A stretch of DNA of 50,849 bases from positions 1 to 50,849 of the forward strand of contig JAIQGK010000026.1 in the NCBI GenBank assembly GCA_020072645.1, read 5' to 3'. Below are positions 1-50,849 of this stretch, piece by piece. Both the position numbers and the translations under genes were made by a program. This DNA comes from Terriglobia bacterium (GTDB taxonomy: Bacteria > Acidobacteriota > Terriglobia > Terriglobales > Acidobacteriaceae). The notes below the pieces were generated by a model that had not been told where the DNA came from, did not search any database, and was given only the letters and a program-made list of their open reading frames with translations. Positions within the stretch are counted from its first letter, which is position 1, and each line of letters starts with the position of its first letter.

Positions 1-157
1 ACTGCTCTCGACGGATAAAGGTAAGTCGTGCATTCTTATGAATGTCCATTCGGGCCTCCAGATTTGAGTTGACTGCTCATCACAATCAGCTTCTCTGGTT
101 TTGCTCGAATGGACAACCTCTTGAAATGTCACAGTTAGCTTTGCGCAAAAAAGCAAA

Positions 158-430
158 TCAGGACGCGGCGGCGCGTCGCGTTAATGTCACTTTGGCGGCC
201 GTCTTGCGGACTATTTCAACCCCGCGCTGCCGATCATAAGTGATTGTCATCTCAACGGAGCAGGGGCCGCAGAGCCAGAAGTGTTCCACACGATTCGACG
301 GTTTGGGCTTTGTTGGATTGGCATTCAGCAATTCAAACTGCGGTTGTGGCGATTCAACCATGAAGATCTTGCCTTCACGCAAATAAACCAGCGGAGTAGA
401 ACAGGATGGATTGGCGCATTTTGCGAGCAT
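158..430 (-). CDS. Small CxxxxC/CxxC putative zinc-ribbon protein
   Basis: A 90-residue protein of unknown function. It opens with CANPSC and has CGPC near residue 53, giving two cysteine pairs about 45 residues apart, the layout of a treble-clef or zinc-ribbon fold. There is no signal peptide or membrane segment, so it is probably cytoplasmic. The C-terminus is basic (several Arg and Lys in the last 25 residues), which could allow nucleic-acid contact. The start is supported by AAGGAG about seven bases upstream of the ATG. From memory, similar short proteins opening with MLAKCANP recur in Acidobacteria. Metal binding is inferred; no catalytic role is suggested. It is monocistronic and divergent from the signalling block. 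Confidence 0.7.
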   Translation of the reverse strand: MLAKCANPSCSTPLVYLREGKIFMVESPQPQFELLNANPTKPKPSNRVEHFWLCGPCSVEMTITYDRQRGVEIVRKTAAKVTLTRRAAAS

Positions 431-758
431 AGCTTACTCCTTGTTTATCGGCACACCCGAACCCTCGGGTACAGCAGGGACTCTTTGTCTTGAGAATAGA
501 TGCCGCATTGGGCTGGTTGGTTCGCTGAAAAGTGTATTTTTTTGCGCACTCGCTAAAAGATCAAAAAACAGCTAGATGGCGTCTTTTGGCGGCCGTTTCG
601 GGACATTTGCCGGCGCATCCGATAAGGTTCTTTATAAAATTCAGGGTTGAAGACTTGCTTTCTGCTCTGGAGACTACTTAGAATTTTATGCTTCCGCAAG
701 AGTGTTAAATCTTGCGTGCTGAGCTAAAATCCGCCTCCGCGACGGATTAGGGCCATAT
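431..758. other. Intergenic region between divergent genes
   Basis: About 330 bases with no convincing reading frame. It separates the minus-strand zinc-ribbon gene from the plus-strand receiver gene, so it must hold both promoters. Several A/T-rich patches are present, but no -35/-10 pair is good enough to call. Confidence 0.5.
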
Positions 759-1190
759 ATGGGACAGGCAGTTTCCTTGGAAAAAGGTATGCGTCGAGTT
801 TTGATCGTTGAAGATACGCCGGCAGATATGCGGCAGTCCACGGCTGTAGTGAAAAAGCTCGGGGCACCGGATGTTATCGCGCTGAATAATATTGCTGCGG
901 CCATCCTGTTTTTGCAGGACGTGGTGGAGGGTACCAAGCCGGCGCCTGACCTCATCCTGCTGGATCTTTCCTTCCCCAGAGAGAGTGGATTCGAAGTACT
1001 GCGATATTGGAAGTCCAATGCCAAGCTCAATGGAATTCCTGTAGTCGTATGGACGGTGATGGGCGACACGGAAAAGAAATTATGCCAGTTTTTTGGGGTA
1101 GAGCACGTGATACCCAAGTGGGCAGGCCCCAAGGAACTGGAAGCAGCCCTGAAGACTTTTGTGCAGGATTCCGATTCGGCGCAGGCCTGA
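759..1190 (+). CDS. Single-domain response regulator (receiver only)
   Basis: A stand-alone CheY-like receiver of 143 residues with no output domain. Visible landmarks are the acidic pocket in VEDTPAD, the phospho-acceptor Asp69 in LILLDLSFP, the conserved switch Thr in VVWTV, and the Lys in VIPKW. It resembles the Rcp1-type receivers often placed beside histidine kinases. It lies about 160 bases ahead of the stressosome operon on the same strand and could receive phosphate from the kinases encoded there; that is inference from position. AGGG six bases before the ATG supports this start. An in-frame ATG at 789, giving a protein that begins MRRVLIVED, is also possible. Confidence 0.85.
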   Translation: MGQAVSLEKGMRRVLIVEDTPADMRQSTAVVKKLGAPDVIALNNIAAAILFLQDVVEGTKPAPDLILLDLSFPRESGFEVLRYWKSNAKLNGIPVVVWTVMGDTEKKLCQFFGVEHVIPKWAGPKELEAALKTFVQDSDSAQA

Positions 1191-1348
1191 GGCCGGACAG
1201 CATATCAGCTTCCATCTGCATCAAATTTAGCCGCTGCATCTTGGGGCGATTTTGCCGCGTTGTATTTTTCCTGCCCACCTAAATAGCATCCAGCACCCTG
1301 TAAACGGATTTTATGAAAGCACCTGAAAAATATCTGGAGGACCTATCG

Positions 1349-2233
1349 ATGAGCAAATTGCCCGAGATGATCAACAAGCATCACGAGGAAATACGCGCGG
1401 ACTGGGTGAGGCAGATGAGCACCGCGGTGCGCCGCGCCGACCTGATCAGCAATGAGGAAGTGGAATCGCAATCCCGTGAACTGATGGATGCCATCGCCAT
1501 GGGCGCCAGGTCCGGCGACGTAACCAACCTCGATGGGCCCGCCTGGGGACAGGCACGGGACACGCTGAGCGCAATCTCCGCATCGCGGGCGAAACAGGGC
1601 TTTACCACCAGTGAAACCGCCACTTTTGTGCTTTCACTCAAACAGCCGATCTTTAACGCGGTGCGCCGGGAGAACCCGTCCGATCCTGCCGCGCTGTTCG
1701 ATGACATCTGGAAATCAACCCAACTCGTCGATAAGCTGGCGCTGATCACGGCCGATGCTTTCCAGGCCACGCGAGAGAAGTTCATCGCGCGGCAGCAAGA
1801 AGAACTGATGGAGTTGTCCACACCAGTCGTCAAGCTGTGGGATGGAATTCTTGCCCTGCCGATCATCGGCACGCTGGACAGCGCCCGGACCCAGGTGGTG
1901 ATGGAGTCATTACTGCAAGCCGTGGTGCAAACGAACTCACGAGTTGCGATTATCGATATCACTGGCGTTCCCACAGTGGACACACTGGTGGCGCAGCATC
2001 TGCTGAAAACGATTACAGCCGCGCGGTTGATGGGCGCGGACTGCATCATCAGCGGCGTGCGTCCACAGATTGCGCAGACCATTGTTCATCTTGGCATTGA
2101 CCTGGCGGGCGTGATTACCAAAGCGAAGCTCTCAGACGCTTTTGCACTGGCACTCCAGCGCACCGGCCAGGTGGTGACAAAAGTGAACGGCGACAACGCC
2201 GGCAAACGCACGCTTCTCAGGCGGGAGGAGTAA
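1349..2233 (+). CDS. rsbR: RsbR-type stressosome sensor (RsbRD_N + STAS)
   Basis: Stressosome scaffold and sensor, 294 residues from this start. The N-terminal ~150 residues are helical and resemble the RsbRD_N non-haem sensory domain. The C-terminal ~120 residues are a STAS domain. Thr212 (in VPTVDT) aligns by motif with RsbR Thr205 of Bacillus. Ser178 (in TLDSAR), 34 residues earlier, sits at the spacing of RsbR Thr171, so both sites phosphorylated by RsbT appear phosphorylatable. The start is chosen because GGAGG lies eight bases before this ATG; an upstream in-frame ATG at 1313 lacks a ribosome site. The stop codon directly abuts the rsbS start. The stimulus cannot be read from sequence. 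Confidence 0.9.
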   Translation: MSKLPEMINKHHEEIRADWVRQMSTAVRRADLISNEEVESQSRELMDAIAMGARSGDVTNLDGPAWGQARDTLSAISASRAKQGFTTSETATFVLSLKQPIFNAVRRENPSDPAALFDDIWKSTQLVDKLALITADAFQATREKFIARQQEELMELSTPVVKLWDGILALPIIGTLDSARTQVVMESLLQAVVQTNSRVAIIDITGVPTVDTLVAQHLLKTITAARLMGADCIISGVRPQIAQTIVHLGIDLAGVITKAKLSDAFALALQRTGQVVTKVNGDNAGKRTLLRREE

Positions 2234-2614
2234 ATGGAACGTATTCCAATCCTGCGCATGGGGCAGTTCCTGCTCGTCACAATCCAGGTGGACATGCATG
2301 ACCGGCTGGCGGTGCAGCTTCAGGACGATCTGACAGAAAAAATTTCAGAGTGCAGCTCCCGCGGCGTCTTAATTGATATTTCAACGCTGGAGATCGTGGA
2401 TTCATTCATCGGCAGGATGCTGGCCAATATTGCAGCCATGGCGCGCGTGCTGGACGCCGAAACCGTGGTGGTGGGCATGCAACCGGCCGTGGCCATCACG
2501 CTGGTTGAGCTGGGCATGTCACTGAGCGGAGTGCGTACCGCGCTGAATGTGGAAACGGGAATGGAACTGCTGTACGAACTGCGCGGAGATTTCCATTCGG
2601 AGATGGGTGGATGA
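2234..2614 (+). CDS. rsbS: RsbS-type STAS antagonist, stressosome scaffold
   Basis: A 126-residue single STAS domain closely matching RsbS. The segment IVDSFIGRM carries Ser57, equivalent to the Ser59 of Bacillus RsbS that is phosphorylated by RsbT to release the kinase. The GMQPAVAITLVELG segment is also typical of RsbS. In known systems RsbS and RsbR build the pseudo-icosahedral stressosome core that sequesters RsbT. The start codon immediately follows the rsbR stop, and the stop overlaps the rsbT start by four bases (ATGA), so the three are almost certainly translationally coupled. A strong assignment because length, motifs and gene order all agree. Confidence 0.93.
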   Translation: MERIPILRMGQFLLVTIQVDMHDRLAVQLQDDLTEKISECSSRGVLIDISTLEIVDSFIGRMLANIAAMARVLDAETVVVGMQPAVAITLVELGMSLSGVRTALNVETGMELLYELRGDFHSEMGG

Positions 2615-3015
2615 AGTCGACAAAGCAGGAGACCGTGCCGATTGCCACTTCCGCGGATGTAGTGGTGGCAAGACAGAAGGTGCGGCAATGGGCCATTGAA
2701 ATGAAGTTCACGCTGGTGGACCAGACCAAACTGGTGACCGCCGCGAGTGAACTGGCCCGCAACGCCCTGGAACACGGCAAGGGCGGCCACATGATGATTG
2801 AGCAGGTAGAGAACTCCATCAAGAGTGGTTTGAAGCTGGTATTTGAAGACCGCGGGCCGGGCATAAGCGATGTGGATGCTGCTTTGCGTGACGGTTTCAC
2901 CACCGGGGGCGGTATGGGACTGGGACTGGGCGGGAGCAAGAGACTCGTCAACGACTTTCAAATTGAATCAGAGCTGGGTAAAGGGACGCGCGTAACCGTG
3001 GTCCGCTGGAAATAA
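2611..3015 (+). CDS. rsbT: RsbT switch kinase
   Basis: A 134-residue GHKL ATPase of the RsbT/RsbW family. The N-box reads ASELARNALEHG, the G1 box EDRGPGI, and the G2 loop GGGMGLGLGGSKRL. In Bacillus, RsbT phosphorylates RsbR and RsbS under stress, leaves the stressosome and activates a downstream partner (RsbU). Here no RsbU with an N-terminal RsbT-binding domain is visible, so the partner must be elsewhere or be one of the downstream fusion proteins. It overlaps rsbS by four bases, and its stop overlaps the next start by one base (TAATG). Confidence 0.93.
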   Translation: MKSTKQETVPIATSADVVVARQKVRQWAIEMKFTLVDQTKLVTAASELARNALEHGKGGHMMIEQVENSIKSGLKLVFEDRGPGISDVDAALRDGFTTGGGMGLGLGGSKRLVNDFQIESELGKGTRVTVVRWK

Positions 3016-4025
3016 TGTTTCTCTCTCAAACGGTCTCGTTGTCCGATTTCAGTTCCACGGCTGAGGCCCGCCGCGCCGGCGCGCGCATGGCCGCTTCACT
3101 TGGCCTGAATGAAACAAAATCGGGCGAAGCTGCGATATTGATTACTGAAGCTGCCCGCAATGCGGTGGTCTATGGCGGCGGTGGCCAGCTGCTGCTCTCC
3201 GGAATCAAATCCAAAAACGGGACAAGAATGGAAATCGTGGCCCTGGATCGCGGGCCGGGTATCGCCGATCTCTCACGCGCTTTGCAGGATGGATACTCCA
3301 CCGGCGGTACTCCGGGGACTGGATTGGGCGCGATCAAGCGAATGGCTGAGGCCTTTGACGTTTTCAGCAACGCCAAAGGCACAGCTATTTTCGCGCGCAT
3401 AGAACAATCAGAAAACGAGCACCATGCGCGCAAATCTTCCGTGGAGATTGCTGGGCTGGTTTCGCCGATTACGGGAGAGACGGCATCTGGCGACAACCTT
3501 GCCTGGGAAATCAATGGCGATCGATGCATGGTGATTGCGGCGGATGGATTGGGCCATGGAATCCAGGCAGCCGAGGCCGCGGATGAAGCGGTGCGGGTAT
3601 TTCGCGCCCATAGCAGTGAATCGCCGGCAAGCTTGATCTCCCGCGTGCATGATGCGCTGAAAAAAACCCGCGGCGCGGCAGCGGCTATAGCGGAAGTGCG
3701 CCCGCTGGCCGGAACATTGACCTATGCGGGAGTTGGCAACATCTCAGGAAGCATCCTAAGTAGTACGCTGAGCCGCAGTTTGGTCTCACACAACGGCACC
3801 TTGGGACACGTGATGGCCAGAGTGCAGGAGTTCAAAGTGGAATGGCCCAAAGACGGCGTCTTGGTGATGCATTCTGACGGGTTGCAGTCGCGCTGGGACC
3901 TCTCGCGTTATCCCGGCCTTCTTGGGCGGCAACCCGCGTTGATTGCAGGCGTACTATTACGCGATTTTCGCCGGGAACGTGATGATGCCAGCGTGCTGGT
4001 GCTGAAGGGAGCGGCAGCGATCTAG
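3015..4025 (+). CDS. RsbT-like ATPase fused to RsbX/SpoIIE-type PP2C phosphatase
   Basis: A bifunctional protein of 336 residues. Residues ~1-135 are a second RsbT-like GHKL domain (N-box TEAARNAVVYGG, G1 DRGPGIAD, G2 GTGLGAIKRM). Residues ~150-335 are a SpoIIE/RsbX-type PP2C phosphatase with ADGLGHG and VLVMHSDGLQSRW, the metal-binding Asp positions of the family. RsbX dephosphorylates RsbR and RsbS to reset the stressosome, which is the likely job here. Coupling the opposing kinase-like and phosphatase modules on one chain suggests a self-resetting unit. It sits in the usual RsbX position after rsbRST and overlaps rsbT by one base. Whether the ATPase half is catalytic or only a docking module is unknown. 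Confidence 0.85.
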   Translation: MFLSQTVSLSDFSSTAEARRAGARMAASLGLNETKSGEAAILITEAARNAVVYGGGGQLLLSGIKSKNGTRMEIVALDRGPGIADLSRALQDGYSTGGTPGTGLGAIKRMAEAFDVFSNAKGTAIFARIEQSENEHHARKSSVEIAGLVSPITGETASGDNLAWEINGDRCMVIAADGLGHGIQAAEAADEAVRVFRAHSSESPASLISRVHDALKKTRGAAAAIAEVRPLAGTLTYAGVGNISGSILSSTLSRSLVSHNGTLGHVMARVQEFKVEWPKDGVLVMHSDGLQSRWDLSRYPGLLGRQPALIAGVLLRDFRRERDDASVLVLKGAAAI

Positions 4026-4035
4026 TCCGAATCCA

Positions 4036-6192
4036 GTGAACCAGATGAGCAACCGGCTTTCGACGATCACATTACGGAATGAACGCGACGTGGTGCAGGC
4101 CCGCCAGCGAGCGCGTGAGATCGCCGCCCTGCTGGGATTCGATAACCAGGAGCAAATCCGGCTGGCTACAGCAACTTCAGAGATGGCGCGGAACGCCTAC
4201 CGTTACGCTCGCGGGGGAAAAGTAAATTTTGATGTGGAGATTGGACGGACACAGACTCTGGAGATCACGGTTTCTGATACCGGCCCGGGTATCGATAATC
4301 TGAATGAAATTTTTGAAGGTCGTTACCGTTCCACTACTGGAATGGGTTTGGGAATTGTAGGCACCAAACGGCTCATGGACAATTTTGAGATTACCAGCAG
4401 CCCTTCCGGGACTGTGGTGACGATGGGCAAAGACCTGCCATTCGCAGTGCCGGTGCTTACCCCAGCGCGCTTGAAGGACGTGACCGATAAGATCAACAGC
4501 AAGACGCCGGAGAGCCCGTACGAGGAAATTGACCGGCAAAACCGAGAGTTACTGAAGACCTTGCAGGAGCTGCGCGCACGCCAGGAAGAGCTGGCTTTGC
4601 TGAATCGCGAACTGGAAGACACCAATCGCGGCGTGGTTGCGCTGTACGCTGAGCTGGATGAACGAGCGGATTATTTGCGGCGCGCTTCAGACCTGAAGAC
4701 CAGTTTTCTTTCCAACATCTCGCATGAATTTCGCACGCCGCTGAATTCCATTATGTCGTTGGCGCGGATACTGCTGGACCGGCTGGATGGCGACCTGACG
4801 GACGATCAGGAGACGCAAGTCGGATTCATCCTGGAGTCAGCAAAAACATTATCTGAGATGGTGAATGACCTGCTTGATCTGGCCAAGGTGGAAGCAGGGA
4901 AAGTCCGGATCAGGGTGAAGACGTTTGAGGTGATGGAGCTGTTCAGCGCTCTGAAGGGCATGCTGAAGCCGTTGCTGGCGGACAACAGTTCCGTGGACCT
5001 GGTTTTTAGTGAAGGCGCAAACCTGCCGCCCATGCGGACAGATGAAGGCAAGGTTTCCCAGATATTGAGAAACTTCATTTCCAACGCCATCAAGTTTACG
5101 CCGCAGGGCGAGATAAAGATTTGCGCCGAACTACGCGGCAGCGGCTCAATGTTGTTTGAGGTGACGGACACGGGAATCGGCATTCCGCCGGAACATCTGG
5201 AGACCGTGTTTCAGGAATTTTCCCAGATAGAAAATCCATTGCAAGAGCGCTATCGCGGTACGGGTTTGGGATTGCCGTTGTGCAAAAAAATGGCGTTGTT
5301 GCTGGGCGGCAAGGTTTGGGTAAAGAGCGAACTGGGCCGTGGGTCGAGCTTCTTTGTGGAACTGCCTATCGTTTATAAAGGTGAAGCCGATGTGGCCGGA
5401 TCGCGCGAGGAGATGCCTGCGCCGGAATTTTCACGGCCCACGGTTTTGCTGATCACGCCGGAAGCGCAGGTGTTCTCGTTGATTGATCCTGCGTTTAAGG
5501 TTTCAGAATTTCAGCTCATTCACGTGGAGAGCCTGGAGCGCGCGGAGACATGGCTGCAACGCCACCAGCCGCGCGCCGTGGTGCTTGATATCGAGGAACT
5601 GGAAAATCCGGGATGGGATTTCCTGCGGTTTTTTCCCAAGTCGGATGATTCGAGCGAACAGATTCCGGTGATCGCCGTGACGAAGCCACGGGATTCCGGC
5701 CACGCTTTGGATTCCGGCGCGGCGCTGGCCATCAGCAAGCCACTGGAAGCAGCGAGCGTATTACAAGATGTCCGCCGAGTCACACGGCAGGAAAAGCCGA
5801 AAAAACTTCTGCTGGTGGACGACAATGATCTGTCGTTGTATATTTTGCGCGAACTGCTGGACCGTCCGTGGCTGAACCTGGTGGAAGCGCATAATGGGCA
5901 GGAAGCGCTGGATATGATTGATCGCGAACAGCCGGATGCGGTGATTCTTGACCTGGTGATGCCCGGGATGGGCGGATTTGAAGTGTTGCAGAAGCTGCGT
6001 GACCAGGAACAGACACGCCGTCTGCCGGTGATTGTGTACACGTCAAAGTTGCTGACCGGCGAAGAGAAGAAGCGGCTGACTGATCTGGCCGCAGGATTGA
6101 TCGCCAAGAGTGACGTAACAACTTCGCTTTCTCCTGAATCGTTGTTAAGTTCACTGGCCAAGATGGACATTGCGGGACCAGAGGAAAAATAA
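4036..6192 (+). CDS. Hybrid histidine kinase with N-terminal RsbT-like ATPase domain
   Basis: A 718-residue chimera. Residues ~1-140 are a third RsbT-like GHKL domain (SEMARNAYRYARGG, SDTGPGID, GMGLGIVGTKRL). Residues ~160-220 form a coiled coil. A HisKA domain has its phospho-acceptor His230 in ISHEFRTPL, followed by a canonical HATPase with TDTGIGIP and GTGLGLPL. Then come a degenerate receiver (Asp518 kept in VVLDIEEL, acidic pair lost) and a complete receiver with Asp639 in VILDLVMPG. There is no transmembrane or PAS segment, so input is probably the stressosome itself through the RsbT-like domain. The first codon is GTG; an ATG three codons later is an equal choice. It begins ten bases after the phosphatase gene, in the same operon. 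Confidence 0.88.
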   Translation: MNQMSNRLSTITLRNERDVVQARQRAREIAALLGFDNQEQIRLATATSEMARNAYRYARGGKVNFDVEIGRTQTLEITVSDTGPGIDNLNEIFEGRYRSTTGMGLGIVGTKRLMDNFEITSSPSGTVVTMGKDLPFAVPVLTPARLKDVTDKINSKTPESPYEEIDRQNRELLKTLQELRARQEELALLNRELEDTNRGVVALYAELDERADYLRRASDLKTSFLSNISHEFRTPLNSIMSLARILLDRLDGDLTDDQETQVGFILESAKTLSEMVNDLLDLAKVEAGKVRIRVKTFEVMELFSALKGMLKPLLADNSSVDLVFSEGANLPPMRTDEGKVSQILRNFISNAIKFTPQGEIKICAELRGSGSMLFEVTDTGIGIPPEHLETVFQEFSQIENPLQERYRGTGLGLPLCKKMALLLGGKVWVKSELGRGSSFFVELPIVYKGEADVAGSREEMPAPEFSRPTVLLITPEAQVFSLIDPAFKVSEFQLIHVESLERAETWLQRHQPRAVVLDIEELENPGWDFLRFFPKSDDSSEQIPVIAVTKPRDSGHALDSGAALAISKPLEAASVLQDVRRVTRQEKPKKLLLVDDNDLSLYILRELLDRPWLNLVEAHNGQEALDMIDREQPDAVILDLVMPGMGGFEVLQKLRDQEQTRRLPVIVYTSKLLTGEEKKRLTDLAAGLIAKSDVTTSLSPESLLSSLAKMDIAGPEEK

Positions 6193-6199
6193 ACCAGAG

Positions 6200-7708
6200 A
6201 TGACAGAGCGCCAGACATCGCGGGTCCTGCTGGTTGACGACACGGAGCAAAATCGCTACGTGCTTTCGCGAATCCTGGCGCGCGCGGGCCTGGAAGTTGA
6301 GCAGTGCACCACCGGCAAAGAAGCGCTGGAGCGCGTGAAATCCTGCCCGGACCTGGTGATTCTGGACGTAAAGCTGCCTGATCTTTCCGGCTATGAAGTT
6401 TGCCGCCGCATCAAGACTGATCCAGTCACGCGTTCCGTGCCGGTGCTGCAAATTTCCGCGTCATTCGTGAGCAATGAAAGCAAAGTCCAGGCGCTTGAGG
6501 GCGGCGCGGACGGATATCTTACTCATCCGATTGACGCCACGGTGCTGGTGGCGACGGTCAAGTCTCTGCTGCGGCTGAAGCAGGCAGAATTAATCTCGCG
6601 GCAGTCGGCGCAACAATGGCAATCCACGGTGGACGCGCTGCCGGAATATCTGGTGCTGCTGGATACGGAAAACAAAGTCGTGCGCTGTAATCGGGCGTTT
6701 GTGGAGCTGAGCGGGAAAACTTTCAGTGAAGTAATTGGGCACGATGGCGTCGCAATCCTGGAGCAGGTGCTGGGCAGCGCGGATTTTCTCACGCATACTG
6801 AAACCTCGCGTTATGTGGCCGAACAACAGCAGGGGCAGCATTGGTTTCTGGTTACAGCAGACGCCGTAATGACCGGCACGCAGCGCTTTGGCTCCATTGT
6901 GGTCCTGACCAACATTACTGAGCGCAAGCTGGCGGAAGAAACTTTGCGCCACACGGAAAAGCTGGCGGCTACCGGCAGGCTGGCGCAGACCATCGCGCAT
7001 GAAATCAACAACCCGCTGGAAGCATTGACCAACCTGATTTATCTTTCCACGCACACGGACGATCAGGAGCAAGTCAGGGATTTCCTGAAGCAGGCGACCA
7101 GAGAGCTGGAGCGCGTTGCCAAAATCACGAAACAGATTTTGTCTTTCCATCGTGAAACCAAGATTGCCGTGGAGCTGGACTTTCAGGACATGGTGCAGTC
7201 CGTGCTGGCGTTATACGTGGTGCAGATGGAAGCCAAGCGCATCACGGTCGATTTCAAAAAAGGCCCGGCGTTCTGCATCCATGGATTTCCCGGCGAGCTG
7301 CGCCAGGTTTTTGCCAACATTATCGGCAATGCGATTGACGCGTCACCCGATCAGGGCAGCCTTTGTCTTCGCATCCGGAAAGGAACTTCGCATGGCGTTC
7401 CGGGCGTGGTCTTCACCATTCACGATGAAGGTCCGGGCATACCAAAAGAGCTGCGCAACCGCGTGCTGGAACCGTTTTTTACCACCAAAGAGCTCAAAGG
7501 CACCGGGCTGGGACTGTGGCTGGCGAACAGCCTGGTCATCAAACATCGGGGAAGCCTGCGTTTTCGCTCACGACGCGCCAGCGGCGGCCGTGGAACCTGC
7601 TTCAGGGTATTCTTGCCGTTTGGAACGCCGACCGACTTCAAATCCAAGGTTGAAAAAGAAAAGCCCCAAAAAGAAAAGTCGGCCCAGGAACTGGTCAAGG
7701 AAAATTGA
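6200..7708 (+). CDS. REC-PAS-histidine kinase
   Basis: A cytoplasmic kinase of 502 residues. An N-terminal receiver (VDDTEQN, phospho-acceptor Asp56 in VILDVKLPD) is followed by a PAS domain at ~150-250, then HisKA with His267 in IAHEINNPL, then HATPase with DEGPGIP and GTGLGLWL. The C-terminus ends in a Lys/Glu-rich tail. Phosphate from the hybrid kinase upstream could control this receiver, making a relay; that is inferred from order. The ATG used begins seven bases after the upstream stop. A frame extension back into the upstream gene exists but is unnecessary. This is the last gene of the stressosome operon. Confidence 0.88.
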   Translation: MTERQTSRVLLVDDTEQNRYVLSRILARAGLEVEQCTTGKEALERVKSCPDLVILDVKLPDLSGYEVCRRIKTDPVTRSVPVLQISASFVSNESKVQALEGGADGYLTHPIDATVLVATVKSLLRLKQAELISRQSAQQWQSTVDALPEYLVLLDTENKVVRCNRAFVELSGKTFSEVIGHDGVAILEQVLGSADFLTHTETSRYVAEQQQGQHWFLVTADAVMTGTQRFGSIVVLTNITERKLAEETLRHTEKLAATGRLAQTIAHEINNPLEALTNLIYLSTHTDDQEQVRDFLKQATRELERVAKITKQILSFHRETKIAVELDFQDMVQSVLALYVVQMEAKRITVDFKKGPAFCIHGFPGELRQVFANIIGNAIDASPDQGSLCLRIRKGTSHGVPGVVFTIHDEGPGIPKELRNRVLEPFFTTKELKGTGLGLWLANSLVIKHRGSLRFRSRRASGGRGTCFRVFLPFGTPTDFKSKVEKEKPQKEKSAQELVKEN

Positions 7709-7713
7709 TCCGC

Positions 7714-7815
7714 TTAGCTGCCGGCCAGCGCAGGCAGCAGGACCATCAACGCGGCGATCCACAATCCCATCCAGATCAGGAAGTTTTTGGTTCCAGCCAT
7801 CTCTCCAGTATTCAC
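7714..7815 (-). CDS. Small single-span membrane protein (33 aa)
   Basis: A very short reading frame starting GTG, with AAGGGG about six bases upstream. The product is about 33 residues: a polar head (VNTGEMAGTKN) and one hydrophobic helix with two Trp (FLIWMGLWIAALMVLLPALA), ending in GS. An internal ATG at 7800 would give 28 residues. It is convergent with the kinase gene, ending only five bases from its stop. The good ribosome site, single clean helix and Trp at the interface favour a real small membrane protein. Function unknown; small helices of this kind often modulate larger membrane partners. Confidence 0.5.
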   Translation of the reverse strand: MNTGEMAGTKNFLIWMGLWIAALMVLLPALAGS

Positions 7816-7999
7816 GGTGAGCCCCTTTCAAATGCTGTTGCTGGCAAGAGATAGTGCAACTGCGGGGCCAAGCGTATCTTGTCTTTTATTATCAATAGCT
7901 TAGAGGCGAAGATAAGCCGCCATGTGTGTCAGAAAATCTCTGGGTGCGTGTTCTGGCGCACACATCCCAGGGCGGCGTGATCCAGGCCTTACAAAATCG

Positions 8000-8392
8000 T
8001 TAAATTACGGGATTTCCCAGCACTTCCCGCAGTTTGGCGGAAAGGATTTTCATGGTAAAGGGCTTATGCACCAGCACGGTGCCGGGCTTCAAAACGCCGT
8101 CCGGCGCCAGTGATGCATTGGCATAGCCCGAGATATAGACCACTTTCATCTCCGGCCGTGAGCGCATCAGCTTTTCCGCCAGCATGGGGCCGGTCAGCGG
8201 ATGCATGACCACGTCGGTCAGCAGCAGGTCAATCTTTCCCGGATATTCCAGCGCCACCTTCATGGCATCGTGGGCACTGGCCGCTGAGAGCGTGCAATAT
8301 CCCAGATGGCCAAGCAGATCCACGATGACCGTACGCAGAGACTCTTCGTCATCCACTACAAGAATGGTTTCTTTGCCGCGACAATAATCCAA
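8000..8392 (-). CDS. Response regulator receiver protein
   Basis: A 130-residue receiver domain with the acidic pair in LVVDDEE, phospho-acceptor Asp60 in LLLTDVVMHP, the switch Ser in YISGYA, and Lys110 in VHKPFTM. This sequence style is the receiver usually found at the C-terminus of hybrid PAS kinases, here as a free protein without output domain. The start is TTG with AAGG six bases upstream; no ATG or GTG is nearby in frame. It lies on the opposite strand to the stressosome operon, with only the small membrane gene between. Confidence 0.82.
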   Translation of the reverse strand: MDYCRGKETILVVDDEESLRTVIVDLLGHLGYCTLSAASAHDAMKVALEYPGKIDLLLTDVVMHPLTGPMLAEKLMRSRPEMKVVYISGYANASLAPDGVLKPGTVLVHKPFTMKILSAKLREVLGNPVI

Positions 8393-8579
8393 GGGAACCT
8401 TCTCAGTTTCTGTCCGATTTTGCGGAACCTGGGCCAGCTATTACCAAGATTGTGAACCTCTCGGCGGACGGTTTCAACTGGAAAGAGTGGGTCGTTAGGC
8501 ACAATAAGGGCAATGGCAGCAAGCAGACAGGGACCTAGTGGGCGAGCGCAAAGACGAAGTCTTTGGGACGCTGGGCGAC

Positions 8580-9434
8580 TTAGATCATGCCTTCCAAGAC
8601 TTTTGAGAGTTCCAGCACTTCAAGGTTGGGCGGACATTCAGGCCAGTTATGACGCCAGCAGATGATCATGTCGCAGCCGTCTTTTTTGTGGCGATGGCGG
8701 AGGAAGTTGCGGCTCTCAAATTCAAACTCAATGCGGACGCGCTGCCACACGCCGCGGGACACCTCGAACATGGCTTCGCAGTCGGGGAAATCCGGCTGGA
8801 TGCGGAGAACGACGAACCCGAGTTTGCGCGCCAGGATGCCAAAGACGAAGACTACGCCGAGCTCGTTGGTTGGTTCATGGGCGAGTTCCGGCAGCATCAT
8901 GGGTCGGCCATAAACCGGGCGATCGCGATGAATGGGGCCTTTGCGGACGCGCGGGCGGACAAAAGCTTTTGCGGCTTTGCGCTGGTTCGTTACTTTGGCA
9001 TCACCGAGCTTGAGCACGTCCTGCCAGTCGCGCTCTAGTTTTGACTGGCGCGCGAATTTGCGGAAGGCCTCAGGAATGCGCGTCCAATGGCGGTAGCGGG
9101 TGTGAAAGGGCATGTTGCTGAAGCGTCCGGCGCTTTCATATTCATGCACGCTGGGAACCTTGCCCAGCTTGCGGGCGACGGCGGCCCAGTCAAGCAGCAG
9201 AGTGGATTCAGGCAGGCTGAAGCCGGGGCCAGTGGCTTCAAGTCCGGCGGCAGCCAGGGCGCGACCGAGGCCGCCGAAGCGCTTATAAATGACCTGCTCC
9301 GAGACACGGCCAATGAGGCGGAGATCGCGGAGGCTGGGATTGCGGCCAAGCTTCTTGGCGGAAAGACGGATGGCCTTGAGGACCTGTGGTTTGGACATGG
9401 GGATACATTGAGCGGCAAGCGGAGTTTTGGGCAT
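8580..9434 (-). CDS. HNR-repeat protein with C-terminal nuclease-like domain
   Basis: A 284-residue protein. Two homing-endonuclease-associated repeats (HNR) lie near residues 15-65 (LGRNPSLRDLRLIG, then FGGLGRALAAAGL) and ~80-130 (LGKVPSVHEYESAG). These helical units are associated with DNA recognition. The C-terminal ~100 residues include RIEFEFESRNFLRH followed by CDMIICWRHNWPECP and LEVLELSK. That pattern of a Glu-rich strand, then Asp on a hydrophobic strand with downstream Glu, resembles a PD-(D/E)XK nuclease core. The ATG has GAAAGGA seven bases upstream. A role in DNA binding or cleavage is inferred, not shown. No partner methylase or intein context is nearby, and the GC content matches its surroundings. 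Confidence 0.7.
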   Translation of the reverse strand: MPKTPLAAQCIPMSKPQVLKAIRLSAKKLGRNPSLRDLRLIGRVSEQVIYKRFGGLGRALAAAGLEATGPGFSLPESTLLLDWAAVARKLGKVPSVHEYESAGRFSNMPFHTRYRHWTRIPEAFRKFARQSKLERDWQDVLKLGDAKVTNQRKAAKAFVRPRVRKGPIHRDRPVYGRPMMLPELAHEPTNELGVVFVFGILARKLGFVVLRIQPDFPDCEAMFEVSRGVWQRVRIEFEFESRNFLRHRHKKDGCDMIICWRHNWPECPPNLEVLELSKVLEGMI

Positions 9435-9571
9435 TTTGTTTCCTTTCGGCAAAAGAAAAAGCCACGCGTCTTTGAGTGAACCCAGATGCGGGTGGCGGAG
9501 TTAGTTGCTTTTAATTCAGAGAGTTAGAACTGGAGGATGGTGCAGCCGGAGAGATTGTGGCGGGAAATGAA

Positions 9572-9750
9572 AATTCTCCCTCTACTTACTAGTGTGGGAA
9601 TTTGAGGGGGGCTGGGACATTTTTTGAAAAAAATATTTTTTGGGGCGTGGCCGCCCTCGCCTGCGGGGGTGGCCCGGAAAATTCATCTCCTATTACCATA
9701 TGCAGTTTTTTAGGTTTCTGGGGACATGTTTTTGGAAAAATATTTTTAGG
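9572..9750. repeat. Dispersed intergenic repeat family (GGGACAT element), two units
   Basis: The first unit has CTCCCTCTACTTACTAGTGT, followed by GGGACAT and a near-palindromic A/T block (ttttttgaaaaaaat) around 9615-9640. A second, shorter unit with GGGACATG and tttttggaaaaatattttt lies at 9721-9748. A matching unit occurs near 17368-17432 with the same head (CTCCCTCTACTTA) and the same tail. No reading frame of quality crosses the region, which forms the long gap between the HNR gene and the membrane-protein gene. Confidence 0.6.
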
Positions 9751-9764
9751 CATCATTGGCTTGG

Positions 9765-9942
9765 TTTTGTCGAGAGAACTCCCTGACGCGGCATGGGCGC
9801 CTGATATATTCTCGGGGTCCTTCGGCTTGCCCTCGGTCGCACAGCTCCTTCGGGCGGCGCTCAGGATTGACAGGGGTTTAGAGTTTTTTTCACGGCCCTA
9901 AAGGGCCGTTCTTACACCGGGCATGACGCTGAAGCGTCATGC
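9765..9942. repeat. 178-bp direct repeat, copy A
   Basis: About 178 bp repeated at 10654-10831 with roughly 15 differences. It contains an A/T-flanked block whose reverse strand reads like the CCTGAGC...GAAGGA repeats common in Acidobacteria. Two near-perfect hairpins with two-base loops follow: ACGGCCCT/AGGGCCGT at 9892-9909 and GCATGACGCT/AGCGTCATGC at 9921-9942. The stop codon of the neighbouring membrane-protein gene lies inside the second hairpin. Confidence 0.85.
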
Positions 9943-10683
9943 AGTAGTGGCTGTCGCCGCAGCATTTTGCAATATGGGCAAGCGCTTTTGGCGGAATCGA
10001 GCGATCAGCGATAATGCGCCAAGTAAAGCCCACAGTCCGCCGGCAGCAGCGATGCGAGTCGACTCCAGGTCCTTCTTGATGCCTGCCATTACCAGAAAAC
10101 CCACGAAGATGAGCGCACCGGCCGCCATCCAAAATGAGCCGATGACAGTTTCCAGCAAGCCAATCCTTGGCCGAACCAATTGGTGTTTCACAACGGTTAG
10201 CGCGTCAATCGCCCTGCCCGCAATCCACCAGAATGGAATACACAGGAACGGCCATGTAACGGCCCGCCATAGTAGATCGTTCATTCCCTCAGGTGACCAC
10301 TCTCGTTTGGTCGGGGTGTTCATGGCGTAGGGCAGTTGGATTAATCCGCCGGGAATATCGAGCGCTACAACTGACGAAAGAAAGAAGTCTTGTTTGGGTG
10401 ACCAGCGCTGACAGTCCGCCACCATGGTCTGCTCAATGACGTGAGGAAGAGGAATGTGCAGCGCATGAACGATTGTGAGCCTTATGGGCCAGAGGAGCGC
10501 GGCACAAAGCAAGAGTTGTGCGGACGGCAGAAGCCAGGCAAACCTGATTTTGCTGATGATAGGATGGCGCAGTTCGATAGACTTTAGTTGTGGCGTGGCG
10601 AGCATTGCGGGAAAGGTTAGCGGGATGATGGCAATCCACGCAAGCGCTTTCTTTTTTGTCGAGAGAACTCCCCGAAGCGGCAT
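9937..10683 (-). CDS. Multi-spanning membrane protein of unknown function
   Basis: A 248-residue protein with about five hydrophobic segments (near residues 14-30, 47-70, 138-155, 180-203 and 208-228). It is not recognised and shows no FtsX or MacB permease signature. The first ten codons lie in direct repeat copy B, and the stop codon lies in copy A, so the two repeats exactly bracket the gene. No ribosome site precedes the ATG used. The next in-frame ATG, at 10608, also lacks one. The native start may have been replaced by repeat sequence, so expression is uncertain. Confidence 0.55.
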   Translation of the reverse strand: MPLRGVLSTKKKALAWIAIIPLTFPAMLATPQLKSIELRHPIISKIRFAWLLPSAQLLLCAALLWPIRLTIVHALHIPLPHVIEQTMVADCQRWSPKQDFFLSSVVALDIPGGLIQLPYAMNTPTKREWSPEGMNDLLWRAVTWPFLCIPFWWIAGRAIDALTVVKHQLVRPRIGLLETVIGSFWMAAGALIFVGFLVMAGIKKDLESTRIAAAGGLWALLGALSLIARFRQKRLPILQNAAATATTA

Positions 10684-10831
10684 GGGCGACCGATATATTC
10701 TCGGGGTCCTTCGACTTGCCCTCGGTCGTACAGCTCCTTCGGGCGGCGCTCAGGATTGACAAGGGTTTAGAGTTTTTTATGCGGCCATGAATGGCCGCTC
10801 CTCCACCGGCCATGACGCTGAAGCGTCATGC
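10654..10831. repeat. 178-bp direct repeat, copy B
   Basis: The partner of the copy at 9765-9942, in the same orientation. Its first hairpin is GCGGCCAT/ATGGCCGC (10781-10798) with a GA loop. Compared with copy A, two base pairs changed on both sides, keeping the stem intact. The second hairpin CATGACGCT/AGCGTCATG (10811-10830) is conserved. A third, weaker stem (ATGGCC/GGCCAT) follows at about 10842-10866. Confidence 0.85.
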
Positions 10832-10891
10832 GAAGCGGGTGATGGCCGCTTTTCCACCGGGCCATTCTTTCCCCGTTACCGCAAACGCAAA

Positions 10892-10913
10892 AGAGGCGCA
10901 TTTATGCGCCTCT
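10892..10913 (-). terminator. Rho-independent terminator after the ABC ATPase gene
   Basis: A perfect 9-bp stem AGAGGCGCA/TGCGCCTCT with a four-base loop. On the minus strand it is followed by TTTTGCG. It lies about 80 bases past the stop of the ABC ATPase gene and probably ends the adaptor-ATPase transcript, so no permease gene belongs to that transcript. Confidence 0.75.
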
Positions 10914-10995
10914 CGCCAATTGTCTCTGTTTCTGATCTGCGTTTATCCGCCCGATCTGCGGCGAAAAATCCTCTGCTCTCCGGCGAAAATCGCGG

Positions 10996-11748
10996 CTATT
11001 GCTGCGGCGCGACTCTGCTTTTGCGTTCGTCGCTGGCGACGATGCCGTCCTTGATATGGACGACGCGATAAGCGTGCTCGGCGATATCGGCTTCATGCGT
11101 TACCAGCACAATGGTATTGCCCTTGAGGTGAAGCTCTTCCATCAGCTTCATGATTTCATTTCCAGTTTGCGAGTCAAGGTTGCCGGTAGGCTCGTCGGCC
11201 AGGATGATTGAGGGATTATTGACGAGAGCGCGGGCAATGGCGACGCGCTGGCGCTGTCCGCCGGAAAGCTCATTGGGCTTGTGGTTCATGCGCTCGCCCA
11301 GGTCCACGGCCTCAAGCGCCGCCTTGGCGCGGGCAATGCGTTCGTCAGAAGGCGTGCCGCTATAGATGAGCGGAAGCTCGACGTTGTGCAGCGCGGTGGC
11401 GCGGGCCAGAAGGTTGAACGTCTGGAAAACGAAGCCGATTTCTTTGTTGCGAATGCGGGCAAGCTCGTCGTCATCAAGTTCGCTCACAAGATTGCTGTTG
11501 AGCCAGTAACGGCCTTTGGTGGGCGTATCCAGGCAGCCGATCAGGTTCATGAGCGTGGACTTGCCCGAGCCTGAAGGGCCCATGATGGCAACGTATTCAC
11601 CGCGATCAATGCGCAAGTTGACGCCGCGCAGCGCATGCACCTGTTCCTGCCCCATCTGGTAGGTCTTCCACAGGTCTTCCGTGCAGATGATGCATTCAGA
11701 AGGCGGTGCAATGATCTTGTCAGAAATGTCGGCGACTTGTGTTGACAT
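10996..11748 (-). CDS. ABC transporter ATP-binding protein, MacB/LolD type
   Basis: The ATPase subunit of a MacAB/LolCDE-like exporter, 250 residues. Visible motifs are Walker [10 protein letters not shown] (57-65), the Q-loop in FVFQTFNL, signature [15 protein letters not shown], Walker [13 protein letters not shown] and the H-loop VTHEADIAE. The TGNLDS and [15 protein letters not shown] segments are typical of the LolD/MacB subfamily, which uses ATP for mechanotransmission or release at the periplasmic face. GGAG seven bases before this ATG supports the start over one 12 codons upstream. It follows the adaptor gene after 85 bases. The matching FtsX-type permease is not adjacent; a hairpin terminator follows instead. 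Confidence 0.9.
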
Positions 11749-11833
11749 CAATTTCTCCTGGTCTGTTGCCACCGCGTACCCCACTCCATACTTTAGTCGT
11801 ATAAACGTTTAGACGCTAAAAAGACGCAGGAGT

Positions 11834-13207
11834 TTACGACTCTCCCAGCTTGACCACGGAATTATCCACTTTCACTCCGGCGCCATTGCGCAGGGTCTTG
11901 AGGACTTTATAGCTGCCGGTAATGATTTCATCGCCGGGCTGGAGGCCGCTCTTTACCTGGATTTCTGTGCTTCCGGTGAGGCCGGTCACAACTTCATGGA
12001 ACTCAGCTTTCTTGTTCTTGACCACAAAGACGCCCTGAATATCAGTGTTTTCTTTCTTCACTGGCCCGGCTGGAGCGGTCTTGTCCACGGGCTTTTTGGG
12101 GTTCTTCTGCGCATCAAGATCATTCTTGTCACGCATGGTGAGCGCCTGGATAGGAATTGTGACGGCATCGCGCGCCACGCCGGTAGTGATTTTGGCGGTG
12201 GCGGAAAGTCCGGGACGAAGGTTGGGCGGCGGATCAGTGAGCGTGATAACGACCTTGAAATCCTTGGCTTCCTGCCCGCCGGAAAGGCTTTGCGACGTGG
12301 AAACACCGGTGGAGCGGATGATGGCGTTGTCGCCGATCTCGCTTACTTTGCCCTTGAAAGTCTGGTTGGGAATCGCGTCAATCGTGACTTCCGCCGGCTG
12401 ATCGAGTTTTACGTTGACGATGTCGGTTTCATCCACCTGCACTTCCGCCGTGATGATCGACATATCTGCCACTGTCATAAGAGTGCTGCCCGGAGAATTT
12501 TGAATACCCATGACCACGGTCTCGCCTTCATGCACGGGAAGATTCGTTACCGTGCCGTCAAAAGGCGCGGTGTATGTGGTCTTGCTGAGAACGTCATTTA
12601 CTCGGGTTAATTGCGCTTTGGACTGGCCAACGCGGCCTTCAGCGGAATCAACCTGCGCCTTGCTTTGCGCCACGCGAGCGATGTCCTGGGCATGAACGGC
12701 GTCGGCCACTTCATAAGCAGCTTTCTTGGCGTCGTAGTCGGCCTTGGAGATCAGGCTGTCCTTGTAAAGTTTCTCTGCGCGGTCGTAATCAAGCTTGGCG
12801 CGGGCAAGATCGGCAGTGCTGCTCTTGAGCTGGGCCTGCGCGGTGTTCAACGCAGCCTCAGCGGCAACGGCGTCAGTCTGGGAACTGGAGAGGGTGGCGC
12901 GCGTCATGGCAACATCGGCGGCGGACTGCACGTTTTCAAGCTGGGCCAGGACCTGGTTCTTCTTCACGGTGTCGCCTTCGCGCACAAACAGGCGGACGAT
13001 CCGGCCCATGGCGTTGGCGCCCACATTGACCAGAGTCTTAGGCTTGATCTGGCCGGAAGCCGTGACCACAGAGGAAATATCCTGCTTATAAACCTTGCCC
13101 GTTTGGACCGTGACAACGTTCTTTTGGCTCTGATTGACGGTGAAGCCGACAATCGCGCCCAGCAATAAAACAACACCTAAGATAATTAAAATTTTCTTTA
13201 CGTTCAT
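11834..13207 (-). CDS. HlyD/MacA-type periplasmic adaptor (membrane fusion protein)
   Basis: A 457-residue periplasmic adaptor. An N-terminal membrane anchor (ILIILGVVLLLGAIVGF) is followed by a lipoyl-like half motif (VTASGQIKPK, VREGDTVKKNQVLAQLE). Next is a long alpha-helical hairpin (~90-215, rich in Ala, Gln, Lys and Asp), the second lipoyl half (YTAPFDGTVTNLPVHEGE), a beta-barrel domain and a membrane-proximal domain. Near residues 370-395 there is an unusual Lys/Pro/Asp-rich insertion. In MacA-type systems this protein links the ABC pump to an outer-membrane channel. It is the first gene of a two-gene transcript with the ATPase. Substrate unknown. Confidence 0.88.
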   Translation of the reverse strand: MNVKKILIILGVVLLLGAIVGFTVNQSQKNVVTVQTGKVYKQDISSVVTASGQIKPKTLVNVGANAMGRIVRLFVREGDTVKKNQVLAQLENVQSAADVAMTRATLSSSQTDAVAAEAALNTAQAQLKSSTADLARAKLDYDRAEKLYKDSLISKADYDAKKAAYEVADAVHAQDIARVAQSKAQVDSAEGRVGQSKAQLTRVNDVLSKTTYTAPFDGTVTNLPVHEGETVVMGIQNSPGSTLMTVADMSIITAEVQVDETDIVNVKLDQPAEVTIDAIPNQTFKGKVSEIGDNAIIRSTGVSTSQSLSGGQEAKDFKVVITLTDPPPNLRPGLSATAKITTGVARDAVTIPIQALTMRDKNDLDAQKNPKKPVDKTAPAGPVKKENTDIQGVFVVKNKKAEFHEVVTGLTGSTEIQVKSGLQPGDEIITGSYKVLKTLRNGAGVKVDNSVVKLGES

Positions 13208-13530
13208 GAATTAACCTTCCGGAATAAAACGCGGAATACGTCCACCATATATACGCCGAAGGGACTGTGAAAGTTCCTTCGTCAAGGCAGGAGCACTGCG
13301 CTGGGCGTTGAATTGGCGGTGGGCGGGTACCAGTCTATGATTATAACGGGTTAGCAGGGTAGCTTTACATAATTTGATAAAGCAAAAACCTTAAAATTGT
13401 TAGCAAGAAATGTCCCAAATTGCATTCTAAGGTCGATAAGAAAAGGGCGGAATCGGCTTTCCATCCTTGATTATGGGGTTGCAAAAGACTTAAAATCCAA
13501 ATATCTGCCCGTTTGAAGGAGGGCTCCCTA
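13208..13530. other. Intergenic region between divergent adaptor and GWxTD genes
   Basis: A 320-base region with promoters for both directions. One plus-strand sigma-70-like promoter is listed separately. No gene-quality frame and no strong hairpin were seen. Confidence 0.5.
13467..13496 (+). promoter_or_regulatory. Candidate sigma-70 promoter for the GWxTD gene
   Basis: TTGATT and TAAAAT are separated by 18 bases. They lie 35 bases upstream of the GTG start, which has its own AGGAGG. Four of six and five of six positions match consensus. Confidence 0.4.
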
Positions 13531-15246
13531 GTGTTATCCCGTCACCCCCGTTTTTATACCGTGCTTTTATCGGCTGTGTTGGTTGGTTCAGGCTGTTTCG
13601 TAGTGCAGGCCCAGGAAAAAGATGCGAAGTCGGATAAGGCTGGTAAGTCGGCGCAGGCGGATGGACAGCAGGACCCGCTGAAACGCGAGCGGAAAAAGGA
13701 CAATCAAGACGCGACCAAAGAAAAACTAGGCGGTGTATACAAAAAATGGCTGGATGAAGATGTCCGCTGGATCATCACCGATGAAGAGCTTTCAGCGTTC
13801 AAGAAGCTCTCAAATAACGCCGAACGCGACACGTTTATTGAAGGATTCTGGCAACGTCGCGACCCTACGCCTGATACCGCTGAAAACGAATACAAAGAAG
13901 AGCACTACCGGCGCATAGCCTATGCCAACGAGCATTACGCCGCGGGCATGCCGGGCTGGCGCACCGACCGCGGAAGAATTTATATCATGTATGGTCCGCC
14001 CACCTCGATTGATTCCCACCCCATGGGCGGCCCATACCAGAGATCGCCGGAAGAAGGCGGCGGCCAAACTGAAACCTTCCCGTTTGAGGTGTGGCGTTAC
14101 CGCTATCTGGAAGGTATTGGCCAGGAAATCGAAATCGAATTTGTTGACGATTGCGGCTGCGGCGCCTATGAAATGACGCTGGACCGCTCCAAGAAAGACG
14201 CCCTTCTGCACGTCCCCAATGCCGGCCTAACCACCCTGGAAGAAATGGGCCAGGCCAACAAAGCTGACCGTTTTCGCGGTGGCCTGGAAAACATTGGTGA
14301 AGGTCCTTTCAACAGGAACAATCAGTCCAAGCAGTTTGATCGCATGGAGACTTTCGCCAAGCTGAACCGCGCTCCGGACGTGAAGTTTAAAGACCTGCAA
14401 AATGAGCTGGTCACCCACAAATTCCGCACCAACCTGCTGCCGTTCGACGTGCAGGTTGACTTCGTCAAACTGACTTCAGACACAGTCCTCGTCCCGATCA
14501 CGCTCCAAGTCCCGCTCAAGGGCCTCACCTTCGCCAACAAAGATGGCGTGCAGCGCGCCGTGGTCAATGTTTATGGCCAGCTGACCAAGCTTTCCGGCCA
14601 GATCGTGCAGACCTTTGAAGAAACGCTGCATCGCGACATTCCGGCCGAGCTGCTGGAAAAGGAAATCAACAACGTTTCGCTGTATTGGAAGGCGCTGCCC
14701 ATGCGTCCGGGGCTTTACCGGCTTGATGTAGTGATGAAAGACGTCAACGGCGACAAAACCGGCATTTTCAGCCGCAGCTATACCGTTCCCGATTTCGGCG
14801 ATGAAAAGCTTACGTCTTCCACGCTGATCCTTGCTGACCAGATGGAGCCTGTCCCGGCCCGCGAAGTCGGTACCGGCAATTTCGTCATCGGAACCAACAA
14901 AGTCCGGCCCAAGGTCAGCTCTTCTGACGGCAAGCCGGCCTCATTCACCAAGAAAGAGAAGGTCAATTTCTGGCTCCAGGTTTACAATCTGGGCGTTGAC
15001 CAGAAGACCAACAAGCCTTCTGCCACGGTGGAGTACCAAGTGGTAAACACCGCAACCAACCAGCATGTGTTAGACTTCACGGAATCGACGGCCCAAATGG
15101 GAAACGTTGGCGAGCAGGTGACCCTCGGCAAGAGCCTGCAATTGAGCCAGCTTGACCCCGGCATTTACCAGGTAACCATTAAAGTGAACGACCAGATTTC
15201 CAAACAGACGATTTCACCCACGGCCAAGTTCGCCGTACAGCAATAG
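13531..15246 (+). CDS. GWxTD domain-containing exported protein
   Basis: A 571-residue exported protein of the GWxTD family, common in Acidobacteria. A signal sequence (FYTVLLSAVLVGSGCFVVQA) is followed by a Lys/Asp-rich linker. The family motif PGWRTDRGRIYIMYGPP lies about 145 residues in. A CGCGAYE segment follows. The C-terminal ~250 residues look beta-rich and Ig-like. The cysteine in GSGC could be a weak lipobox; otherwise cleavage after VQA is likely. The start is GTG, because AGGAGG lies eight bases upstream; a TTG six codons earlier sits inside the ribosome site region. Family function is not established. It is followed at 36 bases by an outer-membrane protein gene, so the two are probably cotranscribed. 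Confidence 0.88.
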   Translation: MLSRHPRFYTVLLSAVLVGSGCFVVQAQEKDAKSDKAGKSAQADGQQDPLKRERKKDNQDATKEKLGGVYKKWLDEDVRWIITDEELSAFKKLSNNAERDTFIEGFWQRRDPTPDTAENEYKEEHYRRIAYANEHYAAGMPGWRTDRGRIYIMYGPPTSIDSHPMGGPYQRSPEEGGGQTETFPFEVWRYRYLEGIGQEIEIEFVDDCGCGAYEMTLDRSKKDALLHVPNAGLTTLEEMGQANKADRFRGGLENIGEGPFNRNNQSKQFDRMETFAKLNRAPDVKFKDLQNELVTHKFRTNLLPFDVQVDFVKLTSDTVLVPITLQVPLKGLTFANKDGVQRAVVNVYGQLTKLSGQIVQTFEETLHRDIPAELLEKEINNVSLYWKALPMRPGLYRLDVVMKDVNGDKTGIFSRSYTVPDFGDEKLTSSTLILADQMEPVPAREVGTGNFVIGTNKVRPKVSSSDGKPASFTKKEKVNFWLQVYNLGVDQKTNKPSATVEYQVVNTATNQHVLDFTESTAQMGNVGEQVTLGKSLQLSQLDPGIYQVTIKVNDQISKQTISPTAKFAVQQ

Positions 15247-15282
15247 CTGCACGAGGGCTCCACTTTAACTGAGGTGGTGGAT

Positions 15283-17007
15283 ATGACCCGCAAATTCGGA
15301 TGTTTATTGGTGTTCCTGTTGGCATGGGCGCCGCTTCATGCGGCCAGCGTTGGAGCCATTGCGGGATACGTCAAAGACAGTTCCGGAGCGCCCCAAATGG
15401 GCGCGGTGGTGGAGGTTTTTGTCTCCGCCGCCAGAGTGGGCACAACCGTCTTCACAGATTCGCGCGGTTATTACCTGGCCAACAATCTGCCGGCTGGCAA
15501 TTATTATGTAAAGGTAACAGCCGCGTCTTTTCTGCCCTCGTTGCGGGAAAATATTCCCCTGCACTCCGGCGCGCATGTCATCATCAATCTCACGGTCAAT
15601 ACCTTGGCGGACGCGCTCAAGCTGATGCCGACTCGCCGCTCTGACGCTGAAGATGCCGACGATTGGCATTGGACGCTGCGCTCAGCCGCCAACCGTCCGA
15701 TCCTTCGCGTTCTGGAAAAAGACAAAGACAGTAGTGACAGCGGATCTCTGGTTGTGGTCACGCACAATAAATCTGAGCGTGGAGGCAGTGACGATGCGCT
15801 CAAAGCCAGCGTCGCTTTCATCGCCGGCGCCGGCGCAGATGGCTTTGGCAGTGCAGGCGACGTTACCACCGCATTTGCGCTGGAAAAATCGCTGTTTTCC
15901 TCCGGCACGCTCTCCTTCAATGGCAATATCGGCGCGTCGTCGGGCGATCCCACGGGCGTGCTTCGCGCCTCCTACGCGCATGACATAGGCGATTCTTCTC
16001 GTCCCACTTTTACCGTGACTTACCGGCATTTTGCCGCGCCCGGAGTTGCTGTCCAGAATTCGCCGTACGCTGCCGTAACCATGAGCAGCTCTGACAGCAC
16101 AACCATTGCTGGCTTTATTGACCTGAGCTACGGCGCTGATCTGCAATCCACTGAGTTTGCCAACCGCGTGATCGCGCTCCGTCCGCATGGCTCCGTCGAT
16201 GTCCATCTCTCGCCCAACATGCTGGTGGAATATCGTTATGCCACCGCTGAGCCTGATACACGCGCGGCCAAGGGCTTTGATTCCGCTCCCGCCGACCTGA
16301 GCGAGTCCGGTCCGCGCATGGCGCTGCTCAACGGTGAGCCTGAAGTGGAAAAAGCCGCGCACCATGAGCTTTCCGTCTCGCGTCGCATGGGCGATACCAG
16401 CGTTCAGGTAGCAGCGTTTTTTGACCACGTGCAAAACGCCATCCTCACTGGCGCAGGCGATCCTTCCAGCTATTCTGATGACGTGCTTCCAGACGTTTAT
16501 TCCGGCACATTCTCTTATGGCTACAGCCCGGGCGTGAGCAGCACCGGAGCGCGCGTGGTGGTGCAGCGCAAAGTTTCTGATGACCTTACGGCCACAGTGG
16601 ACTATTCCACTGGCCAGGCCATTGTGTCTGACTCTGCCGCCGATTGGCAGGCCCTGGCTCAGACGCTCAGCACCCGACGCCAGCATTCCGTCGGGACAAA
16701 GCTTTACGGCCATATCCCCTCCACCGGCACGCGCTGGATTGCTTCCTATAAATGGACCAGCGGCAACACGCTCTCTGCCGTCGATGCGTTCAACGCCTCG
16801 CCCGGCCAAACCGATCCTTACCTGAGCGTCTTTATCCGCCAGCCAATTCCCGGAACGTCCTTCATCCCCGCCAAAATGGACGCACTTCTTGACCTGCGCA
16901 ACCTGCTCGCCCAGGGCTACGTCCCTGTAATGGGCCAGGACGGACGCACCGTGTACATGGTCCAGTCCGCCCGCTCGCTGCGTGGCGGGCTGGCGTTTAC
17001 CTTCTAA
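15283..17007 (+). CDS. Outer-membrane protein with carboxypeptidase-regulatory-like domain
   Basis: A 574-residue protein. A signal peptide (CLLVFLLAWAPLHAASVGA) is followed by one carboxypeptidase-regulatory-like Ig fold (IAGYVKDSSGAPQMGAVV, DSRGYYLANNLPAGNYYVKV). About 400 residues of alternating polar and aromatic strands then end in a terminal strand LRGGLAFTF, ending in Phe as outer-membrane barrels do. It resembles the TonB-receptor-like Oar proteins of Acidobacteria but is shorter and shows no plug domain or TonB box, so it may be a reduced barrel. GAGGTGG precedes the ATG. It probably forms an operon with the GWxTD gene. Transported substrate unknown. Confidence 0.75.
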   Translation: MTRKFGCLLVFLLAWAPLHAASVGAIAGYVKDSSGAPQMGAVVEVFVSAARVGTTVFTDSRGYYLANNLPAGNYYVKVTAASFLPSLRENIPLHSGAHVIINLTVNTLADALKLMPTRRSDAEDADDWHWTLRSAANRPILRVLEKDKDSSDSGSLVVVTHNKSERGGSDDALKASVAFIAGAGADGFGSAGDVTTAFALEKSLFSSGTLSFNGNIGASSGDPTGVLRASYAHDIGDSSRPTFTVTYRHFAAPGVAVQNSPYAAVTMSSSDSTTIAGFIDLSYGADLQSTEFANRVIALRPHGSVDVHLSPNMLVEYRYATAEPDTRAAKGFDSAPADLSESGPRMALLNGEPEVEKAAHHELSVSRRMGDTSVQVAAFFDHVQNAILTGAGDPSSYSDDVLPDVYSGTFSYGYSPGVSSTGARVVVQRKVSDDLTATVDYSTGQAIVSDSAADWQALAQTLSTRRQHSVGTKLYGHIPSTGTRWIASYKWTSGNTLSAVDAFNASPGQTDPYLSVFIRQPIPGTSFIPAKMDALLDLRNLLAQGYVPVMGQDGRTVYMVQSARSLRGGLAFTF

Positions 17008-17500
17008 AATCCCGAGCGCCGCGAGGGAACCCTATCTGGTCATTGAGTCCCGAAGCCTAACTGTTTCTGCAATCCCGAAGCGTAGAGAGGGATCCCTACC
17101 CGCTTATTCAATCCCGAAGCCTTAGTGATGTTTTCACTGTCATTCTGAAGTTGGTAACGTTTCAAAAAGTTTCGAACTGTCGTCCTGAGCGGAGCGCCGC
17201 AAACTCGCTTCGGACGCTTCCATGGAGTGGCGCGGAGCCGAAGGATCCCGAGGATCTTTCCATCCTGAAATGCCGCATCAAGGCGTTCTCAGGAAGTCCG
17301 AAGTCTCGAGCGTAGCGACAGATCCCTATCAGAGCCGAGCGGATATTTCTACCTCACGCCACCGCCACTCCCTCTACTTATATAGTGTCGTTTGCGACAA
17401 CTTCCGGGACATATTTTTCAAAAAATATTTTCAGCCGCCAAGTGTGTCCCAAAGCGAAACAAGTGTCAGGGCACGGCTTCAGCCGTGCCGTATAGGTCGA
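17008..17500. repeat. Cluster of degenerate intergenic repeats and a palindrome
   Basis: At least four short units starting A(A/G)TCCCGA lie between 17008 and 17120, two carrying GAGGGA(A/T)CCCT. They are followed by CCTGAGCGGAGCGCCG and CCGAAGGATCCCGAGGATCT blocks of the widespread Acidobacteria type, which are related in reverse orientation to the 178-bp repeats near 9.8 and 10.7 kb. A GGGACAT unit sits at 17368-17432. A perfect hairpin GGCACGGCT/AGCCGTGCC with a TC loop lies at 17470-17489. No gene is present in this stretch. Confidence 0.7.
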
Positions 17501-17561
17501 TAATATCGTTGGCTTTAGCCACTGGTTGGAATTCCGTTCCTTATCAGCGTACATTTGCGGT

Positions 17562-17981
17562 GTGAAACGGTTCAGATCAGCGATCGCCTGTGCTGCTTTC
17601 TGCGTCATTACCGTCGCGCCACGCGCGGCAGAAAGGCAACCTGTTGTCGTTGTGCGTGGCCCCACTGTAGTGGCATTTTTTGAACCAGCCAATCCCGGGA
17701 AAGGGGAAAAAGACCCTGATGCTAACGAGGCATCGGCGGACTTCCAGTTCTATGCAAGAAATGTCCGGGAGCCGTTCAGGAAAGAGGGAATCGAATTTCA
17801 TGAACTGTACACGCGCTCTTTTCAATTGCGTGAGGGAAAGAAATTGACCACGTTCAGGCCCGTCAAAGCAGATGTTGGATATTACTTAGTCGCACCCGGC
17901 AAGAAGCCACGTATTGAGTATGGCGTCATGACCGACGCAGATCTCTTGCAAGTGGCGAACCAATATTTCGGTATTCATTAG
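17562..17981 (+). CDS. Small exported protein of unknown function
   Basis: About 139 residues from a GTG start. A signal peptide (FRSAIACAAFCVITVAPRAA) is followed by a compact alpha/beta domain. The segment order VVAFFEP, FHELYTRSFQL, VGYYLVAPGKKP, DADLLQVANQYF is compatible with a thioredoxin-like fold without a CxxC site. No family is recognised. The start is uncertain: a TTG 12 codons upstream is also in frame, and no strong ribosome site precedes either. The repeat cluster and a two-base-loop palindrome lie immediately upstream. It is convergent with the next gene. Confidence 0.6.
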   Translation: MKRFRSAIACAAFCVITVAPRAAERQPVVVVRGPTVVAFFEPANPGKGEKDPDANEASADFQFYARNVREPFRKEGIEFHELYTRSFQLREGKKLTTFRPVKADVGYYLVAPGKKPRIEYGVMTDADLLQVANQYFGIH

Positions 17982-18071
17982 AGATTTTGTTCGTCGTGGC
18001 GATCTGTGTGCTTCGGCCAATTTCAGCGTCGAGATATCAGAAAAGATTCGCGAAGATTCGCGGCTAAAATC

Positions 18072-18443
18072 CTACTCATCCCAAAACTTCCGCCACCAGC
18101 CTTTTTTCTCTTCGGGTGCTTCGTCCTCAAATACCGGCTCGTCGCTGAGGCCAAGAAATCCTCCGGCACGCGTGGACGCATGTTGCGCGGCAGGTCGCGG
18201 GGGAAGACTGCTTCGTAGCTGCTCCGTCGCGGCACGCTGCGCCACTGCGGCCCGCGCTCGGCGGAACGTGGCAATCCCCAAACTGTCTCCACCGCCCGCC
18301 GGCAGCACGGCAATTACAGCGCTTGGCCGGGCCAGCGCATAATCGATTGGCCCGCGAAGAAGCGTGTCAATTCTTGTTCCCTGCGCCAGCGTTGAACGAA
18401 GAATGGAAGTCGTTTTCTGGTCAAAAGCGATCCAGCGTGCCAT
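18072..18443 (-). CDS. Conserved hypothetical protein, cytoplasmic
   Basis: About 123 residues beginning MARWIAFDQKT. The first half is ordered (LRGPIDYALARPSAVIAVLPAG). The second half is Ala/Arg-rich, then acidic, and ends in a Trp-rich basic tail (EEKKGWWRKFWDE). There is no signal peptide. An in-frame ATG 18 codons upstream (18497) is possible, but GGATGG before the chosen ATG fits better. Function unknown. It is divergent from the Tat-exported protein gene. Confidence 0.6.
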   Translation of the reverse strand: MARWIAFDQKTTSILRSTLAQGTRIDTLLRGPIDYALARPSAVIAVLPAGGGDSLGIATFRRARAAVAQRAATEQLRSSLPPRPAAQHASTRAGGFLGLSDEPVFEDEAPEEKKGWWRKFWDE

Positions 18444-18630
18444 GGGCAAACCATCCGTGAATTTGAACTGAGACAAGCGGCTTTTAATTGGATGCAAGCT
18501 GCTCGCCCCGCGTTTGATGGCCTGTTTCCGCGCTATGTTTGAAGATCGCGTTTGGCGCGCGCTGTTTGACGATCAAGACGCGCTTCATTTACTCTCCCCG
18601 ATTGGAAACTTCTTAACCGGAGAACACGGG

Positions 18631-19113
18631 ATGTCCAAATTCCTGCTTGGCCGGCGCCAGTTTGCCCTTGGCGCGGCAGCGGCCGCCACTACTGCACTGA
18701 TTCCAAAGGGAAACGCGCTGACGATCGATGCGCTGGCCCAGGCCGCTGCAAGCCCGGCGGCCTCTTTTGATCCCCAGTCCCTTGAAGGCAAGACCCGGGC
18801 CGCTATGGCCAAGCTTTCCGCCTCCGCCCAGGCCGAAGTGGAGATGAAAGTGGCGTCGATCTTCCGCAAATATGGTGAGCGGCTGAGTGAAGAGCAGAAA
18901 GCCGACATCCGCCGCATCATGGCCGAATCGCAGGAAGGCCTGGAAAAAATGCGCGCCTTCAAACTGGAAAACAGCAACCAGCCTGCTGACGCGTTCCGCG
19001 CCTATCGGGCCGAAGCAAAGCCCGGCGCAGCAAAAGAGAAGTTAGGCGGAGCAAAAGAGAAGCCCCGGACGACGAAGCCTGCTCAATCCAAGTCCCGGAA
19101 AGAGACCAAATAA
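18631..19113 (+). CDS. Tat-exported hypothetical protein
   Basis: A 160-residue protein with a twin-arginine signal (GRRQFALGAAAAATTALIP). It is followed by a helical domain (LSASAQAEVEMKVASIFRKY, LSEEQKADIRRIM) and a Lys/Pro/Ala-rich tail containing two KEKLGG/KEKPR-like units. The helical part resembles domains found at the N-terminus of some amidase-associated proteins. GGAG upstream supports this ATG; longer in-frame starts would bury the Tat signal. The stop codon directly abuts the amidase start, so the two proteins are translationally coupled. It may be a periplasmic partner, but the amidase shows no signal peptide of its own. Confidence 0.7.
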   Translation: MSKFLLGRRQFALGAAAAATTALIPKGNALTIDALAQAAASPAASFDPQSLEGKTRAAMAKLSASAQAEVEMKVASIFRKYGERLSEEQKADIRRIMAESQEGLEKMRAFKLENSNQPADAFRAYRAEAKPGAAKEKLGGAKEKPRTTKPAQSKSRKETK

Positions 19114-20517
19114 ATGCTCAGCGAAGACATTCTCTTTCTCCCGGTCAATGAACTTTCAAAGCGCATTCAAGCGCGCAAGCTTTCCCCCGTTGAACTCACA
19201 GAAAGCTATCTGGATCGCAGCCGCTCGATCGGCAAAAAACTGAATGCGTATGCCACGCTCACGCCCGACTTGGCGTTGCAGCAGGCGCATGCGGCGGAAA
19301 AGGAAATCGCGGCAGGGAAGTATCGCGGCCCGCTCCACGGTATTCCTTACGCCGCCAAAGACCTGCTCGCGGTCAAAGGCTATCCCACTGGCTGGGGCGC
19401 GCGGCCATACTCTGACCAGCGCTTTGATTATGACGCCACAGTCATCAAAAAGCTGGAAGCTGCCGGCGCGGTGCTTCTGGGCAAGGCAGCTATGATCGAG
19501 CTGGCTGGCGGCATGGGATACCGTTTTGCCTCGGCGTCCGCCACCGGCGCGGCCAGAAATCCCTGGAACACCGATTACTGGACCTGCGGCTCTTCGAGCG
19601 GCTCTGCCGCCATCACCGGCGCAGGACTCGCGGCCTTTGCCATTGGCACTGAAACCTGGGGATCGATCATCTGTCCTTCCGGATTTTGTGGGCTCAGCGG
19701 CCTGCGTCCGACTTACGGACGCGTGAGCCGCAGCGGCGCCATGGCCCTCTCTTACACCATGGATAAAATCGGCCCCATTACGCGTAGCGCCGATGATTGC
19801 GACCTGGTTCTGAAAGTTATTTCCGGCCATGACGCCGAAGATCTGGGCTCACTGCCGGAGGCGGCCGCAAAGTATTCCGGCGCGCCTGAGGTAAAAGGCA
19901 AGCTGCGCGTGGGCTGGCTGGTGAACCAATGGAAAGAAATCAAGCCGGACGTGAACGGGCCCGTGATGGCCGCGCGGCAAGTTCTGGAAAAGAGCCCTTC
20001 CATCGAGCTAAGTAACACCACTCTTCCCGACGGTCCCTGGGAGACCGCCGCGGGACTTGTTGTTTCCGTGGAAGGCGCAACTGCATTTCGAACATTGATT
20101 CAATCGGGTCGCGTGGCTGAGCTGACTGATCCACTGGGGAAAATCGGCGGCTACATGAATGAAGAGATCAGCGCTTCAGACTTCATTCTGGCCCAGCGCA
20201 TCCGCGCCATTCTGCAGGTAAAGATAGATGAGATTTTCCAGCACGTTGACGTTCTGGCCACGGCCTCATTGCCCGTGACCGCCAGCAAACTCGACGCCAA
20301 CCTGGACGAGGCGTTAACCTTTGCCGATCCCATTGGCGGCATCGGCAATATCTGCGGTCTGCCCGCCATCAGCGTACCTTGCGGCTTCGGCCAGCACGGC
20401 TTGCCAGCGGGCATCCAGTTTATTGGCCGCGCCCTCGACGACGCAAAAATCGTTCAGGCGGCGCGCATTTTCCAGCGCCAGACAGATTGGCACCGCAAGC
20501 ACCCCAGCCTTAGCTAA
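19114..20517 (+). CDS. Amidase-signature-family enzyme
   Basis: A 467-residue amidase-signature hydrolase (GatA/aryl-acylamidase superfamily). The Ser-cisSer-Lys triad is visible: Lys82 in AAKDLLAVKG, cis-Ser161 in CGSSSGSAA, and nucleophile Ser184 in GTETWGSI. Trp183 replaces the usual Gly before GS, and the Arg after the motif is missing. Both changes argue against GatA of the Glu-tRNA amidotransferase and for a catabolic amidase. No gatB or gatC is nearby. Length fits the family. It starts on the base after the stop of the Tat-exported protein gene. Substrate unknown. Confidence 0.88.
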   Translation: MLSEDILFLPVNELSKRIQARKLSPVELTESYLDRSRSIGKKLNAYATLTPDLALQQAHAAEKEIAAGKYRGPLHGIPYAAKDLLAVKGYPTGWGARPYSDQRFDYDATVIKKLEAAGAVLLGKAAMIELAGGMGYRFASASATGAARNPWNTDYWTCGSSSGSAAITGAGLAAFAIGTETWGSIICPSGFCGLSGLRPTYGRVSRSGAMALSYTMDKIGPITRSADDCDLVLKVISGHDAEDLGSLPEAAAKYSGAPEVKGKLRVGWLVNQWKEIKPDVNGPVMAARQVLEKSPSIELSNTTLPDGPWETAAGLVVSVEGATAFRTLIQSGRVAELTDPLGKIGGYMNEEISASDFILAQRIRAILQVKIDEIFQHVDVLATASLPVTASKLDANLDEALTFADPIGGIGNICGLPAISVPCGFGQHGLPAGIQFIGRALDDAKIVQAARIFQRQTDWHRKHPSLS

Positions 20518-20639
20518 CTGCCAGTGGGATCAATATGATCAGGGTATTTCACTGAGTGCGTTTCCAGCGCGCACTGTGCAATACTAAATGGGTTGCCGCG
20601 TAGCCTCGAGTGCTGGGGGCGTGCATCCAATGATCCAGA

Positions 20640-23156
20640 ATGTCCGCTGATTTTTTGACCGGAACACGGTTTAATCCGGAACCGCTGCGTGAATCCATCC
20701 TGCGGCACATTCATTACGCGCTCGCTCGCCCCGGAGGGAGTCTTGTTCCGCGCGAGCTTTTCAAGCCTCTCTCGCTGACCATCCGCGATTACCTGATCGA
20801 TGGTCTGCTCAAGACCGAGCGACGCTATCGTGAAGGGAAGGTCAAGCGCCTTGGCTATCTCTCCATGGAATTTCTGATGGGGCGCTGGCTCAGTGACAAT
20901 CTGTGCAATCTTGGCCTGGGCGAGCAGTGCCGTTCCGTGCTGGCGGAATTTGGCGTGAAGCTGGAAGACGTTCTGGAAGTGGAGCCCGATGCTGGCCTTG
21001 GAAATGGCGGTCTGGGCCGTTTGGCCGCGTGCTTTCTGGAGTCGCTGGCCACCATGGGCATGCCAGGCTTTGGTTACGGTATCGACTACGAGTACGGCAT
21101 GTTCAAGCAGGAGATTGTTGGCGGCTTCCAGCGGGAAAAGCCGGACCAGTGGAAGTCTGAGGGCACGCCGTTTTACATTGAGCGTCCTCAGGATTTCTGC
21201 ACCGTGCCCATGTATGGACGGCTGCAGTCTTCGCGTGATTCGCACGGCAACCGGCGGCAGAGCTGGGTCGATAGCAAAATTGTCGTCGGCGTGCCCAATG
21301 ATCTGCCGGTGGCCGGCTACGGTGGCGACACCGTAAACTTCCTGCGCCTGTTTACGGCGCGCGCGTCAGAAGATTTTGATATTGAAATTTTCAATCGCGG
21401 CGACTACATTCGCGCCGTTGAGCAGAAGATTGCCTCGGAAAATATTTCGCGCGTTCTCTATCCCTCTGATTCTGTGCTCTCCGGCAAAGAGCTGCGGCTG
21501 AATCAGGAATATTTTCTGGTGGCATGCGCGCTACGCGACATCCTGCGCAATTACATGTCCACCCACGCGAGCTTTGACGATCTACCTTCCAAGGTCGCCA
21601 TCCAGATGAATGATACGCATCCCAGCCTGTGCGTGGCTGAGCTGATGCGCTTTCTGGTGGATGAGAACTTGCTCGATTGGGACCATGCCTGGGAGCTTAC
21701 CGTGGCCACGCTTGGCTACACCAACCACACGCTGCTGCCTGAAGCGCTGGAAAAATGGCCTGTCTCGCTGATTGAGCGCGTGCTGCCCCGGCACACGGAA
21801 ATTATCTTTGGCATCAACCATCAGTTCCTGCGTACCGTCGCGCGCAGTTGGCCGGGGGACATTGACCGGCAACGCCGCATGTCGATCATTGAAGAAGGTC
21901 CGGAAAAGCAGGTGCGCATGGCCAATCTGGCGATCGTCGGAAGCCATGCGATTAACGGCGTTTCACGGTTGCATAGTGACCTGATCAAGAGCGCGCTGGT
22001 GCCGGACTTTGCCCAGCTCTGGCCGGAACGTTTTAGCAACAAGACCAACGGAGTTGCACCGAGGCGTTGGTTATTGAAAGCGAATCCGGGCCTTTCAGCG
22101 CTGCTTACCCGCACAGTGGGCGAAGAATGGATCACAGACCTGGAGCGCGTGCGCGCGATTGAAAAAGGCGCAGGCGATCCCGCGTTCCGCGAGGAATTCC
22201 GCGCCATCAAACGTCGCAATAAAGAAAAGCTGGCGCGCGAAGTGTTTAACACCACGGCCGTTGCCATCGATCCGCAATCGATGTTTGATGTCCACGTGAA
22301 GCGCATTCATGAATACAAGCGCCAGCTCTTGAACGTGATGCGCGTGATTCATGAATACCTGAGCGTGGTGGAAGATGGCGTGGAACCGCAGATGCAGCGT
22401 AGCTATATTTTTGCCGGCAAGGCCGCTCCGGGATATTGGGCAGCGAAGCAGATCATCAAGCTCATCAACAACGTTGCCCAGGTGGTGAACTCTGATCCGC
22501 GGGTAAAAGACCGCATCAAGGTTGTGTTTGTTCCCGACTATCGCGTCTCGCTGGCGGAAATCATCATGCCTGCCGCTGATCTCAGCCAGCAGATCTCCAC
22601 GGCGGGAATGGAAGCTTCCGGGACCGGCAACATGAAGCTGGCCATGAACGGCGCTCTTACGCTGGGCACGCTTGACGGAGCAAATATAGAAATCATGCAA
22701 GCCGTGGGTGAGGCCAATATTTATACCTTTGGCCTAACGCGTGAAGACGTGAGCTGGTACCAGGAATCGCGCAGCTACAATCCGCGCGAGATCTATCAAA
22801 AAGACGCCACGGTGCGACGAGTGGTGGATTGCCTGGCTTCAAACCTCCTTTGCCCAGACGAGCCCGGCCTGTTCCGCTGGATCGTGGATGAATTGCTGGA
22901 TCGCGGCGACCGCTATTTTCATCTGGCCGATTTGTCTTCTTACATTGAAGCCAGTCATCGCGCGGAAAAAGATTATCGCGAACCCGACGTGTGGACCGCC
23001 AAATCCATCCTAAATGTGGCGCGCACCGGCTTCTTTTCCAGTGACCGAACCATCGCCGAATATGCCCGTGACATATGGAACATCAAACCCGCAGCCGCTG
23101 TCGCCGAGCGCGAATCCGATGCTAAAGAGCCAGTGAGGGCTGAAGTTTCACGGTAA
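20640..23156 (+). CDS. glgP: Glycogen/starch phosphorylase
   Basis: An 838-residue alpha-glucan phosphorylase that releases glucose-1-phosphate from glycogen using pyridoxal phosphate. Recognisable blocks are LGNGGLGRLAACFLESLATM, GYGIDYEYGMFKQ, the VHVKRIHEYKRQLLN block, and the cofactor segment EASGTGNMKLAMNGALTLG, in which Lys666 should hold PLP. Length matches bacterial GlgP and MalP. No ribosome site is obvious before the ATG. A weak hairpin follows the stop but lacks a T-run. It stands alone, with no glgA, glgB or glgC neighbours. Confidence 0.95.
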   Translation: MSADFLTGTRFNPEPLRESILRHIHYALARPGGSLVPRELFKPLSLTIRDYLIDGLLKTERRYREGKVKRLGYLSMEFLMGRWLSDNLCNLGLGEQCRSVLAEFGVKLEDVLEVEPDAGLGNGGLGRLAACFLESLATMGMPGFGYGIDYEYGMFKQEIVGGFQREKPDQWKSEGTPFYIERPQDFCTVPMYGRLQSSRDSHGNRRQSWVDSKIVVGVPNDLPVAGYGGDTVNFLRLFTARASEDFDIEIFNRGDYIRAVEQKIASENISRVLYPSDSVLSGKELRLNQEYFLVACALRDILRNYMSTHASFDDLPSKVAIQMNDTHPSLCVAELMRFLVDENLLDWDHAWELTVATLGYTNHTLLPEALEKWPVSLIERVLPRHTEIIFGINHQFLRTVARSWPGDIDRQRRMSIIEEGPEKQVRMANLAIVGSHAINGVSRLHSDLIKSALVPDFAQLWPERFSNKTNGVAPRRWLLKANPGLSALLTRTVGEEWITDLERVRAIEKGAGDPAFREEFRAIKRRNKEKLAREVFNTTAVAIDPQSMFDVHVKRIHEYKRQLLNVMRVIHEYLSVVEDGVEPQMQRSYIFAGKAAPGYWAAKQIIKLINNVAQVVNSDPRVKDRIKVVFVPDYRVSLAEIIMPAADLSQQISTAGMEASGTGNMKLAMNGALTLGTLDGANIEIMQAVGEANIYTFGLTREDVSWYQESRSYNPREIYQKDATVRRVVDCLASNLLCPDEPGLFRWIVDELLDRGDRYFHLADLSSYIEASHRAEKDYREPDVWTAKSILNVARTGFFSSDRTIAEYARDIWNIKPAAAVAERESDAKEPVRAEVSR

Positions 23157-23355
23157 AAACGGCCCCCATAAGCCAAAATGGGGCATGAGTTCGGCTTGTG
23201 AAAGAGGGTTCTTTTCCACGTATTCCACAGCCCTAGGTCATTTTTTAACACGTTTTTAACATTTGGCGCGTCCTGGCGCGAGTGTAATAGAGACAGGTAA
23301 AAACAGCGTCTTTCGCAGCGTACTCCGCAGCGAATCCCCAGCCCAGGAGAAAATA

Positions 23356-23574
23356 ATGCGAATCGTCCAATCGCCCTACCAGGCCCGAATTGTTCCCCAG
23401 AGCGCAGGCGCGCCCAACCTATGGCGCTGCGTGATTGAGCAGGAAGACTCACGTGAAGTGGTGGTGCTGCATGAAACGGCCCGCAAAGAAGACGCGCGAT
23501 GCATGGCCCTGCTGGAACTGGCGCGACTGGAACCCACCGGCACGGCCTCGCGATGGTCGCCCGGGAGCGAGTAA
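23356..23574 (+). CDS. Small conserved hypothetical protein (72 aa)
   Basis: A 72-residue cytoplasmic protein. It appears beta-rich and amphipathic (LWRCVIEQEDSREVVVLHE) followed by a helix with two Cys in the whole protein. Function unknown. GGAG six bases before the ATG supports the start, in preference to an upstream frame extension. It sits alone between glgP and the DUF2252 gene on the same strand. Confidence 0.6.
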   Translation: MRIVQSPYQARIVPQSAGAPNLWRCVIEQEDSREVVVLHETARKEDARCMALLELARLEPTGTASRWSPGSE

Positions 23575-23700
23575 CGGTTTGCCACATATGCAGCGCGATC
23601 CTCATTCCATCCTTGACCTCCACTTGTGCATTCTCTAGGCTTGCTTCTCTAGACTTATTCAATGAAGAGCGGCAAGCAAGACCGGAATGCAGGAGTGGCG

Positions 23701-25002
23701 ATGCGCGCGCACTTGGGCCGCTCCGCCCTGGCAAAACTGGCGCCGCGCAAATTTGATCCTATCGATGTGCTGCGGCAGAGCGCGAAAAACCGCATCGCCG
23801 CGCTGCTGCCCATCAAATTCAAGCTGATGAGTCAGTCGCCGTTCGTTTTCTTCCGCGGCTCGGTTGAAATCATGGCTGCCGATCTGGGCGAGGCGCGGCA
23901 CACAAAGATTGAAGTCCAGATGTGCGGGGATGCGCACGTAAAGAATTTTGGCTTCTTTGCCACGCCCGACGAGCATATAGCGCTGGACATCAATGACTTT
24001 GACGAAACCCAGCGCGGCCCATGGGAATGGGACGTAAAGCGAATGGCCACCAGCATTATTCTCGCTGGGCGCGTCGCCGGCCATACTGATTCCCGCTGCA
24101 AGGACGCCACGCGCGTGTTTATCGGCGAATATTGCGCATGGATCAGGCGATTCGCCACCATGCCCGCGATTGCGGTTGCGCGCCATCGCGCGCTGCGCAA
24201 CATGCGTGATCCTGTGATGGCCGCCGCGCTGAAAAAGGCGGAACGCGCCAGCCCGCTTGACAGTCTAAGAACATTGACGCGCAAAGACCGTCGCGGCGGT
24301 CGCAGCTTCATCTCCCAGCGCGACTCCATCTGGGATGTGGAGGGCGCCGAAGCAAAAGCCGTGCTGCGCGCGCTCACGGACTATCGCCACACGCTGGCCC
24401 CTGACCGCCAAATGTTGTTCGACTGCTACGCGCCGGTTGATGTGGGATTCAAAGTCGTTGGCACCGGCAGCGTGGGAACGCGCGATTACATTGTGTTGCT
24501 GCTGGGCCGGCATGGTGGTGAAACCGATCCGTTATTTTTGCAGATCAAAGAAGAACCGCCATCCGCATACGCCGGCTACTATAAGGACCGCTTCACGCCA
24601 CCGCATCAGGGCGAACGCGTGGTCCGCGGCCAGCGCGCGCTCCAGGTTTTTTCTGACTTGCTGCTGGGCTGGTGCTCCATTGCCGGACGTGACTATCTGG
24701 TGCGCCAGATGAACGACCACAAGAGTTCCATCGCACCGGAGGAGTTGAAAGGCAACCGCCTGCTGGAATATGGCAAAGTCTGCGCGGAGCTTCTGGCCAA
24801 GGGGCATGCGCGCTCTGGAGATCCGGCACTGCTGGCGGATTATCTGGGCCGTCCGGGCAAGGCGGAGAAGGGACTACTGCAATATTCCGTGGCGTATGCG
24901 GACCAAGTGGAGAAGGATTACCAGGCTTTTATTAAGGCCCTGAAGCGTGGGTTGCTCAAGGACGCCATGAAGATTGCGGACCATCGGAGTTTTGCCGGCT
25001 GA
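23701..25002 (+). CDS. DUF2252 family protein (kinase-like fold)
   Basis: About 433 residues of the DUF2252 family. The hallmarks are SPFVFFRGS, the CGDAHVKNFGFF loop, DINDFDET and the WEWDVKRMATS segment. The family has been placed in the protein-kinase-like clan, where GDAHVKN would correspond to a catalytic loop and NDFDE to a metal-binding loop; activity has not been established to my knowledge. The chosen ATG has GGAG about five bases upstream. An ATG 13 codons earlier (23662) is in frame but lacks a ribosome site. No functional neighbours are evident. Confidence 0.85.
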   Translation: MRAHLGRSALAKLAPRKFDPIDVLRQSAKNRIAALLPIKFKLMSQSPFVFFRGSVEIMAADLGEARHTKIEVQMCGDAHVKNFGFFATPDEHIALDINDFDETQRGPWEWDVKRMATSIILAGRVAGHTDSRCKDATRVFIGEYCAWIRRFATMPAIAVARHRALRNMRDPVMAAALKKAERASPLDSLRTLTRKDRRGGRSFISQRDSIWDVEGAEAKAVLRALTDYRHTLAPDRQMLFDCYAPVDVGFKVVGTGSVGTRDYIVLLLGRHGGETDPLFLQIKEEPPSAYAGYYKDRFTPPHQGERVVRGQRALQVFSDLLLGWCSIAGRDYLVRQMNDHKSSIAPEELKGNRLLEYGKVCAELLAKGHARSGDPALLADYLGRPGKAEKGLLQYSVAYADQVEKDYQAFIKALKRGLLKDAMKIADHRSFAG

Positions 25003-25115
25003 AAATCGATTGTCGCGGGCCGATAATCAATTGTTCCCAGCCGACAATCAATGTTCGCGCTTAAGACCAATTCCGGCTCAATCGCAGATCATTCCGAGCT
25101 TAAAAATTTGCAGAT

Positions 25116-25148
25116 AAAAAATGGGCCCGGAGTAGGGCCCGCTTTTCT
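25116..25148. terminator. Bidirectional terminator candidate
   Basis: GGGCCC/GGGCCC with a six-base loop, flanked by an A-tract on the left and GCTTTT on the right. It can terminate either strand and follows the DUF2252 gene by about 120 bases. A second hairpin, GAGAAAAG/CTTTTCTC, lies just beyond, near 25160-25185. The rest of the 25003-25406 gap holds only a short imperfect tandem (GCCGATAATCAATTGTT and GCCGACAATCAATGTT near 25020-25055). Confidence 0.55.
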
Positions 25149-25406
25149 CCAAGAAGAGAGAAAAGACAGGTTCGACTTTTCTCCTTCGTGAAGCGCCTAG
25201 TGTTCTTCTACGCCCGCCACTTTAACGCCAGATGAAAGTCACATGAAGCCTCTGTGAATCCGCAGGCGGCCATTTAAAACCTGAGATCCATTGGCGTGAA
25301 TTTTAAGCTTCGCTCAATCGTGAGCTGCAACTCCCGGCAAAAGCCCTTGTGTTACACTGATATTGCTTCCTGTGATGTCCCTCATCTGATCGAGTTTCCA
25401 CAGCAA

Positions 25407-25483
<77 letters not shown>

Positions 25484-25586
25484 TATTTTCATGCCATGTA
25501 TCGTTCTCGCATCTGCACAAGCGGACAAAAGATTGCCCGAACAGCTTGCTCCAGGGAACCTGTAAAGTCGGCGCCTGTCACCGGGA

Positions 25587-26117
25587 TTAGTGGAGGCGCT
25601 CCAGAGTGGAAAGGGCTTTCTCTTTATCTCCGGGGCTGAGTATGCCGGCTTTTGACCACGCGACTTTCCATGCGCGGTCAGCAACAATCGTAGTAGGCGT
25701 GGCAAACAAATCAAGCCTGGCGGCCACGTCGGCGGGTACGGCCATGATCAATTCCTGGTTCGAAGAAGCCGGACTGTTTTTCGGGAATTCAGCGGCGGAA
25801 GGAGCAAGGATCATGGAGTCGCAACCGTAGGCCCGCAGGGCGGCATCAAAATCTTGCCATGTCTCCTGGTCTTTCGCGCACCACGGACAGTGAATGCTCG
25901 TATAACGGATGGTATGGCACCCGTACCCGCTGTCTACCACGGGAATTCCGTCGGGGCTTATTCCGGAGACGGGACCAACTGTGGAGCCGGGAGCGGAAGC
26001 CATGTGGCGTTCATATTGGAAGCGAAGCCAATAATGAGCACCCATTGCCAGCATGTTCAGCGCCAGCGCCAGAATTATCAGCCGCCTGAACCATCGGTTG
26101 GTTCGGTCCATATTCAT
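25587..26117 (-). CDS. Membrane-anchored thioredoxin-fold protein with CPWC
   Basis: A 176-residue protein. An N-terminal anchor (FRRLIILALALNMLAMGAHY) is followed by an extracytoplasmic domain. The CxxC is CPWC, in a TSIHCPWCAKDQ context, followed by ATPTTIVAD, in which the Pro-Thr-Thr segment fits the cis-Pro loop (TPT). This is the layout of a thiol-disulfide oxidoreductase. Its ATG overlaps the TGA of the preceding gene (ATGA), so the two are translationally coupled; longer in-frame starts are not needed. It is the last gene of the cassette operon. Likely task, by inference: forming or rearranging disulfides in the cysteine-rich peptide encoded two genes upstream. Confidence 0.72.
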   Translation of the reverse strand: MNMDRTNRWFRRLIILALALNMLAMGAHYWLRFQYERHMASAPGSTVGPVSGISPDGIPVVDSGYGCHTIRYTSIHCPWCAKDQETWQDFDAALRAYGCDSMILAPSAAEFPKNSPASSNQELIMAVPADVAARLDLFATPTTIVADRAWKVAWSKAGILSPGDKEKALSTLERLH

Positions 26118-26881
26118 TGTGCCGCTCCCAATCGCAGTTCCGCGAGATTTCTGGGCGATTTTGGATAAGCGGCTTTGTACATTTTTCCGGCTGGAAGTCC
26201 CATTACTAGAACCTGGCCTCGGGCGTCGGCTCGCAGGAGCGCCTTCATGGCGGCATACTCCGCAGAGTCGATCAATAGAAAATGGATTTCGGACCCGACG
26301 GACAGCACGCGCGCGGAACACTCCGGCCCATCGCACACCCCCGCAAAGCCAACGTCGCCGGGATTTGCCTTGTCCGCCAAAGCCGCGTTCCAGAAATCTA
26401 CATCGGTCTGGAACCGGCGGCCGTGCAGGACGAAGAAAACCAGCTTCCTAAACCGCACCGGCGGAGCGGAGATGAACGTCCCCTTTTCATCATGGGCTCC
26501 GAGAAACTGGAAAGCCTCGGGCCTCTCAAAAGGCGACAAGGACGCGCTGCTTAAGTCACGCAACTGCCGGGCGTCCTCAATGTCAAGACGAATGAGGAAG
26601 ACCGCGAGGCAGAGTAGAGCGCCGAAAAGCAAGATATCAAGAATCCGCATGAGGCCGTCCAGAAAAAACTCGTCTGTGCTTCGATCAAGTATGATGCTGC
26701 CGTCATGTGGGGGCGGCAGCATGAAGTCACAGATTGAGAAGCAGTCCGGCGCATTGTTCTTCCCGATACAGAACGGTTGGTCCGCACCGCAGCACTGTCC
26801 AATTTTACCGTTCATTGGCGACGGCAACGATACTCTGAACACAACTACTGCCGTACAGGATAAGCAAAACTCCGGCGCCAT
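26114..26881 (-). CDS. Membrane-anchored thioredoxin-like protein without CxxC, Cys-rich N-terminus
   Basis: Up to 255 residues. Residues ~1-55 hold seven Cys (including GQCCGADQPFCIG and DCFSICDF). A membrane segment follows at ~82-96 (ILLFGALLCLAVFLI), then an alpha/beta domain (KLVFFVLHG, GDVGFAGVCDGPEC, IHFLLIDSAEYAAMKALL, GQVLVMGLPAGKMYKA) that reads like a thioredoxin fold lacking the active cysteines. The ATG at 26881 lies six bases after the stop of the Cys-rich peptide gene, suggesting coupling. Alternatively, ATG 26650 gives a 178-residue anchored protein and leaves 26651-26881 as a separate piece, perhaps a second Cys-rich peptide. The stop overlaps the next start. Function unknown; a redox or scaffold partner is inferred. 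Confidence 0.6.
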   Translation of the reverse strand: MAPEFCLSCTAVVVFRVSLPSPMNGKIGQCCGADQPFCIGKNNAPDCFSICDFMLPPPHDGSIILDRSTDEFFLDGLMRILDILLFGALLCLAVFLIRLDIEDARQLRDLSSASLSPFERPEAFQFLGAHDEKGTFISAPPVRFRKLVFFVLHGRRFQTDVDFWNAALADKANPGDVGFAGVCDGPECSARVLSVGSEIHFLLIDSAEYAAMKALLRADARGQVLVMGLPAGKMYKAAYPKSPRNLAELRLGAAQ

Positions 26882-26887
26882 TCACAG

Positions 26888-27109
26888 CTACTGGAATGAG
26901 CAATCTACAGTATCTGAGTTCGAGGAGCCGTCCTTCCCGAAGCACGTGCAGTTATTCAACCCTCCACATGTCCCTCGAGAGTTGGTGTTAGTGATGCAGA
27001 ACGCTCCACGCACGCAGCCGCTGGCCTTTACCGGATGCGTAAAAATCCCGGCTCCGGCAAGCAATACCCCGACCATTGCAATCCGTAAGACTATCCTTTG
27101 AATGTTCAT
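26888..27109 (-). CDS. Secreted six-cysteine peptide precursor
   Basis: A 73-residue precursor. A clear signal peptide (IVLRIAMVGVLLAGAGIF, then THPVKA) is followed by a mature part of about 43 residues with six Cys in the pattern C-x5-C-x9-C-x5-C-x-C-x13-C, rich in Gly, Asn, Ser and Thr. Six cysteines in so short a secreted peptide suggest three disulfides. GGAG eight bases upstream supports this ATG over one six codons earlier. It is first in a minus-strand operon with two thioredoxin-fold membrane proteins. It could be a bacteriocin-like or signalling peptide, or a redox carrier; I recognise no family. Confidence 0.65.
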   Translation of the reverse strand: MNIQRIVLRIAMVGVLLAGAGIFTHPVKASGCVRGAFCITNTNSRGTCGGLNNCTCFGKDGSSNSDTVDCSFQ

Positions 27110-27549
27110 CACATGTTCTCCATTCATACGTGAAGTTACAAACAGAAATGCAGTCTAGCATTTGGAAACTATGGCCAGACTAATCCGAAAAATAATAAAG
27201 AAAAATTTAGTTTCAATCTGGGAAGCTGAGTTGGCATGATGGAAGCAAGGGCACAACGAGCAACCGTGTCGTATTCGGAAAAAAGTACTGGATTATTTTC
27301 GAACATTCGCGGAACGTCGGCGAACTGCCGGCACCTGACGCAGGTGTGCCCTGGAACATGGCCGCAGTAAGCTGCAGCCGCCGCGCTTGTTTGTGATGGC
27401 TTGATGTTCCGCATACTCTTGGATTATTGAAGAAAATGCAGCTAGTTAAAACAGAAACGATCCTCAATTTTCGACAACGTTCAGGATCGATAATGCAAGT
27501 CTTGCAACGTTAACCGGGCGAAGGATTCAGCAGTTTCTCTGGTTGGTGG
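27110..27549. other. Non-coding stretch upstream of the peptide operon
   Basis: Around 440 bases, more A/T-rich than the surroundings, between the peptide gene and the second tRNA fragment. It should contain the promoter of the minus-strand operon. No integrase or other convincing gene is visible. Confidence 0.5.
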
Positions 27550-27601
27550 AACTGACTCTTAATCAGCAGGTTGAAGGTTCGATTCCTTCCGCGCTCACCA
27601 A
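27550..27601 (+). repeat. tRNA-Lys 3' fragment: attachment-site-like repeat, copy 2
   Basis: 51 of 52 bases match the tRNA-Lys 3' half including CCA. The preceding bases (CTCTGGTTGGTGGAA) look like a decayed D-arm, but the 5' acceptor strand is absent, so it cannot form a tRNA. Confidence 0.85.
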
Positions 27602-27638
27602 ATCTCTTCAAAGCTTAGAATCTACGAGAGCAATTAAT

Positions 27639-28658
27639 GTGTTCGACACGCGGCTAACCCGGCTGGCTGATGCGACTTCTATATTGCTTTTTGGCGGCGA
27701 CGACGATCGCGAGATCGAGGCGGCTGTAACATTCCTGGACCGGTTGTTTCGCGACATTACCGGCCTGCGCGAAAACACAGCCGACCTGCGCGACCGTTCG
27801 GCCACTTCGTTGCCGGCGGGGGCGGCAATTTCTCCGCTGGATGCCGGGCGTTGCCTGCTGGATGCGCGGCGAACCGCCGTCTATTTGCGCGGCGTTTATC
27901 ACGCCATTCAGGAGGCGCAGCAGCGGTTCCCAGGAGAGGTCATCCATGTCTTGTATGCCGGTTGCGGGCCATTTGCCCCGCTGTGTCTGCCTCTGTTGCC
28001 GCTGCTTGCGGGACAGGCGGTCCACTTTACCCTGCTGGACGTGCATGCGCGTGCAATCGAAAGTGTCCGGGCCATCATGGCAGCCTTGCGATTAGAAGAG
28101 GCGAACGTCGATTGTCTGGCATGCGATGCCACGCATTATCACGCCCCGGACCATCGCCCTTTGCATGTTGTCGTTAGTGAAACGATGCAGAGAGCACTGG
28201 GCGAAGAACCGCAAATAGCTATCCTGATGAACACGGTTCCCCAACTTACACCCGGAGGCTTGATGGTTCCTGAGATGATTGCTGTGGACGCGGTTCTCAC
28301 CGATCTGTCACGGGAGCTTGACGGCAACGTAGCGAAGCCCTGGAGCGGACGCATTCCGCTTGGCCGGATTCTCGAGGTTGACCGCGAACGCGTCTGTGCG
28401 TGGTCTGAGGCGGGAGCATCGTTGCATTTGCCACCCGCACGAATCGCCATGCCACCAGTGGACGCGGCGCAATACTCACTGGTGCTGACCACCACTATTC
28501 GTACGTTCGGCGTGCACCTGCTGCGGGAGTATGAGTCGGGTCTAACACATCCGCTTGTGGTGAATGGCTGGCGCCCCGGTGAAGAGGTCGAGTTTACCTA
28601 CCGCCTTGGCAAGAAGCCTGGGTTCCACCTGGAACGGATTAGGTATCAAGACAGGTGA
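27639..28658 (+). CDS. SAM-dependent methyltransferase-like protein
   Basis: About 339 residues from a GTG start. The N-terminal ~90 residues are helical. A Rossmann methyltransferase core follows, with motif I VLYAGCGPFAPL, an acidic end of strand 2 (FTLLDVHARAIES), motif II-like CLACDATHY, and VVVSETMQRALGEEP. The latter loosely resembles the double-Glu loop of protein arginine methyltransferases. The C-terminal third is beta-rich. Substrate unknown. The reading frame continues upstream through the tRNA fragment, but that part is clearly not protein-coding; no strong ribosome site marks the true start. It fills the second tRNA-bounded cassette. Confidence 0.6.
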   Translation: MFDTRLTRLADATSILLFGGDDDREIEAAVTFLDRLFRDITGLRENTADLRDRSATSLPAGAAISPLDAGRCLLDARRTAVYLRGVYHAIQEAQQRFPGEVIHVLYAGCGPFAPLCLPLLPLLAGQAVHFTLLDVHARAIESVRAIMAALRLEEANVDCLACDATHYHAPDHRPLHVVVSETMQRALGEEPQIAILMNTVPQLTPGGLMVPEMIAVDAVLTDLSRELDGNVAKPWSGRIPLGRILEVDRERVCAWSEAGASLHLPPARIAMPPVDAAQYSLVLTTTIRTFGVHLLREYESGLTHPLVVNGWRPGEEVEFTYRLGKKPGFHLERIRYQDR

Positions 28659-29151
28659 GACGCCGCCTGTCTCTAGAAAATCTCAGCACCAAAAGTAAGC
28701 ACGAACTCCATTTTTACAAGAAGGCTCTGTAGAAATCTGAAAAGCCCAGCCGATGCCGATAGCTACACCTAAATTCTTCACCACCAATCGGATATGAATA
28801 GGTGAATTCAATAAATTCCTGTATCCCCGATGGAATAGCCTCCTAAATCAGTATGTTGAAGATTTCATTCCTTCCGCGCTTACTAAATCTTTTTCAATAA
28901 ACTATGTTGCCGATGAAAGCAACTGATGTGGTCTTGTGGGATCGGCAAACGAGAAGAAGCAATGATCCAACCTTCAAAGTTGCACTTAGAAGAGAATTAT
29001 TCCCAGTTTGAAACAAAATTCCAAAACGGAGCAAGAATTAACTAATTAAAAATATTTCACCACTTTTCATTTGCAAATGCAGGTACTCTCATTCTAGACT
29101 CCCCGTCGTTTGCTAATCAGTAAAGAACGCCAAGAGCACGATTGGATTTCT
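28659..29151. other. A/T-rich intergenic region holding the third tRNA-like remnant
   Basis: About 490 bases, distinctly A/T-rich in the second half (near 28980-29060), with no gene. It holds the degenerate tRNA fragment listed separately and the promoter region of the giant repeat protein. Confidence 0.5.
28829..28896 (+). repeat. Degenerate tRNA-Lys 3' fragment, copy 3
   Basis: Matches copy 2 at roughly 80-85 percent, including CTTCCGCGCT, GTTGAAG and the downstream flank AAATCT. The anticodon and T-arm are damaged and CCA has become CTA. It most likely marks an older boundary of a second cassette. Confidence 0.65.
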
Positions 29152-32100
29152 ATGTTGCGCAACCAGCTGACTGTACTCTCTCTCTTTCTTCTTGCCCTTC
29201 TGTTTCATGTCCCGCTGTTTTCGCAGACTGTGCCGCACATCGCACAGCTTAGCCCAGTGAGCGGACCAGCAGGCACGCTAGTGACCATCAGTGGTTCGAA
29301 TTTCGGTGGAGCACAGAGCAGCGGAACAGTATCTATTGGAGGAATCAGCGCGTCCATAGGAAACTGGTCTGATACGCAGATCACGGCCGCGGTTCCTGAC
29401 GGTGTCACGATTGGCAATGCAAGCGTGACGGTGACGAGTGGGAGTGGAAGCACAAGCAACGCAGCTGGATTTACAGTGGCTCAAGGAACCATTTTCCCCG
29501 GCCCTGTTTCCTACGCCTACGACGAGTTGGGCCGCCTGGTGGGGGTGGTGGCGGCCAGCGGTGACGCGGCCCAGTACACCTACGATGCTCTAGGCAACGT
29601 ACTTGCGATTACACGCACTACTTCGAGCCAGCCATCCCTATTTACATTCAGTCCCAAGTCTGGGCCTGTGGGCACCCAAGTTACGATCTTTGGCGCTAAT
29701 TTCAGCTCAGACCCAGCGCAGGACACGGTTTCATTCAACGGGACATCCGCCACGGTTACGTCCGCGTTGTCTACTCAACTGGTTGTGACTGTGCCAGCGG
29801 GGGCCACATCGGGAGCTATTACAGTTACTTCTCCGTCGGCGTCCGTTACAAGCGCAAGTCCGTTCACGGTTACAAGTTCCTCCGGCAAGCCGCGCATCGA
29901 TTCATTTACTCCACAAATGGCCGCACCAGGAACGGCGATTACGATTGCGGGCGCGAACTTCGATCCGGCACCATCCAATGACCGGCTGATTATGAACGTG
30001 ACACCGGCAGCGGTCCCGAATTCGGCACAGCCTACGAGCTTAACCATGACGGTACCGAGCAAGGCAGGTTCCGGGCATATCTCTTTGAACACGCCGGCTG
30101 GAACTACGTCGAGCACGGACGATCTATTCATTCCGCCGCCGGGTTACACGGTTTCGCAATTGGCTTATACGGGGCGTGCCGTTTCAGGCAGTGCCACCAC
30201 GGTTTCTGTGCCGACGGCGAATGGGATTGGATTATTGCTATTTGACGGCGCGGCTGGACAGGCCGTGAGCATTGTGTCTTCCGCTCCTACCTTCAGCGGT
30301 TGCCAGATGCAGGTTTATGCGCCTGATGCCTCGCTGGCGGGATCAACCGCCTCGTGTTCCTCGCCGAGCTTTATGAGAGTTAGCCTGGCGACAACAGGAA
30401 CCTACACTCTGGCCATTCTTCCATCGAGTGGAGCAACAGGAAATGTAACTGTGCAACTCACTACATTCAACGATGTAACCGGCCCGATCGTGATTGGAAC
30501 GCCGCTCAGCGTTACCACCACGGTCCCTGGTCAAGTTGCGCGCTATATCTTCAGCGGGACGGCGGGACAACAGTTGAGCATGAACCTGAGTGGAAACACC
30601 TACGTCGGCTGTAATGCGGTTGTGGTGAGCGTGTTGCAATCCAGCGGGACGTCAGTAGGTTCAACGGGGGTCTGCAATGGCACTACGGGATTCATGGACT
30701 CCATCACCTTGCCGACTACTGGTGTCTATACGGTGCTGGTCAGTCCACAGGGCACTACCACGGGCAGCATCACGCTGCTTCTGAACACATTTACGGACGT
30801 GACAGGAACAATCAGCGTGGGCACGCCGCTTACAAGTACCACGACTACGGCCGGGCAAAATGCGCTGTACACGTTCAGCGGAACCGCTGGCCAGCAACTG
30901 AGCATGAATTTGAGCGGCAACACGTATGTAGGCTGCAATGCGGTTGTGCTCAACGTTTTGAAGTCAGATGGGAGTTCTCTGGCTTCGACCGGAATTTGCA
31001 ACGGCAGCACTGGATTCATGGATTCGTTCACGTTGCCTGCGACCGGTACGTATACGGTGCTGGTCAATCCTCAGGGAACTACGACGGGCAGCGTCACGCT
31101 TCTACTGAACACGTTTGCGGATGTAACGGGAACAATGAGCGTGGGAACGCCGGTTACGGCGACTACGACTACGGCGGGACAAAACGCGTTGTTCACATTC
31201 AGCGGCACAGCGGGACAGCAGTTGAGTATGAACCTGAGCGGCAACACCTACACAGGCTGCAACGCAGTTGTAGTGAGCGTGCTGCAATCCAACGGAACCT
31301 CATTAGCTTCCACAGGAATCTGCAACGGGACCACGGGCTTCATGGATTCATTTACCTTGCCGGCCGACGGCACTTACACAGTGCTGGTCAATCCGCAGGG
31401 AACAACGACTGGCAGCGTCACAATGCTCCTTAATACGTTTGGAGATATTAGCGGGACTATCACGGTGGGAGTACCGCTCACGGTTACCACCACCGGTGTT
31501 GGCCAGAATGCGCGCTATACATTCAGCGGAACATTGGGACAGCAGCTAAGTATGAATCTGAGCGGCAACACGTATGTTGGCTGCAATGCAGTTGTGGTGA
31601 GCGTGTTGAAGTCTGACGGGACTTCTCTGGCTTCCACGGGAATCTGCAATGGCGCGACGGGCTTCATGGATTCGTTCACGTTGCCTGCGGCCGGTACGTA
31701 TACGGTTCTGGTCAATCCTCAGGGAACTACGACGGGCAGTGTCACGCTTCTACTGAATACGTTTACAGACATATCGGGAACAATCAGCGTAGGAACTTCG
31801 CTTACGGCCACCACCACAGTGGCTGGACAGAATGCCCGCTATACGTTCAGCGGAACATTAGGACAGCAGTTAAGCATGAATCTGAGCGGCAACACATACG
31901 CAGGCTGCAATGCGGTTGTGGTGAGCGTGTTGAAATCGGACGGAAGTTCGCTGGCTTCCACGGGAATCTGCAATGGCAGCACCGGATTTATGGATTCCTT
32001 TACCTTGCCGGCCGCCGACACTTACACAGTGTTGGTCAATCCCCAGGGGACTACCACAGGCAGCGTTACGCTTCTGCTCAACACGTTTACAGACGTCGCG

Positions 32101-34365
32101 GGAACGATCAGCGTCGGCACACCGGTAACAGCCACTACAACGGTTGCCGGACAAAATGCTCGCTACACGTTTAGCGGGACCGCGGGTCAGCAGATGAGCA
32201 TGAATCTGAGCGGCAACACTTATGTGGGATGCAATGCCGTTGTGATCAGCGTGTTGCAACCTAGTGGGGCTTCTGTGGGCTCCGCCGGGATATGCAACTC
32301 AACCACGGGATCTCTGAATTCCATTACCCTGCCGACCGCGGGCACTTACACCATATTGGTTGATCCGCAGGGAACAACTACTGGCAGCGTCACAATGCTT
32401 CTCAATAACTTTGCGGATGTAACGGGAACCATCAGCATCGGCACGCCGCTTACCGCCACCACCACAGTTGCCGGACAGAACGCTCGCTATACGTTCAGCG
32501 GAACTTCCGGCCAACAGCTAAGCATGAGCTTGAGCGGCAACACTTATGTTGGCTGCAATGCAGTCGTGGTGAGCGTGTTGCAGCCGAGCGGGGCTTCAGT
32601 GGGATCCACCGGCATCTGCAATGGCAGCACCGGCTTCATGGACTCCATTACTTTGCCGGTCACAGGCACTTATACGGTGCTGGTAGATCCGCAAGGGACA
32701 ACCACCGGCAGCGTTACGCTGCTGCTCAACCCATTCGCTGATGTAACAGGGACTATCACTATTGGAACATCGCTCACGGCGACTACCACGGTTGCCGGGC
32801 AGAATGCGCGCTATACGTTCAGCGGAACATCTGGCCAACAGTTGAGCATGAATCTGACTGGCAATACTTACACGGGTTGCAATGCAGTTGTTGTCAGCAT
32901 ACTGAAGTCAAATGGAACCTCAGTGGGTTCTGCCGGCGCTTGCACCAGCGGTACCGGCTTCATGGATTCTATTACATTGCCAGCCTCCGACACTTATACA
33001 GTGCTGGTAAATCCCCAGGGCGCCACCACTGGCAGTGTGACAGTTCTACTGAATACGTTTACAGACATAGCTGGCGGGGCCGTCACTGCAGGAACACAAT
33101 TCACTGCAACCACCACCACGGCAGGACAAAATGCGTTGTACACATTCAGCGGGACAGCGGGCCAGCAGGTAAGCATGAACCTGACCGGCAATACCTACAC
33201 GGGTTGCAATGCGGTGGTGGTGAGCCTATCGCAGCCCAGCGGAGCAACGGTGGGCTCCGCCGGCGCCTGCACCGGCGGCACAGGCTTTATGGATTCCACT
33301 ACATTGCCGGTCACTGGAACATATACCTTGCTGGTCAATCCTCAGGGAACAACCACCGGCAGCGTGACTGTCTTGATCAATACTTTCGGAGATCTCAGCG
33401 GCACGATGACTGTGGGAACGCCGCTCACGGTTACCACAACCGGCGTCGGACAAAACGCACGCTATACCTTTAGCGGAACGGCAGGCCAGCAGATCAGCAT
33501 GAACCTGACCGGCAATACTTATACGGGGTGCAACGCAGTGGTGGTGAGTATATTGCAGCCCAGCGGAGCAACCGTTGGCTCAGCCGGCGCCTGCACGAGC
33601 GGCACAGGTTTCATGGATTCCATTACGTTGCCGGTCACCGGAACCTACACAACACTGGTCAATCCCCAGGGCGCCACCACCGGCAGTGTGACGATCCTGT
33701 TGAATACGTTTACTGACATAGCTGGCGGAGCTGTTACAGCAGGAACGCCGTTTACAACAACCACCACCACGGCCGGGCAGAACGCGTCATACACATTCAG
33801 CGGAACGGCTGGCCAGCAGATGAGCATGAATCTGACTGGAAATAGTTATGTCGGCTGCAATGCGGTTGTGGTGAGCATACTGCAACCCAGCGGAGCCACT
33901 GTGGGCTCGGCTGGCGCCTGCACAAACGGCACAGGTTTCATGGATTCCATTACGTTGCCGGTGGCCGGTACTTATACGGTTCTGGTCAATCCGCAGGGAA
34001 CAACCACCGGCAGCGTTACTGTTCTGCTGAATAATTTTGCAGACGTCACAGGCACAATCGCCTCAGGAACGCCGCTTACTGCCACTACTACTGTTGCTGG
34101 GCAGAATGCGCGTTACACATTCAGCGGGATAGCGGCCCAGCAAGTGAGTGCAAGCCTGACGGGAAATACATATTCCGGCTGCAATGCGGTGGTCGTCAGC
34201 ATTTTGAAGCCAGATGGAAGCACATTAAGTTCAACGGGCCTCTGTACTGGCGGCTCCGGGTCTATAGCGTCCGTCGCTCTTCCATCCACCGGCACATATA
34301 CCGTGTTGGTGAATCCGCAAGGGACAACCACCGGTAGCCTTACTGTTGCGCTGACGTTGAATTGA
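29152..34365 (+). CDS. Giant secreted IPT/TIG protein with twelve near-identical 108-aa repeats
   Basis: A 1737-residue protein. A signal peptide (LTVLSLFLLALLFHVPLFSQ) is followed by an IPT/TIG domain (ISGSNFGGAQ), two YD-type units (YDELGRL, YDALGNVLAITR) and two more IPT/TIG domains. A divergent repeat then leads into twelve strongly conserved units of about 108 residues to the C-terminus. Each unit holds ARYTFSGTAGQQLSMNLSGN, GCNAVVVS, a second Cys after STG, and PQGTTTGSVT, reminiscent of pre-peptidase C-terminal beta-sandwich domains. The paired Cys probably form one disulfide per unit. No enzyme domain or anchor is visible. The ATG giving a signal peptide at once is chosen; a TTG 14 codons earlier is not. 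Likely an adhesin-like or surface protein. Confidence 0.85.
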   Translation: MLRNQLTVLSLFLLALLFHVPLFSQTVPHIAQLSPVSGPAGTLVTISGSNFGGAQSSGTVSIGGISASIGNWSDTQITAAVPDGVTIGNASVTVTSGSGSTSNAAGFTVAQGTIFPGPVSYAYDELGRLVGVVAASGDAAQYTYDALGNVLAITRTTSSQPSLFTFSPKSGPVGTQVTIFGANFSSDPAQDTVSFNGTSATVTSALSTQLVVTVPAGATSGAITVTSPSASVTSASPFTVTSSSGKPRIDSFTPQMAAPGTAITIAGANFDPAPSNDRLIMNVTPAAVPNSAQPTSLTMTVPSKAGSGHISLNTPAGTTSSTDDLFIPPPGYTVSQLAYTGRAVSGSATTVSVPTANGIGLLLFDGAAGQAVSIVSSAPTFSGCQMQVYAPDASLAGSTASCSSPSFMRVSLATTGTYTLAILPSSGATGNVTVQLTTFNDVTGPIVIGTPLSVTTTVPGQVARYIFSGTAGQQLSMNLSGNTYVGCNAVVVSVLQSSGTSVGSTGVCNGTTGFMDSITLPTTGVYTVLVSPQGTTTGSITLLLNTFTDVTGTISVGTPLTSTTTTAGQNALYTFSGTAGQQLSMNLSGNTYVGCNAVVLNVLKSDGSSLASTGICNGSTGFMDSFTLPATGTYTVLVNPQGTTTGSVTLLLNTFADVTGTMSVGTPVTATTTTAGQNALFTFSGTAGQQLSMNLSGNTYTGCNAVVVSVLQSNGTSLASTGICNGTTGFMDSFTLPADGTYTVLVNPQGTTTGSVTMLLNTFGDISGTITVGVPLTVTTTGVGQNARYTFSGTLGQQLSMNLSGNTYVGCNAVVVSVLKSDGTSLASTGICNGATGFMDSFTLPAAGTYTVLVNPQGTTTGSVTLLLNTFTDISGTISVGTSLTATTTVAGQNARYTFSGTLGQQLSMNLSGNTYAGCNAVVVSVLKSDGSSLASTGICNGSTGFMDSFTLPAADTYTVLVNPQGTTTGSVTLLLNTFTDVAGTISVGTPVTATTTVAGQNARYTFSGTAGQQMSMNLSGNTYVGCNAVVISVLQPSGASVGSAGICNSTTGSLNSITLPTAGTYTILVDPQGTTTGSVTMLLNNFADVTGTISIGTPLTATTTVAGQNARYTFSGTSGQQLSMSLSGNTYVGCNAVVVSVLQPSGASVGSTGICNGSTGFMDSITLPVTGTYTVLVDPQGTTTGSVTLLLNPFADVTGTITIGTSLTATTTVAGQNARYTFSGTSGQQLSMNLTGNTYTGCNAVVVSILKSNGTSVGSAGACTSGTGFMDSITLPASDTYTVLVNPQGATTGSVTVLLNTFTDIAGGAVTAGTQFTATTTTAGQNALYTFSGTAGQQVSMNLTGNTYTGCNAVVVSLSQPSGATVGSAGACTGGTGFMDSTTLPVTGTYTLLVNPQGTTTGSVTVLINTFGDLSGTMTVGTPLTVTTTGVGQNARYTFSGTAGQQISMNLTGNTYTGCNAVVVSILQPSGATVGSAGACTSGTGFMDSITLPVTGTYTTLVNPQGATTGSVTILLNTFTDIAGGAVTAGTPFTTTTTTAGQNASYTFSGTAGQQMSMNLTGNSYVGCNAVVVSILQPSGATVGSAGACTNGTGFMDSITLPVAGTYTVLVNPQGTTTGSVTVLLNNFADVTGTIASGTPLTATTTVAGQNARYTFSGIAAQQVSASLTGNTYSGCNAVVVSILKPDGSTLSSTGLCTGGSGSIASVALPSTGTYTVLVNPQGTTTGSLTVALTLN
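30529..34362 (+). repeat. Tandem array of twelve ~324-bp coding repeats
   Basis: Period 324 bp (108 codons), read from the GGxCAA codons that open each unit at 30529, 30853 and onward to about 34099. Units near the centre are close to identical over long blocks. The later five share GAC(T/A)-type features (TGNTYTGCNAVV, GSAGAC) and form a subfamily distinct from the first seven. Confidence 0.85.
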
Positions 34366-34380
34366 TGACGTTGAATTGAT
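34353..34380 (+). repeat. 14-bp tandem duplication over a stop codon
   Basis: GACGTTGAATTGAT occurs twice without a spacer. The first unit contains the TGA stop of the giant repeat protein, so the duplication lies across and just beyond the gene end. Confidence 0.85.
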
Positions 34381-34476
34381 GTCTCCGCCGAGTAACAAGT
34401 GTTTTGCGGGGACTGCTGTGAAAAGGATTTGTTTGGCAGACAAGAGCATGAGTGAAGTTGCAGAAGGAGATCTTTT

Positions 34477-37400
34477 GTGAAAGCGCAAGGATATATAAAG
34501 GGTGTTGTCTCTGTCGTATTGATCTTGACTGTCCAGTTTCAGGCACAGGTATCCAATCTGGGGAACCTCGTGGTGCAGAAGCCGGACATGGCGCAATCTT
34601 CGCCCATCACGCTGCCTTTTGCTGGTCAAATCCCTCTATCCGCGCCGCATGCTTCAGCCATGCCCGTAAAAGCTCCAACAGGGAATCTCTCCTCTGGAAT
34701 TCTTGAGCTCTCGGCCCGGCTTCAGTCTCCACCACAAGCTCCAACATCAACGGCCAATTCGCGGACGCAAGAGACGCCGTCGATCGTGAAGCAATCGCAA
34801 TCAAGTACGCTTTTGCCAGACGGCCAAATTTTACTGCTCGGTGGCTTCGGCGCCGACCGCAAGCCCGTAGCGGACGCATATCTGGTAGATCGGTCCGGAA
34901 AAACAAAAAAAATCACGGCGCAGCTGCAGGTGCCGCGCGCAGGGCATACAGCAACTGTCCTGCCGGATGGAACCGTTTTGGTTTTTGGCGGCGTGAATGC
35001 TTCCGGAGACATTGTAAGCACATCAGAACTGTACGATCCGATTGCCGGGACTTTTGCTCCTATTTCAACCCGTCTGATACCCCGCGCTTTCCATTCTGCG
35101 ACTCTCTTGACGGATGGAACGCTCCTGATTGCTGGCGGAGCTGTGCAGAACCACGCGTTTCCTGCTGATATCCAGAGATGGGACTATCGGAAAGGAACAG
35201 TAACAAGCTTTGATGCTCTTCTCGCAGTTCCTCGTGAGGGACATACCGCAGCCTTGCTATCAGATGGCACGGTGCGTCTGTCCGGCGGCACTGATGTATT
35301 CGGCAGGCCGGCGCAGGTGGATGAGATTTTCGATCCCGCAAGTAATCAGTTTCGGTCCGCAATTCCGAATGAACCAACGGTAGAAGATCAAAGCATATCT
35401 CGGATTGCTGCTTCAATTCCCGAGGACGGGGCAAGCGGCGTGGATGTTCAGAGTATTCTTGCCGTTCGTTTGACTGTGCCCCTGAACGTTACCACTGCCA
35501 GCAGCGCCAGTTTCACGCTAACAGATTTGAACGGCGTTACGGTGGCGGCCAGAGTTACTGCTGCCGAACAGGGCAGGCTCGTTTTCGTGATGCCGTCAGC
35601 CTCTCTGCAAGCAGGAAGCACTTACACTTTGCAGATCCGTAATGCATCGGATATTCGCGGAAATTCCGTGGTTGAATCGTCCATTACCTTTACTACGGAA
35701 GGCGAAGCTAATTCCGGCTTAGACCAGGGCTCCAGCAACAACGGGCCATCCACAACCAAATGGCAGAGCATGCCGCCTTTGCAGTCTGCTGCTGGTGATA
35801 CTGCTTTGTCCGGCCAGGTGTTGAAGTTGAATGGCTGGCCGCTCGAGCACGTGACATTACAAATGGGCAACAAGCGCGCCCAAACCGACGGCACCGGGCG
35901 GTTTCTTTTAAGGGGTCTTGCCGCGGGTCATCACGTGCTGGTAATTGATGCACAAACCGCCACCGGCTCCAATGCAGCTTATGGCCGTTATGAAGTGGGC
36001 ATTACCGTGTTGCCAAACAAGACCAATGTTCTGAATTATACGATTTGGATGACGCAGCTGGACATGGCCCACGCGGTTACCATTCCATCTCCCACAAGCA
36101 AGGAGACGGTCATTACCAACCCGGCGTTGCCTGGTCTGGAACTGCATCTGCCGCCGAACACTGTGATTACCGATGCTGCAGGCAAGACTGTCCGCCAGAT
36201 CAGCATCACTCCCATTCCGCTGAATCAACCGCCCTTCCCGTTGCCCGCGGGAGTCAGGGTTCCAATCTACTTTACGGTCCAGCCAGGTGGAGCTTATATC
36301 AAGGTGCTGAATGCAGGGAATGGCCCTGCGGGGGCGCGCCTTATCTATCCTAATACATTCAACTTTAAGCCGGGAACACCGTTCAATTTCTGGAACTATG
36401 ACGCAGATGTGAAAGGCTGGTTCGTCTACGGCAACGGCACTGTAAGCCCGGATGGCATCAGCGTAATTCCCGATCCCGGAGTTGTTCTGTATGAATTTAC
36501 CGGCGCAATGGTTGGCGCTCCGGGCGATGCTCCACCGGTTGGTCCACCCGCAGGCTCGGGACCTGGCTCGCAGGATGGTGATCCCGTGGACCTCTCAACT
36601 GGGCAATTCATCTACAGCAAGACTGATATGTCGCTTCCGGACGTTGTGCCCATCAATTTGACGCGCACGTATATCGCGAATGACAGTCTCTCTCGCGCCT
36701 TTGGCATTGGCTTCACCCAGTCCTATGACATTTTCATCGTCGGGGACACATTCCCTTATACATATCAGGAGATGATTCTGCCCAGTGGATCGCGCATTCG
36801 CTTTGACCGCATCTCGGCCGGAACCAGTTGGACCGATGCGGTATATATCAGCACAAGCCCTGATCCGCTTTTCTATGGGGCCACTTTGCATTTCAATCCA
36901 AATAACACCTGGACCATTACGCGCAAAGATGGAACGGTGTATGTGTTCCCGGAATCTTTTGGTCAGACAAAGGCGCAATGCCAGGCTGTGATTCAGATTG
37001 TGGACCGCTATGGGAACAAGGTAACTCTGGATCGCTCTGGCTGTAACCTGACGCAGATCACCTCTCCCAATGGGCGTTACATTCAGCTCCAGTATGACTC
37101 GTCCAATCGCGTCATCAGCGCCACGGATAATATTGGGCGCACAGCGCAATACACGTATGACCCTGTGGGCAGGCTTTTCACCGTTACTGATCTCAATGGC
37201 GGAGTTACCACCTATACCTATACCGACCAGAATGAGCTGGCCACGATCACCGACGCGCGCGGCATCACATATCTGAGCAATCAGTATGACGCCAATGGCC
37301 GGGTGGTGCAGCAAACCCAGGGGGATGGAAGCACCTACCTCTTTTCCTGGGTACTTTCCAGCAATGCCAACCAGACCCATTATTACGAGAACGGCACTGT

Positions 37401-39816
37401 TACCTCAGGCACGCTATTTGAGCAGACAAATTGCTGGAACGGCACCAGCTACAATCGATATGATCCAGGCTGCCAGGAAGGTTATCAGCCGCTTGTAACG
37501 CAGGTGGATATAACCGACCCGCGCGGATATGTTCGCCGTGTCCAGTTCGGGTCATCCGGCTATAAGACCAGCGATACGCACGCCCTTGGCCAGCCGGAGC
37601 AGCAAACAATCACCTATTCCTATTATGCTGACAATTCTCTCAAGTCGGTGACGGACGCCCTTGGACGAACGACCAGCTATGACTATGACGCGCTCGGCAA
37701 CAGGATTCGGACCACCCGCCTGGATGGCACTCCTGATGCTTCAACAACGACCTTCACTTATGAGCCATTGTTTCAGGGGATGGCCACGGTCACGGACCCG
37801 CTGGGACACACCAGCACATTCGGCTATGACGCATCCGGAAATCTAACGTCCGTTACCGATCCGCTAAATCATCAGACTTCTTTAACATATAACGCGAACG
37901 GCCAGATCGCCACGATTGCAGATGCGTTGAACAATACCGTGGAGATGGGCTACTTCAGCGGCGATCTTATCCGTATTACTGATCCTCTGGGGAACACGGC
38001 GACACGATTTGTCGATCTTGCGGGACGGCTGACCTCAACTACTGATGCCCAGGGCAACACCACGAAATTCCAATACAACGGCTATAACCTTGTAACCGGG
38101 GCGACTGACGCTCAGGGAAATAGCACCTCATATACTTATGACGGGAACGGCAACCTGCTCACGCTGGTTGATCCTGCGGGCCATACAACCAGTTATACCT
38201 ATGACAGCTTGGACCGCAAGACCGGCAAAACAGATGCGCTGAACCGGCATGAGACATTCACCTATGATCTGAACGGGAATCTTTCGAGCCACACAGACCG
38301 TAAGGGCCAGGTTACAGCCTTTACTTATGACGGTTTAAATCGCCGGACCCTCGCCGGTTTCGGCGTGACGGTATCGGGTGGTGTGAGCAGCTACCAGAGC
38401 ACGGTTGCTTACACTCGCGATGCGGGCAATCGCGTTACGCAAATCAGTGACAGCCTTGCCGGTAACATTACGCGAAGCTACGATGGTCTCGATCGTCTCC
38501 TTTCTGAAACCACGCCACAGGGAAGTATCGGCTACACCTATGATCTGGCAGGACGCCGCACAAGCATGACGGTCAACGGCCAGCCTGCCATCTCTTATTC
38601 TTATGACAACGCCGACCGCCTCACGCAGATCAGCCAGGGCACCTCCAGTGTTGGATTCAGCTATGACGATGCCAATCGCCGCTCTTCACTTGTATTACCC
38701 AACGGCGTGACGGTTTCATACACTTATGATCAGGCGTCGCATGTGGCTGGAATTAGCTATCAGCTTGGCGCCAATAATCTTGGCGGACTCACATATACGT
38801 ATGACCAGCTTGGACATCGCACGCAGGTAAGTGGCAGCTTTGCCCGCACCGCGCTGCCCGCAACCGTGGTTTCGGCCACCTATGATGCCGCAAACCAGGT
38901 CACGAACTGGAACGGAACCCCTGTTAGCTATGATGCGAACGGAAACGTGCTCTCTGACGGCGCGAATACCTTTAGCTGGGACGCGCGCAATCAGCTCAGC
39001 AGTGCCAATGGAACAAGTCTTTCCTATGACGCCGTTGGACGCCGCGCGCAAAACCTTCAGGGAACATCGTTTGTTTATGACGGTTTGAACCCTGTACAGG
39101 AGCTTTCCGGATCGACGGTTACAGCCAACCTGCTGGCTGGTGGCATCGATGAAATTTTCAGTCGTACCGATTCTTCCGGTTCCTTATCGCAGCTCAAAGA
39201 CGCACTGGGCAGCACTGTTGCCCTTGCCGATGTGAGCGGCTCCATTTCCGCTGCCTATACATACGATCCGTTTGGAACAACGCTGGTTTCCGGCCAGAGC
39301 GGCGCCAATGCTCTCCAGTTCACAGGACGGGAAAATGAAGGGAACGGACTGTACGCATACCGCGCCCGCTATTACAGCCCGGAGTTCCAGCGATTCTTGT
39401 CCCAGGATCCAAAAGGCTATCAAGATGATCCAAATCCTTATTTATACGCCAGAGATAATCCGCTTACTTTCGTAGACCCGCTAGGTCTGGATCCCAGCGC
39501 CAAATCCCCTGGGCGCGGCGGTCCGGGCAACGGCCCTGGCAATGGTCCTGGAAACGGTCCTGGTGCTGGTCCAGGCAACGGTCCGGGAGACCCACCACCT
39601 CCATGCGGTTTGCGATATAGTGGCGATCTAGCCGGCATTGTATCAGCCGCGGGTGGCTTGGTCATTACCGCAGGGCTAACCTTGGCCTTCACGCCAGTCG
39701 GGCTCGTGGCAGCTTCGTTGATTACGGCTGGCGTCGTGATTTTCGGATCGTTAGGTGTATATGCTCTGACAGCGTCATTTCTGAGCGACTTTCCTACAGG
39801 AACTTGTTCTAACTGA
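34477..39816 (+). CDS. Large secreted Kelch/RHS-repeat protein
   Basis: A 1779-residue protein. A signal sequence (VVSVVLILTVQFQA) and a Pro/Ser-rich stretch lead into a Kelch-like propeller (~105-285: GQILLLGGF, RAGHTATVLPDGTVLVFGG, RAFHSATLLTDGTLLIAGG). An SbsA-like Ig domain follows at ~310-405, then a carboxypeptidase-regulatory-like fold. A DUF6531-type entry (GDPVDLSTGQFIYSKTD) opens the RHS/YD repeats (~850-1600). The RHS core end YRARYYSPEFQRFLSQDP and LTFVDPLGL closes the shell. After a GPGNGPG linker only ~60 residues remain, with one or two membrane segments and Cys, and no nuclease or deaminase motif. GTG start with AAGGAGAT upstream. It follows the giant repeat protein by 111 bases. 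Confidence 0.85.
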   Translation: MKAQGYIKGVVSVVLILTVQFQAQVSNLGNLVVQKPDMAQSSPITLPFAGQIPLSAPHASAMPVKAPTGNLSSGILELSARLQSPPQAPTSTANSRTQETPSIVKQSQSSTLLPDGQILLLGGFGADRKPVADAYLVDRSGKTKKITAQLQVPRAGHTATVLPDGTVLVFGGVNASGDIVSTSELYDPIAGTFAPISTRLIPRAFHSATLLTDGTLLIAGGAVQNHAFPADIQRWDYRKGTVTSFDALLAVPREGHTAALLSDGTVRLSGGTDVFGRPAQVDEIFDPASNQFRSAIPNEPTVEDQSISRIAASIPEDGASGVDVQSILAVRLTVPLNVTTASSASFTLTDLNGVTVAARVTAAEQGRLVFVMPSASLQAGSTYTLQIRNASDIRGNSVVESSITFTTEGEANSGLDQGSSNNGPSTTKWQSMPPLQSAAGDTALSGQVLKLNGWPLEHVTLQMGNKRAQTDGTGRFLLRGLAAGHHVLVIDAQTATGSNAAYGRYEVGITVLPNKTNVLNYTIWMTQLDMAHAVTIPSPTSKETVITNPALPGLELHLPPNTVITDAAGKTVRQISITPIPLNQPPFPLPAGVRVPIYFTVQPGGAYIKVLNAGNGPAGARLIYPNTFNFKPGTPFNFWNYDADVKGWFVYGNGTVSPDGISVIPDPGVVLYEFTGAMVGAPGDAPPVGPPAGSGPGSQDGDPVDLSTGQFIYSKTDMSLPDVVPINLTRTYIANDSLSRAFGIGFTQSYDIFIVGDTFPYTYQEMILPSGSRIRFDRISAGTSWTDAVYISTSPDPLFYGATLHFNPNNTWTITRKDGTVYVFPESFGQTKAQCQAVIQIVDRYGNKVTLDRSGCNLTQITSPNGRYIQLQYDSSNRVISATDNIGRTAQYTYDPVGRLFTVTDLNGGVTTYTYTDQNELATITDARGITYLSNQYDANGRVVQQTQGDGSTYLFSWVLSSNANQTHYYENGTVTSGTLFEQTNCWNGTSYNRYDPGCQEGYQPLVTQVDITDPRGYVRRVQFGSSGYKTSDTHALGQPEQQTITYSYYADNSLKSVTDALGRTTSYDYDALGNRIRTTRLDGTPDASTTTFTYEPLFQGMATVTDPLGHTSTFGYDASGNLTSVTDPLNHQTSLTYNANGQIATIADALNNTVEMGYFSGDLIRITDPLGNTATRFVDLAGRLTSTTDAQGNTTKFQYNGYNLVTGATDAQGNSTSYTYDGNGNLLTLVDPAGHTTSYTYDSLDRKTGKTDALNRHETFTYDLNGNLSSHTDRKGQVTAFTYDGLNRRTLAGFGVTVSGGVSSYQSTVAYTRDAGNRVTQISDSLAGNITRSYDGLDRLLSETTPQGSIGYTYDLAGRRTSMTVNGQPAISYSYDNADRLTQISQGTSSVGFSYDDANRRSSLVLPNGVTVSYTYDQASHVAGISYQLGANNLGGLTYTYDQLGHRTQVSGSFARTALPATVVSATYDAANQVTNWNGTPVSYDANGNVLSDGANTFSWDARNQLSSANGTSLSYDAVGRRAQNLQGTSFVYDGLNPVQELSGSTVTANLLAGGIDEIFSRTDSSGSLSQLKDALGSTVALADVSGSISAAYTYDPFGTTLVSGQSGANALQFTGRENEGNGLYAYRARYYSPEFQRFLSQDPKGYQDDPNPYLYARDNPLTFVDPLGLDPSAKSPGRGGPGNGPGNGPGNGPGAGPGNGPGDPPPPCGLRYSGDLAGIVSAAGGLVITAGLTLAFTPVGLVAASLITAGVVIFGSLGVYALTASFLSDFPTGTCSN

Positions 39817-40055
39817 CTCTCTGGAGTAGTTGTCAAATAAATTACGACGGGATAAAAATCCTTGCGTGGCGATCAGCTCCGCGAAGACATACCCGATACT
39901 TACGCCATGATTGCTTTCAGATTACCGGCAGTTAGTTTTGCAGCTACTGGCTTTGGCTCACGCGCAACGGCCATTCTTTGGATGGTGCTGCGCTGATCGG
40001 TGGTCGAAGTAGCTCTCGATCTGAGAACCCGAACTGTCCGCGTGTGCGCCCTCGT

Positions 40056-40496
40056 TCAAACGACAATCTTGAGCCCCGGGACCGAGATCAGCGAATCCGC
40101 GTCCGCGCCATGCACGGAAATGATTTCTCCGGTCTGACTGAAGTAATAAATCTTACCCGTAATAGGTCCAGTGACGGTCAGCCGGCCGCTGCCGGTGTAT
40201 TGAAACTCGGCATCAACAAGATCTTCCAATCGGCTCGGTTCTGGCCGCGCAACTTCAGGGTGCGGGGACGGAGATTGGGCGGGCGCAATCGGCAGGGGTG
40301 AAACGAAGTACCCGGGTATCGGCTGCGGGTTGGGTGCCGGCGGCTGCGGCTTTACTGGATTCGCCACCGGCTGTGGCTTTACTGGATGCGCTATTGGATG
40401 CGGAACTGACCTGGGTGCAGAAGAAAGTCGAGCCGGAATTTGACTTTCCGTTCGTGCCAGCCTCTCAGCAGCCCTTTTCTTTCCACAGCAAGCCAT
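40056..40496 (-). CDS. Proline-rich small protein with phage-type C-terminal domain
   Basis: A 146-residue protein. It begins MACCGKKRAAERLA, followed by a Pro-rich linker with two KPQP(V/P) units. A ~50-residue C-terminal domain (FQYTGSGRLTVTGPITGKIY, then ISVPGLKIV) resembles a small conserved domain seen in phage structural gene blocks. AGGAGG ten bases upstream supports the ATG. It starts five bases after the preceding gene. Location next to an injection-system cluster suggests a structural or accessory part, not proven. Confidence 0.65.
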   Translation of the reverse strand: MACCGKKRAAERLARTESQIPARLSSAPRSVPHPIAHPVKPQPVANPVKPQPPAPNPQPIPGYFVSPLPIAPAQSPSPHPEVARPEPSRLEDLVDAEFQYTGSGRLTVTGPITGKIYYFSQTGEIISVHGADADSLISVPGLKIVV

Positions 40497-40501
40497 GGCC
40501 T

Positions 40502-40918
40502 CTAATCCTCCTTTTGCGCCTGGGCGGACAGTGGTTCCTCATGCCAGATAGCTGGCGGAGGAGCATTGGGCCGTGACTGCAATTCCGAAGGGTTCCACAT
40601 CGGGATGCTATGCCCTTTTTCCAATTCAGTCTGCTCCGCGGAAACGCGTTCCAGAAGTATTGCCCCTGCGGAAAAAGCCAGCCAGAGCAATATCCGTTCC
40701 TGCCATCCATGCCCCATCAGCCAGGCCATTGGCACGGCTATCCACAAGCTCAGACAATAGAAACAATCGAGCACGCTGCCGAAGACACTGTTTCCAGCCA
40801 GCCGACGCAGTCGCACAAGCAAGTCCCACGGCCCGTCTTCACCCCAGAGCAGGTGCGTAACTCGCCATACTGCAAGAATGGCAATGACTAGTGCAATGGG
40901 CGAAACGGTGATCAGCAT
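40502..40918 (-). CDS. DUF1360-like membrane protein
   Basis: A 138-residue protein with an N-terminal hydrophobic segment (SPIALVIAILAVWRVTHLLW), the EDGPWDLLVRLRRLAG loop and DCFYCLSLWIA with two Cys, then a further hydrophobic segment (RILLWLAFSAGAILLERV) and a polar tail. The WRVTHLL...EDGPWD...C-x2-C-LS-W pattern is typical of the DUF1360/YjcA-like family, members of which occur with phage-tail-like clusters. It is the first of a two-gene unit with the Pro-rich protein. No strong ribosome site is seen before the ATG. Confidence 0.68.
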   Translation of the reverse strand: MLITVSPIALVIAILAVWRVTHLLWGEDGPWDLLVRLRRLAGNSVFGSVLDCFYCLSLWIAVPMAWLMGHGWQERILLWLAFSAGAILLERVSAEQTELEKGHSIPMWNPSELQSRPNAPPPAIWHEEPLSAQAQKED

Positions 40919-40966
40919 AGCGTTCTGCCCACACGACAGTGATGCAAATGAAGAGTGGTTTCTTCC

Positions 40967-42355
40967 TCACCGGGTTTCAAATTGCATACGTTGTAACTCA
41001 TATTTCCTCATTAACCGTTGCAGGGTACGGCGGTTAGTTCCTGCTTCGCGGGCAGCGCGGCTCAAGTTGCCATGATGGGCGAGGAGCAGGCTCACGATCT
41101 CAGCGCGCTCGAATTTAACGATGATCTGATTCTTGATTTCGCGCAGAGACCGAACCATGGGCACGGCTGCAGCTGATGAGGAAGAGGCATCTGTGGGAAG
41201 CTCAAGATCTTCAGCGTCGATCACGGAACCAGTCGACATGACAACAGCGCGCTGAATCACGCCTTCAAGTTCGCGCACATTTCCGGGCCAGCTGTAATTC
41301 TGCAATTTCCGCAAGCCGGCCAGGGTCAAGGTCTTTGCTTCCAGTCCTTCCTGCTTGGCGATCTTCAGGAGAAAATGTCCGGCAAACAGCGGGACATCGT
41401 CGAGACGTTCATGCAACGGCGGAATAACGAGATGGAGGACATTGAGACGGTGGAAGAGATCTTCGCGGAAACGATGCGCTTGTACCAACTCCCGCAGGTT
41501 GGCGTTGGTCGCGGCAATAATGCGGATATCGGCGGTCACAGTGGTGCTTGAGCCTAGAGGGCGGTATTCATGGTCCTGAAGAAAGCGCAGCAACTTGACC
41601 TGGGCGGACAGGCTGAGCGCGTCGATTTCATCCAGAAACAGTGTGCCGCCTTCGGCAACTGAAAGCAGGCCGCCATGGCTGCTATGGGCATCCGTGTAGG
41701 CGCCCCGCGCGTGTCCGAAAAGTTCATTTTCCAGCAGATGATCGGGCAGGCCGCCGCAATTCACCGGAATGAATGGATGTCCCTTGCGTGGGCTGCTGTA
41801 GTGGATGGCCCGCGCGAAAAGCTCTTTGCCGGTGCCGGTTTCTCCCGTAAGCAGCACTGTCATCATGGAGCGCGCGATTTGCGGTACTTTGGCGAGCAGA
41901 CGAAGGAATGGTTCACTCTCACCCACCAGGAAATCCAGATGCAGCCGGGAATTCGGCAGAGGCGATGCCTGTTCATTCAGTTTTGTATTAAGCATCAGGC
42001 GCCGAGAGCGCACCACAATATCTGTTTCGCGGACGGGGCATTCCACAAAATCGTCAAGACCTTCAGCAAAACATTCCAGGAGCTGGCCCGGCGTATTGGA
42101 TGCGCCGCAGAGCACTCCCAGAATTGGTACATGCTTCCAGTTAGCGCGCAACGTGCGCAGGCTTTCGAGCAAGCGCTCAATGCCCAGGGTGCGCAGGATT
42201 ACCAGATGAGGCGGTTGGCTTGCTTGTTTGGGCGTGGTCGCAGAGAGGCACTCACTTTCAAGCCATCTACCGACTCTGGAAGACAAGACGCCGCAATTAC
42301 CGCCGGAGCAGGTGCGTTGACCCAGATCGATGAATAAAACGCGTTCGCGCTTCAT
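40967..42355 (-). CDS. Sigma-54-dependent activator with degenerate receiver
   Basis: A 462-residue enhancer-binding protein. Residues ~1-125 look like a receiver, but the acceptor Asp is replaced (LVILRTLG) and the acidic pocket is gone, so phosphorylation is unlikely. The AAA+ domain has Walker A GETGTGKE (171-178), the sigma-54 contact loop GAYTDA (218-223, a variant of GAFTGA), Walker B TLFLDEID and the arginine-finger segment FREDLFHRLN. A Fis-type helix-turn-helix follows near 425-455 (NLSRAAREAGTNRRTLQRLM). It is divergent from the injection-system operon and probably regulates it together with RpoN. Confidence 0.9.
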   Translation of the reverse strand: MKRERVLFIDLGQRTCSGGNCGVLSSRVGRWLESECLSATTPKQASQPPHLVILRTLGIERLLESLRTLRANWKHVPILGVLCGASNTPGQLLECFAEGLDDFVECPVRETDIVVRSRRLMLNTKLNEQASPLPNSRLHLDFLVGESEPFLRLLAKVPQIARSMMTVLLTGETGTGKELFARAIHYSSPRKGHPFIPVNCGGLPDHLLENELFGHARGAYTDAHSSHGGLLSVAEGGTLFLDEIDALSLSAQVKLLRFLQDHEYRPLGSSTTVTADIRIIAATNANLRELVQAHRFREDLFHRLNVLHLVIPPLHERLDDVPLFAGHFLLKIAKQEGLEAKTLTLAGLRKLQNYSWPGNVRELEGVIQRAVVMSTGSVIDAEDLELPTDASSSSAAAVPMVRSLREIKNQIIVKFERAEIVSLLLAHHGNLSRAAREAGTNRRTLQRLMRKYELQRMQFETR

Positions 42356-42779
42356 CGCCGCTTACCTGATTTCATTATGTAGCGAAGGACGCAATCTTAT
42401 CATTTTTCCCTGTTGGAAAAATTAAGAAAATGTTGGCAAGAGATATTTCCAGAGCAGGAATGCTCGAGAAGGTAAGCAGGAGCCGCTGAACATAGTTGCA
42501 AACCCCACAGGGAAAGCAATCGCTCAAACCAAATGATTTTATAACCTAAGGTGCGCGCATCGCTTGCGACAAGTCTGCCGCACCATCTGCCTGAACGCCA
42601 TTTTGCAGTTTTCGCACAGACTTGTCCTGCTCAGGTGCGGTCTAGTTGTCACACCTGCACCGCCGTGGCTCCATCCCCGAACAATCACAAATTCAAAAGG
42701 CCCGCTGTTGGCGAGCGAATGGCAGCGTCCCATTTGCCTGCGCAACAGATGGAACGCTGATTGCTTAAATCAGAAATCG
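42356..42779. other. Divergent regulatory region of the injection system
   Basis: A 424-base gap between the sigma-54 activator and the first operon gene. It is A/T-rich near 42400-42450. A TTGGCAAG-like -24 element near 42434 lacks a proper -12 GC, so no sigma-54 promoter is called. Paired inverted repeats at 42568-42640 are listed separately. Confidence 0.5.
42568..42640 (+). promoter_or_regulatory. Interleaved inverted repeats in the operon leader
   Basis: GACAAGTCTG (42568-42577) is exactly complementary to CAGACTTGTC (42617-42626). CCGCACC (42578-42584) is exactly complementary to GGTGCGG (42634-42640). The order A-B-A'-B' is interleaved, so the two stems are alternative or pseudoknotted, or the arms are protein-binding half sites. 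Confidence 0.5.
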
Positions 42780-43076
42780 ATGCCCGAATTCCATGACCTA
42801 CCGAAGACGGTCAGGCGGGCGATTCACGAGATCGTGCAATACATGACGCAGCACCCGGAAGCACGGGACACGGTGTCAGGTATTCGCGATTGGTGGTTGC
42901 CCCCGGGCAGCAGCTATACGTCAGTGGAGTTGCAGGAAGCGCTGGACACACTGACAGGATGGGGCTGGCTGGTGAAGTACGCGCTCGTGAAGCAGACAGT
43001 GGTCTACGGAGTTGCAGAAGCTGTGCTGGATCGGGCCAAAGAGTTTTTGAGAAGGACGACTGATCAAGAATCATGA
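42780..43076 (+). CDS. Small helical protein opening the injection-system operon
   Basis: 98 residues beginning MPEFHDLPKTVRRAIHEIV. Mostly helical with a short beta pair (WGWLVKYALVKQTVVYGVA), compatible with a winged-helix fold. A longer in-frame start exists upstream but would run through the inverted repeats. No strong ribosome site was seen. The stop overlaps the next start by four bases (ATGA), so it belongs to the operon. Possible regulator or assembly factor; no family recognised. Confidence 0.65.
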   Translation: MPEFHDLPKTVRRAIHEIVQYMTQHPEARDTVSGIRDWWLPPGSSYTSVELQEALDTLTGWGWLVKYALVKQTVVYGVAEAVLDRAKEFLRRTTDQES

Positions 43077-43627
43077 GCGATTTCCGGGCTATCAGCGGAA
43101 TAACAAAAAGTCTCGCTGCGTTTTTGAAGGCGCAGACGGGTGTCGATGTCGAGAACCAGAAAGCGCCGTCGGACACTATTTCAGACTCTAATCCGCTCAT
43201 CCACCTGTATCTCTACCGGGTGGAGTACAACCCGTTTTTCACCAACGGCGACGAGATCGTAACGTCGCCTTCAGTGCTTACCGGGCCACCAGTGGGCTTG
43301 AATCTCTTCTACCTGGTCACGCCGTATGGCCCAACCCAGCTCGATATTCAGGTCACGCTGGGAGAAGTCATCAAGGTTTTCAATGACACGCCTTTTATTC
43401 CGCCGGCAAATTACGATCCCAGCCTGACCAATGTGATTGAGGAACTCAAAGTCATTCCACACATGCTCACGCTCGATCTGATGACTGAACTGGCGCGGGT
43501 TTTTGGGCAGAGACACTATCGCCTCTCGATGACATATGAAGTTTGCGTAGCTCTGGTGGATAGCGCGGTGACCCGCAACGTGACTCGCGTTGACGAGCGA
43601 GTCCTCAAGGTGAGGCAACTGCGATGA
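43073..43627 (+). CDS. Pvc16-like tail cap protein (DUF4255)
   Basis: 184 residues of the DUF4255/Pvc16 N-terminal type. Characteristic parts are FRAISGITKSLAAFL, NPLIHLYLYRVEYNPF, GLNLFYLVTPYGPT and HMLTLDLMTELARVFG. In contractile injection systems this protein caps the distal end of the tube and sheath. It overlaps both neighbours by four bases. The position before the ATPase matches eCIS loci, although order varies among lineages. Confidence 0.85.
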   Translation: MSDFRAISGITKSLAAFLKAQTGVDVENQKAPSDTISDSNPLIHLYLYRVEYNPFFTNGDEIVTSPSVLTGPPVGLNLFYLVTPYGPTQLDIQVTLGEVIKVFNDTPFIPPANYDPSLTNVIEELKVIPHMLTLDLMTELARVFGQRHYRLSMTYEVCVALVDSAVTRNVTRVDERVLKVRQLR

Positions 43628-45882
43628 GCACAACGATGGTACAGGAGCAGAAAGACATGGCGGAGAACGGGGCGGTCCCTTACGCGAACGGCATGGAACT
43701 GCTGCAACATCTCTGCCAGCTCCTGGACGAGCGTCTGATGGATCTTGTGGAAGAAATGCCTGCGGCCCGTCAGCGCAACGATTTCAGTCTGAGCGGAATG
43801 GTGGTCTCCGACAAGGAAGCCAAGGAATTGCTGGGACGGCGCGAGCAGACATCCGCGCGGTTTAGATCCGGCTTGTTGTGGCAGGCGACAGAGGAACGCA
43901 GAGCCGGCAGCCAGATTCAGAGCGCGAACCTTCCGCTGGCCACCGTACAGGAGCGGTTTGGCTTGAGCCCGTTCGAGGTGGAGTGCATGCTGGTGTGCAT
44001 CGCCCCGGAACTGGAAGTGCGCTACCAGAAAATTTTCGGTTACGTGAATGACGACGTCACGCAGAAATATCCATCGGTCGATCTGCTGCTTCGGCTGCTG
44101 AGCACGCCGGATGAATCGGCCGCTTGCCGTTCGCGGCTTACGCCCGCCTCACCCCTGTTACGCGATGGGTTGCTGGTCTGGGTTGAAGAGCAAGCCTCTG
44201 GTTCGCCGCTGTCACGTTGCCTAAAAGTTGATCCAGCGATCGTGCAATTTTTGTTTCAGGATTACAAGCTGGATGCGGAACTGGAATCAGTGTGGCTGGA
44301 GCGGGATTATCCGGCGGAAGCCAACGCGCTGTGGTCAACACATACCGATACCGCGCGCAGCATAAACTCTCATATCACACGCTATCGGCAGCAGGAAACC
44401 ATCAAGCGCGAGCGGCTGGTGATTTCCGTGATCGGGCGCAGTGGCTCAGGCCGCCGCCATGCCGTGGAATCAGCCTGCTGGCAGGCGGGCCTGGGAGTGA
44501 TTGCGCTCGATTGCGCACGCGTGATCAAACATCCCCGTCTGGAGCAGGTGATCAGGCGGGCGTTTCGGGATTCGCTCCTGCATGCTTCGCCGCTGGTGCT
44601 GGGCAATTTTGAAGCCGTGCTGCAAAACGTGGAGCGAGGCGCGGAATTCCGGACCGCGCTGGAGCAGCAGATCGAAGAGCGTGGCTGGATTGTCTTTGTA
44701 TTGCGTGAAGAACAGGAATTAGGCAATGCCTGGTTTCCGCGCCATCGTCATGTCGCCATCCATGTCCCCGAACTTTCGAATGATGCGCGCAAAAACCTTT
44801 GGGCTGCGCTTCTGACGGAGTTCTCGCCGCTGGCCGCCGGGGAAGTTGATGAAATCGCCGAAGCCCTGGCGGTGAAATTCCGGCTCTCGGCGGGCCAGAT
44901 CGCCATAGCATTCCGGCGTTGCGCCCACGTGCTGGGCGGCAAAGATCCGGACACGTCCACATGGCGCGCGCAGCTGCACACGGAAGCAGCCCAGATTTCC
45001 GCGCCCAGGCTCGGCGCTCTGGCCAAAAAAATCAAACCGCTGTATCACTGGCCGCAACTGGTGCTGCAGGAAAAGAAAAAGGAACTGGTGCGTGACGTGG
45101 TGCGCCACGTGCAACAGCGCCGCCGGGTGATGGAAGAGTGGAATTTCAATTCGCTCATGAGCCGGGGCAAGGGCCTGACTGTATTGTTCTCAGGCCCACC
45201 GGGCACGGGTAAGACCATGGCGGCTGAAGTAATTGCCAACGCGCTGCAGATGGACCTCTATCGCATCGATCTGGCGGGCGTGGTCAGTAAATACATTGGC
45301 GAGACGGAAAAAAACCTTTCGCGCATCTTCCGCGAGGCGGAATACTCTGACGCGATCCTGTTCTTTGACGAGGCCGACGCGCTGTTCGGTAAACGGTCAG
45401 AAGTAAAAGACGCGCACGATCGTTACGCCAACATAGAAATTAACTATCTGCTGCAGCAAATTGAAAGTTTTGAAGGCGTGGTGGTGCTGGCCACCAACAT
45501 GCGCCAGCATCTGGACGAAGCTTTTCTCCGCCGCATCCAGGTGGTGGTGGAATTCCCCATGCCGGCTTACGAGGACAGAGTGTCCATTTGGCGGCAGAGT
45601 TTCCCGCAAAAAGCGCCGCTCGATCCAGACGTGGATTTCAACTTCCTGGCGCGGCAATTCGAACTGGCCGGCGGGCACATCACCAACATCGTTTTGTGGG
45701 CGGCACTGCTGGCTTCAGAAGAAGGCACGGATATCTGTATGCGGCACTGCATACGAGCCACGCGCCGCGAACTGGAAAAGATCGGGCGGCGCTGCATGAA
45801 AGAAGAATTTGGGGCCTATTCGGGACTGCTGGAGCCGGGTCCCGAAGCGGAAATGAGAATCGCAACGACCAGGCTGTTCTGA
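43624..45882 (+). CDS. Pvc15-like AAA+ ATPase
   Basis: A 752-residue ATPase. The N-terminal ~230 residues are helical (LSPFEVECMLVCIAPELE, a family signature). A degenerate first AAA module lies at ~235-440 (VIGRSGSGRRHAVES). The active C-terminal AAA+ module has Walker A GPPGTGKT (524-531), Walker B ILFFDEADALFGKRSEV (Asp582, Glu583) and sensor 1 VVVLATNMRQ. Pvc15 homologues help load or assemble injection particles. It overlaps the cap gene by four bases. Length and the degenerate/active pairing match eCIS ATPases. Confidence 0.9.
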   Translation: MSTTMVQEQKDMAENGAVPYANGMELLQHLCQLLDERLMDLVEEMPAARQRNDFSLSGMVVSDKEAKELLGRREQTSARFRSGLLWQATEERRAGSQIQSANLPLATVQERFGLSPFEVECMLVCIAPELEVRYQKIFGYVNDDVTQKYPSVDLLLRLLSTPDESAACRSRLTPASPLLRDGLLVWVEEQASGSPLSRCLKVDPAIVQFLFQDYKLDAELESVWLERDYPAEANALWSTHTDTARSINSHITRYRQQETIKRERLVISVIGRSGSGRRHAVESACWQAGLGVIALDCARVIKHPRLEQVIRRAFRDSLLHASPLVLGNFEAVLQNVERGAEFRTALEQQIEERGWIVFVLREEQELGNAWFPRHRHVAIHVPELSNDARKNLWAALLTEFSPLAAGEVDEIAEALAVKFRLSAGQIAIAFRRCAHVLGGKDPDTSTWRAQLHTEAAQISAPRLGALAKKIKPLYHWPQLVLQEKKKELVRDVVRHVQQRRRVMEEWNFNSLMSRGKGLTVLFSGPPGTGKTMAAEVIANALQMDLYRIDLAGVVSKYIGETEKNLSRIFREAEYSDAILFFDEADALFGKRSEVKDAHDRYANIEINYLLQQIESFEGVVVLATNMRQHLDEAFLRRIQVVVEFPMPAYEDRVSIWRQSFPQKAPLDPDVDFNFLARQFELAGGHITNIVLWAALLASEEGTDICMRHCIRATRRELEKIGRRCMKEEFGAYSGLLEPGPEAEMRIATTRLF

Positions 45883-45901
45883 AAGAAGAGGAGAAGCAAC
45901 G

Positions 45902-46270
45902 ATGGCATGTCGAATTCAAAACCTGGGCAAACACAAGCTGGCTGTGGACCTGCGCGGCGGCGGTGTGATGTATGTGCAGTCCAACCAGATTTCTGCGCCA
46001 GTGCGGGAAGAACTGCTCTACGACAACGTACACCTGGCGGCATGGGAAGCCCAGGGGTTGGTGCGCCGCATCGACGCCAAAATGGCGGACGTGCTGGAGC
46101 ACGAAGCGCGGGCCGCGGGACATCCTGCAAAAGTAAAACCGGCTGCGTCTGAAAAAGCGCCGGCAGAAGAAGAGTCAGCAAAGGCAGCGACAGACGATGA
46201 CGACGGTGGAAATGAGGCCGGCGACGAAGAAGAAAAGAGTCCAAAGCGGTCTCGAAAAGCGCCCAAGTAA
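45902..46270 (+). CDS. Small eCIS-associated protein with charged tail
   Basis: 122 residues. An ordered N-terminal ~60 (MACRIQNLGKHKLAVDLRGG, EELLYDNVHLAAWEAQGLV) is followed by a low-complexity tail, first Ala/Lys, then acidic (TDDDDGG, DEEEK), then basic (KRSRKAPK). Similar small proteins recur beside sheath genes in eCIS loci, from memory. AGGAG upstream supports the ATG. The roughly 165 bases before the sheath gene hold no further convincing gene. Confidence 0.65.
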   Translation: MACRIQNLGKHKLAVDLRGGGVMYVQSNQISAPVREELLYDNVHLAAWEAQGLVRRIDAKMADVLEHEARAAGHPAKVKPAASEKAPAEEESAKAATDDDDGGNEAGDEEEKSPKRSRKAPK

Positions 46271-46435
46271 AGAGTGGAAAAGCCCTGGGCACAAGCCCTT
46301 GAAGAAAAGAGCAGGAGAGGGGCAAGCATCATTTGAGCGGCAGAAACAGAGTGCTCCCGAGAAGGCGCACGGCAAAAGAAACAGAGCGGTATTTAGAAAT
46401 TGGCAATATCAAAAAGATCGTGAACAGGAGGAAAT

Positions 46436-49063
46436 ATGGCAGAGTACCTGCATCCGGGAGTATTTGTTGAAGAAAAATCGAGCGGAGTCCGCCCTATTGA
46501 AGGCGTTGGAACTTCGACAGCAGCTTTTATTGGGGTGACCGCAAAAGGCGTCCCCAATAAGGCGACGTTTATCACCAGCTGGGCCCAGTTCGTCCGGGCA
46601 TTCGGCGACTTGATCCCGAGCAGCTACCTGCCCTATGCGGTCTCACAGTTCTTCAACAATGGCGGCAAGCGCTGCTACATCGTGCGCGCGCTCAATGTGG
46701 TCAGCTCGATTGCGGCCAGCCGCGATCTGGCAGACCAGGAAACCGCGGCGCCGCGCAACACGCTGCGCGTAACGGCCAAGGGTGCGGGTTCCTGGGGCAA
46801 TGGCCTGCTGGTGACGGTGCAGAACGCTACCAACAACCCGACCACCGAATTCAAGCTGGTGATCGCACAGGATGATCCGGCAAACGTTGTGGAGCTGTTT
46901 GACAGTCTCTCGATGGATCCAACGTCCGCCGATTACGTAGAGACGGCCATCAATGATATTTCAGACTACATTACGGTAAAAGATCTGGGTGCTTCGGAGA
47001 TCGTAGGTTTTGCGCAAAAAGTCTCAACCAACCCCCTGGCCGATCCGGTACCGTTTGCGGGCGGCGGTGAAGCTATTACCCTGGAAACCCCTGACGGCAC
47101 GGTCACCCCCGTAACGTTTACCGGCAATGTCCCCCGGGCGACGGTGCTCACGCAGCTCAACACAGCCTGGGCGGCATTCAATGTTTCGGCTTCGCTTGAT
47201 GCTACCAATCACCTGGTGGTCAAGAGCATCAGCGCGGGCTTCGACAAATATTTCATTCTGGGAGGCGCAGCCACGGCGGCGGCGCGTCCGCTGGTGGGCC
47301 TGGCAGGTTTTGCCGCGGGCACGGGCCCGGCCATTGGGGCCACGGTGAAGAGTGCGGCGCAAGCAACCTTCGATACAACCGGTGGCAACAACCTTCTCAA
47401 CATAAGCGCGCACGGTGACGCTCTACCTGTCATCACGCTCACGCCGAGCGCCACGCATACCGCGACCACGCTGGCGTCTGAAATCAATACTGCTCTCGCT
47501 TCCACCGCCAACGGCCTGCTTGCGGTAAGCACACAAGGCAACCGCGTGGTGATTTCCACGGTGAACAGGGGCGCCGCTGACACTTCACTGGCATTGAGCG
47601 GAACCGCAGCGGCCCAGTTGCAATTCCTGAATCTGGACCGTACGGCGGCCACAACCACTGGCCAGGGCCGCAGTGAAGCGGCTTTCGTGCAGAGCGCACC
47701 CGGTCCGTTTGCGCTGGCCGACGGATCGAATTTCACCATTACATTGAACAATGGAACGCTGACGAACCCGAATGTAGTTGTGACGGTACCACTGGGCGCA
47801 GCGAATATCGCCAACCTGGCTCAGGCCACGGCCACTGAGATCGCGGCGGCGATCAATGCAGCCAGTGCAAACGCGATCCTGCAGCTACCGCCCAATACCG
47901 TCACGCCTCAGGGCACTATCGCTACCGTGGTGGCCAATCGCGTAGTGATTACCCAGCCACGCAAGGGCAACTTCTATACTCTGCAAGTTGCAGATGGATT
48001 GAAATCTCCCAACATCCGCCTGAAGTTTGACGCGTCAAGAAACTCGGGATATGCAGAGGGCGATGAAGGTTCGCCGTATCTGCGGCCAGCGTCGAACATT
48101 GATGGCCTGGGCGTGATCCAGCCATGGCAGCTGCTTGGCGGCGACGACGGTCCGCCAGTCGGCGATACAGATTACATTGGCAGCGCAGACCTGAAAACCG
48201 GACTACATGCTCTTGATGATGTTACGGACGTGAATTTTGTAGCAATTCCCGGCATTGCCAGTCCGGGAGTGATCAGCCAAGCGGTGGGCTATTGCAGCAT
48301 CCGGCGCGATTGCGTGATGATTGCCGACTCACCAGGCAAAACCACGAAAGATACACCCATCACTGATCCTTCGCACGTCGCGGATTTCCTCTCAAACAAG
48401 ATCACCACAAAAACCAGCTACGGCGCTTTCTATTACCCGTGGATGCTGGTGAATGATCCGGTGGGAGCGGGAAAGAATCCCACACGCTTTGTACCGCCTT
48501 CAGGATTTGTGGCCGGCATGTATGCGCGCATCGATAACACGCGCGGCGTCTGGAAAGCGCCGGCAGGCACTGAAGCGAACGTGATCGGGCCGTTGGACCT
48601 CGAATATTCAGTCACTGATTCCGAGCAGGACATTCTCAACCCTATCGGCGTGAACTGCATCCGACACTTCCCGGCATCGGGCCTCATTATCTGGGGCGCG
48701 CGCACGATGGGTACGCTCTCTGATCCGGAATGGCGGTATATCCCGGTGCGGCGCTATGCGATTTACCTGGAGCAAAGCATCTATCGGGGCACGCAGTGGG
48801 CCGTTTTTGAACCGAACGATCAACGGCTGTGGGCTGCGCTGACAGCCAACATTTCAGACTTCATGATGGGTGAGTTCCGGCAGGGCGCGTTGGCGGGCAC
48901 AACACCACAGCAGGCATTCGCAGTGAAATGCGATGCCGACCTGAATCCTGATTCGGAAGTGAACGCAGGCCGCGTGAATATGGAAGTGAAGTTCGCGCCC
49001 TTAAAGCCGGCGGAGTTCGTGATCATCCGCATCAGCCAGAAAGTGCAGACACCGGGGTCGTAA
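46436..49063 (+). CDS. Contractile tail sheath protein with large insertion
   Basis: 875 residues, about twice the usual 350-480. The N-terminus YLHPGVFVEEKSSGVRPIEG and the C-terminal ~290 residues (VAIPGIASPG, YAIYLEQSIYRGTQWAVFEP, VKFAPLKPAEFVIIRISQ) are standard sheath core. Between ~200 and ~540 lies an insertion of about three beta-rich modules, each with a Leu/Ala-rich helix such as TLASEINTAL or ATEIAAAINAAS, resembling flagellin-hook IN-type units. The insertion should project from the sheath surface. AGGAGG directly upstream gives a strong start. Only one sheath gene is seen before the tube genes. Confidence 0.92.
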   Translation: MAEYLHPGVFVEEKSSGVRPIEGVGTSTAAFIGVTAKGVPNKATFITSWAQFVRAFGDLIPSSYLPYAVSQFFNNGGKRCYIVRALNVVSSIAASRDLADQETAAPRNTLRVTAKGAGSWGNGLLVTVQNATNNPTTEFKLVIAQDDPANVVELFDSLSMDPTSADYVETAINDISDYITVKDLGASEIVGFAQKVSTNPLADPVPFAGGGEAITLETPDGTVTPVTFTGNVPRATVLTQLNTAWAAFNVSASLDATNHLVVKSISAGFDKYFILGGAATAAARPLVGLAGFAAGTGPAIGATVKSAAQATFDTTGGNNLLNISAHGDALPVITLTPSATHTATTLASEINTALASTANGLLAVSTQGNRVVISTVNRGAADTSLALSGTAAAQLQFLNLDRTAATTTGQGRSEAAFVQSAPGPFALADGSNFTITLNNGTLTNPNVVVTVPLGAANIANLAQATATEIAAAINAASANAILQLPPNTVTPQGTIATVVANRVVITQPRKGNFYTLQVADGLKSPNIRLKFDASRNSGYAEGDEGSPYLRPASNIDGLGVIQPWQLLGGDDGPPVGDTDYIGSADLKTGLHALDDVTDVNFVAIPGIASPGVISQAVGYCSIRRDCVMIADSPGKTTKDTPITDPSHVADFLSNKITTKTSYGAFYYPWMLVNDPVGAGKNPTRFVPPSGFVAGMYARIDNTRGVWKAPAGTEANVIGPLDLEYSVTDSEQDILNPIGVNCIRHFPASGLIIWGARTMGTLSDPEWRYIPVRRYAIYLEQSIYRGTQWAVFEPNDQRLWAALTANISDFMMGEFRQGALAGTTPQQAFAVKCDADLNPDSEVNAGRVNMEVKFAPLKPAEFVIIRISQKVQTPGS

Positions 49064-49066
49064 GCA

Positions 49067-49549
49067 ATGGCGCGCGCGTCACAATTCGATCCCTATCGCA
49101 CATACAAGTTTCGCGTGCGGTTCGGAGACACCACGGTAGCGGGCATCACCAAAGTATCGGCGCTTACCCGCACCGTGACCCCCAACGAGTTGAAAGAGGC
49201 GGGCGACCTGTTGTCGCCGCGCAACAACCCGGGCGGAGTCCGATATGAAGACGTCACGCTGGAAAAGGGCCTGAGCATGAACAATTCGTTTGAAGAATGG
49301 GCCAACGCGGTGGTGCAGTTGCAATCCGATCCGGGTTCTGTTTCAGGCTTCAAGCGCACGATCTTTATCGATGTGTTCGACCTGAAAGGAAATCCGACAG
49401 ACCGGCAGAGCCAGCCAATCGCAAGTTACAAGCTGAACCGCTGCTGGATCACAAAGTACACGGCGCTGCCCGAGCTGGACGCAAGCTCAGGCGGCGTTGG
49501 AATCCAAAGTGTCACCCTACGCCATGAAGGCTGGGAACGGGTGATTTAG
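49067..49549 (+). CDS. Tail tube protein 1 (gp19/Pvc family)
   Basis: 160 residues of the T4 gp19-like tube family. Core features are YRTYKFRVRFGDTTVAGITK, the RYEDVTLEKGLSMN strand-loop, and a C-terminal CWITKYTALPELDA. It forms hexameric rings of the inner tube or acts as tube initiator. It begins three bases after the sheath stop. Paralogous to the following gene. Confidence 0.88.
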   Translation: MARASQFDPYRTYKFRVRFGDTTVAGITKVSALTRTVTPNELKEAGDLLSPRNNPGGVRYEDVTLEKGLSMNNSFEEWANAVVQLQSDPGSVSGFKRTIFIDVFDLKGNPTDRQSQPIASYKLNRCWITKYTALPELDASSGGVGIQSVTLRHEGWERVI

Positions 49550-49569
49550 ACAACCAGAAAGGAGTTTCA

Positions 49570-50067
49570 ATGCCGCCAAGAGCATCATCAGCAGATCCGT
49601 TTAGGAAGTTCAAATTTCGCATCAAGGTGGACCAGAAAGTAGTCGCCGGGCTTACCAAGTGCTCGGCTATTACGATCAGTGTTGCCAACCAGGACTTCCG
49701 CACGGGTGATATCGACAGCTTCAAGCAGAAACTGCCCGGCCAGGTCTCATTCGAGCACATCACGCTCGAGCAGGGCATGACGAACAACCCGGTCTTTGAA
49801 AAATGGGCGACTGCCATGAGCAACTACCTGGGTAATAAGGGCAGCGATGCGGAGAAAACGCCGGATGATTTCCGCAAAGACATCGACATAGAGATTTACA
49901 ACCTGAAGAACGAGATGGTGAAAGCCTATCGCGTTTACAACTGCTGGGTTTCGAAATATTCGGTGGGCGACCTCGATGCCAACTCCAACGATGTGCTGAT
50001 CCACACGCTGGAACTGCAGAACGAAGGCATTCAGTTGCTGACACCGATCGGAGGCGCCGCGGCGTAA
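49570..50067 (+). CDS. Tail tube protein 2 (gp19/Pvc family)
   Basis: 165 residues, homologous to the preceding tube protein: FRKFKFRIKVDQKVVAGLTK, FEHITLEQGMTNNPVFEKWA and CWVSKYSVGDLDA align with it. Two tube paralogues are usual in eCIS, one building the tube and one contacting the baseplate (Pvc1 and Pvc5 roles); which is which cannot be told here. AAGGAG five bases before the ATG. Confidence 0.88.
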   Translation: MPPRASSADPFRKFKFRIKVDQKVVAGLTKCSAITISVANQDFRTGDIDSFKQKLPGQVSFEHITLEQGMTNNPVFEKWATAMSNYLGNKGSDAEKTPDDFRKDIDIEIYNLKNEMVKAYRVYNCWVSKYSVGDLDANSNDVLIHTLELQNEGIQLLTPIGGAAA

Positions 50068-50073
50068 TCGCTT

Positions 50074-50849
50074 ATGGCAGCCATCGCCATGGAACCGCAA
50101 ATAACTTCCGCAGCGGCGCTGCCCGGTGAAGACTGGGCGGCCGGCCGCCTGGAGCTGCCGGGCGGCGTGCTTGACAGCCGCGGCCAGTGTTTCAAGACCG
50201 TGATGGTGCGGCCTCTGACCGGGCGCGACGAAGAACTGCTCGCCGACCGCCGGTACAGAAATGCCGCACAACAGGTTTCGGAATTTCTGGCGCAGGTGCT
50301 AGTGGAAGTGCCAGGGCTGGACAAGCCGGTGAGCAAGGAACTGATCTCAGAGATGCTCATTGGCGACCGCGACTACCTGCTGCTGCGCTTGCGGCAAATT
50401 TCCCTGGGTGACCAGGTGCACCAGGTGATGCGGTGCCCCGCCGCAGCCTGCGGGCAGAAAGCGGATGTGGAATTCCTCATCAGCGAGCTTCCGGTGCGGC
50501 GGTTGAAGACTGTGCAGCAGCAGTATGAGTTCGAGCTTTCCACGCCGTTGCGGAAAGACGATCCAAAATCGGGGCACGTCACGCTGCGTTTGCCTACGGG
50601 ACTCGACCTGGAAGCCATTCTGGATTGCAAAGACGTGAATCCGGCGATGGCCAACACAAAGTTGTTCGCGCGCATTGTGAAGAAGCTGGGCCGCGAATCG
50701 CTCAGTGAAGCCGCGGCGCGTGAACTGCCACTGCGCACCCGATCCGAGATCACTGCTTTTCTCAACAAGATCACGCCCGGGCCGGAACTGAAAATCGAGG
50801 TCCAGTGTCCGCATTGCCGGGCTTTGGCATCACCACCACGCCGGGCGTG
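50074..50849 (+). CDS. T4-type baseplate protein with zinc-ribbon cysteines (partial)
   Basis: An open frame running off the window end, at least 258 codons. The start MAAIAMEPQ follows the tube gene by six bases; an internal ATG five codons on is possible. Segments VMVRPLTGRDEELLADRR and YLLLRLRQISLGDQVHQVM resemble the T4_baseplate family. Two cysteine pairs, CPAAAC (121-126) and CPHC (245-248), suggest a zinc site. The gene order sheath-tube-tube-baseplate fits an injection system continuing beyond the window. Confidence 0.7.
   Translation, partial: MAAIAMEPQITSAAALPGEDWAAGRLELPGGVLDSRGQCFKTVMVRPLTGRDEELLADRRYRNAAQQVSEFLAQVLVEVPGLDKPVSKELISEMLIGDRDYLLLRLRQISLGDQVHQVMRCPAAACGQKADVEFLISELPVRRLKTVQQQYEFELSTPLRKDDPKSGHVTLRLPTGLDLEAILDCKDVNPAMANTKLFARIVKKLGRESLSEAAARELPLRTRSEITAFLNKITPGPELKIEVQCPHCRALASPPRRA

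Follow-up and report, generated by a model that had tools for sequence, protein, structure and literature searches.

Gene Content of the tRNA-Lys Island

The window, i.e., the whole 50,849-nt stretch of DNA that was analyzed from a soil bacterium of the Terriglobia, carries a small island at a tRNA-Lys gene, and within it three minus-strand genes that encode a Cys-rich precursor peptide and two proteins, ORF2 and ORF3 (Table 1). Two repeats of the tRNA 3' end (52 nt, 98 %) lie 2118 nt apart and delimit the island to approximately 2.1 kb, while the third and weaker copy downstream may mark where an older insertion, holding the gene at 27.6–28.7 kb, ends. These direct repeats are characteristic of tRNA-integrated islands; no integrase was seen within positions 25483–27601, and integrases (phrog_1) were found at the same tRNA in the related genomes G106, G050 and G153. 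No empty tRNA-Lys site emerged; in G170 what comes after the tRNA, close to the end of the contig, is a transposase-like frame (by eye). When 29 related loci were scanned, 28 had no tRNA gene in the stretch read and one had a tRNA-Glu; hence, the tRNA island is special to the window.

Table 1. Positions of the genes and sequence features at the island
Feature	Position	Strand	Remarks
tRNA-Lys (CTT), intact	25407..25482	+	One island end
ORF3, 176 aa	25587..26117	-	Membrane-anchored (by eye), thioredoxin-like, CPWC, TPT; ATGA overlap with ORF2 stop
ORF2, 178 aa	26114..26650	-	A single hydrophobic segment, N-terminal (by eye); GVCDxxxC conserved; CxxC absent
Precursor peptide gene, 73 aa	26888..27109	-	Basic N-terminus, hydrophobic core, six Cys
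Promoter-like site TTGAAA-16-TATTTT	27189..27216	-	Upstream of the peptide gene; no better than chance
52-nt copy of the tRNA-Lys 3' end, 98 %	27550..27601	+	Other island end, att-like
Third, weaker copy of the tRNA-Lys 3' end, 84 %	28843..28886	+	

The Six-Cys Precursor and Its Relatives

The ATG of the peptide gene is preceded by a GGAG 8 nt upstream, and promoter-like sites numbered two in the region against a mean of 1.2 in shuffled sequences. The peptide has a net charge of +1, and its predicted mature part the Cys framework C-x5-C-x9-C-x5-C-x1-C-x13-C. To call such peptides we filtered short ORFs for a signal-like start, at least four Cys, and Cys making up at least 7.5 % of the remainder; over the 50.8-kb window it returned two matches, the 73-aa peptide and a TTG-start ORF lying within another frame. 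A six-Cys precursor with a signal peptide, as described in the first-pass annotation, was confirmed, the signal being judged by eye and with a crude hydropathy filter. Conservation of the Cys positions, whose absence would have counted against that annotation by its own terms, was also borne out: all six Cys are aligned and invariant between the window peptide and that of the only other complete locus found (L192/L012), and another four genes of the genus retain their order. A profile of the peptide (A1) reached E ≤ 0.001 in just 3 of 300 family genomes, which belong to a single genus. Three weak single-sequence matches were set aside: L007 sits in a 647-aa frame, L008 in a frame with three stops, and the filter was empty around L009 (stretch L015). 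Similarly rejected was a second Cys-rich peptide at positions 26651–26881 (seven Cys, in the upstream part of the ORF2 frame), which has no stop before ORF2 and for which no counterpart was seen in the 117-nt gap of the relative.

ORF2 Lacks Convincing Thioredoxin Homology

The longest frame of ORF2 spans 26114–26881, and the ATG at 26650 marks the start of the alignment with its sole relative, from L012/L192 (32 % identity). With this start codon, the peptide gene and ORF2 stand 237 nt apart and cannot be called tightly coupled. Coupling does apply to ORF2 and ORF3, whose reading frames share 4 nt (ATGA) in the window and a single nucleotide (TGATG) in the relative. The coupled operon proposed earlier therefore stands for ORF2–ORF3 and not for the peptide gene. 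Of 200 family genomes searched, two yielded ORF2, that of the window and one other. The first-pass annotation had also described ORF2 as thioredoxin-like and counted two thioredoxin-fold partners. Pfam and PDB searches gave no match to ORF2; hhalign against a thioredoxin profile returned a probability of 4.5 % (E 0.009, with the core region in register) and against the ORF3 pair a probability of 0.1 %. These comparisons revealed no convincing homology of ORF2 to thioredoxins and do not confirm the thioredoxin-like assignment.

ORF3 Is a Membrane-Anchored Thioredoxin-Like Protein

The description of ORF3 as a membrane protein with a CPWC active site held up, given its N-terminal hydrophobic segment (by eye), the CPWC and TPT motifs, and the profile evidence. 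Although the Pfam thioredoxin-like domain scored below cut-off (E 0.025), the profile of the ORF3 family matched StoA (4.5e-13) and ResA (8.3e-13) best in the PDB, and an alignment of 25 members showed that C77 and C80 of the active site, P141 of the TPT motif and G158 are invariant. The N-terminal anchor, thioredoxin-like domain, CxxC and cis-Pro place ORF3 among the ResA/StoA/TlpA-like proteins. With the profile, ORF3-type proteins were detected in 22 of 250 genomes of the family and in 49 of 396 across the phylum; a search for carriage on phage or plasmid found none. ResA, StoA, TlpA and CcmG likewise carry a membrane-anchored thioredoxin-like domain with a CxxC and a TP motif. Their active sites are CEPC or CPPC, whereas those of the ORF3-type proteins vary (CPWC, CHFC, CPFC, CAYC and others), and substrate-like peptides adjoin the latter. 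In the loci read, none of the genes beside ORF3-type enzymes was recognized as belonging to cytochrome c or sporulation.

Predicted Secreted Cys-Rich Peptides Recur Beside ORF3-Type Enzymes

Pairing was scored when no more than 400 nt separated the thioredoxin gene from a secreted Cys-rich ORF on its own strand, the seed loci being left out of the family count. By this measure, pairing was seen in 18 of 23 loci within the family and in 15 of 24 beyond it (24 of the 65 matches listed there, the loci not being independent samples); among ordinary Redoxin loci of these genomes the figure was 1 of 30. Restricting the peptides to ATG starts gave 16/23, 12/24 and 0/30, respectively. The arrangement noted in the window, a secreted Cys-rich peptide beside a CxxC thioredoxin-like membrane protein, accordingly recurs far beyond it. 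That small Cys-rich ORFs are simply common in these genomes and the thioredoxin genes happen to lie nearby is highly improbable: random regions gave five filter matches per 330 kb, the nearest gap was 13–66 nt in 19 of the 22 family loci with a filter match (27 loci in all), and the pairing extends outside the family to unrelated peptides. This holds even though some of the control matches are spurious ORFs and some peptides stand alone. Indeed, same-family peptides occur without an adjacent thioredoxin gene (G000:C5 and G106:C45), so the linkage is not obligatory. Among the 14 filter-negative loci (5/23 in the family and 9/24 outside), inspection by eye revealed a nearby Cys-rich ORF in nine, as a missed peptide, one gene away, a fragment or on the other strand; none was seen in L111, L172, L183, L185 and L186.

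The first-pass annotation had treated all three genes as one system. Their co-occurrence was detected in just one other genome, which makes peptide plus thioredoxin the general unit. A scan of a named genome collection with short exact motifs, which reaches close relatives only, yielded one relative, Terriglobia bacterium S3 SRVP18_trench_7, matching the G134 contig. The window framework also stands beside a CHFC-type enzyme in G106, and a near-identical spacing beside a CPYC-type enzyme in G235. A tree of the enzymes separates those that carry window-framework partners, its long branches making their placement unsure. These observations suggest that peptide and enzyme may exchange partners.

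Diversity of the Paired Peptides

While the enzyme family is constant, the paired peptides fall into several unrelated Cys frameworks, including tandem knottin-like arrays. Knottins are recognized by six Cys with a short C4–C5 spacing; 16 array peptides (C-x3/4-C-x5-C-x3/4/5-C-x1-C-x9/10/11-C) show this spacing, and the window peptide (C4-x1-C5) does so loosely. In six orthologue pairs of array peptides dN/dS was 0.27–0.34 in five and 0.58 in one, and together with the six invariant Cys of the window family these values argue that the peptides are real genes. Of the 39 peptides that do not belong to the arrays, 31 are acidic in net charge, and regular C-x3-C pairs are present in many peptides. 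A gene for a MacB/FtsX-type, ADOP-related permease immediately follows the peptide gene in L108, L110 and L113. For the L189 peptide a Kazal-like identity was considered, without support from Pfam. Neither the window peptide nor the arrays fit the pattern CX(2,18)CX(3)CX(2,12)CX(4,17)CXC of CS-alpha-beta bacterial defensins (PMC11561630), which 3 of 55 listed peptides do.

A Probable Dedicated Oxidoreductase for Exported Peptides

The comparative evidence makes it likely, in our judgment, that the locus is a member of a lineage-wide, two-part module in which a dedicated ResA/StoA-like oxidoreductase carries out the folding or proof-reading of exported disulfide-rich peptides encoded with it. 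The following sequence of events is envisaged: (i) the small Cys-rich peptide would be exported by Sec in the reduced state, (ii) the membrane-anchored ResA/StoA/TlpA-type oxidoreductase would present its CxxC site to the periplasm, (iii) general oxidation, for which the genome has a VKOR gene, and the dedicated enzyme would together make and proof-read three disulfides, and (iv) the folded peptide would then act outside the inner membrane. Because one enzyme family serves unrelated frameworks, the enzyme may recognize exported Cys-rich chains and not one fold. In the window, the module and the extra membrane protein ORF2 may form a mobile 2.1-kb cargo cassette at a tRNA-Lys integration hotspot. 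The earlier reading of dedicated peptide redox chemistry is borne out in part, by Cys conservation and recurrent pairing; its second thioredoxin partner, its three-gene set and its competitive or defensive role have weak support or none.

ResA and StoA are known to reduce disulfides, and the ORF3-type enzyme could equally do so. An enzyme of that kind, like ResA, StoA or CcmG, would keep the peptide thiols reduced, for instance for metal or haem binding or for a thiol relay. Such a role is suggested by the closest solved relatives in the profile search and by the C-x3-C pairs, which could bind metal, but it is distinctly unlikely in view of the six- to twelve-Cys frameworks, some of them knottin-spaced, which point to disulfides. 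A VKOR match was obtained in 12 of the 14 carrier genomes searched, the window genome included, and was lacking in two (G106 and G023), a split that speaks chiefly against a reductase and in its smaller part for one. Inspection by eye recognized no metal-handling gene among the recurrent neighbors of the family loci.

Dedicated oxidoreductases of this type have parallels. MauD is a membrane thioredoxin-like protein dedicated to MauA, a small exported protein with many disulfides; MauA, of methylamine dehydrogenase, is one conserved subunit with a tryptophan-derived cofactor. Unlike in that system, no MauE-like gene was recognized by eye among the recurrent neighbors here. Closer in arrangement are PedC with pediocin PA-1 and BdbA(B) with sublancin: next to the gene for a small exported disulfide peptide lies that for a thioredoxin-like CxxC protein, to which the maturation of the peptide is attributed (PMC4919988; PMC6405829). 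With PedC, the MIC of recombinant pediocin fell from 1.2 to 0.4 uM (PMC4919988). The window shares with these systems the linkage of an enzyme gene to an exported peptide gene. They are Gram-positive and equipped with a peptidase/ABC transporter as well as a known gene for immunity (PMC4919988; PMC6405829), whereas we found a Sec-type signal (by eye), a membrane-anchored ResA/StoA-like enzyme, many unrelated peptide frameworks, and no dedicated transporter in the window island, a permease being present only in the three loci named above.

These precedents, by analogy, raise the question of whether the peptides are bacteriocin- or toxin-like weapons matured by the thioredoxin-like protein, with ORF2 here or the permease elsewhere protecting the producer and the tRNA island spreading the weapon. 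Such a proposal shares our view of the enzyme in part but assigns the peptide another role. The tandem, diversified, knottin-like arrays are cationic, which speaks for a weapon, but most peptides outside them are acidic, and the six array orthologue pairs are under purifying, not positive, selection. The cassette sits in a tRNA hotspot, yet 28 of the 29 related loci lack a tRNA gene in the stretch read, and none of the five proteins submitted to PADLOC gave a match. ORF2, a membrane protein, could be an immunity protein and the permeases could export or protect; in the window, however, no immunity or export gene was recognized. On balance we regard a weapon as unlikely, and the competitive or defensive role that the first-pass annotation had deduced from the island setting is not supported so far.

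Implications for Terriglobia and the Acidobacteriota

The module that we favor, a dedicated oxidoreductase with its exported peptides, matches no described family that we could recognize, in agreement with the earlier annotation and with searches of Pfam, NCBIfam, PDB and the literature; NVEALA, considered as a possible parallel, is named in none of the papers searched. Bacterial cis-defensins comprise five classes of small secreted Cys-rich peptides, 1 of 74 being from Acidobacteria, and the main text of the study that describes them contains neither "thioredoxin" nor "neighbor" (PMC11561630). That one defensin-like sequence was all that our literature search found on exported disulfide-rich peptides of the Acidobacteriota, which are among the most abundant soil bacteria. 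We lean, if only slightly, toward the existence in Terriglobia and their phylum-mates of a large unrecognized repertoire of exported disulfide-rich mini-proteins in many frameworks (knottin-like arrays, C-x3-C hairpins, the window six-Cys family, and proteins of 14–34 Cys), for which the dedicated membrane thioredoxin would be the marker gene and of which single modules might move as integrase-less 2-kb tRNA cassettes. Knottin-like spacing is known mainly from plants and animal venoms. If the pairing has the meaning proposed here, the thioredoxin gene would offer a handle for mining exported disulfide-rich peptides outside curated families, tandem arrays with such spacing included, and the module would represent a Gram-negative, Sec-dependent version of a dedicated peptide oxidoreductase in which many folds are handled by a single enzyme family.

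Pairing of Cys-rich peptides with thioredoxin-like enzymes

The main result of the analysis is a pairing, in which a gene for a secreted Cys-rich peptide lies beside one for a thioredoxin-like protein of the type of ORF3, the CPWC protein of the window. In the window's own genome, a thioredoxin profile identified two ORF3 paralogues: a CHFC protein directly after a secreted ten-Cys peptide (contig C19), and a CPFC protein followed by seven tandem secreted six-Cys peptides with knottin-like spacing and a common leader ending in SARQ (contig C6). Across the family, a five-row profile (E <= 1e-12) matched 22 of 250 genomes and 10 of 79 genera, at 28 places, and all of these except the window itself, 27 in number, were examined with their flanks. 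A crude filter, requiring a signal-like start with at least 4 Cys and at least 7.5% Cys after residue 24, gave a positive <1.5 kb from the thioredoxin-like gene in 22 of these 27, and in 21 when the same strand and a gap <400 nt were demanded. For comparison, eleven of the carrier genomes supplied 30 ordinary Redoxin (PF08534) loci for which DNA was obtained, and four of these had any filter match; 17 regions picked by place (330 kb) held five matches, two of them with ATG starts.

A second count was made without the window and the four loci used as seeds; it admitted proteins of <=260 aa on the same strand with gaps of <=400 nt. A phylum search (E <= 1e-15) was positive in 49/396 genomes and 37/210 genera; the 24 outside loci are those, among 65 listed matches beyond the family, for which DNA was obtained. 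Peptide genes were counted in 18/23 family loci, 15/24 outside loci and 1/30 controls, and with ATG starts only in 16/23, 12/24 and 0/30 (Fisher p for the ATG counts = 1.7e-8 for the family and 7.9e-6 outside, values that serve as a guide since the loci are related). Loci failing the filter were inspected by eye. Among the family misses, a secreted peptide of L109, with six Cys in its mature part, had escaped the filter, L102 and L114 have a Cys-rich protein one gene off, and L105, which begins at a contig end, has a C-x3-C fragment upstream; no Cys-rich ORF was seen near the gene of L111. Outside the family, proteins with 14–29 Cys adjoin or lie one gene off in L169, L174 and L177, the peptides of L189 and L190 are encoded on the opposite strand, and no Cys-rich ORF was seen nearby in L172, L183, L185 or L186.

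Frameworks of the paired peptides

From the pairing matches 55 peptides were listed by hand, leaving out antisense-like or internal ORFs, larger proteins, a Cys-losing array member (L094, 6942–7169), a duplicate (L188, 2553–2819) and two secreted Cys-containing ORFs near L030 (3938–4327 on the other strand, and 9170–9358). Their frameworks vary, comprising the window type, knottin-like arrays, repeated C-x3-C hairpins and others with up to 12 Cys. The 16 knottin-like array peptides follow C-x3/4-C-x5-C-x3/4/5-C-x1-C-x9/10/11-C, and three arrays with a conserved leader and a knottin-like C4-x-C5 stand directly after a CPFC/CAFC thioredoxin-like gene (see table); one member in L094 has lost a Cys. 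For the part after residue 22, the net charge is +2 to +6 in each of the 16 array peptides. Among the 39 others it is negative in 31, with -11 as the extreme, zero in three and positive in five, and it is +1 for the window peptide. For six pairs of array orthologues from different genomes, dN/dS was 0.27–0.34 in five cases and 0.58 in one. Several partners outside the family are larger secreted proteins of 154–194 aa with 15–19 Cys (L167, L168, L170, L171, L173). A secreted 411-aa protein with 34 Cys was observed at L102:3543–4778, its best Pfam match being Conotoxin_I2 (E 0.00024, below its cut-off).

A four-row profile found relatives of the window peptide in 3 of 9 genomes of the genus, and all six members of this peptide family keep the Cys order C-x4/6-C-x8/9-C-x5/7-C-x1/2-C-x9/13-C. 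G106 has a tandem pair followed by a CHFC thioredoxin-like gene; solo genes lacking an adjoining thioredoxin-like gene occur in the window's own genome (C5) and in G106 (C45). In G235, of another genus, the peptide encoded next to a CPYC enzyme is spaced almost alike, as C-x4-C-x8-C-x7-C-x2-C-x11-C. For the window peptide, Pfam gave no match at E <= 1, PDB a single chain (E 0.55) and NCBIfam a single family, whose E of 0.057 misses the cut-off.

The enzyme and recurrent neighbours

Alignment of 25 of the 28 enzymes (L105, L109 and L111 left out) revealed the CxxC cysteines, the TP proline and one glycine in common. The family profile matched StoA best in PDB (4.5e-13), followed by ResA and other extracytoplasmic thioredoxin-like proteins. 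Window ORF3 and its relative in G134 form a long-branched pair apart from the rest of the tree, where long-branch joins may be false. One peptide framework adjoins different enzyme types and similar enzymes adjoin several frameworks, which speaks for an enzyme that handles exported Cys-rich chains in general and is not tied to one fold. VKOR, a membrane enzyme that generates disulfides, was matched in 12 of 14 carrier genomes searched, the window's included, and had no match in G106 and G023.

A VWA protein (TIGR03436) adjoins the Cys-rich gene above cut-off in L167, L170 and L173 and below it in L107, and neighbours similar by appearance occur in L168 and L177. Divergent ADOP/MacB-like permeases, scoring below the ADOP cut-off, lie 3' of the peptide in L108, L110 and L113, on the same strand as the peptide and ~330 nt or less from the thioredoxin-like gene, and a signal peptidase (PF10502) is encoded near the L109 peptide. 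These neighbours may reflect export, display at the surface or immunity in certain branches; the window's island showed none of them. L109:5682–9702, which encodes a thioredoxin-rhodanese fusion, the secreted peptide, PF10502 and a 621-aa protein matching nothing in Pfam or NCBIfam, is possibly a processing cluster.

The window locus and its tRNA-Lys site

Coordinates of the window features and of the tandem arrays
Feature	Location	Strand	Details
tRNA-Lys(CTT)	25407–25482		
Three genes	25587–27109	-	peptide, ORF2, ORF3
tRNA-Lys 3'-end copy	27550–27601		52 nt, 98% identity, 2118 nt from tRNA
Third tRNA-Lys 3'-end copy	28843–28886		weaker
Tandem array	L016:5675–8132		4–7 secreted Cys-rich peptides per array
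Tandem array	L093:4103–5456		as above
Tandem array	L094:6393–7445		as above

The peptide precursor has 73 residues, with a basic N-terminus, a hydrophobic core and six Cys within the last 42 residues. The ORF2 frame is open from 26881; alignment with its only relative begins at the ATG at 26650, giving 178 residues and a single N-terminal hydrophobic segment. ORF3, of 176 residues, has a hydrophobic segment at its N-terminus and contains the motifs CPWC and TPT. The membrane anchors and the signal peptide were called by eye and hydropathy only. In single-sequence searches of 200 family genomes (E <= 1e-4), ORF2 and ORF3 each matched only the window's genome and G134, of the same genus, in which all three genes keep their order. 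A scan of 84,980 named species by short exact motifs, which reaches close relatives, gave one ORF3 record, a Terriglobia metagenome-assembled genome with the contig of G134. Identities are 38% for the peptide, with all six Cys aligned, 43% for ORF3 and 32% for ORF2. The end of ORF2 overlaps the start of ORF3, as ATGA in the window and by a single base (TGATG) in G134; the peptide-ORF2 gap is 237 and 117 nt, respectively. A promoter-like site upstream of the peptide gene is no commoner than expected by chance. As to a possible thioredoxin fold of ORF2, hhalign aligns its core in register with the enzyme profile, but at a probability of 4.5%; ORF2 may also be an immunity protein.

Upstream of the window tRNA-Lys lie what we take to be glgP and a DUF2252-like gene. 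Both adjoin the tRNA in G170; the DUF2252-like gene does so in G153, and glgP in G106, G134 and G198. Proteins with phage-integrase matches (phrog_1) are encoded next to the same tRNA in G106, G050 and G153, and additional 3'-end copies occur in G106, G050, G184 and G153. The integrases and extra copies at tRNA-Lys(CTT) make it a hotspot for integration in this genus, occupied in the window by a minimal cassette; no integrase was seen between the tRNA and the first copy. The related loci sit elsewhere: a scan of 29 stretches from the family and the genus, each 4.9 to 19.5 kb long, found no tRNA gene in 28 and a tRNA-Glu in L114, and a search of six of these stretches for pieces of the tRNA-Lys showed only a 15-base match in L013.

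Copies of the tRNA-Lys 3' end stand in a row within single genomes (window 25407–28886; L053, L054, L055, L056, L059). The segments between them are only about 1–5 kb in the window and G184, with no integrase noticed in them; small cassettes would seem to accumulate at this site. The window also encodes, at 29110–34365, a secreted 1751-aa protein with IPT/TIG-like domains and many near-identical repeats, as judged by eye.

Discussion

Dedicated thiol-disulfide handling of exported peptides fits these data best, with export, disulfide state and direction of the reaction all inferred. Since known ResA-type enzymes reduce, we infer that the most economical role is one in which the enzyme would isomerise or proof-read peptide disulfides beside VKOR as the oxidant.

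Comparison systems are PedC (PMC4919988), BdbA/BdbB (PMC6405829) and the bacterial defensins (PMC11561630), whose Cys expression fits just 3 of the 55 listed peptides. No paper describing such pairs in Acidobacteriota appeared among the titles and abstract beginnings of the open-access matches listed (at most 25 of up to 2,458 per search). Beyond the cell, the peptides may act in competition, protease inhibition, surface structure or signalling.
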